Shown here piece after piece: positions 1 to 64,000 of a stretch of DNA of 64,000 bases. Position numbers and translations under genes: made by a program. Position 1 is the stretch's first letter. Each line of letters opens with the position of its first letter. Location: positions 1 through 64,000 of the IMG/VR virus record IMGVR_UViG_3300044797_000318, one strand, 5' to 3'. This stretch comes from a virus. A model generated the notes under the pieces. That model was given only the letters and a program-made list of their open reading frames with translations. It did not search any database and was not told where the DNA came from.

Positions 1-739
1 TGGTGTAATATGGATATACTGTCTTGGTAATAGGGATATATCCCCACAAATTCATTTGCGTAATCAAATAGTTAGCACGGTCGGGATCATAACCGAAAGC
101 CTTATCAATTTTTTCATTCATAACTTTTTCGGTAGAAATTTTAGCCGTTTGTGGATTTTTTTTCACAAACTCCACTATCGACTTATCCACATTGAATCCA
201 AGCTTACAAGCCAAATATATAATTCTAATAACTCTATTTCTATTTGATGTCAATGTTATTTCGGGAGACAAACAAGTATTTATTATCTTATTATCAATAT
301 CCTTGAAACCACGACCAATTGGATCTAATATTTTTTTGAGATCTAATGTCATCAATAGTGCATTACAAGTTAGATCTCTTGAATACATTTCTCGTTGCAT
401 ATTAGTAGGATTAGCAATCCCTATTTGATTAAGAATGTGATCGATATTGTGTACCATAAAATTAGAAGAAAAATCCATTTTAAGGCTACCCACAAAGATA
501 GTGCTATGCCCATCTTCCATAGTTTTTCTAGTTACATTATAGTTTTGACGGAGTTTGATGGCAAACTCTTGCGAGAGATAATCTACTGATTTATCACCGG
601 TGGTAATATCTAAATCAGCAATGTTTTCTAACTTACCCATACGCTTATCTCTGGGAACACCGCCACAAATCATTGGGGTAGAAGCACCAATTTCCGTAGC
701 TGTTTTTTGCAACACCCCTAATAATTCTCGAAGTTTCAT
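1..739 (-). CDS. CCA-adding tRNA nucleotidyltransferase / poly(A) polymerase head domain (C-terminus beyond window)
   Basis: The ATG at 739 follows an AAAGGA ribosome binding site, and the frame stays open to the left edge (246 residues seen). The N-terminal head domain has the class II nucleotidyltransferase signature: GGVPRD at residues 26-31 followed by DLD with the two metal-binding aspartates at 42 and 44. RDLTCNA at 121-127 and LDPIGRGFKDI after it match the family's RDFTINA...DPFGG..DL block, and NRNRVIRIIYLACKLGF matches the start of the neck domain. Family members add or repair the 3' CCA of tRNAs; some relatives are poly(A) polymerases. The tRNA genes in this window already encode CCA, which would favour a repair role. 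The exact activity is inferred. Confidence 0.85.
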   Translation of the reverse strand, partial: MKLRELLGVLQKTATEIGASTPMICGGVPRDKRMGKLENIADLDITTGDKSVDYLSQEFAIKLRQNYNVTRKTMEDGHSTIFVGSLKMDFSSNFMVHNIDHILNQIGIANPTNMQREMYSRDLTCNALLMTLDLKKILDPIGRGFKDIDNKIINTCLSPEITLTSNRNRVIRIIYLACKLGFNVDKSIVEFVKKNPQTAKISTEKVMNEKIDKAFGYDPDRANYLITQMNLWGYIPITKTVYPYYT

Positions 740-750
740 TTATCCTTTGT

Positions 751-2721
751 TTAGCCCAAAGGTCTGGCAACTGGTGGCCCTTTAACGGGAGCACCAGCTG
801 GTGGAGGTGGAGCCAATTCGCCCATTTCCACTTGGGGAGTTTCTTTCTTACCACCTTCCATTTCCACGTTTTCTTGATCTTTTCTCATCTGCTTGCGTGC
901 TTTTTCTTTGGCACTATCTTGCTCTAACTTACCTTTAATACCAGAGATTTCGGGAGAGTCGGATTTTGGACCGCCCTCTAAATCAATATCTTTGGTATTC
1001 ATAGAAGCACGTAGTTTAGAAAGTATTTCGTCCAAACGAGTAGACACATATTGATTAGAAGCTAAGGCGTTGCTAAGCGCTTCTGATAATTGTGGAAAGA
1101 AGGAGGACATACCTTTACCATTTAACATCATATCTACTCTAGATATTCTTCGTGGTATTTCTCTCACCTTAAATATCTTGGCGAGGCCTTCCAATTCCGC
1201 CACGATATCGGCGATAGTCACGCTGGAAAACATTTCATCCATCTTAGCATCAAATTCAGAAGTATCAGGTGGCGGAGTTTCCGCTCCTGATGGAGGAATA
1301 TCTTTTTCAGATACTTCCAACGGTTCATCATCGGGAGCACCGGAAGGAGCATCACCAGGTGCTTTTGGAGGAGGAAGATTGGCCATATTGCCTCGAGAAG
1401 GTGGTGGATTATCTGTAATTGGAACATCTTCTAAAACAGCAGGAGGAATGCCAGGAGGAGCCGCAGGAGGTATTGCTTGAGCTTCTGAGACCATCAGCTC
1501 TTCTTCTGGATCACTAACCTCCAAATGATCGAAGACTTCTAAATCATCGGCCTTGGACTCTTCCGTCTTATTACCTTCATTCATGTTTTCAATAAACTCG
1601 GAAATGCCCTTAGGTTGTGGCGCTTCTTGTGGCACCAAAGCAGGAGAAGATTCGGCGGTGCCAGTGGGCACATTGCCGCCACTCATAATAGCTGCTGCGG
1701 GCGGCTGATCTTTATTTTGATCTTGGCCTACTGGTGTATTGACATCAGGGACACCTGGAACAGTAGCGGGAGCACCACCTGGAGCACCTGGATTACCAGC
1801 GCCAGAGGGATCGGCTGGTGGTGCAGGAGGGGGCATAGCACCAGTATTAGTGGTGCCCGTAGCGTCTTGACCAGCTTGCCCTGGTGTTTGCGCTACTGAA
1901 TAAAGCATATTAGCAGCTTTGGTAAAACCCTTACGGCTAAGAACGTTAGCCTCACGCACAATCATATCCTCATAAAGGCGGGTAGAGACGCTCAATTTAT
2001 TGACGAGCTGAACTTTTTTCTTGAGACTATAAATGGCCTCCATTAGGTTTTCTAATTCAACTCCGGCAAATTGCTGCCCCTCAGGAGAACGCAAAAGTTT
2101 TTCCGCTGAGTCCAAACGTCCAATAATCTTTTGACGTTGTTTCTCAATCGTACTTCTCTTCTCTTCATGGCGTTCTGCCTCTTCACGCGCATCATTGACG
2201 GCATTGCCATCCACGGCGGGTTCGGGAGCTGGTTGTGCATCTGGTTTGATATGAAGGAAATAGCCCGGCTGTCCATTTTCATACCAGACTTGTGCAAATT
2301 TGTATTTCATATGAGAACCCTCTTCGTGGAACCTAAGCCAATTCAAGAAGTCATAGATTTCCATTTTCTTCCAACCTTGGGTGGCCTGGCGAACGGCATC
2401 CTTGAACTCAAATCCAGCTTTCTTTTTATAGTGGATATCCTTAACTGTTACCAACCACTTCTTCATATCGTGCTGGCCAGGAATATTAATATACTGGTCA
2501 TAATTAGGATAGGCCCTCTTGCCCTCAATGAAGGAACGAAATTCTGGCTTGAACTTACTATAATCAATACCATAATGATCAAAAAACTCCATCAATTTTT
2601 TGATCTTTTCGTCGGTTGATAATTCGAGTATCTTTTGATCCGAATATGGAGATACCACCTTCTCCAACTGTTTGTTAGAAGGTAAATCAATATTAGAGGG
2701 TTTGTGCTTGGTAGTTGTCAT
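751..2721 (-). CDS. large Pro/Gly-rich protein of unknown function, possibly virion-associated
   Basis: A 656-residue protein with no family I recognise. Residues about 1-160 look globular and rich in aromatic residues. Residues 180-280 are predominantly charged and helical. About 285-480 is a long low-complexity Pro/Gly/Ala/Glu region. The last third is helical again and ends with a Pro-rich tail. Its ATG overlaps the stop of the upstream gene by one base, so it is likely translated in the same operon. The globular-linker-helical architecture resembles accessory structural proteins of large phages, but that is only an analogy. Confidence 0.75.
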   Translation of the reverse strand: MTTTKHKPSNIDLPSNKQLEKVVSPYSDQKILELSTDEKIKKLMEFFDHYGIDYSKFKPEFRSFIEGKRAYPNYDQYINIPGQHDMKKWLVTVKDIHYKKKAGFEFKDAVRQATQGWKKMEIYDFLNWLRFHEEGSHMKYKFAQVWYENGQPGYFLHIKPDAQPAPEPAVDGNAVNDAREEAERHEEKRSTIEKQRQKIIGRLDSAEKLLRSPEGQQFAGVELENLMEAIYSLKKKVQLVNKLSVSTRLYEDMIVREANVLSRKGFTKAANMLYSVAQTPGQAGQDATGTTNTGAMPPPAPPADPSGAGNPGAPGGAPATVPGVPDVNTPVGQDQNKDQPPAAAIMSGGNVPTGTAESSPALVPQEAPQPKGISEFIENMNEGNKTEESKADDLEVFDHLEVSDPEEELMVSEAQAIPPAAPPGIPPAVLEDVPITDNPPPSRGNMANLPPPKAPGDAPSGAPDDEPLEVSEKDIPPSGAETPPPDTSEFDAKMDEMFSSVTIADIVAELEGLAKIFKVREIPRRISRVDMMLNGKGMSSFFPQLSEALSNALASNQYVSTRLDEILSKLRASMNTKDIDLEGGPKSDSPEISGIKGKLEQDSAKEKARKQMRKDQENVEMEGGKKETPQVEMGELAPPPPAGAPVKGPPVARPLG

Positions 2722-3479
2722 TATTCGTTATTTAGCTTCTTATTAATAGTTTCATTGAGAAGTTTAGCTTCGGCCAATTTCATATCAGTATTAGGCAACT
2801 GATCTACAACAGGCTGTTTAAGCTTTGCCATTTTTTCGTTGAAAAGCTCCATAAATAACATAGAGCTTTCCAAGTCTAATTGGGACAAAACTTCTCGGAT
2901 TACATCATGAAATACCGAAATATGCTGATCCACTACTTGTAAAGTGACGTTGTGCTGTATCGTTAAGTCAGCTGGGCTCTCTGTAAATTTATAATATTTT
3001 TCCAATAGGCCACCGAACAACTCACCATATTCGATCAATACACGATCAATTTTAGTATTTATGTTGCGAGGGTCTTCTTGAATTTCGTCGAAAACTTGCC
3101 CTAAACGCGTTTCAATGGCGACACATAGATTTCTTACCATCTCGCGAATATCTATTTCTTTACCAGCCAATTCTAACATCTTACCCTTGTAAGTGGAATT
3201 GCCCTTAACTGCTAACTCTAATTGGTCTTCCGTACTGGTAGCTACAGCTTGCTTCGTTTTTCTAATATCATCCTGAATCATTTGATAAACATCTAAATAA
3301 TTATCTTGGAATGATTTGATAGACTTTTCGCCTATGACAAATTTGGCCTCGCTAACATTAGTATACTTGGCAGCCAGCCAATCGTGAATGTCTTTGGCAG
3401 CGTAACCAAGCACTAACTTTGCAATAAGCTCATCTTTATCGGGGTGATCAAGAATTTTTTTGAGTGCGTTTTTGTTCAT
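2721..3479 (-). CDS. helical protein of unknown function with a possible N-terminal HTH
   Basis: 252 residues, mostly helical and charged. The first 60 residues (AKDIHDWLAAKY, then EKSIKSFQDNYLD) have the look of a short helix-turn-helix such as those in small terminase-like proteins, followed by a long helical body. That reading is weak and rests only on spacing and residue pattern. It is co-transcribed with the 656-residue gene downstream. The upstream side is separated from its neighbour by about 120 bases that hold a fossil endonuclease end. Confidence 0.7.
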   Translation of the reverse strand: MNKNALKKILDHPDKDELIAKLVLGYAAKDIHDWLAAKYTNVSEAKFVIGEKSIKSFQDNYLDVYQMIQDDIRKTKQAVATSTEDQLELAVKGNSTYKGKMLELAGKEIDIREMVRNLCVAIETRLGQVFDEIQEDPRNINTKIDRVLIEYGELFGGLLEKYYKFTESPADLTIQHNVTLQVVDQHISVFHDVIREVLSQLDLESSMLFMELFNEKMAKLKQPVVDQLPNTDMKLAEAKLLNETINKKLNNE

Positions 3480-3510
3480 CTTTATCCATTTGTTTAGCGA
3501 TCTTTTTCAA

Positions 3511-3599
3511 TCACTTTCCACAAATAGATATGATATTATAGCCAGCTTGTTTGGTAATCTGCTCACGGACCAGAGTAGCTTGATAAAGATGCCCGGGTA
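3511..3599 (-). pseudogene. C-terminal fossil of a Vsr/EDxHD-type homing endonuclease
   Basis: In the gap between two genes the minus strand encodes GHLYQATLVREQITKQAGYN followed by IISI and then a TGA stop, with a TAA in frame just upstream. The stretch lines up closely with the C-terminal part of the endonuclease at 59996-60937 (GDLYKETIDREEMIRKHGYQ then IISI). There is no start codon and no N-terminal part. It is best explained as the tail of a homing endonuclease whose remainder was deleted. Recognition rests on about 25 residues. Confidence 0.55.
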
Positions 3600-4313
3600 T
3601 TATTTATTGTAGCCGAGGCGCCCTTCTCTAGTGTCAAAAATTGCATGAAAGGGAATTTCCAAACCCATAGTTTGCTGCTCAACCGATCCACCAGGAACTT
3701 TATTACCATTATCTAGCGTATAGCCAGTTTCATAATTATATGTTTTCTTATCTAATTCACATTGAAACATATGTTCTCCAACTCTTGCCATTTGGGCGCC
3801 TGGATGATCGGGACATGTTCTCGTGCTAAGTGGAGCTTCTAGAATTTTATATTGCTTAGTGAAGCCGCTTTGTTCAATAGCTCTCTCTGCATCACCAATC
3901 TTGTGGTAATCTCGCAAAGTCTCACGGGGCTGCTCATACTTCTTTTTAAGTTCCACTACTCTTTGGTCTTGCAGATCTTTTCTTTCTGCATAGGCGTTGG
4001 GTGGAGCCGCAATAGTAAGTAATAATTCGTCTAGAACAGAAGCCATCTTTTTGAGTTGCGGATCATCAGAAGAATCAAAAGCGAAAGCCAAAGCAGCCGT
4101 CTCTTCAATGGATTCAGGGGTGAGCAAAGACTCAGCAGGAGGCTCGATAGCATCTACTTCATCGGCTGCTTTTTTCAAAAGAGCCGCTGCCAAGACACAA
4201 GATTCTGCCACTACTTGCATGCATTTTTCATCAGCTTCGGCAAGCAACATGGCTTCGTTATTTGGACTTTCTAGCCAAGCGGCCATAGCATTTAATAATT
4301 CAGCAGTTCTCAT
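3600..4313 (-). CDS. unknown protein with a C-terminal zinc-ribbon-like segment
   Basis: 237 residues. The N-terminal half is Ala/Leu/Glu-rich and helical (AAALLKKAADEVDAIEPPAE). The C-terminal half has a Cys/His cluster, TCPDHPGAQM...FQCELDKKTYN, that could form a zinc ribbon. Its start overlaps the stop of the upstream 292-residue gene by four bases (ATGA), so the two are probably translationally coupled. I do not recognise the family. Confidence 0.75.
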   Translation of the reverse strand: MRTAELLNAMAAWLESPNNEAMLLAEADEKCMQVVAESCVLAAALLKKAADEVDAIEPPAESLLTPESIEETAALAFAFDSSDDPQLKKMASVLDELLLTIAAPPNAYAERKDLQDQRVVELKKKYEQPRETLRDYHKIGDAERAIEQSGFTKQYKILEAPLSTRTCPDHPGAQMARVGEHMFQCELDKKTYNYETGYTLDNGNKVPGGSVEQQTMGLEIPFHAIFDTREGRLGYNK

Positions 4314-5188
4314 TTATGGTACCTTTCTAGGGTCAAGTCATTGTATTTATGAGCCATTTTGTGGTCCCAAGCTTCTCCCTCTTCTTCAAAAAGGTTTGGA
4401 TTAGCTGGTTGTTTTTCTGGGCTATTCTCTAATGCCGGAAGATTAGTCTTTTCTCGCTGATCAATCCAGTCTCTCATAGCTTTCGCTTCGACCGTAACAG
4501 CAGGACCATCCACAGGAACATGACCTCGAGAGATGGCATTAACCAAGGTAGTGATTTTACTTTTCATAACCGGATCAGACAAAAGCTGATACATAACATC
4601 CATATCATCTAGACGATATTGTTGGGCTGCCGGAGTTCTCATAAACATGAGGAGCTGCTCTTTGCTCAACTCTTTTCTTTGAGGTTCCAGTGGCCCGCCC
4701 TCTTGTCGTGTCTCGATACCACGCGGCAGTACCTGTTGAAGCAGTTTTAGTTGCTTGTCTAATAAAGAGGTAATGCGATGGAGAATCATCTCAAACTTAG
4801 ATTTAAGATGCTCGCGATAATTCCTCTCAGACTCCTTAGTAGCCCTTACAGAATTATGAATAAATTTTCTGACATCCTCTACTAGCTTAGCGTCATGAAC
4901 CATGCCTAACAAATTATTAACGCGAGTATATAATTGAGTATTGCTGTGATCGTCGATATTGGTAACGATATCACTAAAAATAATAATAAGTCTCTTAGAG
5001 AATGGCTCGCCCGCATTAGCTAGCATTTGAAGGACTGGCTCTTTGGCTGTTTCGGAATTGACATATAGTTTGTATGTCAAAAGCAGATCCTTCTTGACCT
5101 GACTAAGAATTTGGGCATTGGAGGCGGCATTAGCCACTAGCCCATATTTTAGCTCAAGAAGTTTTCCCAGTCTCTCTAATCCACTCAT
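4310..5188 (-). CDS. helical protein of unknown function
   Basis: 292 residues, almost entirely helical by composition, with no cysteine motif and no membrane segment. It lies three bases after the 536-residue gene and overlaps the next gene by four. The tail is hydrophilic and rich in Glu and His. The run of four co-directional genes from 6.8 to 3.6 kb, without promoters or terminators between them, suggests a single functional set, possibly virion or virion-assembly proteins. Confidence 0.75.
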   Translation of the reverse strand: MSGLERLGKLLELKYGLVANAASNAQILSQVKKDLLLTYKLYVNSETAKEPVLQMLANAGEPFSKRLIIIFSDIVTNIDDHSNTQLYTRVNNLLGMVHDAKLVEDVRKFIHNSVRATKESERNYREHLKSKFEMILHRITSLLDKQLKLLQQVLPRGIETRQEGGPLEPQRKELSKEQLLMFMRTPAAQQYRLDDMDVMYQLLSDPVMKSKITTLVNAISRGHVPVDGPAVTVEAKAMRDWIDQREKTNLPALENSPEKQPANPNLFEEEGEAWDHKMAHKYNDLTLERYHK

Positions 5189-5191
5189 AGA

Positions 5192-6802
5192 TTACCCAAA
5201 AATCTTGGCGTTAATAAAGGTAGCCCCTTCGTAAGTATCGTCCATACCCTTACGGAACAATGGGCGGCAGTTTCCGTCTTTGTCTTGATACACTTTATTG
5301 ATTGGTAAGCCAGTATGCGTACAAACTGGGTATTCGCTGACAGCGCTCTTAATCATGTTGGAGCACTTGGTAGTAGCAACTTTCTTGCCAGACATACCGT
5401 CCATATAAATTTGGAAGGCGGTATCATAAGCTCTTTGGTCCCCACAATTAGCAAGAACATTGAGAGCATCTTCTGCCTTGGCGTGATTTCCCTCAGAGAT
5501 GGCGGCTTGTAGATTAGTAATCACTTCGCTTGGTTTGAGGGTAGACATAGTGGAAGCAACTGCGGCTACCTTAACATCATATTTGTTTTCACTAACTAAT
5601 TGATTGATGCCGGCCCTATCGAAAGTGGCTAGTGAACCATTGCAAAGTAGGACGGAAGGCTTGGATAATTTCTTGTCAGCTGATACCTTGACTGGAACGG
5701 TAAAAGCTACCTTGCCAGTATCTAAGGAAACGCCGTAAAAAATAGTGTGTTCATCATTACCGGTAACCACTACTTGTGGTAGAGAAAATCCGAAAGATTG
5801 TAGTTCACGAGTGATATGGTTTCTACCAGCAGTAACCACTTCTGGACCAAATTTGAAAGAGGCAAGTCCCTTAGGGCTGGTAAATTCCTTTTCGAAAGAA
5901 ATGAATTCGTCAGACTTGGGAAGTTGAACGTCTGGCTTAGCAGCAGCCTCCACTTTGAGACCGAGCCAACAATCTGCTTGACCGGCAAAATCAGACTTCC
6001 CTTGACGAGTGGCATTGAGTCGAGTCAAAGCTAATTCAGCTGCGCTAACTTCACGCTTACTGCTAGTAGCAGCGGTAAGAGCGGTAAGAATATCAGTGGC
6101 CCCTACTTTGGTTTTGGTACCGGCTTGCTGAGTTAGATAGGCCTTGATAGCAGCGTGATTGAGATCTTCAGGGCCGGTATTGCCCATAAAAACTTCGGGG
6201 TCAACTACATCGGTCTTGACCACTTCTACAGGAACATAGAAACTAGTTACGCCCTTAGGAGTATCGTAGTCGGCTTTGATAACGATGAACTTATCATTGC
6301 CGTCACTAACGGAAAGTTGGATAGGGCGAAGATTCCAGGCCTCCAAAGTAGAGCCCACCGATTTCAAAGCCTTGTTAGCCATAGGTTGGGAGTACATCTT
6401 GAGGGGAGCGTGCTTGTCGAAAACACTTTCCAAAGCATTAGCTAATACTTGATCGCCTACTTCGTAGGGATTGTTTTGTAGAGCTACGTCATGCTGGTAA
6501 GTGGTCACCGATGGCTCAGCCACAGTCTCACCCAACTCATCCTGAAATAATTCGGCAAATTTGGTGCCGGAAGAATGAAGTTTGTGATAAAGAGTTTTGA
6601 AATCAGCTCTGCGAATGAAGGTGGTATTATGGCCAGCCATATCAGAAATGACTCTGGCCATATTGCCGAGAGTTTTATCCTGTGGATAGGCTACAACACA
6701 CTTGGCCAATTTAGCTGCCAAAAGTGGTGTGGCAAGCCTTTCATTATCCCCTACCGTCTTTGCTAGAGAACCTACCAGTTGTTGTATTTTTTCGAAGCTC
6801 AT
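5192..6802 (-). CDS. unknown 536-residue protein, possibly structural
   Basis: A long protein with alternating helical and beta-rich, Lys/Val/Thr-rich sections. Two stretches look like an internal duplication: each combines a YGVSLDTGK- or KADYDTPKG-type beta segment with a later AGINQLVSENK- or AAIKAYLTQQAG-type helix, spaced about 170 residues apart. A cluster of Cys residues (CSNMIKSAVSEYPVCTHTG) sits near the C-terminus. I do not recognise the family. It heads the operon running down to 3.6 kb. Confidence 0.75.
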   Translation of the reverse strand: MSFEKIQQLVGSLAKTVGDNERLATPLLAAKLAKCVVAYPQDKTLGNMARVISDMAGHNTTFIRRADFKTLYHKLHSSGTKFAELFQDELGETVAEPSVTTYQHDVALQNNPYEVGDQVLANALESVFDKHAPLKMYSQPMANKALKSVGSTLEAWNLRPIQLSVSDGNDKFIVIKADYDTPKGVTSFYVPVEVVKTDVVDPEVFMGNTGPEDLNHAAIKAYLTQQAGTKTKVGATDILTALTAATSSKREVSAAELALTRLNATRQGKSDFAGQADCWLGLKVEAAAKPDVQLPKSDEFISFEKEFTSPKGLASFKFGPEVVTAGRNHITRELQSFGFSLPQVVVTGNDEHTIFYGVSLDTGKVAFTVPVKVSADKKLSKPSVLLCNGSLATFDRAGINQLVSENKYDVKVAAVASTMSTLKPSEVITNLQAAISEGNHAKAEDALNVLANCGDQRAYDTAFQIYMDGMSGKKVATTKCSNMIKSAVSEYPVCTHTGLPINKVYQDKDGNCRPLFRKGMDDTYEGATFINAKIFG

Positions 6803-6818
6803 GTAAACACCTATTCCG

Positions 6819-7277
6819 TTAAACCAATTCTGGGTATCGTTTAGATACTTCTTGTCTAGCCGCTTCGTTCAATTCACTGAGAAGAGCCCTGACTAACTTC
6901 TTATTAGAGGCTAATTTTTCAGGTAGATATTTTTCGGCTTTATATAACTCTGAACGTGGAATGCCTAGCTTGGCAGCAGAAATTCTGACAAGAGGATCTC
7001 CTTTGTAAGAGACTTGCAAGTCACTACCATTCTTGGTAACCAACACATCCCAAGTGGCAGCCGTCTTGTCTAGCTCCTCATCTTCATAGAGAGCTACGAT
7101 ATAATCGCCATCTTCGGCATTTTGTACTTGCCAAAGCTCGGCTCCTTTATCGCCATCTTTAAAGCGTACCACGTCGAAAGCAACCGTTTCTAACTGATCT
7201 TTGACATCAGATAGACGATATGCCTTCTTGGTAATCTGGTTGGCTAAAGCTGAGTAATCTATCGAGATATTTTTCAT
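6819..7277 (-). CDS. small acidic protein of unknown function
   Basis: About 152 residues. Two starts are possible: an ATG at 7295 behind AGGTG, and an ATG at 7277 behind the better-matched AGGGAG. I prefer 7277 (MKNISIDYSALANQ). The middle is rich in Asp/Glu and beta-prone (WDVLVTKNGSDLQVSYKGD), and the C-terminal third is helical. It sits 17 bases upstream of the 536-residue gene and likely belongs to its operon. Confidence 0.7.
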   Translation of the reverse strand: MKNISIDYSALANQITKKAYRLSDVKDQLETVAFDVVRFKDGDKGAELWQVQNAEDGDYIVALYEDEELDKTAATWDVLVTKNGSDLQVSYKGDPLVRISAAKLGIPRSELYKAEKYLPEKLASNKKLVRALLSELNEAARQEVSKRYPELV

Positions 7278-7323
7278 AAAGCTCCCTAGGATCATATTAC
7301 ACCTATTGTATGATATTAGAATA

Positions 7324-7878
7324 TTAGCTTAATTTATTTGATTTTCGTATATTCTCGATAGCCTCTAATGGCTGCAAATTATCTAAAACCCAACATTTCT
7401 GAAAATTTTCATCTGCCATAGAAGTGTAAACAAAATTTGATTGTGGGATAATGTGATCAATATGCCAGTACGTACCGTAGTTGCTCCAACTCATATTTTG
7501 ATCAAACTTGGATTCTAGATGAACTTTTAGCTCTTTCATAGTATAAGGTAAATATGATAGTATCGATTGATTATTTTTATTACCTTTTAGAGATTGCCAT
7601 ATCATAGTGGAACAATTTCTACGCAATTTATATGCCGGGTCAATAGCTCGACGAGCAAGATCACGCTTCTGATTCTTTTTGATAATTTGATCTTTGTTTT
7701 CTGCATAGTATTTTTGTCTGGCTAGAGCGGCCTCTTCTTTATGAGCTTCATTATATTCTTTCTGATATGCGACTATACTTTCTTTATGCGCTTTATTATA
7801 TTCATTTTGTTTTTTAAGTAAACGAGTTTTATTCGCCTCATACCATTTTTTCTTATACTCTGATCTCTTGTCTGTCAT
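7324..7878 (-). CDS. HNH homing endonuclease
   Basis: 184 residues. The N-terminal half contains repeated YNKAHKE/YNEAHKE/YYAENKD units (a charged, DNA-contacting repeat). The C-terminal half holds the HNH core: WHIDHIIPQSNF with the catalytic His pair, then NFQKCWVLDNLQPLEAIEN. The same domain occurs at 44245-45260 and, as a remnant, at 24197-24436, so these are three members of one mobile family. It lies next to a small HTH gene and a GIY-YIG gene. This copy is intact. Confidence 0.85.
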   Translation of the reverse strand: MTDKRSEYKKKWYEANKTRLLKKQNEYNKAHKESIVAYQKEYNEAHKEEAALARQKYYAENKDQIIKKNQKRDLARRAIDPAYKLRRNCSTMIWQSLKGNKNNQSILSYLPYTMKELKVHLESKFDQNMSWSNYGTYWHIDHIIPQSNFVYTSMADENFQKCWVLDNLQPLEAIENIRKSNKLS

Positions 7879-7898
7879 TAGCGAATTACCACCTTTTC

Positions 7899-8099
7899 TT
7901 ACCAGAAGGCTTTATTTCTGAGTTTGGCAACCAAAACTCGTAGCTTTTCTTCATCCATCAAAATGTCATACAGGTCAATAGAAGAAATTTTAGCCGGCTT
8001 CCAAGAGACTACGCCACTACTATCTGTTGGTATTTCTAATACCTTCAACATTTCATGTGATTTACGAATTTTGTCGTAGTATTCTTTATCTGTACTCAT
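7899..8099 (-). CDS. small hypothetical protein
   Basis: 66 residues from the ATG at 8099, which is preceded by TAAGGA at a suitable distance. A longer start at 8117 would overlap the upstream HTH gene by seven bases. The protein is charged and helical (MSTDKEYYDKIRKSHEMLKV) with no cysteine motif. Its position right after a sigma-region-4-like protein suggests they are expressed together. Function unknown. Confidence 0.6.
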   Translation of the reverse strand: MSTDKEYYDKIRKSHEMLKVLEIPTDSSGVVSWKPAKISSIDLYDILMDEEKLRVLVAKLRNKAFW

Positions 8100-8110
8100 T
8101 GACAAGTTCC

Positions 8111-8554
8111 TTACCATTTATTACTTCTAATTTCTTCCATTTTTACGAGAATTTCTTTGATTGCATCGTCATGTTCAAGTATCTTTCTAATCTTTTTTTT
8201 CGCCCCACCATAAACAACTTTGCCGTTTTTATAGTCCACATTCCCATTTAGGCTTTTTGTAATGCTCGACTGATTGACATTCAGCATCTTAGCTATTTCC
8301 ATTTGGGTATAGCCGTCCGCATAAAGTCGAATGACTTCTCTCTGACGGGAGGTGAGAAGAGTATCCACTACTCTCCAAAATTCTTTTTTGAGTTGGTCTT
8401 CTAGCTCAATCAGATCTTCGTTGTATTCGAACGGATTTAATCTGGCCGAGATACTATCTTCATTACAAAAAGCTTCCATCATCTCATTAGAGCAAACTGT
8501 CTCGAGAAGTACCCATTGGTATTTATCGCTGCGATTAGATCTTTTATTTATCAT
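8111..8554 (-). CDS. sigma-region-4-like helix-turn-helix protein
   Basis: 147 residues. The central LTSRQREVIRLYADGYTQME followed by IAKMLNVNQSSITKSL is a typical sigma-70 region 4 / LuxR-type helix-turn-helix. No region 2 is present, so it is not a full sigma factor. It could be a transcription regulator, a small sigma-like protein, or the DNA-binding module of an accessory factor. Its start lies about ten bases downstream of the GIY-YIG gene. Confidence 0.75.
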   Translation of the reverse strand: MINKRSNRSDKYQWVLLETVCSNEMMEAFCNEDSISARLNPFEYNEDLIELEDQLKKEFWRVVDTLLTSRQREVIRLYADGYTQMEIAKMLNVNQSSITKSLNGNVDYKNGKVVYGGAKKKIRKILEHDDAIKEILVKMEEIRSNKW

Positions 8555-8564
8555 AACGACTCCA

Positions 8565-9401
8565 TTATAATTTAATACTGTGTCTCAATAAGATATCTCT
8601 TATTGTCGTTTTACCACAACTAAACTTTCTTGCCAGTTCAGCCCTACTAACAGTATTAGTCAAATATAACTCACATATTTTTTCTTCTTGTTCTAACGAA
8701 AAAATATTACGACCATTAGAATGACCAGTATAATTTGATTTTCTAGTTTCTATTTCGTATCTTCGCAAGATATCAGCAATAGTAGTTCTTAAACAATCAA
8801 ATTGCTTACCAAGAGCATAAGTAGATTTATTTTCCTCAACATATAATCTACATATATGAGCTTCTATTTCATCAGAAAATCGCCTATTAGATTTTCTTTC
8901 CTTTCCAGCTTGCGATTTAGAAAGTTTTATCCTCCATTCGTCATCAAGAGTTTTACCAGTATTAGTTCCCGCTTTCCCCATTGACGCTTTAGAAATATTT
9001 TCTTTCCACTCATCAGTTAGGGTGCCACCCTTGAGCCAACCATCGTGTGTCTTATAATGTTTTTGTAAAGCTTCAGATATTTTTGCAACAACTTCTGATG
9101 TTCGTGGTGATGTATTACCACCCCTATCTACATTATATCCCTTCTCCCTATTACGGCTATCGTATTGTTGTATTGCCTCCTCCTCGGCAAGATCAACATC
9201 TTCTTGAGTGCGACAAGTAGCTATAACCTCAAATTGAAAAACATTAGCTCCATATTTAGTCATGGCTCGCGTGATAACTTGATTTCCTCTATCATATTTA
9301 GCGTTCGACTTATGTTGCGACCATCGCAAGTCAGGGTTGTTAGTTTGTCCAATATAAACTTTTTGATTTTCTGTGTTGGTGATTTTATACAAATAGTGCA
9401 T
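8565..9401 (-). CDS. GIY-YIG homing endonuclease with tandem HTH tail
   Basis: 279 residues. The ATG at 9401 follows a near-perfect GGAGGAAGCA site, better than the in-frame start twelve bases upstream. Residues 1-95 are the GIY-YIG nuclease domain (YLYKIT... VYIGQTNNPDLRWSQHK). The middle has NUMOD-like repeats (LTDEWKENISKAS, LDDEWRIKLSKSQ). Two helix-turn-helix segments close it (STYALGKQFDCLRTTIADIL and SRAELARKFSCGKTTIRDIL). This is the layout of group I intron or free-standing homing nucleases. The gene is intact. Confidence 0.88.
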   Translation of the reverse strand: MHYLYKITNTENQKVYIGQTNNPDLRWSQHKSNAKYDRGNQVITRAMTKYGANVFQFEVIATCRTQEDVDLAEEEAIQQYDSRNREKGYNVDRGGNTSPRTSEVVAKISEALQKHYKTHDGWLKGGTLTDEWKENISKASMGKAGTNTGKTLDDEWRIKLSKSQAGKERKSNRRFSDEIEAHICRLYVEENKSTYALGKQFDCLRTTIADILRRYEIETRKSNYTGHSNGRNIFSLEQEEKICELYLTNTVSRAELARKFSCGKTTIRDILLRHSIKL

Positions 9402-9418
9402 TGCTTCCTCCATACACT

Positions 9419-9435
9419 ATATAACACAGTTATAT
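9419..9435. repeat. 7-bp perfect inverted repeat upstream of the GIY-YIG gene
   Basis: ATATAAC-ACA-GTTATAT is a perfect seven-base inverted repeat lying about 18 bases upstream of the GIY-YIG start. It could be an operator, part of a promoter, or chance in AT-rich DNA. The rest of the 150-base gap between this gene and the primase holds nothing else I can support. Confidence 0.3.
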
Positions 9436-9566
9436 GCTTTGATACTTGTCAGTACGATTATTTCTTCGACATAACAGTGATGCTCTTGATAAAATGGGTT
9501 TTTCCAACCCAGTTTCTGCCAAATTAAAACACCTATCTGGGATGATTGAAAAATTTATAAAGATTT

Positions 9567-10331
9567 TCAATCCTTGATTAGAAAAGACATCTCCGCATAC
9601 TCACTAATTCTGCCCTTAGTAATGTATTCATCCACATCTTTATAATCTTCTGGTATGTAAAAATTACGAATATTGGCCAATTGGCCAAACTTGCTAATGA
9701 TCTGTTTCCTCCCCTTTTGGCCAGCGATATCGTTATCTAACAACAAAAATATGTTATTAGAGTATCTGCTAATGACAGTAAATTGATAGATAGACATACA
9801 ATTATTGCCTAAGGCTACAATATTTTTAAAACCCTTCTCCACCGATTTAATAACATCGATCTGCCCCTCTACCACGTAAACGCATCCCTGCTCCAATATA
9901 TGTTGTTTATTTTCATATAAACCAAATAAATGATTACCCTTCTTGAAAGAGGTATTTTTATATTTTTCTATCTTGTTTTCTTGGCGCGTCTTTTCATCTA
10001 AAAGGGAGCGGCCTATCAACGCCACTATCTTGCCATAAGCATTACGTTGCGGCATCACCAAAGGGTGGTTCTCAAAAAAATCTTTGAGAATGCGCCTTGG
10101 GGCCAAAGAATCCTCAATAATGCTAGTAGTCAATAATTTTTGCTTTATTAGGCAAGACTCGCCTACCAAATCGGTAAGTGCCGAAATGTTTTCAATATCG
10201 GGAAAATAACCAAATCCCCATTTCTCTTGACTATCTACATCTAAACGGGAATCTAAATAGGATTGGCTAGCCTGTGCGTTCGGATAGTTTTTTAACAAGA
10301 ACTGACAAGATTCTGCTATTTTTTCTAACAT
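9567..10331 (-). CDS. DnaG-type primase catalytic core (Toprim), lacking the zinc domain
   Basis: 254 residues. The N-terminal part resembles the DnaG RNA-polymerase N-subdomain (RRILKDFFENHPLVMPQRNA, GKIVALIGRSL). The Toprim fold follows: VYVVEGQIDVIKS supplies the catalytic Glu, and LLLDNDIAGQKG the DxD-like metal motif. There is no CHC2 zinc-binding domain and no helicase-binding C-domain, so the protein is far shorter than the roughly 600 residues of bacterial DnaG. A CHC2-like protein is encoded separately at 33004-33642. It heads the replication cluster and sits three bases after a zinc-ribbon gene. Confidence 0.85.
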   Translation of the reverse strand: MLEKIAESCQFLLKNYPNAQASQSYLDSRLDVDSQEKWGFGYFPDIENISALTDLVGESCLIKQKLLTTSIIEDSLAPRRILKDFFENHPLVMPQRNAYGKIVALIGRSLLDEKTRQENKIEKYKNTSFKKGNHLFGLYENKQHILEQGCVYVVEGQIDVIKSVEKGFKNIVALGNNCMSIYQFTVISRYSNNIFLLLDNDIAGQKGRKQIISKFGQLANIRNFYIPEDYKDVDEYITKGRISEYAEMSFLIKD

Positions 10332-10334
10332 ATT

Positions 10335-10697
10335 TTATATATCTTTGTTGGCAGTTTTAAGCTTATCCCTCAACATAATCTTAAATGGTTCGCTTAAATG
10401 GCCGTGCGCCTTACCACACTGTGGACACACTATATCCTCGTTGACCACCTTGGGTTGAGCTTCTTTTCCACAATTTTGACATTTGACCCCGAAAGCTACG
10501 GTAGGTTTTTGCCTAAATTGTTTGAGGGTTTTCATAGTCACTTTCATAAAATGAGTGACATTGAGAATCTCATTATTGCACAGGGGGCAATAAATCTTCT
10601 CGGTTTTAGGATCCATAAAAGGCTCCACTTGCCCGCACTTCTTTACCTTCTTCTTATCATCAGTATAAGTATTATTACAAATTAGAGAAACTGCCAT
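10335..10697 (-). CDS. double zinc-ribbon protein
   Basis: 120 residues with two clear CxxC pairs in each half: a C...CG pair then YCPLCNNE, and VKCQNCGKEA followed by VCPQCGKAHG. This predicts two zinc ribbons. Position between the primase core and DnaJ, with gaps of three and zero bases, suggests a replication or chaperone accessory role. One idea is that it replaces the missing zinc domain of the primase. That is inference only. Confidence 0.7.
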   Translation of the reverse strand: MAVSLICNNTYTDDKKKVKKCGQVEPFMDPKTEKIYCPLCNNEILNVTHFMKVTMKTLKQFRQKPTVAFGVKCQNCGKEAQPKVVNEDIVCPQCGKAHGHLSEPFKIMLRDKLKTANKDI

Positions 10698-11630
10698 TTA
10701 TACTACCTCATCTACTAAAACACCAATTAGCTTATCAGTGTTCTTAGGGTATTGAACGTCCAGCACCACCTTGTGTTCGCCTATCCCACTCACTCCACAA
10801 TGAGGAATAATCACCTCATCACGGTTCCTCGACTGAGGAGGAACTTGGATGTTTCGAAGGCCATAGATAGTTTTTACACTTTGCTGACAGCCACGAATAG
10901 CCTCTAGTAATGGCAGTGTTAAAATGGAAATAACGCTTCTTCCTTCAATTCTGAGGCCTTCTTCTGGCGTCACAGTGACGTGACAAAAAGCATCCGTATA
11001 CTGATCCATAATTCCCATTACGGTGCCAGCGTAATTCCCCATTCCTTGTAAGCGCAAAGTATTACCATTGAGAACTCCCGCAGGCACGGATACGTGCACA
11101 GACACATCCGTAAGAATACTTCCAGCAGCTTTACAAGATTTACAATCCTCAGTGTTATCTTGGCCATGACATTGTGGACAGGTGCTAACTATCATCATAC
11201 CACGCTGCATAATAGTGACTTGCCCCCTCCCACCGCATTTAGTGCAACCATTATGAATATGCACTTCCCCCGCCCCATCACATTCGGAACACTTGGATTT
11301 GCGAGAATATTTTATTTCTTTTTTGCAACCTAGCACGGATTCTTTGAAATCAATGGTAAGGTGTGTGTCTACATTTTCTAATTTAACTACGTGTTGCTGT
11401 CGGCTAAATGGTGACCAACCAGGAGGCGGCTCTCGATCACGTTCATTTCCTTTTCCACTTTTGACGCACTCGTAAGCTTCGTTGATCTTTTTGAACTTAG
11501 CTTCCGCATCAGGACTCTTGTTTATGTCAGGATGAAATTCCTTGGTCAATTTCTTATATTGTTTCTTAGCTTCTTCTGGGGTGGAGCTCTCCGGAATTTC
11601 TAAAATTGCATAAGCTTCCTTGAGTTTCAT
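10698..11630 (-). CDS. dnaJ: DnaJ-type co-chaperone
   Basis: 310 residues. The J domain occupies residues 1-60 with HPD at 33-35. Four CxxCxGxG-like zinc repeats follow (CSECDGAG, CTKCGGRG, CPQCHGQD, CKSCKAAG), then the beta-rich client-binding domain. It is a full type I DnaJ, a little shorter than the 376-residue E. coli protein because the Gly/Phe linker is short. It would stimulate a host or phage DnaK. Its start overlaps the RuvC-like stop by four bases. DnaJ next to replication genes recalls chaperone-assisted origin remodelling. Confidence 0.93.
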   Translation of the reverse strand: MKLKEAYAILEIPESSTPEEAKKQYKKLTKEFHPDINKSPDAEAKFKKINEAYECVKSGKGNERDREPPPGWSPFSRQQHVVKLENVDTHLTIDFKESVLGCKKEIKYSRKSKCSECDGAGEVHIHNGCTKCGGRGQVTIMQRGMMIVSTCPQCHGQDNTEDCKSCKAAGSILTDVSVHVSVPAGVLNGNTLRLQGMGNYAGTVMGIMDQYTDAFCHVTVTPEEGLRIEGRSVISILTLPLLEAIRGCQQSVKTIYGLRNIQVPPQSRNRDEVIIPHCGVSGIGEHKVVLDVQYPKNTDKLIGVLVDEVV

Positions 11631-12187
11631 TTTTTCTTGCCCTTACGTTTAATTTTACCAGCCAATAGTAGTGCTTGATAAAGTGCCACGGCTATACCAT
11701 CTGCTTTATCATAATTTTCCACTTTCAGCTTCCCCTTTTTATTGTACTCGTAGGGAAACGTAATTTCTAAATGTTTTTCCACAAGGGCTGGCATTTGTTC
11801 TTTTTTTGGAAAGATTTTTCCGAATTTTAATCCATGGCGAATAGTCATTACACTAAACAACTCTGGCGTTTTTCCCAAATAATCATAAGCGACCAAACCA
11901 ATCATCCTATTGAATGTAGTAAGCATAATAATAGTCTTAGCAGTACTGGCACCCTTCATAAATTGAATTATATCTTCAATAGCAATATAATCTGGTTTAG
12001 CTGCCGTAATTACTTTTTGTATTTTATTTCTGGTATCAACTATTCTTTCAATAATAGAACCATTTTTTAGAGGTTTCAAATAAGCAGCATCTATGAATTT
12101 AATATCGTTGGTAGTCTGATCCCAACTTAATATACAGTATCCTATGGTCGAGCTGGACACGTCAAAGCCAAGTATAATTTTTGTCAT
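11627..12187 (-). CDS. RuvC-like Holliday-junction resolvase
   Basis: 186 residues with the RNase H-like fold. ILGFDVSSSTIGYCIL carries the first catalytic Asp (D9), YIAIEDIIQFMKG the Glu (E71), and DKADGIAVAL the C-terminal Asp pair. The length matches RuvC (173 in E. coli). It would cut branched intermediates made by the RecA-like protein nearby or before packaging. Poxvirus A22-type resolvases share the motifs, so RuvC-like is the safest name. Confidence 0.88.
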   Translation of the reverse strand: MTKIILGFDVSSSTIGYCILSWDQTTNDIKFIDAAYLKPLKNGSIIERIVDTRNKIQKVITAAKPDYIAIEDIIQFMKGASTAKTIIMLTTFNRMIGLVAYDYLGKTPELFSVMTIRHGLKFGKIFPKKEQMPALVEKHLEITFPYEYNKKGKLKVENYDKADGIAVALYQALLLAGKIKRKGKKK

Positions 12188-12205
12188 ACTTAGTAATATA
12201 ACAGA

Positions 12206-12240
12206 TAAATAAAAAGACCCATAGCGGGGAACTATGGGTC
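12206..12240 (-). terminator. rho-independent terminator after the SSB gene
   Basis: Read on the minus strand, the hairpin GACCCATAG / CTATGGGTC with a six-to-seven-base loop is followed directly by TTTTTATTT. It lies 28 bases past the SSB stop codon. It would end the abundant SSB message before the ruvC-dnaJ-primase genes. Confidence 0.85.
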
Positions 12241-12267
12241 TCTTGTACTACAACTGAACTAGATTTT

Positions 12268-13029
12268 TTAGGACTGTTGAGCGGAGTCAGCAACAACGGT
12301 CTCTTCATAAGAAGGGAACGCCTTATCCAACTCTTCATCATCCGACATGCTAACAACCGGGGTGCTTACCTTAGCTGGGGCAACTTTGGTAGCAATCTTC
12401 TTAGTGTTGGCGGCAGCAACTGGGACACCGGTTCCAGCAACTCCATCAACAGCTACGCCGTTGATCTTGTCAATTCTAGCTTGAACCTTATCAGGAGTAG
12501 GTGGGGTTACTCTACGCTTGAGGTCATCTAAATCAACATCACCGTCCTTGATCGCCTGATCGCCGGCAGAAAGCGGTTCCTTTGGGATCGGTTGAACGGA
12601 ATAATAACCAGTGGCTCCACCATTCTTATCGACAGTAATGTCGATATCATACTTGGTTGGATCGCCCCAACGTTGAACGTTCTTGGCTAACTTTCTGATG
12701 TGTGAGAACACCGCAAAAGAGATATCAAGAATCTTGTAGGCATTGGTCTTGCGGCTAATAACGCCGAGTAACCAACGTGGCTTAGCCTTATCACCTTCGG
12801 CACAGAGAGGGCAGCTGCCATGAATGGCAGAGCATTGCACCTTTTGTCCGAAACCAGTATCGCCTTCTTTCTTGTACTTGTGAACCAAGTATTGGAAAGG
12901 GGCAGTAACGATTCTTACTTCGTTAGAGCCTTCATCTAATCTTAGGAAAAGATCCTTGCTGTTGGTCTTTTTACCTTCTTGTCCGCCAAATACGTCATCT
13001 GTCCATGCTACTTCACCAAATGTAGTCAT
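12268..13029 (-). CDS. gp32-like single-stranded-DNA-binding protein
   Basis: 253 residues. The core has a zinc-binding set C66, H70, C73, C76 (QCSAIHGSCPLC) inside an OB-like domain, as in T4 gp32, followed by FSHIRKLAKNVQRWGD and a beta-rich section. The C-terminal tail is disordered, Ala/Val/Thr-rich, and ends acidic (DDEELDKAFPSYEE), typical of SSB partner-recruiting tails. It has its own AGGAGA ribosome binding site, a 17-A tract in its leader and a strong terminator, consistent with high expression. Confidence 0.85.
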   Translation of the reverse strand: MTTFGEVAWTDDVFGGQEGKKTNSKDLFLRLDEGSNEVRIVTAPFQYLVHKYKKEGDTGFGQKVQCSAIHGSCPLCAEGDKAKPRWLLGVISRKTNAYKILDISFAVFSHIRKLAKNVQRWGDPTKYDIDITVDKNGGATGYYSVQPIPKEPLSAGDQAIKDGDVDLDDLKRRVTPPTPDKVQARIDKINGVAVDGVAGTGVPVAAANTKKIATKVAPAKVSTPVVSMSDDEELDKAFPSYEETVVADSAQQS

Positions 13030-13044
13030 ATTGATCTCCTATTG

Positions 13045-13061
13045 TTTTTTTTTTTTTTTTT
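13045..13061. repeat. 17-base homopolymer (T on plus, A on minus) in the SSB leader
   Basis: A run of 17 identical bases begins 16 bases before the SSB start codon, just ahead of its AGGAGA site. On the message it is A17. An unstructured A-rich leader can aid ribosome loading or be a slippage site. The length may also be uncertain in the assembly. Confidence 0.8.
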
Positions 13062-13128
13062 ACTATCTATCGTACATTGCTTGTACATTATCTATTTAAC
13101 AAAACTCTGATCGTAATTCTTTAACACA

Positions 13129-13446
13129 TTAGCGTGTAAACTTTACGTAACGAGTACGAGTGTGGTCGGTAGTACGGCCAAATCTGACACCGATACCCCT
13201 GTTGCGTAGTCTATTAACTACTCTATTGATTACCACTCTGAGAGCACCTGGGGAGCCGGGCAGAAGCGTCCTTTGCTTCCTGCTCAAAACTCTGTTGAGA
13301 GCAGTTGTCAAATTAGTCATCGTCCCAGTCCAAACGCTTCCAGATTGTCCTTCCACTATCGAAGTAACACCACGAAAAATTATTTCATTGATGTCATTTG
13401 TTGTCGCCCAATTTGTTTCCATATTTCTTTTTAACTTACTTGCCAT
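13129..13446 (-). CDS. small basic protein of unknown function
   Basis: 105 residues, strongly basic with an Arg-rich C-terminal half (RVVNRLRNRGIGVRFGRTTD). It has no cysteine motif. The charge and the position between SSB and RecA fit a nucleic-acid-binding role, but I recognise no family. Confidence 0.65.
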   Translation of the reverse strand: MASKLKRNMETNWATTNDINEIIFRGVTSIVEGQSGSVWTGTMTNLTTALNRVLSRKQRTLLPGSPGALRVVINRVVNRLRNRGIGVRFGRTTDHTRTRYVKFTR

Positions 13447-13474
13447 GATGTCTTACTCACTTCCTTAATTATAA

Positions 13475-13825
13475 TTATGCTTTTCCTGGTTGTACAGGGG
13501 TTACGTTTTTCACCGCATTAAATACTAAGCTCCTAATGCTATGAACTCTTTGCAGTGGAAAGATCATTTCTAGCTGAAATTCTTTGGGAGAGTTTGCCAA
13601 GATATCTGTAAAAGTCTTAACTATCTCGTCTTCCTCTTTATCAGTAAAAAATCCCTTAACTTCCACTATACCGTTTTCGGCTCGTGGTTTATCTAGAGAA
13701 ATAAATCTCTGGAAATTGCGGGCCTTACCAGTGGTACCGCCCTCCAACGTAATTAGATAAGCTGGCTTTCTAAGAGAGGGAGCCTGCATACCCAACAAAC
13801 TGTTTGATCCTAAATCGACTGGCAT
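13475..13825 (-). CDS. hypothetical protein next to RecA
   Basis: 116 residues. The start ATG shares a base with the RecA stop, so the two are coupled. The N-terminus is hydrophobic and beta-prone (RKPAYLITLEGGTTG), and the middle is acidic. No known motif. Context suggests a recombination or replication accessory role. Confidence 0.65.
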   Translation of the reverse strand: MPVDLGSNSLLGMQAPSLRKPAYLITLEGGTTGKARNFQRFISLDKPRAENGIVEVKGFFTDKEEDEIVKTFTDILANSPKEFQLEMIFPLQRVHSIRSLVFNAVKNVTPVQPGKA

Positions 13826-14829
13826 TATTCGTCTCCATCTTCTTCATCGTCATCCCAGCCCTTGATATCATCAAAATTTTTGACATCATTGGCTAGGTGT
13901 ATACCATCTGCCGAAACAACCAAGTCTAATTCGCTGATACACTCATCTCCCTCAAACAAATGGTTCTTTTTAACCTTGGCACGAGAAATGATACCATATT
14001 TGTACTTATCTCCGCCCTTCACTCTGGTCAAATCTTTTTTCCTAGAAAGCTGAATAATTACAGAAGAAAGATAGTATATTTCGTTTCCACCTTTTTCTAT
14101 TTGAGTGGGGGCGCCCATTCCGATAGAGGCATATGTTTGATTGATAATTAGGGTAGTAATAGAAGCTTCCCCAGTTTCATTATTAATGTAGTTATTAGCT
14201 AATTTATTAAACTTCTTGATAGCATAAGAATTTTCTTTGGCCGAAACACCAGGCTGTTGAGAAAAATCTTCCGTTCCATCATCTTTATCTTCCGTTGAAT
14301 TGAGAGAGGCTCCTACGCTATCCCACACGATCAATATCTTAACATCTGGGTTCATTTCTTTGGCAGCGTGCACGAATTGTGCTACGGCTTTGGCGCCATC
14401 AATAATCTTATTAGTATCGACTACTAAAAGATTATCGGAAACACCACCTATCTTCTCATCAAATCTTCTAGCGCTAAACTTCCTTTCAGCGTCCCAAAGG
14501 ATCACTAAAACATTTTGATCTTGGGCAAATTTCATAAAGGCCATAGCGTGAGTGGACTTGCCACTGTCTGGCTTACCCGATATCTGAACAATTCTTCCAA
14601 AAGGAAGTCCTTTGAGATTGGTCAGGCTTTTCCAATGATCGCCCTTAGTCCATACCACATAATCTTTGTCTTCGTTAGGCCTAATAATAGTTTTACCAGT
14701 AGAAAGCTTTTTGGCCAGTCCCTGATCTTTTTTAGCGTAGCTATCTTGGGCTTTTTTAACGAGCTTATTAATATCGATACCTGCTATCATATTTTTACTG
14801 TCGGTTTTTGCCAATTGTTTTTCGGTCAT
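13825..14829 (-). CDS. RecA/UvsX-family recombinase
   Basis: 334 residues. Walker A is GKPDSGKST at 85-93, Walker B is in VKILIVWDSVGASLN, and STEDKDDGTEDFSQQPG lies in the DNA-binding loop region. TTLIINQTYASIG supplies the Gln-containing switch. The C-terminal tail is very acidic (DDIKGWDDDEEDGDE), as in RecA. It would form filaments on SSB-coated DNA. The neighbouring 140-residue gene may be its mediator. Confidence 0.92.
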   Translation of the reverse strand: MTEKQLAKTDSKNMIAGIDINKLVKKAQDSYAKKDQGLAKKLSTGKTIIRPNEDKDYVVWTKGDHWKSLTNLKGLPFGRIVQISGKPDSGKSTHAMAFMKFAQDQNVLVILWDAERKFSARRFDEKIGGVSDNLLVVDTNKIIDGAKAVAQFVHAAKEMNPDVKILIVWDSVGASLNSTEDKDDGTEDFSQQPGVSAKENSYAIKKFNKLANNYINNETGEASITTLIINQTYASIGMGAPTQIEKGGNEIYYLSSVIIQLSRKKDLTRVKGGDKYKYGIISRAKVKKNHLFEGDECISELDLVVSADGIHLANDVKNFDDIKGWDDDEEDGDE

Positions 14830-14840
14830 TATTCCTCGTA

Positions 14841-15263
14841 TTATTCGTTCCAGGTTTTATTCTTACTTAAATTGCGCAGATAAATGTGCCCATCTTTTAG
14901 GGATGCCAAAAGATAATTCCATTTTTTGAGCGCTGCCTCTTGCTTGGCGCACTCCAACTTTGCGCTCACTATATCGGGGTCTTTTGCTATATAATTTAGT
15001 AGCATATTTTCTGTGATTTTTTTATCACCACTCGTCGTTTTGAATTCGAAATATTTCTCCCCTTCTATTCTAGAAATATCATTTTTGGCCTGGCGGGCAC
15101 GAAGCTCCACCTCCTCAATCATAGAAGATAATTTCATTTCGGCTACCAAAAATAGGGCGGCACCACGATCAGCTTTATCTGTGTCATATCTCTCCCTACT
15201 AGCGGAAGAGATTTCCGCAAAACATTCATCTACAACTTTCTCAATATCCGAATGATCGATCAT
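14841..15263 (-). CDS. possible UvsY-like recombination mediator
   Basis: 140 residues, helical, located 11 bases upstream of the RecA gene. It has the order seen in UvsY-like proteins: an early helix with conserved charges, a short beta hairpin (KYFEFKTTSGDKKIT), then a long helix (SAKLECAKQEAALKKWNYLL) and a terminal HIYLRNLSKNK. UvsY loads UvsX onto SSB-coated DNA. Assignment is by pattern and context, not by a diagnostic motif. Confidence 0.45.
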   Translation of the reverse strand: MIDHSDIEKVVDECFAEISSASRERYDTDKADRGAALFLVAEMKLSSMIEEVELRARQAKNDISRIEGEKYFEFKTTSGDKKITENMLLNYIAKDPDIVSAKLECAKQEAALKKWNYLLASLKDGHIYLRNLSKNKTWNE

Positions 15264-15322
15264 CGTTCCGTCCCTCTGCTAATATATTGAATAGATCTAA
15301 CTTTTTCTCGACAAAAATGTTA

Positions 15323-15646
15323 TTATTTCTTCGCTAACTTTTCGTCAAGTTCGCGCATTTTTTCTTTCAGCTGTCCCACTATATCAGACACTTCGTTATG
15401 CATAAGTCGAAGGTGTTGATGCTGAAAAAGAGACATTAAAAATAAAAACACTTCTAGGGTAGTATGTCGCTTAGAAGGGGGTTTGAGAAAAATGATAATT
15501 CCCCTATCATTGGTCTCAAATAAATCCATAAATAAGTCTTCACCCTTATTACTAATGGAAGTGTTAGATTGGACAATTTTCTGATATACCGACCATTCAT
15601 CTTCGGTCATATCGATTTTTTTATTATCAACAATTTTGATTGTCAT
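15323..15646 (-). CDS. hypothetical protein
   Basis: 107 residues. The middle is hydrophobic (TLEVFLFLMSLFQHQHLRLM) without being a clear membrane helix. The C-terminus is a charged helix (LKEKMRELDEKLAKK). It lies between the zinc-domain protein and the RecA operon. No family recognised. Confidence 0.65.
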   Translation of the reverse strand: MTIKIVDNKKIDMTEDEWSVYQKIVQSNTSISNKGEDLFMDLFETNDRGIIIFLKPPSKRHTTLEVFLFLMSLFQHQHLRLMHNEVSDIVGQLKEKMRELDEKLAKK

Positions 15647-15655
15647 ATCTTACTT

Positions 15656-16492
15656 TCAGCTACCTCTGGAAAAACTGCCTTTGCCCGAAGTCAATCTCTT
15701 TTGAGCATTCTGCACTTTGCTTTGCATCTCTTGTAAGGACTGCATATCCTTATGATTGGCGCCAGCGCTGTTGGGCTGTGCCAGTCTGGCCATCGCCAAA
15801 GCGGCTGGATGAATTTCATCATCGTCACCAGTGGATGCTTCCGAGAGTCCCGAATTGATTATATCACCGCTGCTGATAACGGCTTGAAATTCTGCTACCG
15901 CTTCGGGATCTGCACTTTCCATCATAGCAGCCAAACTATTTTCGGAGGCTGCTCCGTTCGAGACTTCTCTTCTAATTTGTTGCGCAATTGCCCTAAGATT
16001 TTGAGTTTTTTCAACGACACTTTTAGGCCCCTCTGGTTCATCAGGGTCCTTTGCTGCTTTCCCGGAGGTTTTGCCGGAGCCTTTCAAAACCTCGGCCCTC
16101 TCGAAAAAGCTGTTGGTTTTCGCCTCAGATTGTGTTTTTTCTACTTGAACATCCTGCGTTCCGCCGCCTGGTAACTTGATTTTGATAGTAGAAATTTTTG
16201 GCTCGCCATTTTCTTGTACTTCGACTTCTCTCTTCATTTCCTTGAAGATTTCTTTTGGCAAATATTGTTTAAGGTTGGGAGAGTCCGTCTTAATATAATT
16301 ATGATTTGATAGCAACCAATCATCTAGTTGCTCAGGATACTTTTGCATATCCTTCATAGCCGCAGCCAATCCAACTAAGCAATTTTTGAGGTGCTCTTCC
16401 ATAATACACTGGCCACAAAAGGGACACACATTCATATCAATGGCATGAGACCACTTTGGGTTGATTTCAGTTTCACAACTAACACACTTCAT
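15656..16492 (-). CDS. unknown protein with N-terminal zinc ribbon
   Basis: 278 residues. The first 35 residues form a zinc ribbon (CVSCETEIN ... CPFCGQC). A helical segment follows to about residue 95, and then a long Ser/Ala/Glu/Lys-rich disordered region ending in a basic tail. The start overlaps the stop of the upstream gene by four bases. Function unknown. Confidence 0.7.
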   Translation of the reverse strand: MKCVSCETEINPKWSHAIDMNVCPFCGQCIMEEHLKNCLVGLAAAMKDMQKYPEQLDDWLLSNHNYIKTDSPNLKQYLPKEIFKEMKREVEVQENGEPKISTIKIKLPGGGTQDVQVEKTQSEAKTNSFFERAEVLKGSGKTSGKAAKDPDEPEGPKSVVEKTQNLRAIAQQIRREVSNGAASENSLAAMMESADPEAVAEFQAVISSGDIINSGLSEASTGDDDEIHPAALAMARLAQPNSAGANHKDMQSLQEMQSKVQNAQKRLTSGKGSFSRGS

Positions 16493-16953
16493 TTAACTCT
16501 CCAAAAACTGCGATGTCTAGTATTGCCAGTGCTAGCGGTCTTGATTATGTCACCATCTTCTGAAAAAATGGCATTACGTGCTTTATCTCGCTTATAAGCG
16601 GCTACTCTCATTTCTGATGTTTCCCAAAAATCGTTTGTAAAGAAATTTTCAATTTCCTCTTGGGTTTCCTTGATTTGCGACCCTAATCTAATCTTCAATT
16701 CTTCAACATACTCTCGGTGCCTCATAATGTTGACTGGGTTCTTAGGGTCGCCTCCAATAACAATCAGTCCTAGGGATTCGATCATGGCTTGGTCTCTCGT
16801 CACTAAGGCGTGTTCATATAGAGATTTAATTCTCAATTCACTGGATGTGGGTGGCATGTCAGGATTTTCTTCCAAAGAATAATTTCTTTTATCCTGAATG
16901 TCTTTCAGATTTCCACGATCTGACTGTTGTGTAACGGTTTTATATGGCATCAT
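16489..16953 (-). CDS. hypothetical protein
   Basis: 154 residues, charged and helical, with a disordered N-terminus (YKTVTQQSDRGNLKDIQDKR). ALVTRDQAMIESLGLIVIGG in the middle is followed by a coiled-coil-like segment. It overlaps the zinc-ribbon gene by four bases. No recognisable family. Confidence 0.65.
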   Translation of the reverse strand: MMPYKTVTQQSDRGNLKDIQDKRNYSLEENPDMPPTSSELRIKSLYEHALVTRDQAMIESLGLIVIGGDPKNPVNIMRHREYVEELKIRLGSQIKETQEEIENFFTNDFWETSEMRVAAYKRDKARNAIFSEDGDIIKTASTGNTRHRSFWRVK

Positions 16954-16962
16954 TCCACCCTA

Positions 16963-17859
16963 TTATTTTTTGATAGTTGGTTTTCTACCACGCTTGCGTG
17001 GTGCGCTTTCAGCTTCTACTGTCTCTATAACCTGAGTGGAGGACAATAATTCTTTTTGTGTTGGTAGAAAAGGAGAATTAGTCACTACCAAGGGAGAACT
17101 ATTAAAATAAATTTCGGTAGAACCTAAACTATTAGAGATCTCTCCACTAGTATTGGTGATATTAGGGGAATAAGAACTACTGAAAGTTTGGTTAGTATTA
17201 GAGCCGGTATAGTTGATCTGTTGTGGAGTTGTGTCAAAATCAACACTTCGTGTAACCAAACTTTCAGTAGTAATTTGTGGGCCATATGTATGTATGGCCG
17301 AAATTGTGGGAGATACAGAAGAGAATGCGGACGCCATGTCTTCATATCCCAAAAACGTTCCATCTGCATCAACCGTTCGAGAAAATGGGGCCAGCTCTTC
17401 GTTAAAGGCATTAATAAAAGGAGTGGCATCCGTTGGTAATTTCTGCTCTTTTAGAACATTTTTGATTGCTTTTAACTGCTCTTCTTTTTCTTTGTCTGGA
17501 AGGAATTGCTTGAAATGTTTTTGCACTTCTTCCGATTTTGGCTTGTTCTTAGAATATCTAGGAACATCAGTTTGCCCATTAAGCTTGAGTTGAAAATTAG
17601 AAATAACATAGGCTGCAAAATCTTCTACAGTAGCGTTATTCTTACTGAACTCAACTGTTTTCTTCAAGAAGGTAGACATTGCATCATTAGTGCCAGTAGT
17701 ATTCGCCATAGTCTGCTCCAGAATATCATCCTCAACAAGGATGGTGCCAGAGTTAAGCTGTGTCGCGTTGGGGATAAGTCCGGCGTGAAAATGTCTATTG
17801 GCAGTAATGTACGACAAGTTATTTCTGTCTGCCCATTCCTTTAGCTTTATCTTTGGCAT
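16963..17859 (-). CDS. MerR/excisionase-like DNA-binding protein with a long low-complexity tail
   Basis: 298 residues. The first 50 (KLKEWADRNNLSYITANRHF then HAGLIPNAT) are a winged helix like that at the start of MerR-type and IS607-resolvase proteins. No resolvase catalytic domain follows. The rest has a helical middle and a Ser/Thr/Asn-rich C-terminal half ending in a basic RKRGRKPTIKK, an AT-hook-like motif. Two DNA-binding elements at the ends suggest a DNA-organising or regulatory role. It lies just downstream of dnaE. Confidence 0.65.
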   Translation of the reverse strand: MPKIKLKEWADRNNLSYITANRHFHAGLIPNATQLNSGTILVEDDILEQTMANTTGTNDAMSTFLKKTVEFSKNNATVEDFAAYVISNFQLKLNGQTDVPRYSKNKPKSEEVQKHFKQFLPDKEKEEQLKAIKNVLKEQKLPTDATPFINAFNEELAPFSRTVDADGTFLGYEDMASAFSSVSPTISAIHTYGPQITTESLVTRSVDFDTTPQQINYTGSNTNQTFSSSYSPNITNTSGEISNSLGSTEIYFNSSPLVVTNSPFLPTQKELLSSTQVIETVEAESAPRKRGRKPTIKK

Positions 17860-17960
17860 AACTACATTCCTTACTATGCATAGATTTTGTATGCAAAAAT
17901 ATCATCCGTATCATTTTCTTGATAGAGGGTCGATTTTGTTATCAACCAACATCATATATA

Positions 17961-20900
17961 TCAATCATCGTCAGAATTTTCAAGATCATCTTCCAAATCA
18001 ATCAGACCTTCATCATACAAAGTATCTTCGATTTGATCCACTATCTCTTGAGAATTCTTGGTATTTTTCCATAAAATATCCTTAGGATTGACTTCGGCCA
18101 ACTTCGCCTTGGCTTCTTTGAGATTGATTTTCTTAGCTTTTAGATCGCTAGGCACCCCAGGTGGCCAAGAAATATTGAATAGTTGATCTAAAATAATACC
18201 CATATCATCTTCATAAATATTGGTACTACCGGAGAAGTGTAAAGCTATACCCACACCAAATTCTACTTTTTTATTGAGTTCTTGAATTCTTTCTTTCACC
18301 ATCTTCCAACGATCCGGAAAAATTGTGAGGGTGCACTGGTCTGCGTTCTTATCTTCCAAAACGGCTTTGACCATCGGCTGCCCATAATACTTACCCTCTT
18401 TCTTAACCCTGAACTCAAAGAAGTCTCTGATAATACCCTTAGTAGAACTAATGTTAGTTTTATCTTTTGATTTTTTAACATCGTGGATGGTGATATGTGT
18501 ATCCTTGAAAAAAGCACCGTGAGCCACCGCTGGCTTGCAAATAAAAGATTCGCCTATATAATATTGCTCTAAGGCAAATTTTTCTGGCTCTGTCCAATCT
18601 GGCTCAGACGGATATGGATAGGTAAATTGATCGACATTTGGATTGTGTTTTTTTAACCAAACTTGTAATTTCTTACGATAATCCGAGCAATATAAAAATA
18701 TCTGTTTGCGTGACATTCCGAAAGAATCCAAAGCACCACACGCTGCCAAAGCCTGAATGCTATTAGCTCGTACTGATTTAGAGCTAACTCGGGTCATAAA
18801 ATCGAAGAAGTCCTTGAAGGGGCGTTTGGAAATAATATCCTTGATAGCATCTTCCCCAACAAACTTGATAGCGTCCAAACCGGTCACCAATCGATTACCA
18901 TCCTCAATAGTATAAACTAATTGTGACTTGTTGATATCTGGTGGCACAATTTTAACTCGATGCTTGCGCAGTTCCTTTTTGATTTTCTCAATATTAATAT
19001 TGGCATCTGGCGTATTAGACTTCACTTCCGCCATCAAATTAGCCATTAGAAATTCGACTGGATAATGAGCTTTCAAGTATGCCGTTTTGTAGCTAGTCAT
19101 AGAATACAAAATAGAGTGAGACATATTGAAACCGTAGCCTTGGAACTTATCTACTACTTCATCCCAAATTCTTTTAGCAATTCCCTCATTAATGTTATTA
19201 TTCTTAACTGCATCTCGAATAAATTCTGCTCTCCATTCTTGTGCCTTCTTAGGGTTTTTGCCTTTTTCTTTTGTTAGCTTGCGCAAACGATCGGCAGAGT
19301 GCAAAGACCATCCAGCGATATCTTGCGCTAAATACATCAAGGATTCTTCATACAAACCAAATCCGAAGGTGTTATTGAAAGCCCTTCCCAAATTAGGGTG
19401 TAATAGGGAGAATGCCTTTTTACCATCTTTGGTTTGAATAAAATCATTTCTCATATCACGAGCAGAGGGGCGAGCCAATGAGTTAATGTAGCTAATATCG
19501 TTAATTGATTTGGGTTTAATACGTCGCCCCAAATCAATAGTACCACCTGAGGTTCCCAACTGGAAGACACAAAAAGTATCGCCATTAGAAATAACATCGT
19601 AAGTTGCCTGATCATACTCATCGTAATTGATTGGATCGGGAGGCGGCTCTTTACCTGCCTCTTTGATAAGTTGCAGTGTTTGTCCGATGATATCTAAGGT
19701 GGATAAACCAAGAGTATCCATTTTGACCAAGCCATTTTCTTCGGCTTTATCTTTGTCATACTCAATCGCTAGCGCCCCGTCCTTATCCTTTCTCAACGGA
19801 ACCAATCCAGTTAGAGGACGAGCAGAAATAATGATACCTCCTGCGTGAGTAGACCAAGCACGAAACTTTCCACAAATACTTTTGTATTTCTCAAACTGCG
19901 TATATTTCTTAGCATACTCGGCAAATAATGGAACTTTGGCCAAAGCTTCATCAATAGAGTGAATATCTGCTGGAATACAATCAGCTACATCATTACCGAT
20001 CTTAACCGCTTCATCTTTGGAGCCGCCCAACTCACAAGACCTGGCAATATCTCTGACATAAACTTTGGGAGTAATAGTATTAACATTGGAAACGTGTGCC
20101 ACGTTTTCATCGCCATATTTTTTTCTGAGATAGTTTTGCACTTTCTCGCGACCTGACGGAGCAAAATCCGTATCAATATCTGGAAAACTAGATTTCTCTT
20201 TATTGTGGAAGCGAGCAAAAATCAAACCATACTTGATAGGGTCAGCTTGATGAATTCCCAATAAAAATCCAATGAGGGAGCCTCCAACTGAACCACGTCC
20301 CTCACCTACCGCAATTTCATGCTTTCTAGCCCACTCTATAAAATCGGCCACGATGAGCATGTAGCTCGAGAAGCCATGGTACTCTAAAACGTCTAGTTCC
20401 TCCGACATACGATTTTGATATTGTTCCATATTAGATGCGTTCAGATCTTTGATACGGGTGCTAAAAAATTTCTGACAATGAAATCGCAAGAAGGCCTTAT
20501 CTTCTTCCAATGCTGATTCTGCAATTGGCTGAGTAGCTCTCCACTCAATAAATTCCACATAATCCGGTTCATCTTTAACCAGAAAAACTGGAAGTTCTTT
20601 GCCGCTTGGATTGGAATATTTGGGATCAATCCAGTCTGGCTTTTCGCATCGATCAGCAAAATAAATGCTATTATCACATAGGAATTGGGCTACCTCTTCA
20701 CCATAATTCCTGACAAAGAAAGATTTAACTTCATCCCCACTTTTTAGATAGAATTCTGGTACTGGATAGCGCAAACGAAAGTTAGAATAAATGGGCTGAT
20801 GAGAACCAATCGCCAAAAACACATCATGTGTTTCTGCTTCCTCTTTGGTAAGATAATGGGCATTGCAAGCTGCCACCACTCGTATATTTAATTTTTTACC

Positions 20901-21503
20901 TAAACTAATAAGCTGGCGATTGAGAAAAAACTGGTCAATCTCATCGTTAAAGATATTAGAACCACGCTTCATATTATTGGGCTGTACTTCAATGCCTAAA
21001 TCATCTCCGAATATTTTTTGGAGACGCAGCAGGGTTTCTTCTGCCTCAGAAGTTTTGTGCTTCATTAAAAGCTGACTGACAATGCCATTGCCACAGGCAG
21101 TTAGGCAAATCAAACCATCAGAATATTGTTCCAGCAATTTCCAGTCAATAACAGAATAAACACGCTTACCGACAAAAGAACTTTGATCGAAGCCCTTTTT
21201 GTTGAGGGTAAGCAGATTGCGATAACCTACCGCATTCTTAGCTAGAAAAATAACATGGCGAAACTTTTCATCAACACTGGCGGCATCATTTTGGAAGTAG
21301 CATTCACATCCTATAATGAGCTTAACCCCAGTGTCCTTTGAGGCTTTAACAGCGTCCCAGGCTGCCGCTAGTGATCCATGATCCGTAATAGCCACAGCTG
21401 ACTGCCCTAATTCTTTGGCACGCTTGAAAAGCGCCTTTGTGGAAATGAGAGAATCGAGAATAGAAAAATCGGTTTGATTGTGCAAGCTGACAAAATCGGT
21501 CAT
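17961..21503 (-). CDS. dnaE: DNA polymerase III alpha subunit (DnaE type)
   Basis: 1180 residues, the full length of bacterial DnaE. The PHP domain starts at residue 6 (SLHNQTDFS). The usual HxH is H-N-Q, so one metal ligand is changed, and proofreading activity is doubtful. GRGSVGG at 402-408 and PDIDTDF at 441-447 give the palm with two catalytic aspartates, and KMDTLGLSTL the third. HAGGIIIS and helix-hairpin-helix-like segments follow, and the C-terminus is acidic. It would be the phage replicase. It has its own extended -10 promoter and AGGAAG ribosome binding site. Phages more often use family A or B polymerases. Confidence 0.95.
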   Translation of the reverse strand: MTDFVSLHNQTDFSILDSLISTKALFKRAKELGQSAVAITDHGSLAAAWDAVKASKDTGVKLIIGCECYFQNDAASVDEKFRHVIFLAKNAVGYRNLLTLNKKGFDQSSFVGKRVYSVIDWKLLEQYSDGLICLTACGNGIVSQLLMKHKTSEAEETLLRLQKIFGDDLGIEVQPNNMKRGSNIFNDEIDQFFLNRQLISLGKKLNIRVVAACNAHYLTKEEAETHDVFLAIGSHQPIYSNFRLRYPVPEFYLKSGDEVKSFFVRNYGEEVAQFLCDNSIYFADRCEKPDWIDPKYSNPSGKELPVFLVKDEPDYVEFIEWRATQPIAESALEEDKAFLRFHCQKFFSTRIKDLNASNMEQYQNRMSEELDVLEYHGFSSYMLIVADFIEWARKHEIAVGEGRGSVGGSLIGFLLGIHQADPIKYGLIFARFHNKEKSSFPDIDTDFAPSGREKVQNYLRKKYGDENVAHVSNVNTITPKVYVRDIARSCELGGSKDEAVKIGNDVADCIPADIHSIDEALAKVPLFAEYAKKYTQFEKYKSICGKFRAWSTHAGGIIISARPLTGLVPLRKDKDGALAIEYDKDKAEENGLVKMDTLGLSTLDIIGQTLQLIKEAGKEPPPDPINYDEYDQATYDVISNGDTFCVFQLGTSGGTIDLGRRIKPKSINDISYINSLARPSARDMRNDFIQTKDGKKAFSLLHPNLGRAFNNTFGFGLYEESLMYLAQDIAGWSLHSADRLRKLTKEKGKNPKKAQEWRAEFIRDAVKNNNINEGIAKRIWDEVVDKFQGYGFNMSHSILYSMTSYKTAYLKAHYPVEFLMANLMAEVKSNTPDANINIEKIKKELRKHRVKIVPPDINKSQLVYTIEDGNRLVTGLDAIKFVGEDAIKDIISKRPFKDFFDFMTRVSSKSVRANSIQALAACGALDSFGMSRKQIFLYCSDYRKKLQVWLKKHNPNVDQFTYPYPSEPDWTEPEKFALEQYYIGESFICKPAVAHGAFFKDTHITIHDVKKSKDKTNISSTKGIIRDFFEFRVKKEGKYYGQPMVKAVLEDKNADQCTLTIFPDRWKMVKERIQELNKKVEFGVGIALHFSGSTNIYEDDMGIILDQLFNISWPPGVPSDLKAKKINLKEAKAKLAEVNPKDILWKNTKNSQEIVDQIEDTLYDEGLIDLEDDLENSDDD

Positions 21504-21524
21504 AAGACTTCCTGAGGGTTAAGT

Positions 21525-21533
21525 ATTATAACA
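21525..21533 (-). promoter_or_regulatory. extended -10 promoter upstream of dnaE
   Basis: TGTTATAAT on the minus strand is an exact extended -10 element, about 22 bases upstream of the dnaE start. No convincing -35 lies at the usual distance, which extended -10 promoters tolerate. The 145-base gap between the M41 peptidase and dnaE holds nothing else I can support. Confidence 0.5.
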
Positions 21534-21648
21534 AAGTTGCATATCGACTCTTATCGGAGTTTTCTCAGTCTAAGGATAGGCTGCGTATGCTTTGTTAGGG
21601 AATACGGTTTAGAATGCCGTAATGATTAGGCTGGTTACGGTGTCCAGT

Positions 21649-22311
21649 TTATCTTGACAAGATAGACTTCAAGTCTAATTCGTCAAGAGCTTCATTATTA
21701 TGGAAATAATTTATATTCTTGAATTGTTCTTTCCAAAATTTTTTGTTTTTACTTTTTCGGGTAAGTAAATATTGCAAATCTTGGTAAGATAATTTACGGT
21801 ATTGAAAAAGAGCGTGTGACACCAAAGTAACATCATCCCAATGCTGGTAAAGTTCATTTTGAACCTCTCGCATCAGCTTTATCTTAAAAGACATTCTTTT
21901 CTTGCCTGGAAGTGCTAAATTATATTTTTTTATCATTTCTCGGGCACTCTCATTATCATCGGTAGAGCCAGCACTAATAAATTGTGGGATTTGAGAGGAG
22001 CCAGAAATGCCCTTGAAGAGGATCTTCTCCGCTATCAAACCGGCATAACTCAATCCTATATCGGCCCGAGCTAAAAGCTCTAATAGCTCTAAATTTTGGA
22101 TAGAACCAAATTCAATAGGATAATTATAATAAGTACTGCCGTGAATTCTTTTTAATTTTTTATTTTCAAAAACTGACACAGAATATACTTTCATTACGTG
22201 CAATAACGCATAGATCGTATGTCCTGCTTCGTGGTAAGAAGTAGATATTAATTCGAGGGTCTTGGTAACTTTCTTTCTGATTTCTCCGATAGAGCCAGTA
22301 CCTTTTGCCAT
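21649..22311 (-). CDS. free-standing FtsH-type (M41) metallopeptidase domain
   Basis: 220 residues. SYHEAGH at 25-31 is the zinc-binding HExxH of peptidase family M41, and FISAGSTDDNESAREM supplies the downstream acidic ligand, as in FtsH. There is no AAA+ domain and no membrane helix, whereas bacterial FtsH is about 640 residues with both. An AAA+ ATPase of suitable type is encoded at 40976-42337, so a two-gene FtsH-like machine is possible. Alone it would be an ATP-independent protease. Confidence 0.85.
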   Translation of the reverse strand: MAKGTGSIGEIRKKVTKTLELISTSYHEAGHTIYALLHVMKVYSVSVFENKKLKRIHGSTYYNYPIEFGSIQNLELLELLARADIGLSYAGLIAEKILFKGISGSSQIPQFISAGSTDDNESAREMIKKYNLALPGKKRMSFKIKLMREVQNELYQHWDDVTLVSHALFQYRKLSYQDLQYLLTRKSKNKKFWKEQFKNINYFHNNEALDELDLKSILSR

Positions 22312-22313
22312 TA

Positions 22314-22592
22314 TTACCCCGTTCTGATTAGTAACTCCTCAAAATCATTGAGTTTTTGCCCACAGTCTTTCTGCTTACATTTTACATTCAGTTTATCCAT
22401 CCCGATTGGGCCTGATACTATTAAGTCCGTATTATCGGCATATAGCATTCCTGCCTTAGTAAAATTAGCATTTTCTGTGAAGCCGTTACTTTTCAGAACT
22501 TCGAGCAAAGCTAAACTGAGTGGCCTATCAATCTTGAAAACGATATTTTGCCGACCACAGCAAGTTTGCACCACGAACCTCTCTACTTTCAT
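22314..22592 (-). CDS. small Cys-rich hypothetical protein
   Basis: 92 residues with a Cys pair near the N-terminus (QTCCGRQ) and another near the C-terminus (CKQKDCGQK), which could bind one zinc. It sits two bases upstream of the M41 gene and is presumably co-translated with it. Confidence 0.65.
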   Translation of the reverse strand: MKVERFVVQTCCGRQNIVFKIDRPLSLALLEVLKSNGFTENANFTKAGMLYADNTDLIVSGPIGMDKLNVKCKQKDCGQKLNDFEELLIRTG

Positions 22593-22593
22593 C

Positions 22594-22920
22594 TTATTCC
22601 TTGTTATCTAGATCGACACCCTTACCTTCTAACAAAAGAAGAGCATATTGAATTTTGGCTTGCTGAAATTTGCGAGGCTCTCGATAATTTTCCACAAGTC
22701 CTTTCACCACTTCTTTAGCTCCAGCTAACTTAAAGTCAGCTTCCTCTTCTTTATCAATCGTATATAGATTACCTTCACAATCCACAATAATTTTCTTAAG
22801 TTCCTCGACACTGGCAGCATCTGCTGTTTCCTTGAACTCGGGCATCTTCTTAACAATATTGTCCCACTTTTTTGGTAACCCTGTTAGATTAGCCGCGTCT
22901 TTATCTGTTTTAGCACTCAT
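22594..22920 (-). CDS. hypothetical helical protein
   Basis: 108 residues, acidic, helical, no Cys. SVEELKKIIVDCEGNLYTID and a long C-terminal helix dominate. It lies between trigger factor and the Cys-rich protein with minimal spacing. It resembles small phage proteins annotated only as conserved hypothetical. Confidence 0.65.
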   Translation of the reverse strand: MSAKTDKDAANLTGLPKKWDNIVKKMPEFKETADAASVEELKKIIVDCEGNLYTIDKEEEADFKLAGAKEVVKGLVENYREPRKFQQAKIQYALLLLEGKGVDLDNKE

Positions 22921-22935
22921 TTTTCTTACCTCTTA

Positions 22936-24183
22936 TTAATCAATTAATTTAACATTCTTCATAATATAATCCATAGTATGTTCATCTCTAATACGCGAGA
23001 ACAATATTTGCAAATATCCGGTACGGTTCATTTGTTGGATTACCTCATCCACACTGGCCGTTACCTGAGTATTAGCTAAATTCTTTTTCACAATATCAAA
23101 TACTTCTTGATCGGTCAATTGTGTTTCTGGAGTAGTTTCTCTAATCTGATCTAAGACTAAAGACAGAGTGACGTTTTTCTCTGCCATTCCCACGAATTTT
23201 TCTTTATCCGTATCCGACATAGTAGCCCAATCTAACTGAGCTTGTTGCGCCAAATATTGCGCCTCTGATAATGACATCCAGGTAGGAACTGATACTTGAG
23301 TGTCTGCTACTAATCTGCGGGACACCGCCTCTTGAATTTGAGTTCTATTAAAACTAGAAACGCGAGCAAAAGCGGCTTGACCCACAAACTCTTGCAGTTC
23401 ATGGAAATCATTCTTGCCCATCTTTTTTGCCATCTCATCATCTAGGGCACAAGGAATTGTTTTGGAGCCAGTGGCCAATATCACTGTAAAGTGAATAGTC
23501 TTGCCAGACAAAGATGGTAATCCACCTTCTGGGGCTACATAATCAAACTCACGAGTAGTACCCATCAGCATACCCAATAGGTTGTTGTCAAACTCCGCAA
23601 GGGGATTTTTCCCCACCGAGATCATTTCCCCTTTAGCACAGAGGGAATCCACTTTCTGACCATCCACAGTAGCCTCGTAATCAACGATAACATTATCGCC
23701 CGTCTGAACGAAATCAGTATCGCTATATGGCACTGCATCTCCCAAGCGCTCTCGTAGCTCCTGCATCATCTTCTCTGCCACTTCCGTGGTAGTGTGTTTT
23801 TCGTGTGGCTTAGGAATTTCTAAATTTTTCCAATCCAACAACACAAATTCTGGTTTGGTGTGAACCTCAAATTCGGTTGAAAACTTTCCGCCATCAAGCA
23901 ATAGATTATTAAATTTTGGCGCTCCGTGTGGACGAATTTTTTTTTCAAAAAGCGTATTATGGTATGCTTCCTCTGCAAGAGCTCTTTTGAGAGATTCATC
24001 AATTTGTTTCTTATATTCAATTTTAATTGAATCCATAGTAGCGTGTCCTGGACGGAAACCTTTTACAGGTGCCTTCTTAAAAGCATTAAGTACCTCTTCT
24101 TTTTTATTACCAATTTCTATAAAATTGGCTTCATAATGCACCAATAGTTTGCAGGGCTCCATCTCTGTAATATCTATTTTCAT
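22936..24183 (-). CDS. tig: trigger factor chaperone / peptidyl-prolyl isomerase
   Basis: 415 residues with all three domains. The ribosome-binding domain carries GFRPGH at 42-47, the known L23-docking signature (GFRxGxxP, final Pro absent). A FKBP-type PPIase domain is about residues 150-235 (GDNVIVDYEATVDGQ), and the helical C-terminal chaperone domain is complete. E. coli trigger factor is 432 residues. It binds ribosomes at the exit tunnel and would receive phage nascent chains. It pairs with the bS21, IF-3, deformylase and peptidyl-tRNA hydrolase genes in this window. Confidence 0.93.
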   Translation of the reverse strand: MKIDITEMEPCKLLVHYEANFIEIGNKKEEVLNAFKKAPVKGFRPGHATMDSIKIEYKKQIDESLKRALAEEAYHNTLFEKKIRPHGAPKFNNLLLDGGKFSTEFEVHTKPEFVLLDWKNLEIPKPHEKHTTTEVAEKMMQELRERLGDAVPYSDTDFVQTGDNVIVDYEATVDGQKVDSLCAKGEMISVGKNPLAEFDNNLLGMLMGTTREFDYVAPEGGLPSLSGKTIHFTVILATGSKTIPCALDDEMAKKMGKNDFHELQEFVGQAAFARVSSFNRTQIQEAVSRRLVADTQVSVPTWMSLSEAQYLAQQAQLDWATMSDTDKEKFVGMAEKNVTLSLVLDQIRETTPETQLTDQEVFDIVKKNLANTQVTASVDEVIQQMNRTGYLQILFSRIRDEHTMDYIMKNVKLID

Positions 24184-24196
24184 TGTTGAATTCCTT

Positions 24197-24436
24197 TTAT
24201 CTTAATCTACCAGTTCCATCAATTACGTTTTGTTTAGCAGAATAGGGGCGTAAATTTTTTAATGCCCAACATTTCTGAAAATTTTCGTCAGTCATCGAAG
24301 AATATAACAATTTATTTTACGGTATAATATGATCTAACTGCCACTTCCAAGTAGTCGGAACATTATCATCTTTTTTCTAAATTCATCGTGGAAAAGTTTT
24401 CTCAATCTTACATTTACTACAAGTCTTTATTACCAC
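24197..24436 (-). pseudogene. internally deleted HNH homing endonuclease remnant
   Basis: From a GTG that overlaps the end of the upstream nuclease gene the frame reads VVIKTCSKCKIEKTFPR and stops. A few bases later another frame resumes as DDNVPTTWKWQLDHIIP, stop (TAA), then NKLLYSSMTDENFQKCWALK and NLRPYSAKQN. Both parts match the HNH gene at 44245-45260 (its CSKCGVEKD start and its DHIIPHSSFNYTSM core). The middle is missing and the core has an in-frame stop. It is a dead copy of that family. Confidence 0.8.
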
Positions 24437-25233
24437 GATACCTCACCATAAACTTTATGCGATTGTGATTGATTAGAGTTAACTTTTTCCTTACCCTCTG
24501 GACAATGCTCCAAAAAGTCGCACCATCCACACAAAATAGTCGGGTTAGCCTTATACTCTTGTTCTGTTCTAATCTGATTAGCGTAATTTATATATTTCTG
24601 CTTAACATCCAATAACTCATCAACAGAAAACTCTTTGGTTAGGCGTTCTGAGTTGTGGCGCAACATTATATATGACGCCCTAATCTTTTTTATTTCTGGC
24701 CGTTCCGAAACAAGTATAAAGCCATAAGTAGCCAGTTGAAACCAATCATCTTTTAAATATTTTGGATTTTTAGTCGTTTTGAAATCTGCCACTTCCAGCA
24801 CATCATCGACACCCAAACGAATAATGTCAATAGCGCCATTAAGAATAATATTTTCTACGAGCGGGAATTCGAATTTTTTTTCTACAGCAATAACATTGGC
24901 GGGAATACCATATATTGTTTTTTCTGCACTTACACTATGTAAATAACGATCAATAATGTTCCATGCCTCTTGCTTCATCTCAGGATTCATCTTCTCTTTA
25001 TATTCTGCCCACGCCACCTTAAAAGCATCGCTCATAGAATGATTATATGGCAGAAGACATCCCTCAATATAATATTGATGAAAAACCTCTAATACTCTAT
25101 GGCAAAATTTTCCAAGGATATGATATGACATTTCCTTTTTTGGCATTTTTAAAATATAGTTAAACTCAAATTGCTTCTTACATTGATTAAAACATTTTGT
25201 TTTAGATACACTTAATCTTAATGGTTCAGTCAT
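24430..25233 (-). CDS. Cas4/RecB-type PD-(D/E)XK exonuclease
   Basis: 267 residues. LSVSKTKCFNQCKKQFEFNY opens the domain as in RecB-family nucleases. The active site is D136 (LNGAIDIIRLG) with D150-F-K152 (EVADFKTTK). The C-terminal LCGWCDFLEHC plus C14 and C18 could hold a 4Fe-4S cluster, as in Cas4 and AddB. No CRISPR array or other cas gene is visible. In phages such proteins act in recombination or DNA-end processing. It lies upstream of the dead HNH copy. Confidence 0.85.
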   Translation of the reverse strand: MTEPLRLSVSKTKCFNQCKKQFEFNYILKMPKKEMSYHILGKFCHRVLEVFHQYYIEGCLLPYNHSMSDAFKVAWAEYKEKMNPEMKQEAWNIIDRYLHSVSAEKTIYGIPANVIAVEKKFEFPLVENIILNGAIDIIRLGVDDVLEVADFKTTKNPKYLKDDWFQLATYGFILVSERPEIKKIRASYIMLRHNSERLTKEFSVDELLDVKQKYINYANQIRTEQEYKANPTILCGWCDFLEHCPEGKEKVNSNQSQSHKVYGEVSW

Positions 25234-25247
25234 TTTAATATTTTCAT

Positions 25248-26213
25248 TTATAATATATGGCCATCTAATGCTTTGATAATATTGCTTGCGATTCTCTGCA
25301 CAACTGATACTGGAATAGAATTCCCAATTTGGTGATATAAATTACTATTACTCACTTCTGGTGGAATCTTATAATCATTGGGAACTGGAAATCCTTGAAG
25401 TTTAAAACATTCAAAAACTGATAATTTACGAATTCCAAAATTATCTAATATAAGTGGGACATTATGTCCGCCACTTCCCATATTAGCTGTTAATGTAGGA
25501 CATTCTCCCGACATATTTTTTCTAACTGTATAACGACGATATTGATATACTACATTTTTTTCAGTAATACTGTCTTTCATTTTTTTGATGGATGGACTAT
25601 TTAAATTATTTTGATATAATTTAGCGTCTCCCTTCATCGTAATATCTATTATGTCTCCGAACAACTTTTTAGTTAATGGTATTTCATTTGGAAATTTAAA
25701 TTTCTCACACGCCTCATCATCTAAAAACCCAACAATATAAATACGCTCCCTATTTTGTGGTAGATTGCCATATTTTGTGGCATTGAGTACTTGATACTGG
25801 ATATGATATCCTAATTTTTTTAGAGATTTTTCGATCACTTTGAATGTATTACCATCTTCGTGAGAGAGAAGATTCTTCACATTTTCTAAAAAAACAACCT
25901 GAGGCTTTGTGCCTTTGATAATTTCACATATTCTAAAAAAGATATTACCCTGTGTTTCGTGATCAAAACCTTGTTGAGATCCAGCAATGCTAAATGGCTG
26001 ACACGGAAAACCAGCGCACAAAATATCATACACTGGTATCTTATCGATTTTTATATCATATAAATCTGCAACAAATTTGTGCCCTTTGAAATTATGTTCG
26101 TAGGTTATTTTACATTGGGCGTCCCAATCTGATGCGAGAACCACTTCCCCCTGTCCTCGGAAAGCCAAAGGAAACCCGCCAATCCCACAACAAAGATCTA
26201 AAATTTTTAACAT
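25248..26213 (-). CDS. DNA (cytosine-5) methyltransferase
   Basis: About 321 residues from the ATG at 26213, which follows AGAGGA; a longer start at 26234 is less likely. All key motifs are present: LCCGIGGF (SAM binding), AGFPCQPFSIAG with the catalytic Cys, FLENVKN, NRERIYIVGF, a variable target-recognition region, and YHQIGNSIPVSVV. It would methylate cytosine in a specific site. The adjacent upstream gene is a broken restriction-enzyme-like ORF, so it is likely the surviving half of a type II system and could now protect phage DNA. Confidence 0.93.
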   Translation of the reverse strand: MLKILDLCCGIGGFPLAFRGQGEVVLASDWDAQCKITYEHNFKGHKFVADLYDIKIDKIPVYDILCAGFPCQPFSIAGSQQGFDHETQGNIFFRICEIIKGTKPQVVFLENVKNLLSHEDGNTFKVIEKSLKKLGYHIQYQVLNATKYGNLPQNRERIYIVGFLDDEACEKFKFPNEIPLTKKLFGDIIDITMKGDAKLYQNNLNSPSIKKMKDSITEKNVVYQYRRYTVRKNMSGECPTLTANMGSGGHNVPLILDNFGIRKLSVFECFKLQGFPVPNDYKIPPEVSNSNLYHQIGNSIPVSVVQRIASNIIKALDGHIL

Positions 26214-26300
26214 AAAATGTCCTCTATAAACCATTAAGATTCCGTGATGTAATATAACAGAACTGATATTTTGATAAAATTATTTTTTGATGCAAAAACA

Positions 26301-26828
26301 TCATAAAATATAGTCAAATCTTGAACAATCAACTACCCAATTATCAGCATGAAAATAAAGTGGTGATTGATTGGCGTTATGAAATTGACGATATTTTTAA
26401 AATAAAAATTATCCAAAATTCCAATATCGTACTGATACGTAATATAATCTAAACGAACTAAAATATGATAATCTATATTTTTAATACTCTTTTGCGTATA
26501 TGTATCATAAGTTATGACATATAATTTATTATATGTGCCACTAGTATTTTCTATTTTTGTTGTTTTAACATCATAATTTTTATGAGCAATTTGATCAACC
26601 AAATCAATGCCATTATCTTCATTAGTTGCCATTATTTCAAAAGACGGGCTGATAATATTTAATCCAAGAAAAGTATTAAGGTCTTCGTATGCAATACATT
26701 CGCCAATTTTCCCGCGAAAAGTATCAATATAAACATTTTGCTTTACAAAATTCCTCACATTGTTTAATTAACGAAGAATTAGTATATATGCGACCATATA
26801 TTGGATTAAATTTTGATTCCATTTTCAT
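26301..26828 (-). pseudogene. restriction-endonuclease-like gene with two frameshifts
   Basis: A start at 26828 behind AGGTG reads MKMESKFNPIYGRIYTNSS then LIKQ before losing frame near 26760. The main frame (GTG at 26758) has GIDLVDQ...YDVKTTKI, a PD-(D/E)XK-like core. Near 26390, in a five-A run, the sensible frame changes again and continues as KYRQFHNANQSPLYFHADNW then VVDCSRFDYIL to a TGA at 26301. Together these give about 175 codons. Its position beside a C5 methylase fits the restriction half of a type II system, now inactivated. Confidence 0.7.
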
Positions 26829-26879
26829 AATTACACCTGAATTTATAATAAAATAATATAATTGACTACATAATTTAAT

Positions 26880-27968
26880 TTAAAAGAGGACGCGCCTTGT
26901 AAAATTAAACCACTCAAGCACAATCCCTGCTCCTGATTTAGCTCCGCCCATTACTGATTGAGCTAAACTACCATCATAGTTAGGATTAGGTTGGTAAGGA
27001 GATTTGCTAATTAGCCATTTATTCGACCAACTATCTCTATAATAATGAGTAATAGTATTATCACGAGGGTTGTAATGCGCCCTTACAAAAGAACCACTAA
27101 CAGGTGCGGAGCCATCTTGTCCCGTATTGAAATAGAAAGTTCCGTCTCTGGCCCTTTCTGGGTCTTCCATGGAAAAATACTGACGATTGATTTGTGGCGG
27201 ATCCGTAGGATCCTCTAAACTGAAATCTTGAAAAATAACCATGGCTCGAGGATCAAACATAGTGGTAAATTGATTGGTTTGTTCGGGGCCAGCATTACCA
27301 GTTTGTGCGGTATTGGGCATAATATCGGATGGATAATATTTCTCTCCCTGATTAGGAACGGGAAGAACTGGCGTGACTTTGCCAGGGATATTGCCAAGTG
27401 GGCCGCCAATTTCACCGTTGCCAATAATACCTACGACCTGAGCGCCTTCTGCGTCTCTATCAGTATACGTGATTTGATAGTTAGAAGAATTGTAGGGTCG
27501 GTTGGTATAAGCGGTCGGATTACCGGCCCAATCAAAAGCAGTGGGTTTAGCTGGTCGTTTAGGATTATAAACGGTCACACCCGAATCGGCTGGATTGAGA
27601 AATTTCTGATCTGGTTGATATGGTGGATCGCCAAAGGGATAGTCATCGGGGGAGATACCCTCGGGGCAAGCTGTGGTGGCAGCGTGTGGCAAACGAGCAT
27701 TACTATTGACGATATCTGTTTGATACTGTTCTATGACAATGGGGGAAGAATCTACACCGTTAGTAGCCAAGATACTCAAAGTGATTAATAACTGATCGAA
27801 CGGGAGAAAAATTGGCCCCGTATACATGGTGGAGAAAAGTGTAGGAGTGGTACCATCCAAAGTATAAAAAATAGTGGCAGGAATATTAGTACAGATAGAC
27901 ACCGTTTTAGGAATGCCCGAAACTACTTGATACTTTGATTGTGTAACGGTAACGCAAATAACTGCCAT
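26880..27968 (-). CDS. phage appendage-like protein with a chitobiase C-terminal-type domain
   Basis: 362 residues. Near residue 30 IFYTLDGTTPTLFSTMYTGP matches the CHB_HEX_C beta-sandwich found in sugar-binding and phage-tail proteins. The remainder is rich in Pro, Asn, Tyr and Gly, with little charge, and the C-terminal part (SGSFVRAHYNPRDNTITHYY) is beta-prone. This composition is typical of exposed virion proteins. It may bind host surface glycans. The specific role is inferred. Confidence 0.65.
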   Translation of the reverse strand: MAVICVTVTQSKYQVVSGIPKTVSICTNIPATIFYTLDGTTPTLFSTMYTGPIFLPFDQLLITLSILATNGVDSSPIVIEQYQTDIVNSNARLPHAATTACPEGISPDDYPFGDPPYQPDQKFLNPADSGVTVYNPKRPAKPTAFDWAGNPTAYTNRPYNSSNYQITYTDRDAEGAQVVGIIGNGEIGGPLGNIPGKVTPVLPVPNQGEKYYPSDIMPNTAQTGNAGPEQTNQFTTMFDPRAMVIFQDFSLEDPTDPPQINRQYFSMEDPERARDGTFYFNTGQDGSAPVSGSFVRAHYNPRDNTITHYYRDSWSNKWLISKSPYQPNPNYDGSLAQSVMGGAKSGAGIVLEWFNFTRRVLF

Positions 27969-27969
27969 A

Positions 27970-28284
27970 TTATACCAAATTGAGGAACCTTGAATTTTTT
28001 TCGGTCATCTTCTTTTTAAGCATAACTCGATAAATCTTGTGGGCGGCTCGGCGGAATACGCGGGCCAAATTCAAGTAAACTCCCTCTCCTTCTCTTCTAT
28101 ACAAGATTATGAACTGGTCGTAATAATCTAAAAACTCCGTCTCGGGAGATATTCCCTTGAAGGAGCCTTTTTCAATGTAGATTAGTTTGTTGAGAGCATA
28201 AAGGAGTAGGAAGCGGTAGAATTTAGGCTCTCCTACTGCCTGATATTTGGGAACGAATTCTTTCTTCAAACCATCGACACTCAT
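27970..28284 (-). CDS. hypothetical protein
   Basis: 104 residues, helical and basic at the C-terminus (FRRAAHKIYRVMLKKKMTEK). It starts upstream of and is separated by one base from the appendage-like gene. No family recognised. Confidence 0.65.
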   Translation of the reverse strand: MSVDGLKKEFVPKYQAVGEPKFYRFLLLYALNKLIYIEKGSFKGISPETEFLDYYDQFIILYRREGEGVYLNLARVFRRAAHKIYRVMLKKKMTEKNSRFLNLV

Positions 28285-28306
28285 TTGAGGATATGCTAAA
28301 ATATAC

Positions 28307-28897
28307 TCATGGTTTTAGATAAGGCACTATCTTAAAAGCCACTTCTTGTTTTAAGTCTTTCAACCCCCTATCGTTGTGAATGACATAATCGAAATCACTA
28401 TCTGGAATGCCATCTTGATCTGTCTCGCTAATGTGAGTGTCAGTTGGCTGATTGGTCTGACGATACAATCTAATAGTATAAAAACCTTTTTTCGTAAGGT
28501 GATCTAATTCATTGCGAAACCTAGCGTCACTTACTATTACAATTCCACTGCCAGATATTTTTACAAATCTCATATCAAAAATATTGAGCCATACATTATC
28601 TTGATATTCTCTGCCTTGCGTTCCTATGTCTTTAAGAATTTGTCGAACGGTAAGTGGCTGCCCATCTTTAAAGGCACCTGGAATAATTTCGCTACGATAC
28701 TTGGAAGAACCAAGGAAGAACTTTTTAGGAACTTGCGGATACATAATGCGCGCCATTTCCTTGATAGGGTCAGCAAAAGCTAAATATGAGGCCCACTGGT
28801 GTGGATATGGATATTGAGTGCGAATTTCTTTAACTAAAATTTTACTTAGGGTATCTTTACCAGTATTCATTTTGCCAGTAATACTTATTTTATACAT
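28307..28897 (-). CDS. deoxynucleoside monophosphate kinase (T4 gp1-like)
   Basis: 196 residues. The P-loop GKMNTGKDTL begins at residue 8. AFADPIKEMARIMYP and LKDIGTQGREYQDNVWLNIF match phage dNMP kinases, and VIVSDARFRNELD is the conserved Asp-Arg region. Such enzymes convert dNMPs to dNDPs for phage DNA synthesis. It lies ten bases after SbcC. Confidence 0.85.
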   Translation of the reverse strand: MYKISITGKMNTGKDTLSKILVKEIRTQYPYPHQWASYLAFADPIKEMARIMYPQVPKKFFLGSSKYRSEIIPGAFKDGQPLTVRQILKDIGTQGREYQDNVWLNIFDMRFVKISGSGIVIVSDARFRNELDHLTKKGFYTIRLYRQTNQPTDTHISETDQDGIPDSDFDYVIHNDRGLKDLKQEVAFKIVPYLKP

Positions 28898-28906
28898 CTT
28901 ACCTCC

Positions 28907-31114
28907 TCACCATGATGACACCACCCTAGCGCGTGATACCATGTTTATATCTTGTTCCACCAAAATAGCGTGGGAGAATTTATCTTTCAAGCGATCGTTA
29001 TGAGTGATTACTAAGATAGTAAAATCTTTTTGTAGAAACTTAATAATATCAGCAAAAGCATCCACCCTACCTTTGCTAAGGGATTGATCTAACTCATCTA
29101 ACAGCAAGAATTTGACATCAATTCCCAATAGGTTTTGCAAAAGAAATGACATTCCTAACTTCAAACTGAACAACACCATAAGCTGCATAGCGCCAGAAAG
29201 CTGCTCATAATAGCGCTCTTTACCATTAACTTGATAAGTGATATCCAAAGTGTCAGCTTCCGTACCATCACCCTTAGTCTTTTCGATAAAAAAGAAGAGT
29301 TGTAGCCCTGGCTTGAATTGATCTAATAACTTATTAACCTCTAATTGCAGGGCATCCAAAATATTATGAATGATTAGATTGGGGATGCCAGTACTAGAGA
29401 AGGCCTGAGCTACCAGCGGATACATAATCAACTTATCTTCCAACTCTTTAATCAATTTGGATAGGTCTTGTTTTTTTTGCCTGTCTAGTTTTTTCTGATC
29501 AATGCCATGCAGCATCACGGCCTTATGGTTGGTAAAATGAGTTAATTCTTTGTTGATGCCAGCAATTTTGGTAGCAATAACAGATAAACTCTCTTTTTCA
29601 AACTTAATACTTTGTTGTAAAAGCTTAGCTTCTTCAATAGAAGATTGTTGTAATTCTTCCCTAATTTGCACTAGCTCTAATTCTTTGTCTTTCAGTTCCG
29701 TATTGAACTTTGTAAGCAATGTAGCATACTCTTCATAAGAGGCGCGCTTATCAGTTACTTCTTTTTTCTTAGTAACTATTTTGGTGTTAATACTTTCCAA
29801 ATGTTGTTTGGACATCGTGAGATTGCTAATAATTTGCTGATTAGCGTGAATTTCTGAATTTAACTTACTAATGATGTTTTTAGAGTCTTTAATGCTAATT
29901 TGTAAAGCAACCATCTTAGCCTGGTCTTTAGCTAAACATTCCTGACGATGTTGGTCAGTCATGGGCTGACGGCAATGCTTACAGACACTATCGGTCGGCA
30001 TAGGAATTTTCAACTCGTCGTACTGAGTTAAAGACGTTTGGATATTGACATTATGCCGGGTTGCCAATACCTTCTTTTGCTCAATTTGTTCGCTAAGAAT
30101 ATCAATTCGTGAATAATCTAAACCAACTAGCTGGGTTTGGGTGGCCTCTAAAGATTTGACCTCCGCTACTAATTCACGGGCTTCTTGTATAATATTACTT
30201 CGTTTGGTAGTGTATTCTTTGACGGAGATTTCCGATCTAGTTTTACCTTGAATTAAAGCTTGCTCTCGGCTAACCAAAGCAGAAAATTTACCCTCCAACG
30301 AAGAATGTTGGGCCATTAATTCATTAATTTTTTCGGTTAGCGACTTAGAAAGCCCCTCTAATTCTTGAAGTGTTTCTTGTCGAATAGAAAGTTCGTCCTC
30401 TATTTTGGATAGCTGAACACTGAGTTTATTAATCTCTTCATCTGGAGTCCCCAGAGATTCTACTAAAGTGCGTATGCGATCCAACTCACGTGATAGTAAG
30501 GTAGATTTTTCTTTAACTATCTTTTCTAATTTAGAATAGATTACTAAGTTAAGCGCATCTTTTAGAATAGCTTTACGTTTTTCTGGGGTAGCTGTAGCAA
30601 GACTATTAAAATCGTTCTGTACAAAATGAACGAAAGTTCTAAAAGACTTATAATTAATCTTGAGCAATTTAGCTAAGTCTTTTTCTGTATCAGCGGCACG
30701 GCGGCCCGAGATATCTTTCCAAAATCTATCATCAAAAAGAGCTTCGTGATTATCGTTGTGCAACACATTTTCTATAGGGCCAATCTCACCAGTTCCTTCA
30801 TAGAGAGAAAGGTCAGTAGAACCCTTACGCGTGCGCGTACGCGCGAGTCTGTATTCCCGATCTCCCATAGCAAAATCAAAAACTACACTACAAAGCAAGG
30901 CATCATCTCGAATAATTTTTTCTAGGTTGAAATTGGATTGATTGAATAAGACATATTCGATAGACTTAAAGATAGTCGTCTTACCAACACCATTAGCCTC
31001 AGCATCATTGCCCTCAGTTTTTCCCACTAACAAAGCCGAGCTGAACTGCGTAAAATCGATATACGCCCAATCATAACACATAAAATCTTTGAGATAAAGT
31101 CTGAGGGGTTTCAT
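28907..31114 (-). CDS. SbcC/Rad50-family ATPase (T4 gp46-like)
   Basis: 735 residues. The Walker A region is near residues 31-47, ending GVGKTT, with an unusual acidic insert (GKTEGNDAEA) before it. Two long coiled coils flank the zinc hook C378-K-H-C381. The ABC signature is in QLSGAMQLMVLFSLKLG and Walker B is LLLDELDQSL. It partners SbcD, whose gene overlaps by four bases. The pair resects DNA ends to feed recombination-dependent replication. Confidence 0.92.
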   Translation of the reverse strand: MKPLRLYLKDFMCYDWAYIDFTQFSSALLVGKTEGNDAEANGVGKTTIFKSIEYVLFNQSNFNLEKIIRDDALLCSVVFDFAMGDREYRLARTRTRKGSTDLSLYEGTGEIGPIENVLHNDNHEALFDDRFWKDISGRRAADTEKDLAKLLKINYKSFRTFVHFVQNDFNSLATATPEKRKAILKDALNLVIYSKLEKIVKEKSTLLSRELDRIRTLVESLGTPDEEINKLSVQLSKIEDELSIRQETLQELEGLSKSLTEKINELMAQHSSLEGKFSALVSREQALIQGKTRSEISVKEYTTKRSNIIQEARELVAEVKSLEATQTQLVGLDYSRIDILSEQIEQKKVLATRHNVNIQTSLTQYDELKIPMPTDSVCKHCRQPMTDQHRQECLAKDQAKMVALQISIKDSKNIISKLNSEIHANQQIISNLTMSKQHLESINTKIVTKKKEVTDKRASYEEYATLLTKFNTELKDKELELVQIREELQQSSIEEAKLLQQSIKFEKESLSVIATKIAGINKELTHFTNHKAVMLHGIDQKKLDRQKKQDLSKLIKELEDKLIMYPLVAQAFSSTGIPNLIIHNILDALQLEVNKLLDQFKPGLQLFFFIEKTKGDGTEADTLDITYQVNGKERYYEQLSGAMQLMVLFSLKLGMSFLLQNLLGIDVKFLLLDELDQSLSKGRVDAFADIIKFLQKDFTILVITHNDRLKDKFSHAILVEQDINMVSRARVVSSW

Positions 31115-32307
31115 TCTTTGGCCTCCAACTTATATTGATTATGGATGTCCAACGCCAACTCTATAAATGCTGGCTGTAGTTTGATGTCAATATATTTTTC
31201 AGCGTAAGTTTTGATGGAGGTGGGGACATCCATCTTAGTATCGATGGTGTTATTATCATCCTTTTTAATGAGTGTAATTTTTTTAGACTCTGAAATACCT
31301 GATACGCTGAAAGCACCTTGCGCAGACAAATACTGTTCAATACTGGATTTATTAATAGATTTGAGCTCGGGTGTTGCTAAGGAAACATCCACACGAACAA
31401 TGGAGCGATCCCAATCTCCAACTTTCTTTAATTCTTTAAGTACGTAATCAGTAGTATCGTCAGTATCTTTAGGGATAACAATACTTAATTTTTTAAGTGG
31501 TCGTGTAGGTAGTAATTCGGTAGTCCAAGAGTGTTTGCTAGAAGAACAATCAAAAATGATGATGAACTTTTTTTGATCGGTTTCCCCAAAATTGGAAATA
31601 TCCATACTACCGATGTGGGCAATATGCGGAAATTTCTGCATCACTTGTGGCTTATGTACGTGCCCCATCCACACATAATCGTATCCCTGAAACATATTCA
31701 ATGGACAAAACAGCTCATTAGCAATATCATCAATTTCATCGCCTACAGGAATAGAGCCCTCAATAGCTAGATGACCAATCAATACTTTTTGATAAGTAGA
31801 AGGGATACTAGCTAGTTCATAGACGAGACTGTCGCGTACCATAGAAATAGCTTCTATATTAGAGGCGACACTAAAAGATTTTCTATCTCGGTATGGCACA
31901 AAGGTAAAAGCAGATGTACCTATCGTAACAGTATCAATCTCTTTGTAGATATGAATTTTTTCTAGATCTGCTTCGCTAATAATATCCAGCGGGGAAGTAT
32001 AAATAAAGCCGCTACGCAAAATATCGTGATTGCCAATAATGATATGAACATTGATGTCATACACTTGACATTTTTTGAGCCACGACATAAACATAGCAAT
32101 AAGCGCTGGATGCGGTTTGGGGTCTTCAAACACGTCCCCAGTAATAATAATATGATCGGCATGATACTCTATGGCGCGATCAAGCGTCCAGTCCAACAAT
32201 GTAAGCTGATCAGCGATACGACTATTGAGAGTGGCACCTATACCAGCTTTGCCGATATTGGTTCCTTTTCCAAGGTGCGGATCGCCTAAAAATATGGCGA
32301 TTGTCAT
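31111..32307 (-). CDS. SbcD/Mre11-family nuclease (T4 gp47-like)
   Basis: 398 residues. All metallophosphoesterase motifs are present: FLGDPHLGKG, IITGDVFEDPKP, IIIGNHDI, IGHLAIEG and WMGHVHKP. The length matches SbcD. The last about 130 residues form the capping and SbcC-binding part. It is translated just before SbcC with a four-base overlap. Confidence 0.93.
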   Translation of the reverse strand: MTIAIFLGDPHLGKGTNIGKAGIGATLNSRIADQLTLLDWTLDRAIEYHADHIIITGDVFEDPKPHPALIAMFMSWLKKCQVYDINVHIIIGNHDILRSGFIYTSPLDIISEADLEKIHIYKEIDTVTIGTSAFTFVPYRDRKSFSVASNIEAISMVRDSLVYELASIPSTYQKVLIGHLAIEGSIPVGDEIDDIANELFCPLNMFQGYDYVWMGHVHKPQVMQKFPHIAHIGSMDISNFGETDQKKFIIIFDCSSSKHSWTTELLPTRPLKKLSIVIPKDTDDTTDYVLKELKKVGDWDRSIVRVDVSLATPELKSINKSSIEQYLSAQGAFSVSGISESKKITLIKKDDNNTIDTKMDVPTSIKTYAEKYIDIKLQPAFIELALDIHNQYKLEAKE

Positions 32308-32377
32308 GTAACCCTATCTTATATAAAATCTTGTTATAAAAATGTCTAATATTTAGATCGTATTGGCGTGAATATTT

Positions 32378-32644
32378 TTACTTTTTGACAGGTACAGATT
32401 GTACAACATCAAGTTCTTTAATGGTGTAAGACATGACATTGTAGACCCCGGCGTACATACCATCTTCGGGATCATCCATCGGTGGATCGGACTCTGAATT
32501 CATCATGTCGCATTGCTGTAATGCGCGAGTTGGATCAGAATAACATCCAAAAACGTCAAAATCATCTGGAAATTTAAGCGTATCAGGCCCGGAACCAGTA
32601 TCCGTATAGCCAAGAACAAGGTAAATTTTCTGAATTGTTTCCAT
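32378..32644 (-). CDS. small acidic hypothetical protein
   Basis: 88 residues from the ATG at 32644 (METIQKIYLVLGYTDTGSG), preceded by AAGGGA; a TTG start 21 bases earlier is less likely. Asp-rich with a short beta core. No known motif. Confidence 0.6.
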   Translation of the reverse strand: METIQKIYLVLGYTDTGSGPDTLKFPDDFDVFGCYSDPTRALQQCDMMNSESDPPMDDPEDGMYAGVYNVMSYTIKELDVVQSVPVKK

Positions 32645-32749
32645 GAAATAAATATTTCCCTTCAAGTTGAAAATTGTTTAGTATAATCCGTCTCTATCTA
32701 ATCAATATCTTTTAGAATATATAAAAATATTCCCAATGTTGAACATTTT

Positions 32750-33007
32750 TTATATTTCACACTTAGAGTATAAAAGTTCTATTTCCTCGGGCGATAAATC
32801 ATCCTCCGAGTTTTTACCTACTTTTCGTAGATATTTATTGAGTTCTCTGATATATTGATTGCCATTGATAGCAACTATCTTACCAATAGTCCAACCTTTG
32901 GCGGGCGACAAATTATCACCATAAAGCACTTCCAAGTCCGTACGAATTGGAAAAGCGCCCACATATGTTGGCTCCGAAACTGAATAATAACCGTCTTCTA
33001 TTGTCAT
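32750..33007 (-). CDS. small hypothetical protein
   Basis: 85 residues: a beta-rich N-terminal part (YYSVSEPTYVGAFPIRTDLE) with a GWTIGKIVAINGNQYIREL segment that looks like a small barrel, and an acidic helical end. It overlaps the primase zinc-domain gene by four bases. Function unknown. Confidence 0.65.
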   Translation of the reverse strand: MTIEDGYYSVSEPTYVGAFPIRTDLEVLYGDNLSPAKGWTIGKIVAINGNQYIRELNKYLRKVGKNSEDDLSPEEIELLYSKCEI

Positions 33008-33642
33008 GGCTTATAGTGATTGATATAATCTTTCAGTTGTTCGACCGTGCGAAATAACGCTTCGTTATCAAGGCTCTTGTGTCTCAAATTAATTTGATCG
33101 TAAGCCTCACACGCTCGCTCCACATATACCCGCGCTTCTTCGGTAGAGTAAGTTTGATAAAAATCTCGGACAGTATTGGAAAAATCCATCATAATTTTGA
33201 GGCGTCCATCGGCATCCACAGGAGACAGGTAGTTATCGTCATCCACATCACCTACGTTATCCTTGAATAGATCTAATACTTTGACGGCCGCTTTAACAAG
33301 ACTAATACCATCCATAGCTGCCACAAAATGTGGGGCGTGAGCAAAGGGACCACCTATGCGACAACCGAAACAACAAAAACTGTTAGTCTCACTATAATAC
33401 TTGAATGAGGCTGTACTCTCACGACCACCCTTGTGCGATTTGAAAGGGCATGTAATTTTGTAATGCATATCATTACAATGAATGGCGTAATGCTTAAATA
33501 TTTTAAGCAGAGGAACCGTACTAGCCAGATCGATTAAGTTCTGATAATGATCTTTTCCTGTAAAAGCAGCTGCAATATCTCCAGCTTCGCTTGGTGTTTG
33601 GCTATGGCCATCGGATCTGGCTGTATTTGATAACGGGCACAT
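33004..33642 (-). CDS. CHC2-type zinc-binding domain protein (primase zinc domain without catalytic core)
   Basis: Up to 212 residues. ITCPFKSHKGGRESTASFKY followed by SFCCFGCRIGG matches the primase CHC2 zinc domain (CPFH...SF...FHCFGCGxGG), though the C-to-H spacing is longer than usual. A helical section follows with no Toprim. It could team with the primase core at 9567-10331. The start is unclear: the ATG at 33642 makes it overlap the next gene by 109 bases, so a downstream or unusual start is possible. Confidence 0.7.
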   Translation of the reverse strand: MCPLSNTARSDGHSQTPSEAGDIAAAFTGKDHYQNLIDLASTVPLLKIFKHYAIHCNDMHYKITCPFKSHKGGRESTASFKYYSETNSFCCFGCRIGGPFAHAPHFVAAMDGISLVKAAVKVLDLFKDNVGDVDDDNYLSPVDADGRLKIMMDFSNTVRDFYQTYSTEEARVYVERACEAYDQINLRHKSLDNEALFRTVEQLKDYINHYKP

Positions 33643-33725
33643 AATTGTGAATACTCCCCAAAAAGTTCTTTTTCCTCAGAAATTAGTGAAAGAAGTAGCT
33701 CTTTGGGCGTCATTTGACTTCCCAA
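33534..33725 (-). CDS. small helical protein overlapping the primase zinc-domain gene
   Basis: 63 residues (59 from the ATG four codons in, MTPKELLLSLISEEKELFGE). Strongly helical and charged, with good coding character. It overlaps the start of the CHC2 gene in another frame by up to 109 bases. Either the CHC2 protein starts later, or this is a true long overlap. The 85 bases upstream of it hold nothing I can support. Confidence 0.5.
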   Translation of the reverse strand: MGSQMTPKELLLSLISEEKELFGEYSQLCARYQIQPDPMAIAKHQAKLEILQLLLQEKIIIRT

Positions 33726-33810
33726 ACTCTTTTTCCATTTATTGTATTGGTTACCTTATACATAGAGTGCATACTGTGATGCGCTATAATGGCTGTTTGT
33801 CCGAATAATA

Positions 33811-34311
33811 TTAAACATCGATTTTTTTCTTGTCAAGCGCTTTGGTAATTTCTTTGTTTATATAATCAGTGAGAGACTGGGAATCTAATTTCTTTTGGAG
33901 GACGCCCGTAGCATATTCCAATTCATTGATACGATCTCTCTGAGCCAGAGAGGTCTTGAATAAACAAGTGATGACAGTCAAAGACCCCATACCCTCTTGC
34001 TCATTAGGATCATTGTTGATTTCAATAGCCAGTTGAATCATATTTTGCAGCATCTCTTTTTCTGATTCTGCCAGAAAAATATTACGATTCTGAGGGAGTG
34101 TCTTATCCATAATGGCCTTATTGAACCGAATAAAAAGATCGGCAGCACGAGACTTGTAGGAAGATTTTTTCTCTTCTACAGCTTGTACTTTCTGCTGAAA
34201 CTCTTGTGGGCTGGGAGCTTTAGGCTTCCCTTCAAACATAGATTTCTGCCCAATCTTCTTGAGACCAACTTTGGGCGCATAATCCTTGGGGTCTTTTTCC
34301 TCAAATGGCAT
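33811..34311 (-). CDS. helical hypothetical protein
   Basis: 166 residues. A disordered basic N-terminus (PFEEKDPKDYAPKVGLKKIG) leads to a long helical section with coiled-coil features near the C-terminus. It lies seven bases after the Lys/Pro-rich gene. No family recognised. Confidence 0.65.
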   Translation of the reverse strand: MPFEEKDPKDYAPKVGLKKIGQKSMFEGKPKAPSPQEFQQKVQAVEEKKSSYKSRAADLFIRFNKAIMDKTLPQNRNIFLAESEKEMLQNMIQLAIEINNDPNEQEGMGSLTVITCLFKTSLAQRDRINELEYATGVLQKKLDSQSLTDYINKEITKALDKKKIDV

Positions 34312-34318
34312 TTAGACC

Positions 34319-34753
34319 TTACTTCTTGTTTGGAACCAAAGGTTGTGGAGCGCGGGCTACGATCACAAATCTGTCAGCTAACTCTACAATAAACTTGCTT
34401 CCTAATGCCGACTCCAAAGATGGCAAAGTGGCAGAGGAACGGATAGTACAATAAAGCTTACTTGGCTCTACCGTGACGGGGGTAACGTGCATACGAACGG
34501 TTTGATCTGGCAAACCAAACATTTGGATTGGAAGATTTTCAATTTCAGCCCAAATTAGTTCAGCCTGAGTTTTTGCTGGGGGAGTTGGACGAGGTGCGGG
34601 GGCTACTGGAGGAGTAGCAACTGGCGGCTTGGGCTTACTGGCTGCCAACACTTTCTTAGGATCGACTTTCTTAGCCGACTTTAAAATTACTTTTTTGGCT
34701 GTGGGTGATTTCTTGACAGTAACTCTGACGACTTGTTTAGCTTGCTTGGGCAT
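34319..34753 (-). CDS. protein with histone-H1-like Lys/Ala/Pro tail and a small globular domain
   Basis: 144 residues from the ATG at 34753, behind GGAGATAATC; an upstream in-frame start is poorer. Residues 1-60 are a Lys/Ala/Pro-rich tail (KKSPTAKKVILKSAKKVDPK). A beta-rich domain follows (QTVRMHVTPVTVEPSKLYCT). The tail would bind nucleic acid non-specifically; the globular part is unrecognised. Confidence 0.65.
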   Translation of the reverse strand: MPKQAKQVVRVTVKKSPTAKKVILKSAKKVDPKKVLAASKPKPPVATPPVAPAPRPTPPAKTQAELIWAEIENLPIQMFGLPDQTVRMHVTPVTVEPSKLYCTIRSSATLPSLESALGSKFIVELADRFVIVARAPQPLVPNKK

Positions 34754-34773
34754 GATTATCTCCGATAATGGTT

Positions 34774-35079
34774 TCAAGAAATACATATATCAGCAAATAC
34801 GTCTTTCAAAACGCCAGTTAAAACACAACCGCAAATTCTTTTAACTTCTCGACCCTCTCGCAAAACCAAGAGAGTTGGAACGGAATCGATAAAAAATCTT
34901 TTACACTGATTACTGAACTGATCAACATCTATTGCATAGAAGGGGACTTGATACTTTTCTTTGATCTTATCAATCATAACAAGATATTTTTTATGATAAG
35001 GCATCCAAGAAGTATAAAAATACATAGATTGTAAAGGCAAATCTATTTGTAGGTCTTCTTCTCGTGTAATGAAAATCAT
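34774..35079 (-). CDS. thioredoxin-fold protein lacking the CxxC active site
   Basis: 101 residues with the thioredoxin pattern: a first strand, MYFYTSWMPYHKKYLVMIDK where WCGPCK would sit, YAIDVDQFSNQ, then SVPTLLVLREG with the cis-Pro, and RICGCVLTG. The two active-site Cys are replaced (W-M-P-Y-H-K), so it should not be a disulfide reductase. In T7 thioredoxin acts as a polymerase clamp, so a structural role is possible. That is speculation. Confidence 0.7.
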   Translation of the reverse strand: MIFITREEDLQIDLPLQSMYFYTSWMPYHKKYLVMIDKIKEKYQVPFYAIDVDQFSNQCKRFFIDSVPTLLVLREGREVKRICGCVLTGVLKDVFADICIS

Positions 35080-35080
35080 T

Positions 35081-35341
35081 TCAATTCTTGAGGTCCTTCT
35101 TATCTTTAGCAGTATTTTCCAATTTAGAAATAAAATCTTTGATATTTTTAGATGATTGTGCTTTTTCTAAAACTACTTGAGCCACTCTTTTAGCAATCTC
35201 TTCAGTAGCTACGGTCAATTCTTCTTGAGTAAAAAGACCCTTTTCAAGGAGTAATTTCTCTAAAGCAGTTATTCGCAACATAGCGTCAGCCATTAGAATA
35301 TCGCTAGTTATTTCTTGCTTGTCTATTTTTTTATCGATCAT
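35081..35341 (-). CDS. small helical hypothetical protein
   Basis: 86 residues, all helix by composition, charged, with a coiled-coil-like centre (LRITALEKLLLEKGLFTQEE). It is one base from the thioredoxin-like gene. No known function. Confidence 0.65.
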   Translation of the reverse strand: MIDKKIDKQEITSDILMADAMLRITALEKLLLEKGLFTQEELTVATEEIAKRVAQVVLEKAQSSKNIKDFISKLENTAKDKKDLKN

Positions 35342-35362
35342 AATTACAATCCTTTTAATATA

Positions 35363-35890
35363 TCAATGACATGAGCACTTTTTATATTTCTTCCCAGAAC
35401 CACAAGAACACGGTTCATTGGGACCAACCTTAGCGGCTTTGACGACCGTAACAGGGGTGGGCACTTTTCGATCCATGAATAAAGTAGAGTTGAGGTGATC
35501 TAACTCGTGTTGACAAACCACAGCCACCAATCCGGTCGCCACAAAACTATGAGGCTCTACTAAATTATTAGAAACATGTATTTCTTGAAATCGAATAGTA
35601 TTTTCTAAACGACCAGGAAAAGATAAACAACCTTCCTCTTCAAAAAGGGCTGGGTCGAATCCTGATAGGAGCTTAGCATTAATTAAATTTAAACTAATCT
35701 TAGGTAATCTAACAATGGCAATATTCTTGGCAAGACCTATTTGTGGCGCTGCCAAACCAATTCCGGCACGACCAATCCTATTACCGTACTCTAATTCTTT
35801 TTCCAAAGCTTCAATAAGTGCTCCCGCTTCTTCTAAGAGAACGGGCTCACAAATTACTCGAAGGGCCGCTTCATTGTTAGTAATAATCAT
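35363..35890 (-). CDS. def: peptide deformylase with C-terminal SEC-C zinc motif
   Basis: 175 residues. The three deformylase motifs are intact: GIGLAAPQ, EGCLSFPG with the Cys ligand, and QHELDH with the two His ligands and catalytic Glu. The last 20 residues (PNEPCSCGSGKKYKKCSCH) are a SEC-C zinc motif as at the end of SecA, where it contacts SecB and ribosomes. Phage deformylases are usually trimmed at the C-terminus, so this added tail is unusual. It removes the formyl group from nascent proteins at the ribosome. Confidence 0.95.
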   Translation of the reverse strand: MIITNNEAALRVICEPVLLEEAGALIEALEKELEYGNRIGRAGIGLAAPQIGLAKNIAIVRLPKISLNLINAKLLSGFDPALFEEEGCLSFPGRLENTIRFQEIHVSNNLVEPHSFVATGLVAVVCQHELDHLNSTLFMDRKVPTPVTVVKAAKVGPNEPCSCGSGKKYKKCSCH

Positions 35891-35910
35891 CTCTTACCTA
35901 TATCAAACAA

Positions 35911-36108
35911 TTATTTTTTGCCGCAACCACAGCCCTTAGTACGGGGAGGGGAATTCTGTATTCTTTTCAAACAAACAGTGCAAATATGGTCCTTAGCGGA
36001 ACATAATTCACAGATAACCGCAATATTAACTACCACGGCTCCCTGACAGCGATGACAAGTTTTTTTAGTATATACAAAAGCTAATTTACTACAACCGCTG
36101 CACATCAT
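35911..36108 (-). CDS. small zinc-ribbon protein
   Basis: 65 residues with five Cys-containing pairs (MCSGCSK, CHRCQG, CELCSAK, CTVCLKR, CGCGKK), enough for two zinc sites. Two bases separate it from the next Cys-rich gene. Function unknown. Confidence 0.7.
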   Translation of the reverse strand: MMCSGCSKLAFVYTKKTCHRCQGAVVVNIAVICELCSAKDHICTVCLKRIQNSPPRTKGCGCGKK

Positions 36109-36109
36109 A

Positions 36110-36370
36110 TTATTTTATATTCTTGGCAGAGTTGACATCTTCTAATATATCAGAAGCTTCTTTGAGAAGATTTTTGGTTTCGGCAAACCACAAATAATTG
36201 CTAATAATTTCGCGTGCTTGATGATAGTCTTCGGCCGGATCGCAGGCATCAAGGCAGGACTGACAAATCTTGAAACGAGTGACATTGATTTTAGACGAGG
36301 CTATGCTTTGCAGATCATCCGAATTGAACTCCTGAGCACATATCACACAATTTGTTGATTTGTCCGTCAT
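36110..36370 (-). CDS. small zinc-finger-like protein
   Basis: 86 residues. NCVICAQEF and ICQSCLDAC give a C4 zinc site in the first half; the second half is helical and acidic. Possibly a partner of the preceding Cys-rich protein. Unknown function. Confidence 0.7.
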   Translation of the reverse strand: MTDKSTNCVICAQEFNSDDLQSIASSKINVTRFKICQSCLDACDPAEDYHQAREIISNYLWFAETKNLLKEASDILEDVNSAKNIK

Positions 36371-36449
36371 AACAACATCCTATATCCTGAGGTTGTTATT
36401 TATACCACATTATTACACAAAACAAATGTTTTACTACCATCCTAATCTT

Positions 36450-36959
36450 TTAATAACTTAAAAAGTCGTCCCACCCCTCAAACCAGTGTTCCTGCGGATC
36501 CGCCACATAATAATGAGCAGAAAAAGAGGGATGAGTAGGCTTTCTCAACAATTTCATACCGGCTTGTTCTGGTGTGAAAGCCGCTTTCTTATTATTACAG
36601 TCTTGACAAGAAACTACACAATTGACAAAAGAAGTAATGCCGCCTTGTGCCCTAGGTAGAACGTGGTCGATGGTAATCTGAGAGGCAGTTAGCTTTCTAC
36701 CACAGTACTGACAAGTGTTCCTATCTCTCTTGACAAGAGCCTTGCGACTAAAATTGGAATTGAAATAGTTCCTGCGTACGTGATTTTTCAATCTTAAAAT
36801 AGCGGGGTGTTTCACTTTTCCAGCGCCCCAGGTGACATAGTCATCCCACGAGGAAATAACTTCTACTTTGTCTTTGAAGAGTAGTTTAAAAACTTTTCTC
36901 TCAGGTATGAAAGATAATACCTCATAAGACGCATTTAATAAAAGTGTCTTTTTGGACAT
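36450..36959 (-). CDS. HNH endonuclease
   Basis: 169 residues from the ATG at 36959 (a GTG lies one codon earlier). It begins TLLLNASYEVLSFIPERKVF, as in a widespread bacterial and phage HNH family. CQYCGRKLTASQITIDHVLP holds the Cys pair and catalytic His, and CQDCNNKKA the second Cys pair. The target is unknown; homing, restriction or packaging roles occur in this family. Intact. Confidence 0.85.
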   Translation of the reverse strand: MSKKTLLLNASYEVLSFIPERKVFKLLFKDKVEVISSWDDYVTWGAGKVKHPAILRLKNHVRRNYFNSNFSRKALVKRDRNTCQYCGRKLTASQITIDHVLPRAQGGITSFVNCVVSCQDCNNKKAAFTPEQAGMKLLRKPTHPSFSAHYYVADPQEHWFEGWDDFLSY

Positions 36960-37024
36960 CACATAAGCCTTTAATAAAAATGTTAATATATTGTTCTAAC
37001 TTTGAATTCATTTGCTAACCAATT

Positions 37025-37705
37025 TCACAAATCGGAAAGGGCATCTCGAATGTCTTTCCCATCAATCTCGTTACCTAGACAAGTCCAACCAGGACGGATA
37101 CGCCTAGCAAACAATTCTAGTTTATGGGCTGTTGGAAACATTATTTCCAAAGAGTTTTGCAAGCATTCTGGTTTAGCAGAGTGTTTTAGGTTTTCAGCAA
37201 AGGAAACAGAACGTTGTGATTTATTGTTTAATTGCTTATAAATCTTATTGCTGCTTATTCCAATTAAACAAATTTCGTGGGTTTGTCGGAAAAGACGCCC
37301 CATACCAAAAGCTAAAATAGAAGACATGTTGACATTTCTTATCGTATTAAGAAATATTGTAATGTAGCTCTTATAATTTACGTCAGTTACCTTTTTAGGT
37401 TTAGCAAGGCGAATGAAATCGGCAAGTGGTATTTTCTTAGTCTTGACCCAGACATAAGTTTGCTTGTGTTGAAAGCCCCAAGCTTTCATAGTATCCAAGC
37501 CATCTTGCAGCAAGGAGCTGGGCACCCATAAACATAAGACAGCCCCGTCAGAATGGCAATAGTCCTTTACGGGCAGCTCACGAATTTCCTGCATTGTCAT
37601 GGTATCGTAGTTGGCCTGAGCCCCACGTTTGACATCGGACATTTTTAAAGAATCTTTGAAATTCCAGGGTGGGTCACAAACAATACAGGTAAATTTTTTA
37701 CTCAT
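37025..37705 (-). CDS. MT-A70-family adenine methyltransferase
   Basis: 226 residues. VCDPPWNF near the N-terminus is the DPPW catalytic motif. The protein has the family order: catalytic motif first, then VLCLWVPSSLL, TYVWVKTKK and a C-terminal NEIDGKD helix. Members methylate N6 of adenine in DNA or RNA. It may protect phage DNA. An insert-like basic, Asn-rich segment lies in the middle. It overlaps the upstream zinc-repeat gene by four bases. Confidence 0.85.
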   Translation of the reverse strand: MSKKFTCIVCDPPWNFKDSLKMSDVKRGAQANYDTMTMQEIRELPVKDYCHSDGAVLCLWVPSSLLQDGLDTMKAWGFQHKQTYVWVKTKKIPLADFIRLAKPKKVTDVNYKSYITIFLNTIRNVNMSSILAFGMGRLFRQTHEICLIGISSNKIYKQLNNKSQRSVSFAENLKHSAKPECLQNSLEIMFPTAHKLELFARRIRPGWTCLGNEIDGKDIRDALSDL

Positions 37706-38649
37706 TTCTTGTTCCTCAACAATGCTTTTGCTAATAAAAACATCCTATCATCATCGCCATCTTGTTTAAACACATTTATTTGGTTTAATATAAATCTAAC
37801 ATTAGACTTTACATAACCATTGCTTGGTATAATTTTATCTATCGATATGGAGTTCCATTGAAAACCCGTTCCACAATGTTTTAGATTATCTCGTCGTTTT
37901 TGCATTGGTATTCCAGTCAATTCGCACTTCCACTCAATTTTATTAAGTCTATCAAGAATCCACTCTTTATCTAAATCAAACGGTATAGATTCTTTTTTAC
38001 TTATATATTTTGTTCGTCTTGTGATTTCCGCAGCAATACCCTTATCAGTTAATCGATAATCTTTTACTGTTTTACTTTCGCATTTTTGGCAAACATTATT
38101 TTCCCAATATCCTTTTTGATTATTACCGCGTAATCTGAATTGTTTCAAATCTAGCCATTCATCACAAATTTTACACAATTTTTGCTTACCATCTTCGCTA
38201 TAAATGTTTTCACGCTCTCTCAAAATATACCCATACTCACATTCAGTGCATTTGGTACCATTTACCCTATCACCAATCCAAGCCCTCCATTCGTGATTAT
38301 TTATACATTTCCACCATACTTTTTTCTTTGTATTAGGTAATACTTTTTCTGGTATTAATTCATTTCTATCATAGTTCCATTCTTTTGCGACACCAGGAAA
38401 TAAAGTTAGTAAGCAATTATCTATGCACGCCAATTTATTGGCGCAATATGGGCACCCATTTTTCATAAAAACGCGAGCGTGTATAGAGGCTTCCCATTCG
38501 TGATTTTTAAAACAAATCCACCACACTTTGGCAGAACTGCTCTTATAATAAGCTTCTGGCGACAAAGCATTTTTTGTATAATTCCATTCCAAACATAAAG
38601 CGGGAGCGTCAATTTTCAGATTATAACTGTCAAGATTTCTTTTTACCAT
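37702..38649 (-). CDS. endonuclease-like protein with zinc-ribbon repeats and HNH-like end
   Basis: 315 residues. Two repeats of the DUF4379-type treble-clef ribbon come first (WNYTKNALSPE...VWWICFKNHEWEA and WNYDRNELIPE...VWWKCINNHEWRA). A third Cys-rich part follows, then KCELTGIPM and SIDKIIPSNGYVKSNVRFIL, an HNH-like core with His replaced by Asp-Lys. Such proteins behave as mobile endonucleases in phages. Nuclease activity is uncertain. Confidence 0.7.
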   Translation of the reverse strand: MVKRNLDSYNLKIDAPALCLEWNYTKNALSPEAYYKSSSAKVWWICFKNHEWEASIHARVFMKNGCPYCANKLACIDNCLLTLFPGVAKEWNYDRNELIPEKVLPNTKKKVWWKCINNHEWRAWIGDRVNGTKCTECEYGYILRERENIYSEDGKQKLCKICDEWLDLKQFRLRGNNQKGYWENNVCQKCESKTVKDYRLTDKGIAAEITRRTKYISKKESIPFDLDKEWILDRLNKIEWKCELTGIPMQKRRDNLKHCGTGFQWNSISIDKIIPSNGYVKSNVRFILNQINVFKQDGDDDRMFLLAKALLRNKK

Positions 38650-38697
38650 ATCAACATATATAACTATTGATAGGCGGGTCTGAAATAATTACTTGAA

Positions 38698-38979
38698 TTA
38701 TAAAAATATCTTCAATTTTAACATTTTCAATGCGGCAGCTTCATCATTAAAATGCTTGCCAAATGGATAAATCCAATCATCATCTTGTAATTCTTGATGA
38801 TCAGCTCGTAAAATTTCATTAGGATTTCCGCCTAATGTTTTGAACGCCGAAAACTTTAAAGCAATAACAAAATAATCACCAATATTATTTCTCATCTCAT
38901 AAAGAAGTCCATTTTCATTAATGATTACCTCTTCTCCTTCATAAAATTTCTCCCAATATTTTTTAATTTCCGGATGCAT
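38698..38979 (-). CDS. small hypothetical protein
   Basis: 93 residues, with aromatic and acidic residues (MHPEIKKYWEKFYEGEEVII). SMI1/KNR4-like proteins have similar beginnings, but the rest is too short to call. Located between two unrelated genes in the same direction. Confidence 0.6.
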   Translation of the reverse strand: MHPEIKKYWEKFYEGEEVIINENGLLYEMRNNIGDYFVIALKFSAFKTLGGNPNEILRADHQELQDDDWIYPFGKHFNDEAAALKMLKLKIFL

Positions 38980-38983
38980 TGTT

Positions 38984-39823
38984 TCACTTAATAATTAACA
39001 TCGGCAATTCCATTCTGCTAGAAGAGCCATCTATCTGAATATCTTGCACCGCTTCCATTTTCTCTTTGGTCACGGATTCTAATTTGCGAATGGTTACTCG
39101 ATAAGATCCGGTATTTAATGAGGCCATCCACTTACCGTTTCCAATTGTTCTTGTCTTGAATACTATCTGCATAGTATTGATATCGATAATTTCTACATTG
39201 GCTAAGAAAATAGCTTTCCCATTTTTATCTACACAGCGCTGCATAATAGCAACTTGATTGGGAGCTGTATCTGTTGTTGGCTGAGATTTTGTTGTCTTGG
39301 CTGGGGGCGCCATTACTGCACCAGCTCCCTTTTTAGAGGAAGCTTGTGGCGGCACTATAATTTCAGAACCAGCAGTACGCCCTGGTGGCGGCGGAACTGC
39401 CTGTTGCCCCGGAGGAGCAGACGGCATAGTTGGAAGCTGCATAGGTAGTTTTATCTCTTGCTGTGGAGGCTGCTGCTTATCCTTTACATAAGTTTCTGGT
39501 CTGGAATTACGTCGAAACCCATGTGGAGAATTTTCTTGTGGCAAACTAGATTCCACCACAAATGGAATATTTCTCTCTGGATCATTTCCGGGAAGATTAA
39601 CTACTCCCTTAGGAATCATTGGCAGCGGAGGGGTCTGCACCGTCTCTACAATAATCTTGGGGGGTGGCCCTTGCTGCTTGTCAAGACGCGTAATTACTTC
39701 ATTTAATTTATTAGACAGTATCTTATTATTTAAGTCTGATGCGCGAAAGAGTCCTATCAAAGTATCAACTTTAGCTTCTAAATCTAATAATACATCTGTT
39801 GCTTTTCTTGGTTCCTGTCCCAT
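38984..39823 (-). CDS. unknown protein with coiled coil, Pro-rich linker and Ig-like C-terminal domain
   Basis: 279 residues. The N-terminal 50 residues form a coiled coil (LDLEAKVDTLIGLFRASDLN). A long Pro/Gln-rich linker follows (residues 55-190). The last 80 residues match a carboxypeptidase-regulatory or Ig-like beta-sandwich (GKAIFLANVEIIDINTMQIV, GNGKWMASLNTGSYRVTIRK). Such domains decorate virions. Probably structural; inferred. Confidence 0.65.
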   Translation of the reverse strand: MGQEPRKATDVLLDLEAKVDTLIGLFRASDLNNKILSNKLNEVITRLDKQQGPPPKIIVETVQTPPLPMIPKGVVNLPGNDPERNIPFVVESSLPQENSPHGFRRNSRPETYVKDKQQPPQQEIKLPMQLPTMPSAPPGQQAVPPPPGRTAGSEIIVPPQASSKKGAGAVMAPPAKTTKSQPTTDTAPNQVAIMQRCVDKNGKAIFLANVEIIDINTMQIVFKTRTIGNGKWMASLNTGSYRVTIRKLESVTKEKMEAVQDIQIDGSSSRMELPMLIIK

Positions 39824-39832
39824 TGTACCCTT

Positions 39833-40561
39833 TTATTCTAAGAAAAGGCCAACTTTCACCTTTATTCTCTTGATAATAATTATATCATCAATTGGGATAG
39901 GATTTCCATCGCACATCTCATGTTCTCCAAAAACTAAGGCCCTAGCTTGGTCTTCAATCTCTTCCTTGGGACCAGAACAAACCGGTATACCAGTAACAAT
40001 GAGTAAGAATAAATTATCTTCTAAATCAGATACTACTGATAACAAATCATCATCACCAACTGATTGGTGAGGAGGGGCGGCAAACTGTTCCGGCAACCCC
40101 TCAATCACCACTTGACCCTGATTGAATTGAGGTTGAATATCATCAGCATTAATTCCATTTTGGAAACCAAATGCTTGGTCACTTACAAAATCATTATTAT
40201 CAATCATTTCTTTGTTAGGATCGATTGGTGTTGAGTTTAATTCACCTGTTAAATCATCCACAATTTCACCATCCACACTAGACCATGTATGCTCCATATT
40301 ATTACCTACATTAGGAACTGGGCCTCTACCCCTACCGATTGGAGAAATGGTAGTCTCAGCATAGGGCTGACGAAGAGGTGCACGTTTAAGACGTGGATTA
40401 TCGGGACTGGGCCCGGCAATTTTTACATTACCAGGCAGTATAGCCCCTTTATATTCTTGCGGTTCTATACCATGAACCTGATGCTGCGGCACATACGGCT
40501 TATAGTCCACAGGTCTATTCCTATTAGGGTTAGTATATATTTTTGTTTTTCCATCAGTCAT
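39833..40561 (-). CDS. unknown protein, disordered N-terminus
   Basis: 242 residues. The first 160 are Pro/Asn/Gln-rich and probably disordered. The last 80 form a compact beta/alpha part (NLFLLIVTGIPVCSGPKEEI, DDIIIIKRIKVKVGLFL). It neighbours the Ig-like protein with a similar disordered-then-globular layout, so the two may work together. No family recognised. Confidence 0.65.
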   Translation of the reverse strand: MTDGKTKIYTNPNRNRPVDYKPYVPQHQVHGIEPQEYKGAILPGNVKIAGPSPDNPRLKRAPLRQPYAETTISPIGRGRGPVPNVGNNMEHTWSSVDGEIVDDLTGELNSTPIDPNKEMIDNNDFVSDQAFGFQNGINADDIQPQFNQGQVVIEGLPEQFAAPPHQSVGDDDLLSVVSDLEDNLFLLIVTGIPVCSGPKEEIEDQARALVFGEHEMCDGNPIPIDDIIIIKRIKVKVGLFLE

Positions 40562-40573
40562 GTTAGTTCCAAA

Positions 40574-40960
40574 TTATTCTGAATAACGATTGCGCTTAGT
40601 AGTTCGCTCTCTACGATTCTTGGCGTGTTCCGAATGTCGGCACTCACCTTTACTACACATTTCCATTTGCTTGCGCTTGGATTCGTTAATCTTTCTCCTA
40701 CGTTTGTCGGAGGGCTTCTCGTACGATTGCTTTTCTTTATATGCGGAAAGAACTCTTTCCTTTTGCACGAGGGCTCGGAAAGCTCTGAGAGCTTTATCGA
40801 AATTGTTGCCGTAGACTTTGACTTCAAGCGGTTGAGCTTGAATAGCCTCTCCTGGGCCTACTCTATGGTCGTTGACTGCGACTGGCTGCGTTTCACCTCC
40901 CCTCGGTGCCTTTTTGAAGTTTCTTCTATTTCTTTTATTTCTTTTATTTTGGTCTTTCAT
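40574..40960 (-). CDS. rpsU: ribosomal protein bS21 homologue with extended termini
   Basis: 128 residues. The centre matches bS21: LEVKVYGNNFDKALRAFRAL then VQKERVLSAYKEKQSYEKPS and KRRRKINESKRKQ, corresponding to bacterial [20 protein letters not shown]...EFYEKPTxxRKR. E. coli bS21 is 71 residues; here a basic 40-residue N-terminal arm and a Cys/His-containing, Arg-rich C-terminal tail are added. bS21 sits near the anti-Shine-Dalgarno end of 16S rRNA, so a phage version could bias initiation. Homologues are known in huge phages. Confidence 0.85.
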   Translation of the reverse strand: MKDQNKRNKRNRRNFKKAPRGGETQPVAVNDHRVGPGEAIQAQPLEVKVYGNNFDKALRAFRALVQKERVLSAYKEKQSYEKPSDKRRRKINESKRKQMEMCSKGECRHSEHAKNRRERTTKRNRYSE

Positions 40961-40975
40961 AATCGAAAACCCGTT

Positions 40976-42337
40976 TTAACCTTTAAAATATTTGTCCATG
41001 TTCATTGCGCCGGTATTCAATAGATTTTTATCCTTGACTAGTCGGTTAAGTGCGTTTTGTATATCCTTTTCTGTTGGAGCCTTCCTATCATTAGCTAAGG
41101 CTTCAAACATAGAAGAGATATACAATTCCTTTAAGTAAGCATAAGAAAACTCGTACTTAGCAGCATATTTGGCAAGTTCCTTTCCTTTTTTAAGAGAAAT
41201 AAGATTGCCAAACCATCTTTTAAGATATATATGAGCCATTTCTGCGTTTGGTAGAGGAATCTCAAATTTTCTATCAAATCTAGACGGTCTATCAGTAATA
41301 TTAGACTTTAATTTTTTAACTTCATTAGCAGTAGCTATAACCAGCAAACCATTCTTTGCCGAAATACCATCCATTAAATTAAGGAAAGAAGAGGGGTCCA
41401 CACTCTTTTCGAGTAGAGAATCCAAATCCTCAAAATAAAGTAAAGAAGGGCTTTGTTCTTCTGCATAAGCAAAAGCCTCACGCACTGCTTCGTCATTAGC
41501 ACCTGCCACAATGGTGACTGGCTTAAAATTGTAAGCCGACATAATTGTTCTAATAATGGAAGTTTTGCCATTGCCCGGTTTTCCATACAAAAGAATACCA
41601 CGCTTCCAAGGAATTTTGTTTTCCAAATAGAAATCCTGGGAGGCTAAGAAATTCTCAACTAAGTTTTTAAGTTCTGTCTTGATTTCTTCTGGTAGAAATA
41701 AATCGGCCCAAGTATGATCCTTGGTGTAGGGCAAATCTTCTCCTTCCACTACACGAATATGCAGATTACTACGATCTCTTTCCACTACCCATTTATCAAA
41801 ATCATTACGAAGTTTAACATATCCTTCATAGTTCTTGCTAGAACATATAATGAAAAAACTAATTTCATCTTCGTTCTGATTTCCCTTATGAAATAAAGCG
41901 GCATGTAGAAATTCCACTCCTCTCGCCTTAATCAAAAACACACCCTGAGCAAAAAACTTCTCAAAATCGTGCTCGGTCTTCCAAGAGATAAGCGAATCTT
42001 TATATAGGCATTTAATGGCAATCTTACGCTCTTCGCAGAACTGTAAGAATTGTCCATCTATAATAATTCTATTATGAACGAATTTATTAAGATCATGATG
42101 ATCATTTAACGCATTTTTATATTGTCTCAATGTCCAATCCATTAAATCAATAAAATTAGCGGGTGGACGATTTTCAGTTAGTGAATGTGGATCGTGCTCT
42201 AAACCAGTCAATCTAGCCAAGGATAAATTTTCTTGGGTTTCCATGTCTTCGGGGGCTAAATATTGTTCTTTTTGTGTGGTCATGCTTTGATAACTCGTTC
42301 TTTCAATAAAATTAGGTACGTCGATTATCGACTCCAC
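40976..42337 (-). CDS. AAA+ ATPase (BCS1/FtsH-like)
   Basis: 453 residues from a GTG at 42337; an ATG at 42283 is a possible later start. The second half is the AAA+ module: GILLYGKPGNGKTSI (Walker A), SLLYFEDLDSLLE (Walker B), VIATANE (sensor 1) and RPSRFDRKFEIPLP (arginine finger). The N-terminal 200 residues are a substrate or adaptor domain I do not recognise. It has no protease domain. It may unfold proteins for the M41 peptidase at 21649-22311; that partnership is a hypothesis. Confidence 0.85.
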   Translation of the reverse strand: MESIIDVPNFIERTSYQSMTTQKEQYLAPEDMETQENLSLARLTGLEHDPHSLTENRPPANFIDLMDWTLRQYKNALNDHHDLNKFVHNRIIIDGQFLQFCEERKIAIKCLYKDSLISWKTEHDFEKFFAQGVFLIKARGVEFLHAALFHKGNQNEDEISFFIICSSKNYEGYVKLRNDFDKWVVERDRSNLHIRVVEGEDLPYTKDHTWADLFLPEEIKTELKNLVENFLASQDFYLENKIPWKRGILLYGKPGNGKTSIIRTIMSAYNFKPVTIVAGANDEAVREAFAYAEEQSPSLLYFEDLDSLLEKSVDPSSFLNLMDGISAKNGLLVIATANEVKKLKSNITDRPSRFDRKFEIPLPNAEMAHIYLKRWFGNLISLKKGKELAKYAAKYEFSYAYLKELYISSMFEALANDRKAPTEKDIQNALNRLVKDKNLLNTGAMNMDKYFKG

Positions 42338-42440
42338 TTAGAAATTCCATAAGTCTTACTACTAGCAAAAACGGGATAATTGAAATAACTAATAGTGCCA
42401 TACAAATAGACTCGAACACATAATATAGAAATTTACGCAT
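42312..42440 (-). CDS. 42-residue single-pass membrane protein
   Basis: The ATG at 42440 lies inside the last codons of the topoisomerase I gene, giving an eight-base overlap. The protein begins MRKFLYYVFESICMALLVIS and continues IIPFLLVVRLMEFLSG before NRRT and TAA. The central stretch is a clear membrane helix with basic ends. It overlaps the AAA+ gene start by 26 bases. Small phage membrane proteins can act in lysis control or host takeover; this one is unassigned. Confidence 0.6.
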   Translation of the reverse strand: MRKFLYYVFESICMALLVISIIPFLLVVRLMEFLSGVDNRRT

Positions 42441-44232
42441 TCGCGACCCGTAAGGGCAGAGCCCCGAGATTAACAGTATTTCTGCACTTTGGAAATCCAG
42501 AACATCCTAAAAACTTATCACCTGTTTTAGTCGTGCGAACTGACATTGGGCTTCCACACTTGGTGCACATCTCGGCACCACGACCTAAATATGCCTTGTC
42601 CAATTCCTTCTTGAATTCTGGGAAAAACTTTTTTAGCATATCGATATGATTTATTTTACCACATTCAATTTCATCCAGTTGATTTTCCATCTTGGCGGTG
42701 TAATTATAATCCATAAAAGTGAAGAATTGAACTAATTCATCGGTAATTTTTTTACCTAAATCAGTAGCATGGAAAACGCTACCCTTCTTCTCCACATAGT
42801 TACGAGTCGTAATTTTGCTAAGAAGCTCGGCATAAGTAGCGGGACGACCAATATTTTTATTAACTAGTTCTTTGATTAACTTATCTTCGGAGTATCTTGG
42901 AGGGGGTTGGGTTTGTTTCTTTTCCATCTGGACAGGAATTTGTCCAAAGAGTTGACAAACATCACCCATCTGTAAAAGCGGTATTTCGATCTTAGAGTTA
43001 TCTTCAATACCCAAGATTTCCAAAAATCCTTTTGTCTTGATAGCTTTACCCGAAGTCTGGACTTTGGTTTTTTTGTCGTTCTGAACATGTGCAGTCACCC
43101 TAAGTGTATCATAAATGGCTGGCGACATCTGGCTAGCCACAAAATGTTTCCAAATGGTTTCATATACCATTTTTTCATCTGGATCAATAATTGCAAAATT
43201 ATCTTTGGGCAGCAGTGTTAGATCGGAGGGGCGGATGCATTCATGAGCATCCTGGGCCGCATCTTTGTTCTTGTAGACTGGCGGTTTCGTTGGAATAGCG
43301 TACCTATTAGCAGTCAGCCAAGCACGAACTTCTTGCACTGCCTCTTCACCTACTCTGACAGAATCTGTTCTAATATAAGTACAATAGCCTGCCTCATACA
43401 AACTTTGAGCAGCTTTCATAGTACGGTCTGCCGACATACCATGTTCTTTGGACATGATGCGTTGAAGTGTAGAAGTTACCAATGGCGGTTGAGGGTACTT
43501 AGCTTCTGCATCAGAGGAAACTTCAGAGATAATATATGATTTTCCGCTCAGGGCAGCCTGAGCGGCCATAGCAGTTTTCTCGTCAGTGGGACGACCAACA
43601 TATTTAGTGTTGAACCCCATCTTACCATCTTTTGACAAGACAACCTGAATAGTCCAAAACTCTTCTGGAATAAATGCTTCGATTTCTCGTTCACGATCAA
43701 TAACCATACGAGTAACTACCGATTGAACACGGCCGGCCGACAACTTGGGACCAAAAAAGTTCATCAAAAATGGGGATGCCATAAATCCGACCAGACGATC
43801 CAATATACGACGAGCTTCCTGAGAATGAAAGAGGTTCATATCAATGTCCCTCACGTCTTTCACGGCTTGTTGCAATTTAGCCTTTTTAATCTCGTTAAAG
43901 ACCATGCGCTTAATAGGCTTACCCGTATCGGCCAAACGTTGAGCAAGGTGCCAAGCAATAGCTTCTCCTTCACGATCAGGGTCGCTTGCTACAAAAATTT
44001 GATCAACTTTTTTAGCAGCAGCCAATAAAGCATCTAGGGTATCTATCTTATCTTCCATTAGAACATAGTGTGGTCGAAAGTCTTTTTCGACATCAACCCC
44101 TAAACCAAATCGTCCACCTTTAGCCAAATCTGTAATATGGCCCTTGCTGGCTAATACGCTAAAATCCTTACCCAGATAAGCTTGAATTTTTTCTGCCTTG
44201 GCTGGCGATTCTACAATCACGAGAGTTTTCAT
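42433..44232 (-). CDS. topA: DNA topoisomerase I (type IA)
   Basis: 599 residues. The Toprim domain starts VIVESPAKAEKIQAYLG and has SDPDREGEAIAWHLAQ at 83-98. The active-site Tyr is Y286 in YIRTDSVRV. GRPATYAELLSKI follows, and one C4 zinc finger (CTKCGSPM...GCSGFPKC) ends it. E. coli TopA is 865 residues, so this is the short form with a single zinc domain. It relaxes negative supercoils during phage replication and transcription. Confidence 0.95.
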   Translation of the reverse strand: MKTLVIVESPAKAEKIQAYLGKDFSVLASKGHITDLAKGGRFGLGVDVEKDFRPHYVLMEDKIDTLDALLAAAKKVDQIFVASDPDREGEAIAWHLAQRLADTGKPIKRMVFNEIKKAKLQQAVKDVRDIDMNLFHSQEARRILDRLVGFMASPFLMNFFGPKLSAGRVQSVVTRMVIDREREIEAFIPEEFWTIQVVLSKDGKMGFNTKYVGRPTDEKTAMAAQAALSGKSYIISEVSSDAEAKYPQPPLVTSTLQRIMSKEHGMSADRTMKAAQSLYEAGYCTYIRTDSVRVGEEAVQEVRAWLTANRYAIPTKPPVYKNKDAAQDAHECIRPSDLTLLPKDNFAIIDPDEKMVYETIWKHFVASQMSPAIYDTLRVTAHVQNDKKTKVQTSGKAIKTKGFLEILGIEDNSKIEIPLLQMGDVCQLFGQIPVQMEKKQTQPPPRYSEDKLIKELVNKNIGRPATYAELLSKITTRNYVEKKGSVFHATDLGKKITDELVQFFTFMDYNYTAKMENQLDEIECGKINHIDMLKKFFPEFKKELDKAYLGRGAEMCTKCGSPMSVRTTKTGDKFLGCSGFPKCRNTVNLGALPLRVANA

Positions 44233-44244
44233 ATTGCTAAACCT

Positions 44245-45260
44245 TTATAAATCACAACAGTACCATCCACCACAATTCTTACATTCAGAAACAAAACAAT
44301 CTTCACAAACATCTTCTACGCATTTGTGTTTTGGACAAACTACATCAGGATTATTGCAACATTTACCAGAACATGGGCAGAATGTTGTTTCATTAACTAA
44401 ATTCTCATTTTCGCACGCATCCTTATCAAAATCTAATTTTTCTCTATTACTGTCTAATAAATTTTGCTTCGATGAATAAGGGCGCAAATTACTTAATTCC
44501 CAGCAATCTCGAAATGACCGATCTACCATTGAAGTGTAATTAAAACTACTGTGTGGAATGATATGGTCTATCTGCCATGTCCAAGTAGATGGAACATTGT
44601 CGTTCCAAGTTTTGATCTTATAAGAACCATAGTTATTCCAGTTCATCCATGGTTCGAATTGCTTTTCGAGATGATCTTTCAATTCTTGAATAGTGTATGG
44701 AAGGTATTGAGAAACTGATTTATTATTCTTACTTAAACCACTTTTAAATAGGAAATACCAAACTTGACTTGATACCCTTCTTCTAATTTTGAATAATAAA
44801 TCGCTTTGACTGCGATTTTTGTAATATTCCCTACGGTAATTATCTACTTTTCTTTGTTGTTTTTATAATACTCTTTTTGAACTGCGACTACTTTGTCTTT
44901 ATTGTTTTCGTAAAACTTTTTGTGCTGGATATTAATATCCGACTTGTTTTCTTTATAAAAAAGAGAATTTCGGGCAGCTATTTCATCTTTATTATTTTCT
45001 CTGTATTCTTTTTGAATACTAACAATACTTTCTCTATTTGTCTTGTAATATTCTTTTTGATACTCCAAAATATCATCTTTGTTATTTTCATAATAAATCT
45101 TCTTACCATTTGCAATGACAGATTTGTTATTCTCTCGGTAATCTTTGGCACAATCTTTACACATTGATTGTAGCCCGTCTTTAAATCTTTTGCCCTTTGA
45201 AAAGCAGCCTTTATCCTTCTCAACCCCGCATTTACTACATATTTTTGTATTATTATTCAT
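44245..45260 (-). pseudogene. HNH homing endonuclease broken by one frameshift
   Basis: The ATG at 45260 opens a zinc-finger start (ICSKCGVEKDKGCFS) followed by charged repeats of the YYxNNKD type. At about 44845 the frame hits TAG right after NNKEK. Skipping a single base in the A-rich AAAGAAAAG gives VDNYRREYYKN and then the family's LPYTIQELKDHLEKQFEPW, IDHIIPHSSFNYTSM core and a Cys-rich tail to 44245. Reading through the TAG in frame gives no family match, so this is a frameshift, not recoding. Confidence 0.8.
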
Positions 45261-45705
45261 GATACATATCCAAACGAATATTAATAGCTTTTTTGAGGAA
45301 CTATTAGCTGACATTGAGTGCCAACCCACTACTCGTATATATATCACCAGCATTTACGGAAAATACAAGACCGCCCAATTCGATCTATCCAAAGATAGTG
45401 TCACTTTGCTGTTTGCGCAAGCCCGCAATAAACAAGATTTTTTGACTTACCAAAATTTGGGGGACTGGATTTTTTTCGCCAATACGATCGCGCCCCAACA
45501 TCTTCGGTTTGCAAGTAAAGATTATTATGATACAATAGCTCGACTTTCTTATTACTCTTGCTATAAATTAATTAATTGTCAGTGGCAACTTTTTGAGGAA
45601 TTGGCGGACGACTTCATCATCCTAGAAGAAGAAGTTAAAAAGCGACTACCAGCTCTTAGTACTCAAATCGTTCAGGGTACTTATATCGACCCTTACGGTT
45701 CGTAA
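45259..45705 (+). CDS. isolated plus-strand gene of unknown function
   Basis: 148 residues from the ATG at 45259 (MIHIQTNINSFFEELLADIE). Helical and beta segments alternate (TRIYITSIYGKYKTAQFDLS; LARNKQ-type helix). Its start codon overlaps the start of the opposing HNH gene (CATG shared). Its end runs 50 bases into the converging gene at 45656. It has no clear ribosome binding site. Either the endonuclease insertion removed its leader, or the true start lies further in. No family recognised. Confidence 0.55.
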   Translation: MIHIQTNINSFFEELLADIECQPTTRIYITSIYGKYKTAQFDLSKDSVTLLFAQARNKQDFLTYQNLGDWIFFANTIAPQHLRFASKDYYDTIARLSYYSCYKLINCQWQLFEELADDFIILEEEVKKRLPALSTQIVQGTYIDPYGS

Positions 45706-46159
45706 TTTCAGGTCGTTTTTTAGTTGATTTTTGATTAAAACTCCACATAGTAGCTCCGCACGGACATCCCACCATTTCCGTTACATTTTTTTCTGTTTTG
45801 GGATCTAAATCACGAACTCTGTGTACTGTGGGACGATATTGTTTATCGCCTAAAATAAAAGAAAAGTCTTCAATAGTTTGGAAAAACTTAGGCTCACTAT
45901 CTAAATACCAATCATCCGTCAATCGTTGAACCCAGCCCCTCATCCATTTTGAGACAGTAAGTCGGGATCGCGGGTCTTTCCACAAATAGGGATTTCTAAT
46001 ATAGTAATAATAAATAGGTGGCTCTCCACACTGTATGCAGCGAGCACCTCGCGGCATAAAAGTAGAAGAAATGTTCACCTGTATCACTTCCGCTTTATAC
46101 ATGGGATTAAACCTTCTTAACAAAGCAGTTATCTCTTTGTCCTTAATTTGTATTTTCAT
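45656..46159 (-). CDS. hypothetical zinc-binding protein
   Basis: 167 residues with RCIQCGEPP and MVGCPCGATMW giving four Cys for one zinc. Many aromatic and basic residues between them suggest nucleic-acid contact. It overlaps the next upstream gene by four bases and converges with the plus-strand gene. Unknown family. Confidence 0.7.
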   Translation of the reverse strand: MKIQIKDKEITALLRRFNPMYKAEVIQVNISSTFMPRGARCIQCGEPPIYYYYIRNPYLWKDPRSRLTVSKWMRGWVQRLTDDWYLDSEPKFFQTIEDFSFILGDKQYRPTVHRVRDLDPKTEKNVTEMVGCPCGATMWSFNQKSTKKRPEITNRKGRYKYPERFEY

Positions 46160-47499
46160 TGCATTGCTATCTTAGCACGTTCCACTATTTTTTTACGAAT
46201 TCGATTGACGTAGGCCATACCCCCCATTTGGTAATGGGGCGGCACCCTCAAATGAGTAACAGTAACGGGTGTCCCCGGTTCTATATCTCGCATATGGATT
46301 TTACAAAAACTATAATTTATAACCGAAGACATTAATGATATTTTGGATTTACGATGAATGATATTCAATAGTTTACCAATGTAAAATGGTTTTGTGTAGG
46401 ACGCTTTTCTTCCACCAATATAAAATTCTTTGGTTTCATTTTTAATACTAAATCTATCGGTAATAACGCTATCATACTCAGATATACCATCAAACAAACA
46501 TAAAGTATCATCTAGTAAGTTATCTATTTTATAACGCTTCTTATTTTTGATAACAAAAAATGGGAGAGAGGCCTCTAACAACTTAATATATTCTTGAAAA
46601 ACTCTGTGTTGAAACCCCATATGGTTATCATTAGTGTTTAGCAAATAGGCAGTCATTTCCACCGGAGAAGATTTCAGAAGATTGGAAAACGCTTTGTAAA
46701 CATGTTGCTTGTGCTTGACCGTAGCATCTGAGCTACTATACGGTACATTATTGCTTTGCGTCTCAATAATCTCTTGAAGAAATTTCAGTTTGTCTTGCAA
46801 ATCTTTTGCCACTTCAAGTTGCGTGTAAATGTCAATTTCTTGGGATGGTATATTGTCCTTTAAGATAAATCCACCATCCTGAGGAACATCTAAAATTAAC
46901 TTTTCTGGATTAGATTTAGAAGTAGGATGATGCATTTTGCGTAAGCCATTAATATCACCTACGAAAAAACAATCAAAATAAGGACATGAAACTTTGGAAA
47001 AATTATCTAGTGGATGCGGAATAAATCTTTGACAATCTGCGCAGTGATACCCCTGCTTATTGTGAGTGGCAAAAGTATTAAAAAAGAAAATCTTCTTTGG
47101 GTCGATAGTTTGTTGCAACTCAAATTTACACTCATCGCACTTAAACACCTTATCAGAAACGAGGGCAGAATACTCTTTACCTAAAAAAAGACACCCAGGA
47201 CAAATGTATTCTATTTTTTGTTTAACTACAAATGGCTTAGATAGTTTTTTACAAAATGCATTGGCTATATAAAAAAGATAGCTATCCATCTCCTCCATAG
47301 AAGAATTTTTATTAATGAAAGAAACGCAACCAGTACGCAGCTCTTCAATCAACTCTTCTTTCAAGGCGCGCAAAGAGAGCTGACTATCATTCTTGAAAAA
47401 GATGCGATGTAAAGTAGTAATTCCTTGTTCGTGTTTTTTAATAAACTCTTCTACTAAAAAATCTACGTCTATTAAATTGAGTGGGCGGACAGATTGCAT
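46156..47499 (-). CDS. large zinc-ribbon protein of unknown function
   Basis: 447 residues from the ATG at 47499, which shares a base with the FtsK stop; an in-frame start 21 bases upstream is less likely. Residues 100-190 hold two zinc ribbons (YICPGCLFL...FKCDECKFE and YHCADCQRF...VSCPYFDC). Helical parts flank them, and the C-terminus is basic (VPPHYQMGGMAYVNRIRKKI). It may act with the FtsK-like translocase. I cannot name the family. Confidence 0.7.
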   Translation of the reverse strand: MQSVRPLNLIDVDFLVEEFIKKHEQGITTLHRIFFKNDSQLSLRALKEELIEELRTGCVSFINKNSSMEEMDSYLFYIANAFCKKLSKPFVVKQKIEYICPGCLFLGKEYSALVSDKVFKCDECKFELQQTIDPKKIFFFNTFATHNKQGYHCADCQRFIPHPLDNFSKVSCPYFDCFFVGDINGLRKMHHPTSKSNPEKLILDVPQDGGFILKDNIPSQEIDIYTQLEVAKDLQDKLKFLQEIIETQSNNVPYSSSDATVKHKQHVYKAFSNLLKSSPVEMTAYLLNTNDNHMGFQHRVFQEYIKLLEASLPFFVIKNKKRYKIDNLLDDTLCLFDGISEYDSVITDRFSIKNETKEFYIGGRKASYTKPFYIGKLLNIIHRKSKISLMSSVINYSFCKIHMRDIEPGTPVTVTHLRVPPHYQMGGMAYVNRIRKKIVERAKIAMQ

Positions 47500-48485
47500 T
47501 ATTCTCCAAAATAACTGCACACTTCTGTTGCGGTAGTATATGCCACTTGAAATCGTTCTAGGTGTCGAAAATTATCTCTCAACAAAGCATCTCCCTTGCC
47601 TAATAAATCTTCTGCCCCGGAGGCATCCAATATTACTTTGGAATCCACATGGCTAGCTACTTTACAAGCAATCCTGGCGGGAAAGTTGGCTTTGATAGCG
47701 CCATTAACAATATTAACAGAGGGTCTCTGAGTAGATAAAACAATGGACATTTGTGCGGCTCGGCATTTTTGTGCCAAACGACATAACTTATTAAAAAAGA
47801 TATTTTCTTTGTCTTGCATAATAAGATCGGCAAACTCATCGATAATAATAAGAATTGGTTTGAGATCTTGGGTTTGCCAACCAACTCTAAGTTTATTATA
47901 CCTATCTTCCATAATTTCAATCATATTAGATAGAAGTTCTAACGTATCATCATATGTGAAATACACCTGAGTATTTTTCAGCTTGTCATATGGGGCAAAT
48001 TCGATCCGCTTTGGATCAATAAGAAATAGTTCAGCGTCATCGTAATTAAGCACATTAGCAACAATGTTGTGCAGTAAAACACTTTTACCAGAACCAGTAG
48101 TACCAGCAATAAGCATATGTGGATTTTGCAGTAAATCTATCCACACTTTTTTACCATCCACACTTTGTCCCAATAAAGCTATCAGCCCGCCATTTGGTAT
48201 ATCATCATTATTAAAATAATCAAATAGTTTAAGTGTCTTACCAGTAGGGGTAATAAACTCTAATCTGACCAAACCCAATTCGCGCATGATTTTAATACTA
48301 GGTTTGCATGGCTTTCTAAGGGCTAACGAGATTTCATCACTATATCTTTGGATATCTTTCACCTTAGTATTAGGGTGAAGTTTAAGATCGTAGTAAGTAT
48401 AGTTATCGATCTGATTAGCTGCCGAACAAGTAGCTTGAATATGAAATGAGTTTAATATTTGATTGAACTGACTTATAGTTTCCAT
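47499..48485 (-). CDS. soluble FtsK/SpoIIIE-type DNA translocase
   Basis: 328 residues. A short N-terminal alpha-like part is followed by the RecA-like motor: LIAGTTGSGKSVLLHNI (Walker A), FLIDPKRIEFAPY, LIIIDEFADLIMQ (Walker B), STQRPSVNIVNGAIKANFPA and GKGDALLRD. There are no membrane helices and no gamma domain, unlike cellular FtsK (over 700 residues). It would pump double-stranded DNA, for example in genome segregation, packaging support or plasmid-like maintenance. Confidence 0.9.
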   Translation of the reverse strand: METISQFNQILNSFHIQATCSAANQIDNYTYYDLKLHPNTKVKDIQRYSDEISLALRKPCKPSIKIMRELGLVRLEFITPTGKTLKLFDYFNNDDIPNGGLIALLGQSVDGKKVWIDLLQNPHMLIAGTTGSGKSVLLHNIVANVLNYDDAELFLIDPKRIEFAPYDKLKNTQVYFTYDDTLELLSNMIEIMEDRYNKLRVGWQTQDLKPILIIIDEFADLIMQDKENIFFNKLCRLAQKCRAAQMSIVLSTQRPSVNIVNGAIKANFPARIACKVASHVDSKVILDASGAEDLLGKGDALLRDNFRHLERFQVAYTTATEVCSYFGE

Positions 48486-48532
48486 TTTATACCCTACAAC
48501 ATAACCATATAAATTAGAAGGGCAAGGGGATC

Positions 48533-48937
48533 TTATTTTACAAAAACGTAGTATTTTTCCGCAATTATTTTATATAATTCTTCGGAAGTTGGTTTTATCA
48601 AACCAGCGGAATGACCAATTTTAATATCATTGGCACGAACCATACCATGTGGCAATTCAATAACTAAATCACTAAATAAATTATCACCAATCATACGAGT
48701 GGAGTGAGGTTCCCCGTAGCAAATCTCTGAAACTTTACCAGCATGACAAAAAACAATATCTAGTGGGCTGGGAGTATTGTGCATCCAAAATTTGTTAATA
48801 CGAGGAGAGCTATAGATAAAAGACATAACTGGTGGCGGCCAAGCTTGATGCATGAGCCCTCGGCCTTGCTCTTCGGCAGAAATAGCTAGCAAACTTGGAA
48901 AGATATTATTATGAATAAAGATATACCCGTTTTCCAT
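48533..48937 (-). CDS. DUF192-family protein
   Basis: 134 residues. The family pattern is complete: EEQGRGLMHQ, SPRINKFWMHNTPSPLDIVF, then VIELPHGMVRANDIKIGHSA. Family members are small extracytoplasmic or cytosolic beta proteins of unknown function. Here there is no signal peptide. It lies between FtsK-like and a putative structural gene. Confidence 0.75.
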   Translation of the reverse strand: MENGYIFIHNNIFPSLLAISAEEQGRGLMHQAWPPPVMSFIYSSPRINKFWMHNTPSPLDIVFCHAGKVSEICYGEPHSTRMIGDNLFSDLVIELPHGMVRANDIKIGHSAGLIKPTSEELYKIIAEKYYVFVK

Positions 48938-48944
48938 AATAACC

Positions 48945-50345
48945 TTAAAACAAGAAAGTGGAGGCTTCTTCCGGCTTTTCGGAATGATAGAGTGATCTTA
49001 GCATAATACGAAGTGAAGACATCTCGCGATTGACCTGGCCAAGGGCCGCTACAAGTTTTTCTTGATCGAACCCACTTTCTAATAGGTTCATTACTTCATT
49101 TAAGTCTTTCCTGATTTGAGTAATAAATTGATAGATTTCCAGTCTTTGACCGGAGGTGGCGCCAGGGAGGACTTGATGTCTAAACTTACCTAATTGTCTC
49201 TGGGCTTCCTTAGCTGGCAACTTAGCCTTTAACTGCGCTACCACTTGCACAAAATTATTTCCGTTGGTGCCTAATTGAGTATTGGTTTCTTGTAGGGCTT
49301 TATCATAAACAGCATCTATATTAGATTTTTGGAAGACATCAAACATCTTATCTTTGGGGGCGGCCAAGATACCGTCAATAACGGAACCCAACTCACGAAA
49401 AGCTGGATTGCTAGCTACCACTCCTAAACTGGCAGAGGCAGCTCTATAATCTGTAATTTTAGCAAGAGAGGGGCTGCTGGGCGTAGCAGTAGGTTTTATT
49501 TCCTGATTTTCATCTGCCTCTCGTCCCTCCTCGATAGCTTTCTCTTTCTTTAATTCTGGATCGGTTTCTATTTGACCACCTTGATCTTTAATTAGATCGC
49601 TCGGTCTAATAGCTTTGTAAGTAGAGAAAAGACGATTAACGGCATTCCAATAATTCCAAATTTGCGTCATCATCTTGTGAGAGACAACAATACTATTCTT
49701 AGAAGACTTAACAATTTCTTTATGGAGTTTCTTTAATTCCTTATAAGATTTGACACAGTTGTCCAACATAGCCATTCGCAAACGACGAATGCGAGCCCCT
49801 TCACCAAACCCAAACTTAGGATTGAATAGTCTAGTGATAAAACGAGAAAATGGGTTGGAAGCCAAAGTTTCCAGCTCGTATTTACTTTCCAGACGAAAAG
49901 CTACCTTAATTAATTCCGAGTCGTTTAAGGAAGCGGCTAACTGCTTTCCCATTTGTTGGGATAAGTCTGAATTACCAGGAGCTGCGGGAGCGGCAGTATC
50001 ATTAGCTGGTGGCGGAGTTTGCCCTGGTGCTACCACTGGCTTCTGTGGCTTTTGACGACGGTTCTTAGCATAATCCAATTGTTCTTGAATAATACCATTG
50101 CCTCGATTAACAATTTCTTGAAAATCACCAGCCAAAGCCCCAATGACAGTCCCAGGATCGGCCGGAATAGGCTGCGTAATACGGGAGCGTTCCTTGAAAA
50201 ATTTGGAAGGCCAACCATTTATTGTTTTTTTAATATGAATAAGATCGTTGATAAATGTAGACACGTCTTTGTTCCAAGTAGCTTTATTGGCTCTTAGTCT
50301 CTCTTGGACGGGGTCGGCGGATGGTTTTCGGGCAATCTTTTCCAT
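48945..50345 (-). CDS. long helical protein of unknown function
   Basis: 466 residues, mainly helical, with Pro/Gln/Ala-rich breaks near residues 100-130 and 280-300. SNPFSRFITRLFNPKFGFGE in the middle is the most aromatic section. The layout resembles the 656-residue protein at 751-2721, so the two may share a role, perhaps virion-associated. No family recognised. Confidence 0.7.
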   Translation of the reverse strand: MEKIARKPSADPVQERLRANKATWNKDVSTFINDLIHIKKTINGWPSKFFKERSRITQPIPADPGTVIGALAGDFQEIVNRGNGIIQEQLDYAKNRRQKPQKPVVAPGQTPPPANDTAAPAAPGNSDLSQQMGKQLAASLNDSELIKVAFRLESKYELETLASNPFSRFITRLFNPKFGFGEGARIRRLRMAMLDNCVKSYKELKKLHKEIVKSSKNSIVVSHKMMTQIWNYWNAVNRLFSTYKAIRPSDLIKDQGGQIETDPELKKEKAIEEGREADENQEIKPTATPSSPSLAKITDYRAASASLGVVASNPAFRELGSVIDGILAAPKDKMFDVFQKSNIDAVYDKALQETNTQLGTNGNNFVQVVAQLKAKLPAKEAQRQLGKFRHQVLPGATSGQRLEIYQFITQIRKDLNEVMNLLESGFDQEKLVAALGQVNREMSSLRIMLRSLYHSEKPEEASTFLF

Positions 50346-50371
50346 TAGTAAAGATATGGAATTATTGCCAC

Positions 50372-50415
50372 TTATAATAAAAACGCTGGTATCCTACTTC
50401 GATAAGATACCAGCG
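50372..50415 (-). terminator. rho-independent terminator after the ClpP gene
   Basis: On the minus strand a perfect ten-base stem (CGCTGGTATC / GATACCAGCG, 12-base loop) is followed by TTTTTATTATAA. It lies 18 bases after the stop of the active ClpP gene and closes the DksA-ClpP-ClpP run. Confidence 0.9.
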
Positions 50416-50432
50416 ATCCCACAACAGGACAT

Positions 50433-51071
50433 TTAGATAATATGGTCAATAATACCATAAGCTTGGGCTGCCTTGGCATCCATCCAATGCTCGGTTTGAC
50501 AATCGGCTTTTACCTTTTCGAAAGTTTGTCCAGTATGTTTAGCCATTACTTTCAACATGGTATCATTTTCCTCATCAACAAATTCTAGATAGTTTTTACT
50601 ATTAGTAAAATCAAACCCAGGTATTGGAAAAACAAACTGGGTGCCATGGATCATTACCTTAGAACTACGAAGGGCATAACGTTTTCCCTTCGAGCCAGCC
50701 GCCAAAATCCAGGCGCCCGCAGAATAAGCTTTACCGAGGAGAATGGTTTTGATGGGGGCGCGAACCATTTGCATAACATCATAGATATTAGCCATACCGG
50801 TAGCAGCCCCGCCATTAGTATGAATGTAAATATCGATCTCAGCTTCGTGATCTTGGTTATCATAATACAATAACATAGAAGATAATTCAGCCCCTAACCT
50901 ATCAGAAACATTCTCGTAAATGAAAATGGCACGACTTTTAGTTAGTTTGACATAACTTTCTGCATAGCCCATCGGCATTTGCATACGAAAATGATCTTTA
51001 TGATCGTGTTGGTCTTTGGTATTCTCTCGCTCTTTATGGTGTCGAGCAACCTTTACTACTTGATCATTCAT
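50433..51071 (-). CDS. clpP: ClpP-family serine protease (active form)
   Basis: 212 residues. The nucleophile is S117 in GKAYSAGAW and the His is H142 in VMIHG. The position of the catalytic Asp appears to be Glu (E194 in TEHWMD). The N-terminal 35 residues are His/Lys/Glu-rich and lack a recognisable propeptide. The paralogue directly upstream has lost all three residues, so the two may form a mixed barrel. It would need a host ClpX/ClpA or phage AAA+ partner. Confidence 0.9.
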   Translation of the reverse strand: MNDQVVKVARHHKERENTKDQHDHKDHFRMQMPMGYAESYVKLTKSRAIFIYENVSDRLGAELSSMLLYYDNQDHEAEIDIYIHTNGGAATGMANIYDVMQMVRAPIKTILLGKAYSAGAWILAAGSKGKRYALRSSKVMIHGTQFVFPIPGFDFTNSKNYLEFVDEENDTMLKVMAKHTGQTFEKVKADCQTEHWMDAKAAQAYGIIDHII

Positions 51072-51079
51072 GGCTTGCC

Positions 51080-51664
51080 TTACTTATTGAAAGTGACGAT
51101 CTGATCGATAAACCCATACTTCATCGCATTTTTAGCATTAAAGAAAACTCGACGATCAAAATCTTTTTTGACCTGACCCACAGTTTTCTTAGTGGTCTTA
51201 GCCAAAATTTCCATTAGGCGTTGATTGTCCAATTTTTCTTGTTCGAACAGGGCATGAGCACCCGGCAAATCAGTATGCATATGAAAATTATGCACTAGCT
51301 GTGTTGCCGCAATGATAGCATGAGGAGTAGCTAATCTCATTTTAGGTTTGCCGCCTGCTAATATTATTAGTGCCTCATCGAAGGCCGCACCAATACATAC
51401 AGTTTCAATAGGGGCTCGAACCATCGACATAACATCATAAATCATAAAAGCGTTTCTAATATCTCCGCCAGAACAATTAATGAATAAGGTAATCTTTTTT
51501 TCTGGATCCTCATGATCTTTTAGTAGTAATGTCGCCACAATATCTGATGCTAAATCATCATCTAGATGATTAGCAAGAAACAAAATGCGGTCGCTAGATA
51601 ATTTTTGATAGACATCAACGGGAACTTCACCGTGTTCAGTTTGCTCTAAAACTAATGTATTCAT
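51080..51664 (-). CDS. catalytically dead ClpP paralogue (ClpR-like)
   Basis: 194 residues with the full ClpP fold pattern (RILFLANHLDDDLASDIVAT; LFINCSGGDIRNAFMIYDVM). The Ser position is Asp (D96 in IGAAFDEAL), the His position Ala (A119 in HAIIAATQ), and the Asp position Arg. It therefore cannot hydrolyse peptides. Inactive partners such as cyanobacterial or plastid ClpR join active ClpP in one complex. It starts two bases after the DksA-like gene and is followed nine bases later by the active copy. Confidence 0.9.
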   Translation of the reverse strand: MNTLVLEQTEHGEVPVDVYQKLSSDRILFLANHLDDDLASDIVATLLLKDHEDPEKKITLFINCSGGDIRNAFMIYDVMSMVRAPIETVCIGAAFDEALIILAGGKPKMRLATPHAIIAATQLVHNFHMHTDLPGAHALFEQEKLDNQRLMEILAKTTKKTVGQVKKDFDRRVFFNAKNAMKYGFIDQIVTFNK

Positions 51665-51666
51665 AA

Positions 51667-52014
51667 TTATTTCTTTCGTTGTTTAGCTTCGGCTTCACGT
51701 TCTTCTGCACAGGCCACACACGTTTGGAAATGCGGATTATGCAAAAGTCTTTTTTCAGGGATAGGTTCCTCACAATCTTGGCATAAGCCATATGTTTTGT
51801 CATCAATACGTTTCAGGGCCGCCTCTATTTGCGCTAACTTGGCGGAATTTCGAGTATTAAGTTGATTGGTTAATTCAATCAATATATTGGCCTGAATAAT
51901 ATCTGTCTCATCTCCTTCTGTATCCACGTCAATATCTTGATTTACTTGCCTCAATATTTCTTGTTTTTCAGCAAGCAATAGCTCTTTTACCTTAAATAAA
52001 AACGTTTTATTCAT
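51667..52014 (-). CDS. DksA/TraR-family zinc-finger protein
   Basis: 115 residues from the ATG at 52014. A coiled coil is followed by YGLCQDCEEPIPEKRLLHNP then CVACAEE, the C4 finger of DksA/TraR. DksA acts in the RNA polymerase secondary channel and shifts promoter choice. The coiled-coil tip lacks a clear acidic DxxDxA, so the effect may differ. It is transcribed ahead of the ClpP pair. Confidence 0.88.
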   Translation of the reverse strand: MNKTFLFKVKELLLAEKQEILRQVNQDIDVDTEGDETDIIQANILIELTNQLNTRNSAKLAQIEAALKRIDDKTYGLCQDCEEPIPEKRLLHNPHFQTCVACAEEREAEAKQRKK

Positions 52015-52016
52015 AA

Positions 52017-52400
52017 TCAAAACCTCAAATCAGAAATTGGCACAACGATGGTACCCAAAGGGGCTTGTTGCTTTTTACCATCTACTCTTTTTATAAAAAC
52101 TATAAATGCGTGATTTTCCGGCTCTTTAAGAAAAAATGCATTAACTTCCCAGCCATTATACAGGGCCGACCTTTGTTCATTGGCAAATTTTAGAGTGCGT
52201 GTGTTTTCCATCACCTGCGCTCTTTTGAGACGAAACGGACCGTGAATTATTTTAGCCTTAACACCAGCTTGCTCGAAAAAAAGAGAAGCTGCCTCATCTT
52301 GTGAAACGGCTTGTATTACCTCGGAGACAATTTCATTAGTTTGATTGGGCTTAATCGCTACACAGACAAACACAACGGGGCGGGGGCCTCTTTTATTCAT
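52017..52400 (-). CDS. hypothetical protein
   Basis: 127 residues, beta-alpha pattern (RPVVFVCVAIKPNQTNEIVS; NGWEVNAFFLKEPENHAFIV). It overlaps the HU-like gene by eight bases. No family recognised. Confidence 0.65.
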   Translation of the reverse strand: MNKRGPRPVVFVCVAIKPNQTNEIVSEVIQAVSQDEAASLFFEQAGVKAKIIHGPFRLKRAQVMENTRTLKFANEQRSALYNGWEVNAFFLKEPENHAFIVFIKRVDGKKQQAPLGTIVVPISDLRF

Positions 52401-52731
52401 GGTAATTATCTTTCAACGTACTGTCAAGATCTAAAGATGCCACTAATTTTTTATGAATTGGCTTGGCTAAAAAAATTCTCATAATTCGATACCCAGGTGA
52501 TTCCATCATTTGCTGAAATCTAACATCGTGATATCTACGAGGTGGAGTATCTTTTAGAATTATGGTTCCAAGATTAGTAATTTTTATTTCTTTGCCATCT
52601 CGTAAGTCTTTGAGCATTTCCTCAAACAAAATACTGATGACGCTAAAAACATGATAATGATGTATTAATCTTTTAATTTTGCGATTAACATAGTGCCACA
52701 AATCTCTTTTACTAATATTGAGTGGGATCAT
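52393..52731 (-). CDS. HU/IHF-like DNA-binding protein
   Basis: 112 residues. After a helical start, LRDGKEIKITNLGTIILKDT gives the HU signature, and the positively charged arm is PRRYHDVR. IMRIFLAKPIHKKL closes the fold. It is longer than the 90-residue HU of bacteria because of N- and C-terminal extensions. It could shape the phage nucleoid or assist origin function. Confidence 0.75.
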   Translation of the reverse strand: MIPLNISKRDLWHYVNRKIKRLIHHYHVFSVISILFEEMLKDLRDGKEIKITNLGTIILKDTPPRRYHDVRFQQMMESPGYRIMRIFLAKPIHKKLVASLDLDSTLKDNYHE

Positions 52732-53195
52732 TTATCCTCGTGCAAAACAAACTTCATATACTCATCAAATCGAGGACCTTGGAAAATACAATCTGCCGAA
52801 CGTTCTATTTTACGAGATAAAACTTGACACTCTAATAGCTGTTTGATTATAAAATTAGTATTGTTATCAAAAGTTTCTTGATCGCGATCTATTTCCGTCA
52901 TAGTTTTAACCCTCTCACAAATGCTCTTACAAAGATCAGGATATTTCAGATCAAAAAATGGAAGCAATTTGGCTTCTTCCGTCTTATCTTTTACTGGTTT
53001 CTGAAAAGAAGAAATAACATCCAACAATTTAGAACGTGTTTTCTTTGCTACTTCAACTGCTTTGATTTCCTCATCAATCTCTGCGATTTTCTTTTTAGCC
53101 CTAGCAACGATTTCGTCAGGCGTTTCTAAACCAGCTTGCACACACTCGCTAATAAAAAATGAGATAAAACTAGGATCACTCTTCTTGCCCTTCAT
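52728..53195 (-). CDS. helical hypothetical protein
   Basis: 155 residues from the ATG at 53195, behind GAGGTCAATA. A coiled-coil segment (KKKIAEIDEEIKAVEVAKKT) makes up the first half. The rest is helical with no motif. It overlaps the upstream gene by 20 bases and the HU-like gene by four. Confidence 0.65.
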   Translation of the reverse strand: MKGKKSDPSFISFFISECVQAGLETPDEIVARAKKKIAEIDEEIKAVEVAKKTRSKLLDVISSFQKPVKDKTEEAKLLPFFDLKYPDLCKSICERVKTMTEIDRDQETFDNNTNFIIKQLLECQVLSRKIERSADCIFQGPRFDEYMKFVLHEDK

Positions 53196-53736
53196 TATTG
53201 ACCTCAAAATAGTTGTTATGAAATTTAATGAATGTTAATAGCTGCGCATACAACTCTTGATAAGCTACACATTTAACCCATCCAAAACCTAAATCTCGGA
53301 GTTGTTCCATGCCAGCTAAAAAAGTGCCCTGTAAATAAGTAGTGCAGGGTATCCAATGTTTTTTGTCGGTATTAACCGCAATCATAGCTTCTGGATCTAT
53401 CTCTTCCTCAATTATTTGATTGAAGATAAAATAAATACCAAAAGCAGGGGCTCCCTTCAACTGCACAACTACACCATATTCTGGTACGTTTTTTTCTTGT
53501 GTGCAATCAGCTAAAAGTAACTTGAAGTCCTGAGAATTGGCAACTGGAATCTGGCAACCATATACGTTTTTACGAAGGGGATCGGATCCTTCAATTTCCA
53601 AAGTAATTTTCTCTGGTAGTAAAAACTGCTTACTAATTACTGCTTTAGTCTGTTCTTGATTAACAAAGGGGGCAGGAAGCACCCCCAAATTGGCCAATAT
53701 ATGATAAGAGATTTCTTCCGTTAGTTTTTGGTTCAT
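53176..53736 (-). CDS. hypothetical protein
   Basis: 186 residues of mixed alpha/beta pattern (KLLLADCTQEKNVPEYGVVV, GIYFIFNQIIEEEIDPEAMI). It overlaps both neighbours by a few bases. Unrecognised. Confidence 0.65.
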   Translation of the reverse strand: MNQKLTEEISYHILANLGVLPAPFVNQEQTKAVISKQFLLPEKITLEIEGSDPLRKNVYGCQIPVANSQDFKLLLADCTQEKNVPEYGVVVQLKGAPAFGIYFIFNQIIEEEIDPEAMIAVNTDKKHWIPCTTYLQGTFLAGMEQLRDLGFGWVKCVAYQELYAQLLTFIKFHNNYFEVNNEGQEE

Positions 53737-54059
53737 TTCTTGGCCTTCATAGCAATAGCTTGGGCTAGGACAGTTCGGAGATCTGGCATAGTAAAGTTCA
53801 ACACCGGAAGTGATTTATGCGCTTGTTCAATATAAGTCTCGAAATTGAAGGGGTCTCCTGCCATTCTACGCTTGGCTAATTCTTCCATACAAATGGGAGA
53901 TATTTTTTCTCCCATTCCAAAATAACGATCACAGACAATCATCTCACACAATTTTTCACTGCTAAATTGTGGGACATTGGCCTTGACTTTTTCTAAGTCC
54001 AATTTTACTTCTTCCAAGGGGCCGTCTGAGGCGAAATCGTCGAGTATGTTATTTTTCAT
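53733..54059 (-). CDS. hypothetical protein
   Basis: 108 residues, acidic N-terminus, helical C-terminal half (MPDLRTVLAQAIAMKAKK). It lies in the middle of the HU-to-HU run and overlaps the next gene by 11 bases. No motif. Confidence 0.65.
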   Translation of the reverse strand: MKNNILDDFASDGPLEEVKLDLEKVKANVPQFSSEKLCEMIVCDRYFGMGEKISPICMEELAKRRMAGDPFNFETYIEQAHKSLPVLNFTMPDLRTVLAQAIAMKAKK

Positions 54060-54399
54060 GTTTCCTTAGTTTGGGCGGGGTAGAGATACGAACTTTCAGA
54101 GAAGGTAATATATGACCGTCTCGACGATGCTCAAAAAAATGTAATTTGGTATCGAAAAAAAGATTATTGAAATTGAGGATTTTTCCCAGCACCAGTAGAT
54201 CGCGAAAGCTAGCAAATACTGCCTTGATAATAATACCAACCTCAGACTTATCTAGTAAGGGATATCGAGCATGAACTCGATTTACTAAATCTTCATTATG
54301 TTTCAGGCTAATTGGATAATCATCATTTAGTTCATCTACCATTTGTTGATGGGTTTGATCCTTGAAGGTGAATGGAACGATCGTATTGAGCTTCTTCAT
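54049..54399 (-). CDS. second HU-like protein
   Basis: 116 residues. After a 40-residue extension, DKSEVGIIIKAVFASFRDLL then GKILNFNNLFFDTKLHFFEH matches the helical base and start of the beta arm of HU, and LKVRISTPPKLRK ends it like HU. Diverged from the copy at 52393-52731. It begins the minus-strand run that faces away from the plus-strand island. Confidence 0.6.
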   Translation of the reverse strand: MKKLNTIVPFTFKDQTHQQMVDELNDDYPISLKHNEDLVNRVHARYPLLDKSEVGIIIKAVFASFRDLLVLGKILNFNNLFFDTKLHFFEHRRDGHILPSLKVRISTPPKLRKHEK

Positions 54400-54445
54400 A
54401 ATATTAACATATAACGAAACATTATCGGCAGGTATATACTTTGGT

Positions 54446-55025
54446 ATGATTTATATTTATGCCTACCAAAACAAAATCAATGGAAAAATTTACATTGGGC
54501 AAACTATCGATTTGTTCGAGCGAGACAGGGCCCATATTTACGGTAACAAATCGATGCCAATCGACCGAGCTATAAAAAAGTATGGTAGAAATACTTTTGA
54601 CTTTTGGACAATAGATATAGTCAATTCCCAAGAGGATGCAGATCATTGTGAAATTTATTTCATCGAAAAAATGCGTAATGAATTTGGTAAAGAAAATGTA
54701 TATAATATTACTAATGGTGGTAGTAAATCACCAACTACCGGAAGAAAACTTTCCAAAGAAACAAGAGAAAAAATATCCTTGGCGCGACAAGGCCAAAAAC
54801 CATCATTGGGTATGAAACATACTGAACAAGCTAAAAAGAAAATAAGTAAAGCCAATAAGGGTAAGAAGCGCTCAACATTACAAATCAAAACTAAATAATG
54901 ATCAAAAAGAGACAATTGTATCTCTTTATAAAGATGGTAAGGTACTAGTAAAAGATTTAGCTCGTATCTATAAAGTAGATAGAAAAACTATCTATACGGT
55001 AGTGCAGAAATTTACTAAAATATAA
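54446..55025 (+). pseudogene. GIY-YIG homing endonuclease with a frameshift before its HTH tail
   Basis: The ATG at 54446 opens a GIY-YIG domain (IYAYQNKINGKIYIGQT) and NUMOD-like repeats (GRKLSKETREKISLARQG). The frame ends at 54898 with TAA. In another frame coding continues as KLNNDQKETIVSLYKDGKVL and VKDLARIYKVDRKTIYTVVQ to a TAA at 55025, a helix-turn-helix like that ending the intact copy at 8565-9401. One insertion or deletion in an A-rich stretch near 54880 has split it. The nuclease half might still be made. Confidence 0.75.
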
Positions 55026-55118
55026 TCTAGACACATATACTATACACCCCCTATTAGATCCCCCAAACTTTTGTCGAGATCCAGTTCGTTTTCAGAACAT
55101 TCCGATATAAAGATCAAT

Positions 55119-55727
55119 ATGCCAGGATTGATCCTACCAAAAGTTAAAAAATTGTTAGTCGTTGGGCCGTGCTACGATAAAATAGAAAAATTAGCTCGTG
55201 CAGAAGTTCTCATTCCGCAATACGATTGGGTGATATTCAATAGTGGATTATGTCAGCCACCTGATAATTTATATGAAATAAATCGGCGTATTGACAAAAT
55301 GAAACAGTTGATTTCAACGGGTAAAGTCATTTATGTGGCTGGACGTTCCGATTACTTATTGCTAAATAACTTACAAATTGATTTATCATTAGAAAAATGG
55401 ATTAGAAGCCTTTACAATTTAGTTATTGCAGAGTTTTCTACTCGTAATGTTATTATCACAGATGGGGGCATTCCGGACACTGCTACTATTCGTACAGATT
55501 TATTAGATAACTTAGAAGTTAGCTTTATCTCTCGTTTGAAAGATAAGCCTTGGCAACGCAGCTACAATGGGAGTTTGGGATACGTCATTTCTAATAATCC
55601 ACTGACTAATCAGCCCCCGCAGTATTACAAACACTCTATGCAGTTGGGCAATTTATATGCAGCCAACAATTCGGTTTACGCCCAAGAAGTAGATGAAATT
55701 AGCTTGAAAAAGAGTATTTCTCTGTAA
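55119..55727 (+). CDS. degenerate calcineurin-like phosphoesterase-fold protein
   Basis: 202 residues from the ATG at 55119; an upstream TTG start is less likely. The order of segments matches calcineurin-type phosphoesterases: LLVVGPCYDKIEKLA where GDxH would be, YDWVIFNSGLC for the GDxxD strand, KVIYVAGRSDYLLL for GNHD, and NVIITDGGIPD for the HGG motif. Most metal ligands are lost, so catalysis is unlikely. It may be a binding protein. Confidence 0.5.
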   Translation: MPGLILPKVKKLLVVGPCYDKIEKLARAEVLIPQYDWVIFNSGLCQPPDNLYEINRRIDKMKQLISTGKVIYVAGRSDYLLLNNLQIDLSLEKWIRSLYNLVIAEFSTRNVIITDGGIPDTATIRTDLLDNLEVSFISRLKDKPWQRSYNGSLGYVISNNPLTNQPPQYYKHSMQLGNLYAANNSVYAQEVDEISLKKSISL

Positions 55728-55788
55728 CTTATCAATAAAAACATATGTTTGTGCAATTTACTCAAACTGGTTAGTGTGGAGCTCATCA

Positions 55789-56235
55789 ATGGATAAGTGT
55801 ATAAAAATAGCTGCATTATATGTGGCGTCTCTCAAAGCTATTGCTTTAATCCATCAACACCAACATTGGACAACCAAGGGTGAAGCTTTTTATGGTGATC
55901 ATTTGCTATTTGAGAGACTTTACAATTCGGCATTGGAAGATTTAGATTTAGCAGCCGAAAAGTTTATCGGGCTCTTTGGGGACGCGTGCCTCGACTATGA
56001 TATGCAGGCTGACCTATTGCACAAGGTTCTTGTAAAGTATAAGAATCTGGAAGGCTCCCCAGTTCAGATGTCCTTGACGGTGGAGAAAGAATTTCTACAA
56101 TTCTCCAAGGAAGCTTATCACGCCTTCGAGGATAATGATAAATTGACATTGGGATTAGATGACGCCATTATGGCAATTGCCTCAAAAAGAGAAGAGGCGG
56201 TATATTTATTACAACAAACACTAAAAGATGATTAA
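55789..56235 (+). CDS. Dps/ferritin-like protein
   Basis: 148 residues from the ATG at 55789, behind a GGAG site. LIHQHQHWTTKGEAFYGDHL followed by LFERLYNSALEDLDLAAEKF is the Dps ferroxidase region pattern, and the rest is a four-helix bundle. Dps sequesters iron and coats DNA. In this virus it might protect DNA from oxidative damage. Plus-strand, apart from the main operons. Confidence 0.7.
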   Translation: MDKCIKIAALYVASLKAIALIHQHQHWTTKGEAFYGDHLLFERLYNSALEDLDLAAEKFIGLFGDACLDYDMQADLLHKVLVKYKNLEGSPVQMSLTVEKEFLQFSKEAYHAFEDNDKLTLGLDDAIMAIASKREEAVYLLQQTLKDD

Positions 56236-56314
56236 ATAAATCACAAGAAGATACTAGGAAAATTAGCACAATTTGACTAATAATCAGACATTACCTCATA
56301 CCAGGAGAAAACAC

Positions 56315-56698
56315 ATGGATTCCAAGAAGGTCATCGCTACACTATATAAAATCGCCCGTAATCAACAAAAGATTATCGAGAAGTTGGCACAAGTGCAAAC
56401 CGGAGAACTTGCCGTTCCCAATCAACAGCCCTTGGTAACCCCAGCAGCTCCTACTGCTCCAACATCTTTCGAGCCTAATCGACCCGTCTTCAATAATGGT
56501 CAAGCTGTTATCAATGCGTTGCCTGCCGGTGTTAAACCAGCAGTGGCCAATGTGGACGTTCGTGGTTCCGATGTTTTGGTGCAATTCAAGCCAGGCAAAG
56601 CTACCCAAGCTACTTATGATGCTGTCAAGGCCGCAGTAACTGCCCTTCAAGAAAGAGGCGTGTTGCCACTACCAAACTACAACGTCAAAATAGTTTAA
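56315..56698 (+). CDS. small protein with helical start, disordered linker and beta/alpha end
   Basis: 127 residues from the ATG at 56315 behind AGGAGA. The start (MDSKKVIATLYKIARNQQKI) is a helix, the middle (residues 30-70) a Pro/Ala/Thr linker, and the end (VDVRGSDVLVQFKPGKATQA, then a helix) a compact fold. It converges with the minus gene at 56695, sharing four bases. Possibly a virion component; unrecognised. Confidence 0.65.
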   Translation: MDSKKVIATLYKIARNQQKIIEKLAQVQTGELAVPNQQPLVTPAAPTAPTSFEPNRPVFNNGQAVINALPAGVKPAVANVDVRGSDVLVQFKPGKATQATYDAVKAAVTALQERGVLPLPNYNVKIV

Positions 56699-57003
56699 GT
56701 TGAGTGTTTGATATTGTAGTGTTGAACACTGCGATATTGTAGCGCAATACTAAGTGCCTCATAGGTATTGATATTATCTTTTAATGACAAACAAGTAAGG
56801 GTTAGTAGGATTTCTCCCAAAGTACGGGATTTAACTCTCTGACGCTCTTCTTCTGGTATGTCTGTCGTTTTAGAATCAACTGCCCTATACAAGCTAATCT
56901 TCATTAGCAATTCATCGAGAATGTGTTGCACATCCGCACCCGTGCTAGCATCTTTCTGGAAATTTTCGCATTTCTCCCACAATTCCTCAAAGTGCATGGT
57001 CAT
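56695..57003 (-). CDS. hypothetical protein
   Basis: 102 residues, helical and charged. No motif. It ends convergent with the plus-strand gene and starts three bases downstream of a small gene. No terminator hairpin is evident between them. Confidence 0.65.
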   Translation of the reverse strand: MTMHFEELWEKCENFQKDASTGADVQHILDELLMKISLYRAVDSKTTDIPEEERQRVKSRTLGEILLTLTCLSLKDNINTYEALSIALQYRSVQHYNIKHST

Positions 57004-57006
57004 TGT

Positions 57007-57201
57007 TCAATCATCCTGATTTTTATTGTCCATTGGGGCAATCTGCAACTGCTCCCCTCCCACATCCGAGACAAAGACCAAAAACACAGCGCCCTTTTCA
57101 CAATCAATGGAAAATGGGCCTTTTAGTTTTCCAACATAGAAAACTGCACCATCCTTGTCTCTACGAGCTTTGAGATCAAGAGTAAGATTATTATTCGACA
57201 T
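57007..57201 (-). CDS. small hypothetical protein
   Basis: 64 residues, beta-rich (AVFYVGKLKGPFSIDCEKGA). It overlaps the epimerase gene by 11 bases. Unknown function. Confidence 0.65.
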   Translation of the reverse strand: MSNNNLTLDLKARRDKDGAVFYVGKLKGPFSIDCEKGAVFLVFVSDVGGEQLQIAPMDNKNQDD

Positions 57202-58096
57202 TATTTCTCCGCATATTTTTGACGTAGTTAGCCATACATTTGGCCAGGGCCTTTTCGGAGTCAGTCATTTCAAAACCGGCTGCCGACAACTTCTTCGTAG
57301 AAAGAAGACAGTTGGAACGCTTAGCTACTGTTAGTTGATCCAGTTGTTGTTCGCTGATAAGCTCGAACTGATGTTCTGGAACATATTTCTGGAATTCATT
57401 CATGATGCGAGCGGCCGTGAGGGGCTGTGGATTAGCAACATGAAAAGTTCCGCCAGGCCTGTTAGTGGCCGCCCAAGCAATGCAGCGGACTAAATCATCC
57501 ATGAACGTCATGGAATTAGGGATATCGATGACCTGAGTGTATCCCCTAAGTTTATTGATAAGGTTGCGAGGGTGGTCTTTTTCAGACAGAGGCATCCTCA
57601 AACGCAAAGTGGTGACGTGGGGCATTTCTCCCAACATTAGGTCGCAAGCATACTTACTTTTGGAATAATAAGACTGTGGGTTAGCTACATCTGTTTCTTG
57701 CCAACCATCATCAACTGTAATCCAGTCACCCTCCGCCTCTTCACTCTTTTTAGTGTGTCGTTTGCCCTGTTCGGTTTGTTGTCGGTGGGTGTTGGGAGAA
57801 GTTCCTGAAAATATGCACCCCGATCCTAAATGGATGAGGTGAGCACCATTCTTGGCACACCAGTCAGCGATAATCATTGGAATGATAACGTTGGATTCGT
57901 AAGTGGCAGATTTATTTGTTTCGCACCAATCGATATTAGGACGACCTGTTTTACCAACACAATTGACAACTACGTTTGGTTTTCTGCTGGACAATATGTA
58001 GTCCATATGTTCGGGGTTGACATATAGTTGTGAATTTCTAATTTCATAGGGTAAATGTTCAGCGACAAAACCGCCACCTAACGTTAAAACTCTCAT
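57191..58096 (-). CDS. NAD-dependent sugar epimerase/reductase (RmlD-like)
   Basis: 301 residues. GGGFVAEHLP at the N-terminus is the dinucleotide-binding loop. KPNVVVNCVGKTGRPNIDWC and HLIHLGSGCIFSG match RmlD-type short-chain enzymes, and YSKSK is the catalytic YxxxK. It probably reduces or epimerises a nucleotide sugar. The thymidylyltransferase-like gene lies just upstream, so the two make a short nucleotide-sugar pathway for glycosylation of DNA, virion or host surface. Confidence 0.85.
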   Translation of the reverse strand: MRVLTLGGGFVAEHLPYEIRNSQLYVNPEHMDYILSSRKPNVVVNCVGKTGRPNIDWCETNKSATYESNVIIPMIIADWCAKNGAHLIHLGSGCIFSGTSPNTHRQQTEQGKRHTKKSEEAEGDWITVDDGWQETDVANPQSYYSKSKYACDLMLGEMPHVTTLRLRMPLSEKDHPRNLINKLRGYTQVIDIPNSMTFMDDLVRCIAWAATNRPGGTFHVANPQPLTAARIMNEFQKYVPEHQFELISEQQLDQLTVAKRSNCLLSTKKLSAAGFEMTDSEKALAKCMANYVKNMRRNNVE

Positions 58097-58144
58097 GGAA
58101 CCTCAAATCATAAATAAACAATTCGTAATAACTATATCACGCGC

Positions 58145-58900
58145 TTACAGTTTGTTGCGGAAATAATAGTCATTGAGATAGGCAATGGACTCGTGTGTGC
58201 CTGCGTCTGACCATAAACCTTCGGTAAAAGAAAAGGTTAGTTTACCTTCTCTATGATAAGCTTGCAGAATATCGGTAATTTCATATTCACCTCGAGCACT
58301 GGGCTTGAGGTCTTGGAAAAATCTGAAAAATTGACTATCGAACATATAGCAACCAGTAATAGCATAGTTATCATTATTAATATCTAACACTTGTGGCTTT
58401 TCTTCAATCTTGATAATTTGTCGCGCTTGATTGAGAGTAGCTACCCCAAATCTTTTGAGCTCAGGATGTCGATGCAAAACAACGGAAGCACACGTATTCC
58501 ACTTATAATCGTCTCCATATTCTTTTTCTTTATCATAAAAGAAAGAAACCGGTCTTTCAAATATATTGTCTCCCAACACAACTGCAAATTGGTCATTGGG
58601 CCAATCTACAAATCTTTTGCATAGATTGATAGCCTGCGCAATCCCTTTGGCCTCTCCTTGATACACATAATTGACGTTCATTCCAAAGGCGTGTCCGTCC
58701 TTCAAGTGATCCACTACTTGTGAGAAGTGGCTGCCCCCGAGAACAACCGTTAAATTTTCTACACCCATTTGTTTGAGCGTCTGGATAGGGTAATCGAGAA
58801 TGAACTTTCCATCCACTCCCAAGAGATGTTTATTGACCACATGAGTCAGTGGATATAATCTGGTACCGTTGCCACCTGCCAAAATGATGCCGTTCTTCAT
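58145..58900 (-). CDS. sugar-1-phosphate nucleotidyltransferase (RmlA-like)
   Basis: 251 residues. IILAGGNGTRLYPLT is the nucleotide-binding signature. NKHLLGV, VVLGDNIF and the IIKIEEKP segment match glucose-1-phosphate thymidylyltransferases, slightly shorter than the 290-residue bacterial enzymes. It would make the nucleotide sugar that the neighbouring epimerase/reductase modifies. Intact. Confidence 0.9.
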   Translation of the reverse strand: MKNGIILAGGNGTRLYPLTHVVNKHLLGVDGKFILDYPIQTLKQMGVENLTVVLGGSHFSQVVDHLKDGHAFGMNVNYVYQGEAKGIAQAINLCKRFVDWPNDQFAVVLGDNIFERPVSFFYDKEKEYGDDYKWNTCASVVLHRHPELKRFGVATLNQARQIIKIEEKPQVLDINNDNYAITGCYMFDSQFFRFFQDLKPSARGEYEITDILQAYHREGKLTFSFTEGLWSDAGTHESIAYLNDYYFRNKL

Positions 58901-58906
58901 AATACC

Positions 58907-59371
58907 TTATTTATTAAAATTGGAAATTTCTAGCTTAATGTATTTCAGCTTTTCCAAATGATGTCCTAAGAGAATTTGGTATTGTGTGTTTAGCATTTCG
59001 GAGACGGCAGGTGGATTGAAATGAACTCCTTCGTCTTTGATCATAAATTCTCGACCACGCTCCAATAGTGCCTGGGAGGATAGTGCGTACAGAACAGCGC
59101 CTTCTACCAACACCTCGGCAAAACAATCGACAAAACGACTATTCTCCAAAGTAAAATTTGTGAATTTTGGAATAGCGTTGAATTCGGAAACCGCTAAATC
59201 TATAAAAGACTCCAAAGTTTCTTTGCTATAAATATCGCAATCCACATAAATAACATTGCCGAGCTGATCGCTCGACTTAGCCTTACCTGAACTATTGAGC
59301 CTGGTTTTTACCGAAGCGATTAGACTATCTAAATTACGTTGGCCTTCACTTGAAATATTTTTGTTTTTCAT
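58907..59371 (-). CDS. hypothetical protein
   Basis: 154 residues, with a helical N-terminal part and a hydrophobic middle (CFAEVLVEGAVLYALSSQAL) that is not a clear membrane helix. Six bases upstream of the nucleotidyltransferase. Unrecognised. Confidence 0.65.
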   Translation of the reverse strand: MKNKNISSEGQRNLDSLIASVKTRLNSSGKAKSSDQLGNVIYVDCDIYSKETLESFIDLAVSEFNAIPKFTNFTLENSRFVDCFAEVLVEGAVLYALSSQALLERGREFMIKDEGVHFNPPAVSEMLNTQYQILLGHHLEKLKYIKLEISNFNK

Positions 59372-59388
59372 GCCAACTTATATATCAC

Positions 59389-59463
59389 TGGTATCTCTGG
59401 CAGGACTCGAACCTGCATAAAACTCGTTAGGAACAAGGTGCCCTTCCATTAGACCACAGAGAC
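59389..59463 (-). tRNA. tRNA-Arg (anticodon CCU)
   Basis: 75 bases including an encoded CCA. The acceptor stem GTCTCTG/CAGAGAT (first pair G-U) is followed by a D-arm with GG in the loop, anticodon loop TTCCTAA and T-arm GCAGG-TTCGAGT-CCTGC. The first pair of the anticodon stem is C-T mismatched. It reads AGG, a codon rare in many hosts, so it would help translate AGG-containing phage genes. Confidence 0.9.
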
Positions 59464-59472
59464 ATCTGCCTA

Positions 59473-60012
59473 TTATGCCTGTTTTTTAGTAGGAGAAACG
59501 ACCACGCTCATAAATTTGCCTTCCATATTAATTTGTGGATTGGGAGCAATCATCCCATCTAAACGCTGTAAAATCCACTCAATCTTTTCACGACCCACAT
59601 TAAGATGAACCACTTCTCTGCCACGAAAGCGCACGGTAAGTTTCGTCCTATTACCTTCTTCTAAAAATTCCTTAGCTTTAACTAATTTATGTTCAAGGTC
59701 TCCAATATCAGTATTCGGTCTAAATGTAATTTCTTTTAGCTCTTGCACTTGCTGATTTTTCTTTTGTTCTTGTGCTTTTTTCTTCTCTTCATATTTCATC
59801 TTGCCATAATTTATAATTCTTACAACTGGTGGCAATGCGCGAGGATTTATTTCTACTAAATCCAAATTTTCATCCTTAGCTAATTTAATAGCGTCTATGG
59901 TATTCATTATACCACCATTATCGCCATTAGACAAAATTACCCTAACTTGTGGAACTCTAATGTTTCCATTAACACGTTGCCTATATTGTTGCTGATTATT
60001 TTGTTGAGCCAA
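59473..60012 (-). CDS. infC: translation initiation factor IF-3
   Basis: 179 residues, matching bacterial IF-3 (180) end to end. The N-domain has LKLAKDENLDLVEINPRALP-like sequence and VVRIINYGKMKYEEKKKAQE. The C-domain has ELKEITFRPNTDIGDLEHKL and RGREVVHLNVG. The start is TTG, with AGGAGA seven bases before it, where no ATG is available. IF-3 binds the 30S subunit and checks start codons and initiator tRNA. With bS21 it could shift initiation toward phage messages. The homing endonuclease upstream overlaps its start by 17 bases. Confidence 0.95.
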   Translation of the reverse strand: MAQQNNQQQYRQRVNGNIRVPQVRVILSNGDNGGIMNTIDAIKLAKDENLDLVEINPRALPPVVRIINYGKMKYEEKKKAQEQKKNQQVQELKEITFRPNTDIGDLEHKLVKAKEFLEEGNRTKLTVRFRGREVVHLNVGREKIEWILQRLDGMIAPNPQINMEGKFMSVVVSPTKKQA

Positions 60013-60937
60013 TTTTCAATCTCCTATTATTCCATTCTTGTTCCCAGATAGAAATTATCTGGTATCCGTGTTTTCTAATCATCTCTTCACGATCTATTGT
60101 TTCTTTGTAAAGATCGCCGTATAATCTTTTATTGGAAGGATTAGTATCTGATGATTTGAAAATCTGTGGATTACCGTGCCAATAATCGCCGTAAAACTCA
60201 TAAACAGTGTTAGTGTCTGGATCAAATGCATCCACTATTATGTATGATGAGCCCAATACTATCTTTACTTGCCTGTGCTTATCATCATTTACAATACCCA
60301 AACTATTTAACCATTCTTCTTCTTTTTCAGAAAAGAGCGGGCGGCAAATAGAACATCCACTTCCTTGGAGATGGGCGCGAGCCATTTGCCAAAATGACCC
60401 GTGTTTTGGGCATATAATTTTTACTTTATCATTAGATAATTTATATTCAACTTTTGAATAATCATAATAATTATTATGAATTAAGTTTGCTCTAAATATA
60501 AACTCACCCGTATATGATTTTTTGGATTCTGAAATGGCTACAAACCCACATTTATGACATCCACTTCCACGCAAATGTTTATTGGGCATTTGTAAAAATA
60601 CACCATGTATTGGACATATAATTTTAACTTTTTCATTAGTTCTTGTGTAGATTACGGCAGAATAGTCGTATTTAAAATTATGAATTTCATTAGCCTTATC
60701 TACAAACTCCTCTTTTATTGAGGAATTAAGTTTTGAAAAATGTTCATTGCGACACAAACGGCATCCTTGCCCTTGCAAATGATTGGTCGCTAATTGCCAA
60801 AAAGATCCGTGCTCTGGACAAATAATCTCTATTTTTTCTAAGGAGCCCTTGTATTCACTCTTCGAATAATCATATGCTATAATATGTTTTGAAGTCGCTT
60901 TGCGCACAAAGTCTTCGGTAGATAGCTTAGTTCTCAA
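59996..60937 (-). CDS. Vsr/EDxHD-type homing endonuclease with zinc-ribbon repeats
   Basis: 313 residues. Three DUF723-like repeats come first, each containing IICPxHGxFxQ and a GxGCxxC (residues about 10-200). The Vsr-like nuclease core follows: IIVDAFDPDTNTVYEFYGDY then WHG, and TIDREEMIRKHGYQIISIWE. This is a free-standing homing nuclease. It ends 17 bases inside the IF-3 gene, so IF-3 translation may be coupled to it. Remnants of a similar gene lie at 3511-3599. Confidence 0.85.
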   Translation of the reverse strand: MRTKLSTEDFVRKATSKHIIAYDYSKSEYKGSLEKIEIICPEHGSFWQLATNHLQGQGCRLCRNEHFSKLNSSIKEEFVDKANEIHNFKYDYSAVIYTRTNEKVKIICPIHGVFLQMPNKHLRGSGCHKCGFVAISESKKSYTGEFIFRANLIHNNYYDYSKVEYKLSNDKVKIICPKHGSFWQMARAHLQGSGCSICRPLFSEKEEEWLNSLGIVNDDKHRQVKIVLGSSYIIVDAFDPDTNTVYEFYGDYWHGNPQIFKSSDTNPSNKRLYGDLYKETIDREEMIRKHGYQIISIWEQEWNNRRLKIGSTK

Positions 60938-60955
60938 TGTTCCACTCGTTCAATT

Positions 60956-61399
60956 TTATTTAACATCAATACCATAATCACTCAAAATAGAAATGTCAAG
61001 CGTCCATTGTTTTTTAGAACGTTTCGCCCAAATCTTAAAAGATTGTTGAATATGTTGCTCGGCTTGTTTATTAGTCCAACCATTGACTTTCATCAAATGT
61101 TGTTGCGCCCGTTTCTCTTTGCCCTGCACCCGTGCCAAACCAAAATGACATACCTGATGACAACTTTTGCATAGAGCTATTAGCCCAACTAATTTTTGAA
61201 TTGACTTGCCTTCATCATAAGACCAGCGCTCATGACAATCGTGCGCCTCGCCTTGGCAAATTTGACAAATATCATAGGCTTGTGAGCGAACTTGTTTTGA
61301 GAGAGAAGCCCATTGGGCACGAGTCAAAATAGCCCTGACATTGGAGCCGAATGCAGTGGCTGGCACTAAATCTAATGAAAGAAGAATATTGTTATTCAA
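60956..61399 (-). CDS. HNH-type endonuclease-like protein
   Basis: 147 residues. DICQICQGEAHDCHERWSYD then LCKSCHQVCHFG gives the two Cys pairs and His of a zinc-bound HNH fold found in phage and bacterial proteins. NGWTNKQAEQHIQQSFKIWA is a helical end. It overlaps the small gene upstream by eight bases. Target unknown. Confidence 0.75.
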   Translation of the reverse strand: MNNNILLSLDLVPATAFGSNVRAILTRAQWASLSKQVRSQAYDICQICQGEAHDCHERWSYDEGKSIQKLVGLIALCKSCHQVCHFGLARVQGKEKRAQQHLMKVNGWTNKQAEQHIQQSFKIWAKRSKKQWTLDISILSDYGIDVK

Positions 61400-61562
61400 A
61401 TTTGCTTAGCTTATAGGAAAGAGAATACAGTTCATTTTGCAAGACAACGGTAGAAATGGTCTTGCCATTGGCATCTGCCATTTTGGATAGGCCGGTCTTG
61501 TGCCTATTTTCTAACTCCTCTCGGAGTTCTTTCATTCTTGCTTGAATTTCGGATCGAGTCAT
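61392..61562 (-). CDS. 56-residue helical protein
   Basis: The ATG at 61562 starts MTRSEIQARMKELREELENR, followed by HKTGLSKMADANGK and a helix ending LSYKLSKFE before TAA. It is basic, helical and too short for automatic calling. It overlaps the HNH-like gene by eight bases and lies 21 bases downstream of a tRNA. Unknown function. Confidence 0.55.
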   Translation of the reverse strand: MTRSEIQARMKELREELENRHKTGLSKMADANGKTISTVVLQNELYSLSYKLSKFE

Positions 61563-61583
61563 CTTGCCTATATATCGTTTTAT

Positions 61584-61658
61584 TGGTGGGTTGTATGGGG
61601 GTCGAACCCATGACGTAGGATTTTAGAGATCCCCGCTCTACCACTGAGCTAACAACCC
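61584..61658 (-). tRNA. amber suppressor tRNA (anticodon CUA), copy 1
   Basis: 75 bases with encoded CCA and discriminator A. The acceptor GGGTTGT/ACAACCC is perfect, the D-arm GCTC-AGTGGTA-GAGC and T-arm ATGGG-TTCGACC-CCCAT are canonical, and the anticodon loop is CTCTAAA, so the anticodon is CUA, which pairs with UAG. Its body resembles bacterial tRNA-Lys (GGGTCGTTAGCTCAG in E. coli), so Lys is one candidate amino acid. The identity cannot be decided by eye. Confidence 0.9.
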
Positions 61659-61665
61659 ACTCTTC

Positions 61666-61821
61666 TTATTCTGTTTTATCGGCAGACTCAGGAACAAGAG
61701 GAGTAACGGACTCCATCAATTCCTTCTTTCGTTTTTCCATCATTTCATCCCAGGCTCGGATACCAAAACCAACAACAGTACCACACACTAATGACAATAA
61801 AAATAACTCAAATAACCACAT
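61666..61821 (-). CDS. 51-residue membrane protein
   Basis: The ATG at 61821 follows a GGAG site. The protein starts MWLFELFLLSLVCGTVVGFG, a single membrane helix, and continues with a charged tail (WDEMMEKRKKELMESV) to TAA. It lies between the suppressor tRNA and NadA. The topology (short N-terminal helix, cytosolic tail) resembles small phage membrane effectors or lysis proteins. Not assigned. Confidence 0.6.
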   Translation of the reverse strand: MWLFELFLLSLVCGTVVGFGIRAWDEMMEKRKKELMESVTPLVPESADKTE

Positions 61822-61833
61822 ATTAATTCTCCA

Positions 61834-62802
61834 TTATGAAAGTTGCATCATTCGATCAATAGAAACACGAGCCCTGTTCATCAAATCTTTCGACATAATG
61901 ATCTGGGGCGACAGATCCCTCAAAGAAAGATATACCTTTTCCAAGGTATTCTTCCTCATAAACGGACACTCATTACAAGCGCAGCTGGCTTCGGGAGGGG
62001 CCGGTATGAAAGTTTTATGCGGAGCTGCTTTCTGCATCTGGTGCAAAATACCCGACTCGGTAGCCACAATAAATTCGTTGAATGGGCTTTCCACAGCAAA
62101 TTTGAGAATGCCCGTAGTGGAAGAGATATGATCCGCCATTTTGAGAATAGGTTCTTCACATTCGGGGTGGGCCAAAATCTTAGCGTTGGGATATCTTGTC
62201 TTCAAGCCAATCAGTTTGCGTTCGCTGAAAGTCTCATGAACAATACAGCTTCCTTGCCACAGGGTCATGGGTCGACCCGTTTTCTTGACCAAGTAATTTC
62301 CTAAGTTCTTATCCGGGGCAAAGAGAATGTTCTTGTCACCCGGAATGGCATTGACAATCTTCTCGGCATTGGAAGAGGTGCAAATGTAATCGGAGAGGGC
62401 CTTGACTTCCGCTGAGCAATTGATGTAGCTAATGACCACCGAATTGGGATGCAGACTTTTCCAAGCGGCAAATTTATCGGCAGGACAACCATCCGCCAAA
62501 GAACAACCAGCTTCCAAATCAGGTAGCACTACTGTTTTTTGTGGGCTGAGGATTTTAGCTGTCTCGGCCATAAAATGGACACCGGCAAAACATATGACAT
62601 CGGCATTGGTCTTGGCAGCTTGTTGAGAAAGTTGCAAGCTATCCCCAATGAAATCGGCCACATCTTGGATTTCGGATTCTTGGTAATAATGGGCTAAGAT
62701 AACGGCATTGCGTTCTTTTTTGAGCTTAGCAATCTCTTTTTCTAAATCGAGAGAAGGATCGATATGTTTATCATTCTTCATCAGCGATAAGTGTGTTGTC
62801 AT
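61834..62802 (-). CDS. nadA: quinolinate synthase
   Basis: 322 residues, the typical length. [35 protein letters not shown] and [11 protein letters not shown] lie at the N-domain. [10 protein letters not shown] and CNECPFM provide the other cluster ligands. The enzyme makes quinolinate from iminoaspartate and dihydroxyacetone phosphate using a 4Fe-4S cluster, the first step toward NAD. No nadB or nadC is in this window. It has a GGAG site at its ATG. It may support NAD in infected cells or counter NAD-depleting defences. Confidence 0.93.
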
Positions 62803-62968
62803 CGTACTTCTCCAAGAATTGCTCTATTGCTGCTTGTAAATCTTCTTCTGATTTATAATATTCTTCATTAGACACATTTGCCCCATCAGACCAACAAGCC
62901 CCCAAATATCCGGCCCGATATGCCTGAATGACAAGTATCGCAAGTTCTTTTTCATTATTCTTTTTCTT
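62771..62968 (-). pseudogene. orphan reading frame between nadA and its upstream gene, no start codon
   Basis: A coding-like frame reads NNEKELAILVIQAYRAGYLG then ACWSDGANVSNEEYYKSEED and ends IADEE-TGA at 62771, overlapping the nadA start. Upstream it meets TGA with no ATG or GTG. It lies plus-one relative to the end of the 62955-63272 gene, whose last codons are GAA-TAA-TGA. It may be a frameshifted continuation of that gene or a case of programmed frameshifting. Confidence 0.35.
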
Positions 62969-63272
62969 TCAACAACTTTTTGATATCGTTGGACAGGATA
63001 TTATGAGCTGCCGCATCTTCCCAGCGGGCCATTTCCCAAGCAATGCATTGATCCAAGTTCAATCTGATTTCTACTTTGACTTCGGAAAGAACTAAATGCA
63101 GCAGCTTGAACTGCTTCGATTTTTCCAACAGATTGTCATAGGTCAGTCTTTCGTTGAGATATTCTCGGGGCAGCTCTCCGAAGAATGCTACATACTTCTC
63201 CTGCGAGATTTTCCAGGGGTGCTTCTTGCGAACATTATCCGCAATGACGTGTAGGAGTTCGTGCTTATTCAT
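62955..63272 (-). CDS. hypothetical protein
   Basis: 105 residues, helical, basic. VEIRLNLDQCIAWEMARWED in the middle is the only unusual part. The next frame may extend it (see the orphan frame at 62771-62968). Three bases separate it from the zinc-ribbon gene. Unknown function. Confidence 0.65.
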   Translation of the reverse strand: MNKHELLHVIADNVRKKHPWKISQEKYVAFFGELPREYLNERLTYDNLLEKSKQFKLLHLVLSEVKVEIRLNLDQCIAWEMARWEDAAAHNILSNDIKKLLKEKE

Positions 63273-63275
63273 AAA

Positions 63276-63500
63276 TTACCAGAAAGCCTTATTGCGTTTA
63301 TATCTCTCCGCTTGCTCATTAGTATAATAAACATCATCAATGGCCCAGGTTTGAGAAGGTATATCCAAAATAACATTACAATTATCGCAACCCAACTGTG
63401 AGGCAAATGTAGTAATTTTATCTTCATCATATCGATATGTAATCACAAACATAAGGCCATTACATTTCGGACAATATCTGGGACAATCGGAAATTTTCAT
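63276..63500 (-). CDS. small zinc-ribbon protein
   Basis: 74 residues with CPRYCPKCNG and GCDNCNV, giving a C4 zinc site. The remainder is acidic and aromatic. It follows a suppressor tRNA by two bases, so the tRNA is probably cut out of a longer transcript. Unknown function. Confidence 0.7.
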   Translation of the reverse strand: MKISDCPRYCPKCNGLMFVITYRYDEDKITTFASQLGCDNCNVILDIPSQTWAIDDVYYTNEQAERYKRNKAFW

Positions 63501-63501
63501 T

Positions 63502-63575
63502 TGGCGCCTCCAGCGAATTCTGACATCGCACGGTCCTTTTTAGAGAAGGATGCTCTTCCTTTGAGCTATGGAGGC
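63502..63575 (-). tRNA. amber suppressor tRNA (anticodon CUA), copy 2
   Basis: 74 bases with encoded CCA and discriminator G. The acceptor GCCTCCA/TGGAGGC is perfect. D-arm GCTC-AAAGGAA-GAGC and anticodon stem TCCTT/AAGGA flank loop CTCTAAA, anticodon CUA. The T-arm is odd: GCGAT-GTCAGAA-TTCGC has a T-T closing mismatch and G in place of T54. It is a different tRNA from copy 1, with a different discriminator base, and sits directly upstream of the zinc-ribbon gene and downstream of the peptidyl-tRNA hydrolase. Confidence 0.8.
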
Positions 63576-63579
63576 ATTA

Positions 63580-63930
63580 TTATTTAATATTTCTGAGTGC
63601 CAATTGCAATTTGCTACACAACTTTTTGGACTTGGGGCCCGGGGACAAAGCAATGGCAGTAATCTGATCCTCTATATCCGGCTCCCTAAAAATAGAGAAA
63701 TGAATATCATTGGCAGCCGCTTGTTCAATTAATTTAGTTAGTTCCTGCTCATCAGCCACTGACAAGAGGCCTAAATAATTAGATTGCTTATACCAATGCT
63801 CGGCATACTCTGGATGCTCGAACACAAATTGGATACCTGCGTGTAGTGATTGGACGGCCTGATAACCCTCTTCCAAGTCTTGGCGAGTAATAACATAAAG
63901 TTTATCGCCTTCTTTGATCTATAAACTCAT
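63580..63930 (-). CDS. PTH2-type peptidyl-tRNA hydrolase with an in-frame TAG codon
   Basis: The ATG at 63930 has a GGAGATAAAAA site. The fourth codon is TAG (63919-63921), followed by IKEGDKLYVITRQDL. The rest is a PTH2 domain: LYVITRQDLEEGYQAVQSLH, then FREPDIEDQITAIAL and a basic C-terminus, 116 residues including the recoded one. PTH2 enzymes free tRNAs from stalled peptidyl-tRNA. A start after the TAG would remove the first strand and its Arg-Asp. Reading the TAG as an amino acid, for example by the tRNA 5 bases away, gives a normal protein. Confidence 0.8.
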
Positions 63931-64000
63931 TTTTTATCTCCAAATAATTTTTGGCAGATCGCTCTGCCTCGTTTGTCGATTTGCTTCCACTTGATCTTGA
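63927..64000 (-). CDS. C-terminal end of a gene at the right edge
   Basis: The minus frame ends KIKWKQIDKRGRAICQKLFG then DKK and TGA at 63927-63929. This TGA overlaps the ATG of the peptidyl-tRNA hydrolase (ATGA), a normal spacing for coupled genes. The gene runs beyond the window. Too short to name. Confidence 0.5.
   Translation of the reverse strand, partial: KIKWKQIDKRGRAICQKLFGDKK

Follow-up and report, generated by a model that had tools for sequence, protein, structure and literature searches.

A pair of adjacent phage genes encodes two ClpP paralogues, of which the downstream one (A) is putatively active and the upstream one (D) has lost all catalytic residues. The pair has been inherited together in at least 31 viral sequences, and as the two copies are co-inherited across all of these, the dead copy is very probably functional and would most likely serve in a mixed barrel as the partner that does not cut. 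Our starting point was the window, the first 64 kb of the 138,671-base IMG/VR virus record IMGVR_UViG_3300044797_000318, whose relevant features are listed in Table 1.

Table 1. Position and strand of the ClpP pair and of further features in the 64-kb window.
Feature	Position	Strand	Remarks
D, dead ClpP paralogue	51080..51664	(-)	194 aa; upstream gene; based on Pfam, PDB, family alignment and AlphaFold
A, putatively active ClpP paralogue	50433..51071	(-)	212 aa; downstream gene; same kinds of basis as for D
Intrinsic-terminator-like hairpin	50384..50415	(-)	directly 3' of A; 14 bp stem, T-rich tail
DksA/TraR-type zinc-finger protein	51667..52020	(-)	beside the pair in 30/30 loci tested
HU/IHF-like DNA-binding protein	52393..52731	(-)	same gene run; 27/30 loci
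Conserved 466-aa protein	48945..50345	(-)	downstream of the pair; 29/30 loci
YjoB/VCP-like AAA ATPase	40976..42337	(-)	453 aa; about 4-10 kb from the pair in 8/8 genomes examined
Two short ORFs	44245-45353	(-)	one continuous ORF in relatives L013, L010 and L009
GIY-YIG-like endonuclease ORF	54362-54898	(+)	opposite strand, beside the conserved block
tRNA gene, CUA anticodon (ARAGORN: Pyl)	61584-61658	(-)	possible amber suppressor
Quinolinate synthase NadA, full-length	61834-62802	(-)	Pfam 1e-121; NAD synthesis gene in a phage

Both proteins are true ClpP homologues. A tandem ClpP pair had been proposed in an earlier sequence-only reading of this DNA, and the two adjacent minus-strand ORFs indeed both showed the corresponding Pfam, PDB and fold matches. 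The Pfam family CLP_protease was matched over nearly the full length by A (2.6e-44) as well as by D (2e-44), and ClpPs in the PDB were found with both, the pairwise identity between A and D being 33%. Single-chain AlphaFold models gave a pLDDT of 82.6 for A (Foldseek E 8e-22 to ClpP) and 87.2 for D (TM about 0.92 to ClpP), with M. tuberculosis ClpP1P2 entries as the best Foldseek matches of both. On the minus strand of the window D is followed by A after 8 nt, and the DksA/TraR zinc-finger gene ends 2 nt before the start of D. With this gene so close upstream and a strong terminator-like hairpin after A, D and A seem to be the last two genes of an operon, which likely stops at the hairpin.

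Alignment of A with E. coli ClpP placed S117, H142 and Glu194 at the positions of S97, H122 and Asp171, confirming the earlier reading, which had noted that the downstream copy keeps Ser and His and carries Glu in place of Asp. For the upstream copy Asp, Ala and Arg had been read at the three positions. Asp96 and Arg172 were recovered at S97 and D171 in the ungapped family alignment, but the presumed Ala resulted from a gapped pairwise alignment and is really Thr121 at the H122 position, with no His either way. The same reading had allowed for a shifted alignment that would restore the triad of D. As no Ser is found in D of the window up to four residues to either side of the serine position, the triad loss is not an alignment artefact, and its recurrence in every one of the 31 distinct D proteins argues against chance or sequencing error. 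All of these lack Ser, His and Asp alike while keeping Gly-Gly and Arg27; the serine position is taken by Asp, Asn, Phe, Lys and others, the His position by Ser, Thr, Gly or Asn, and the Asp position by Arg, Lys, Gln, Ile or Leu. Ser, His and the Gly-Gly oxyanion motif are present in the complete set of 31 A proteins, the third residue being Asp in 22 and Glu in 9. Glu194 in A of the window may be regarded as a conservative change, and activity of A is predicted. The vacated site of D is most commonly Asp97-Glu98 combined with Arg171 (E. coli numbering), and Asp97 occurs in 16/16 D proteins with Arg171, a correlation that is confounded by shared ancestry. This suggests that a salt bridge may have replaced the triad in D.

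Scanning viral contigs with single sequences and with profiles led to 31 distinct pairs, including that of the window, on huge-phage contigs from IMG/VR of up to 481 kb. D lies directly upstream of A, in the same order and on the same strand, in every one of the 31 pairs, with a spacing ranging from a 38-nt overlap to a 12-nt gap. Neither an orphan A nor an orphan D was detected among the fetched loci, and each of ten related records searched contained no ClpPs besides A and D. Between closest relatives, dN/dS was 0.034 for A and 0.047 for D, with only near pairs being used due to the saturation of dS in distant ones. The D proteins have a mean column identity of 65%, their frame is open in 31/31 and no broken copies were seen; purifying selection acts on D with about the same strength as on A. 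The earlier claim that a phage encodes a dead copy beside an active one was thus strengthened by conservation, purifying selection and the matching trees described below, according to which D is kept and co-inherited.

Besides the genes in Table 1, DUF192 was found near the pair in 30/30 loci and an FtsK-like gene in 29/30. As these neighbouring genes are also conserved, the surrounding block represents a core of the phage clade and not a recent acquisition from a host. The arrangement also links a DksA/TraR-type transcription regulator to a protease core. Elsewhere in the window, the GIY-YIG-like ORF is probably a mobile insertion, as no counterpart was found close to the pair in relatives, and the two short ORFs are probably parts of an HNH-like endonuclease gene that has been split or frameshifted. 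TAG stops were observed in 2/63 main minus-strand genes of the window, as would be expected if TAG were partially recoded in this clade of phages.

In a quick tree of 110 sequences, among them 31 A and 31 D, both A and D formed one clade each (support 99) and A+D were separated from bacterial and other phage ClpPs (97), the tree having no outgroup root. A smaller, more careful tree, likewise without outgroup root, joined A+D with 100/99 apart from ClpR and bacterial ClpPs. The branching order is identical within the A and D subtrees (eight lineages included). Sister clades with matching subtrees point to one duplication followed by joint descent, and the simplest history would be that one of the two copies lost its triad ahead of the divergence of the sampled lineages, with joint inheritance from then on. 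Cyanobacterial ClpR fell outside D in both trees, and its identity is 48% to bacterial ClpP and about 36-37% to D. An origin of D from cyanobacterial ClpR is hence disfavoured by the trees and by the closeness of ClpR to bacterial ClpP, with an AU test on the quick tree not rejecting a D+ClpR grouping (p 0.27). As D does not group with cyanobacterial ClpR, its likeness to ClpR is probably due to convergence. The comparison with ClpR-type partners, drawn in the sequence-only reading, therefore stands for a triad-less ClpP homologue of a ClpR-like function class, but not for a common grouping in the trees. When a cellular genome collection was scanned with D as query, no relatives of D were found in this one scan, and a second scan of the collection led to ordinary bacterial ClpPs with 39% identity or less to A.

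Apart from the catalytic site, the two paralogues differ in those regions that shape the barrel. D has an axial loop, MNTLVLEQTEHG, with E8, G13 and D18 in 31/31, and a ring-contact pair consisting of Asp/Glu at 169 (28/31) and R170 (28/31); residues 169/170 form contacts to the opposite ring, as is established for S. aureus ClpP. In A, the ClpP axial loop is replaced by a variable His/Asp-rich N-terminal extension (residues 1-31 with pLDDT under 50), the acidic-Arg pair at 169/170 is usually missing among the 31 sequences, and the C-terminus stops at the position of E. coli Leu189. As the loop and the 169/170 pair are kept in D, and A is without the loop and mostly without the pair, both look complementary, A contributing catalysis and D the entrance loop together with the ring contacts. 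The hydrophobic docking face is largely kept in D, but two of its docking-pocket positions are polar (Leu114 to Thr in 31/31, Tyr60 to Thr in 27/31), so that an unfoldase may dock on either subunit, which speaks against a simple picture. The handle strand (E. coli 124-131) has been rewritten in both copies, in A and in D in its own conserved manner, and a tetradecamer may consequently be unusual or absent.

Degradation of folded proteins by ClpP needs an AAA+ unfoldase. The C-terminal domain of ClpX/ClpA/ClpC (PF10431) was found in none of 19 phage records, none of which is certified complete, while controls matched; similarly, no ClpS adaptor was found in 8 records. An unfoldase of the phages may therefore have escaped detection, and a phage ATPase of another kind might take its place. 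Matches to PF07724 (AAA_2), considered as phage ClpX/A/C, turned out to be a MoxR/AAA_5-like ATPase. The MoxR-like AAA ATPase, which is conserved in the clade and elsewhere about 368 aa in length, is encoded in one relative, L035 (166-2322), by an ORF of 718 aa, in which the Walker A loop is interrupted by an intein-like stretch (...GVGK-QLCLET to ...PTHN-THIA). The YjoB/VCP-like ATPase was rejected as a dedicated unfoldase and is at best a weak candidate, as the whole gene block is conserved anyway and its pore-loop position reads V-A-G instead of aromatic-hydrophobic-Gly. It carries a conserved C-terminal DKYF(K/Q)-like tail. With no ClpX/A/C C-terminal domain in the 19 records, a host unfoldase would most likely be the engine that drives the A/D core.

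On balance we lean towards a phage-specific hetero-oligomeric Clp core made of active A and the pseudoprotease subunit D, probably operated by a host unfoldase. Such a core fits the complementary features of A and D, their strict linkage and their joint descent; we infer the mixed assembly, the host unfoldase and the takeover of proteolysis. A would supply the peptidase sites. D would be a pseudoprotease kept for structure, that is, for ring and ring-ring contacts and for the axial entrance loops, and would probably also be part of the docking face for the AAA+ unfoldase. As the phages seem to be without ClpX, ClpA and ClpC, the core would most likely borrow the unfoldase of the host, and host Clp proteolysis might thereby be redirected to chosen targets during infection. 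Mixed rings of ClpP3 and ClpR in a ratio of 3:4 are known from Synechococcus (PMC4673316), and the ClpP1/2 heterocomplex of Listeria binds ClpX 7-fold tighter, its weaker subunit having Asn for Asp in the triad and no N-terminal chaperone-binding motif (PMC5361862). Only tentatively, and with more doubt than conviction, we would go as far as a two-subunit Clp core independent of ClpP/ClpR, in which a dead D ring captures the host AAA+ unfoldase and a loop-less active A ring cuts, so that the phage might take over regulated proteolysis of the host with an engine encoded elsewhere.

Phages are known to interfere with host Clp, and this would also suit D as an inhibitor or decoy, which enters host ClpP rings or caps host ClpX/ClpA and stops host Clp proteolysis, with A acting separately. 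Such a role is in line with D retaining the axial loop and a large part of the hydrophobic docking face. However, a poison would need no active neighbour each time, and the strict pairing, the single duplication behind both copies and the agreement of their trees across 31 lineages suggest that the partner of D is A and not the diverse ClpPs of the hosts, which makes this explanation unlikely. We regard it as quite improbable that the pair serves in head maturation as the prohead protease of the phage, D being its structural or scaffold-side subunit. S14-type prohead proteases do exist, PHROG head-maturation profiles match A (1.7e-20) and D (2.6e-12), and no other prohead protease was recognised in a partial scan around terminase and portal, from which divergent ones may escape. 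Nevertheless, cellular CLP_protease is by far the better match for both (about 1e-44), in four genomes the terminase is 50-52 kb away from the pair (with the portal adjoining the terminase in G001), and in nearly all relatives the pair sits with DksA/TraR, HU-like and FtsK-like genes.

Two further explanations concern D alone. It might have gained a function of its own, either binding or a new active site at Asp96-Glu97/Arg172, that is unrelated to a barrel with A. The lost site is non-random, as Asp-Glu at 97/98 with Arg171 is commonest, Arg171 never occurs in D without Asp97, and the GGD(I/V)R motif hardly varies; but the same pattern is explained by an ordinary salt bridge in the vacated site, basal members show Phe-Ala or Gly-Ala instead of Asp-Glu, and shared ancestry inflates the correlation, so that we give this explanation very little chance. 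Loss of all catalytic residues would also be expected for a decaying pseudogene. This has virtually no probability left and was refuted by frames open in 31/31, a dN/dS of about 0.05, the mean column identity of 65% and the lack of orphan or broken copies.

No description of a live/dead ClpP pair from phages was found in the open-licence literature searched, and the text of the 2020 huge-phage survey does not mention Clp (PMC7162821). The S14-type head-maturation proteases (PHROG 94, 1684 and 133) belong to the same fold family and give moderate profile matches, which are much weaker than those to cellular ClpP, and our pair lies outside the terminase/portal block. Phage-borne ClpP as such has been reported for jumbo and huge phages (Lak phages, jumbo groups 1 and 2.2; PMC7824862), where an action against the host was suggested (PMC7824862). 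Yet the ClpPs examined from Lak and from 634-642 kb phages keep Ser-His-Asp, have no second ClpP within 3 kb and are placed apart from A/D in the tree. A different tandem of two ClpP-like genes was observed in the viral contigs L063, L067-L070, L076, L078, L081, L084 and L085. Here Ser and His are intact in both copies, the second being of the INSTGGDLY/MSAAF type, and these tandems were rejected as live/dead pairs because of this different arrangement.

Among cellular systems, two unequal ClpP paralogues are also found in Listeria and in M. tuberculosis (ClpP1/ClpP2 in both), but these are still peptidases or nearly so, whereas none of the three residues is left in any D protein. In the ClpP3-ClpR core of cyanobacteria and plastids (PMC4673316, PMC7966870), a triad-less ClpP homologue is likewise encoded beside an active one, and in a Prochlorococcus contig (L203) the dead gene comes first, in the same order as D-A. 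In contrast to ClpP3-ClpR, our pair is phage-borne, D falls outside ClpR in the trees and no ClpC was found. Moreover, ClpR of Prochlorococcus reads INSTGTSWYTGDAVGFET, with an insertion after the first oxyanion Gly and with the His kept, whereas D reads INCSGGDIR without insert. For cyanobacteria and plastids it is still an open question why inactive subunits persist in their Clp cores, and a compact two-gene phage pair with 31 natural variants offers a simple system for testing the role of such a subunit; should the phage core depend on an unfoldase of the host, it could also give huge phages a way to redirect host proteolysis. Hetero-oligomeric ClpP with an inactive subunit would thus extend to viruses, where it seems to have evolved independently of the ClpP3-ClpR core.
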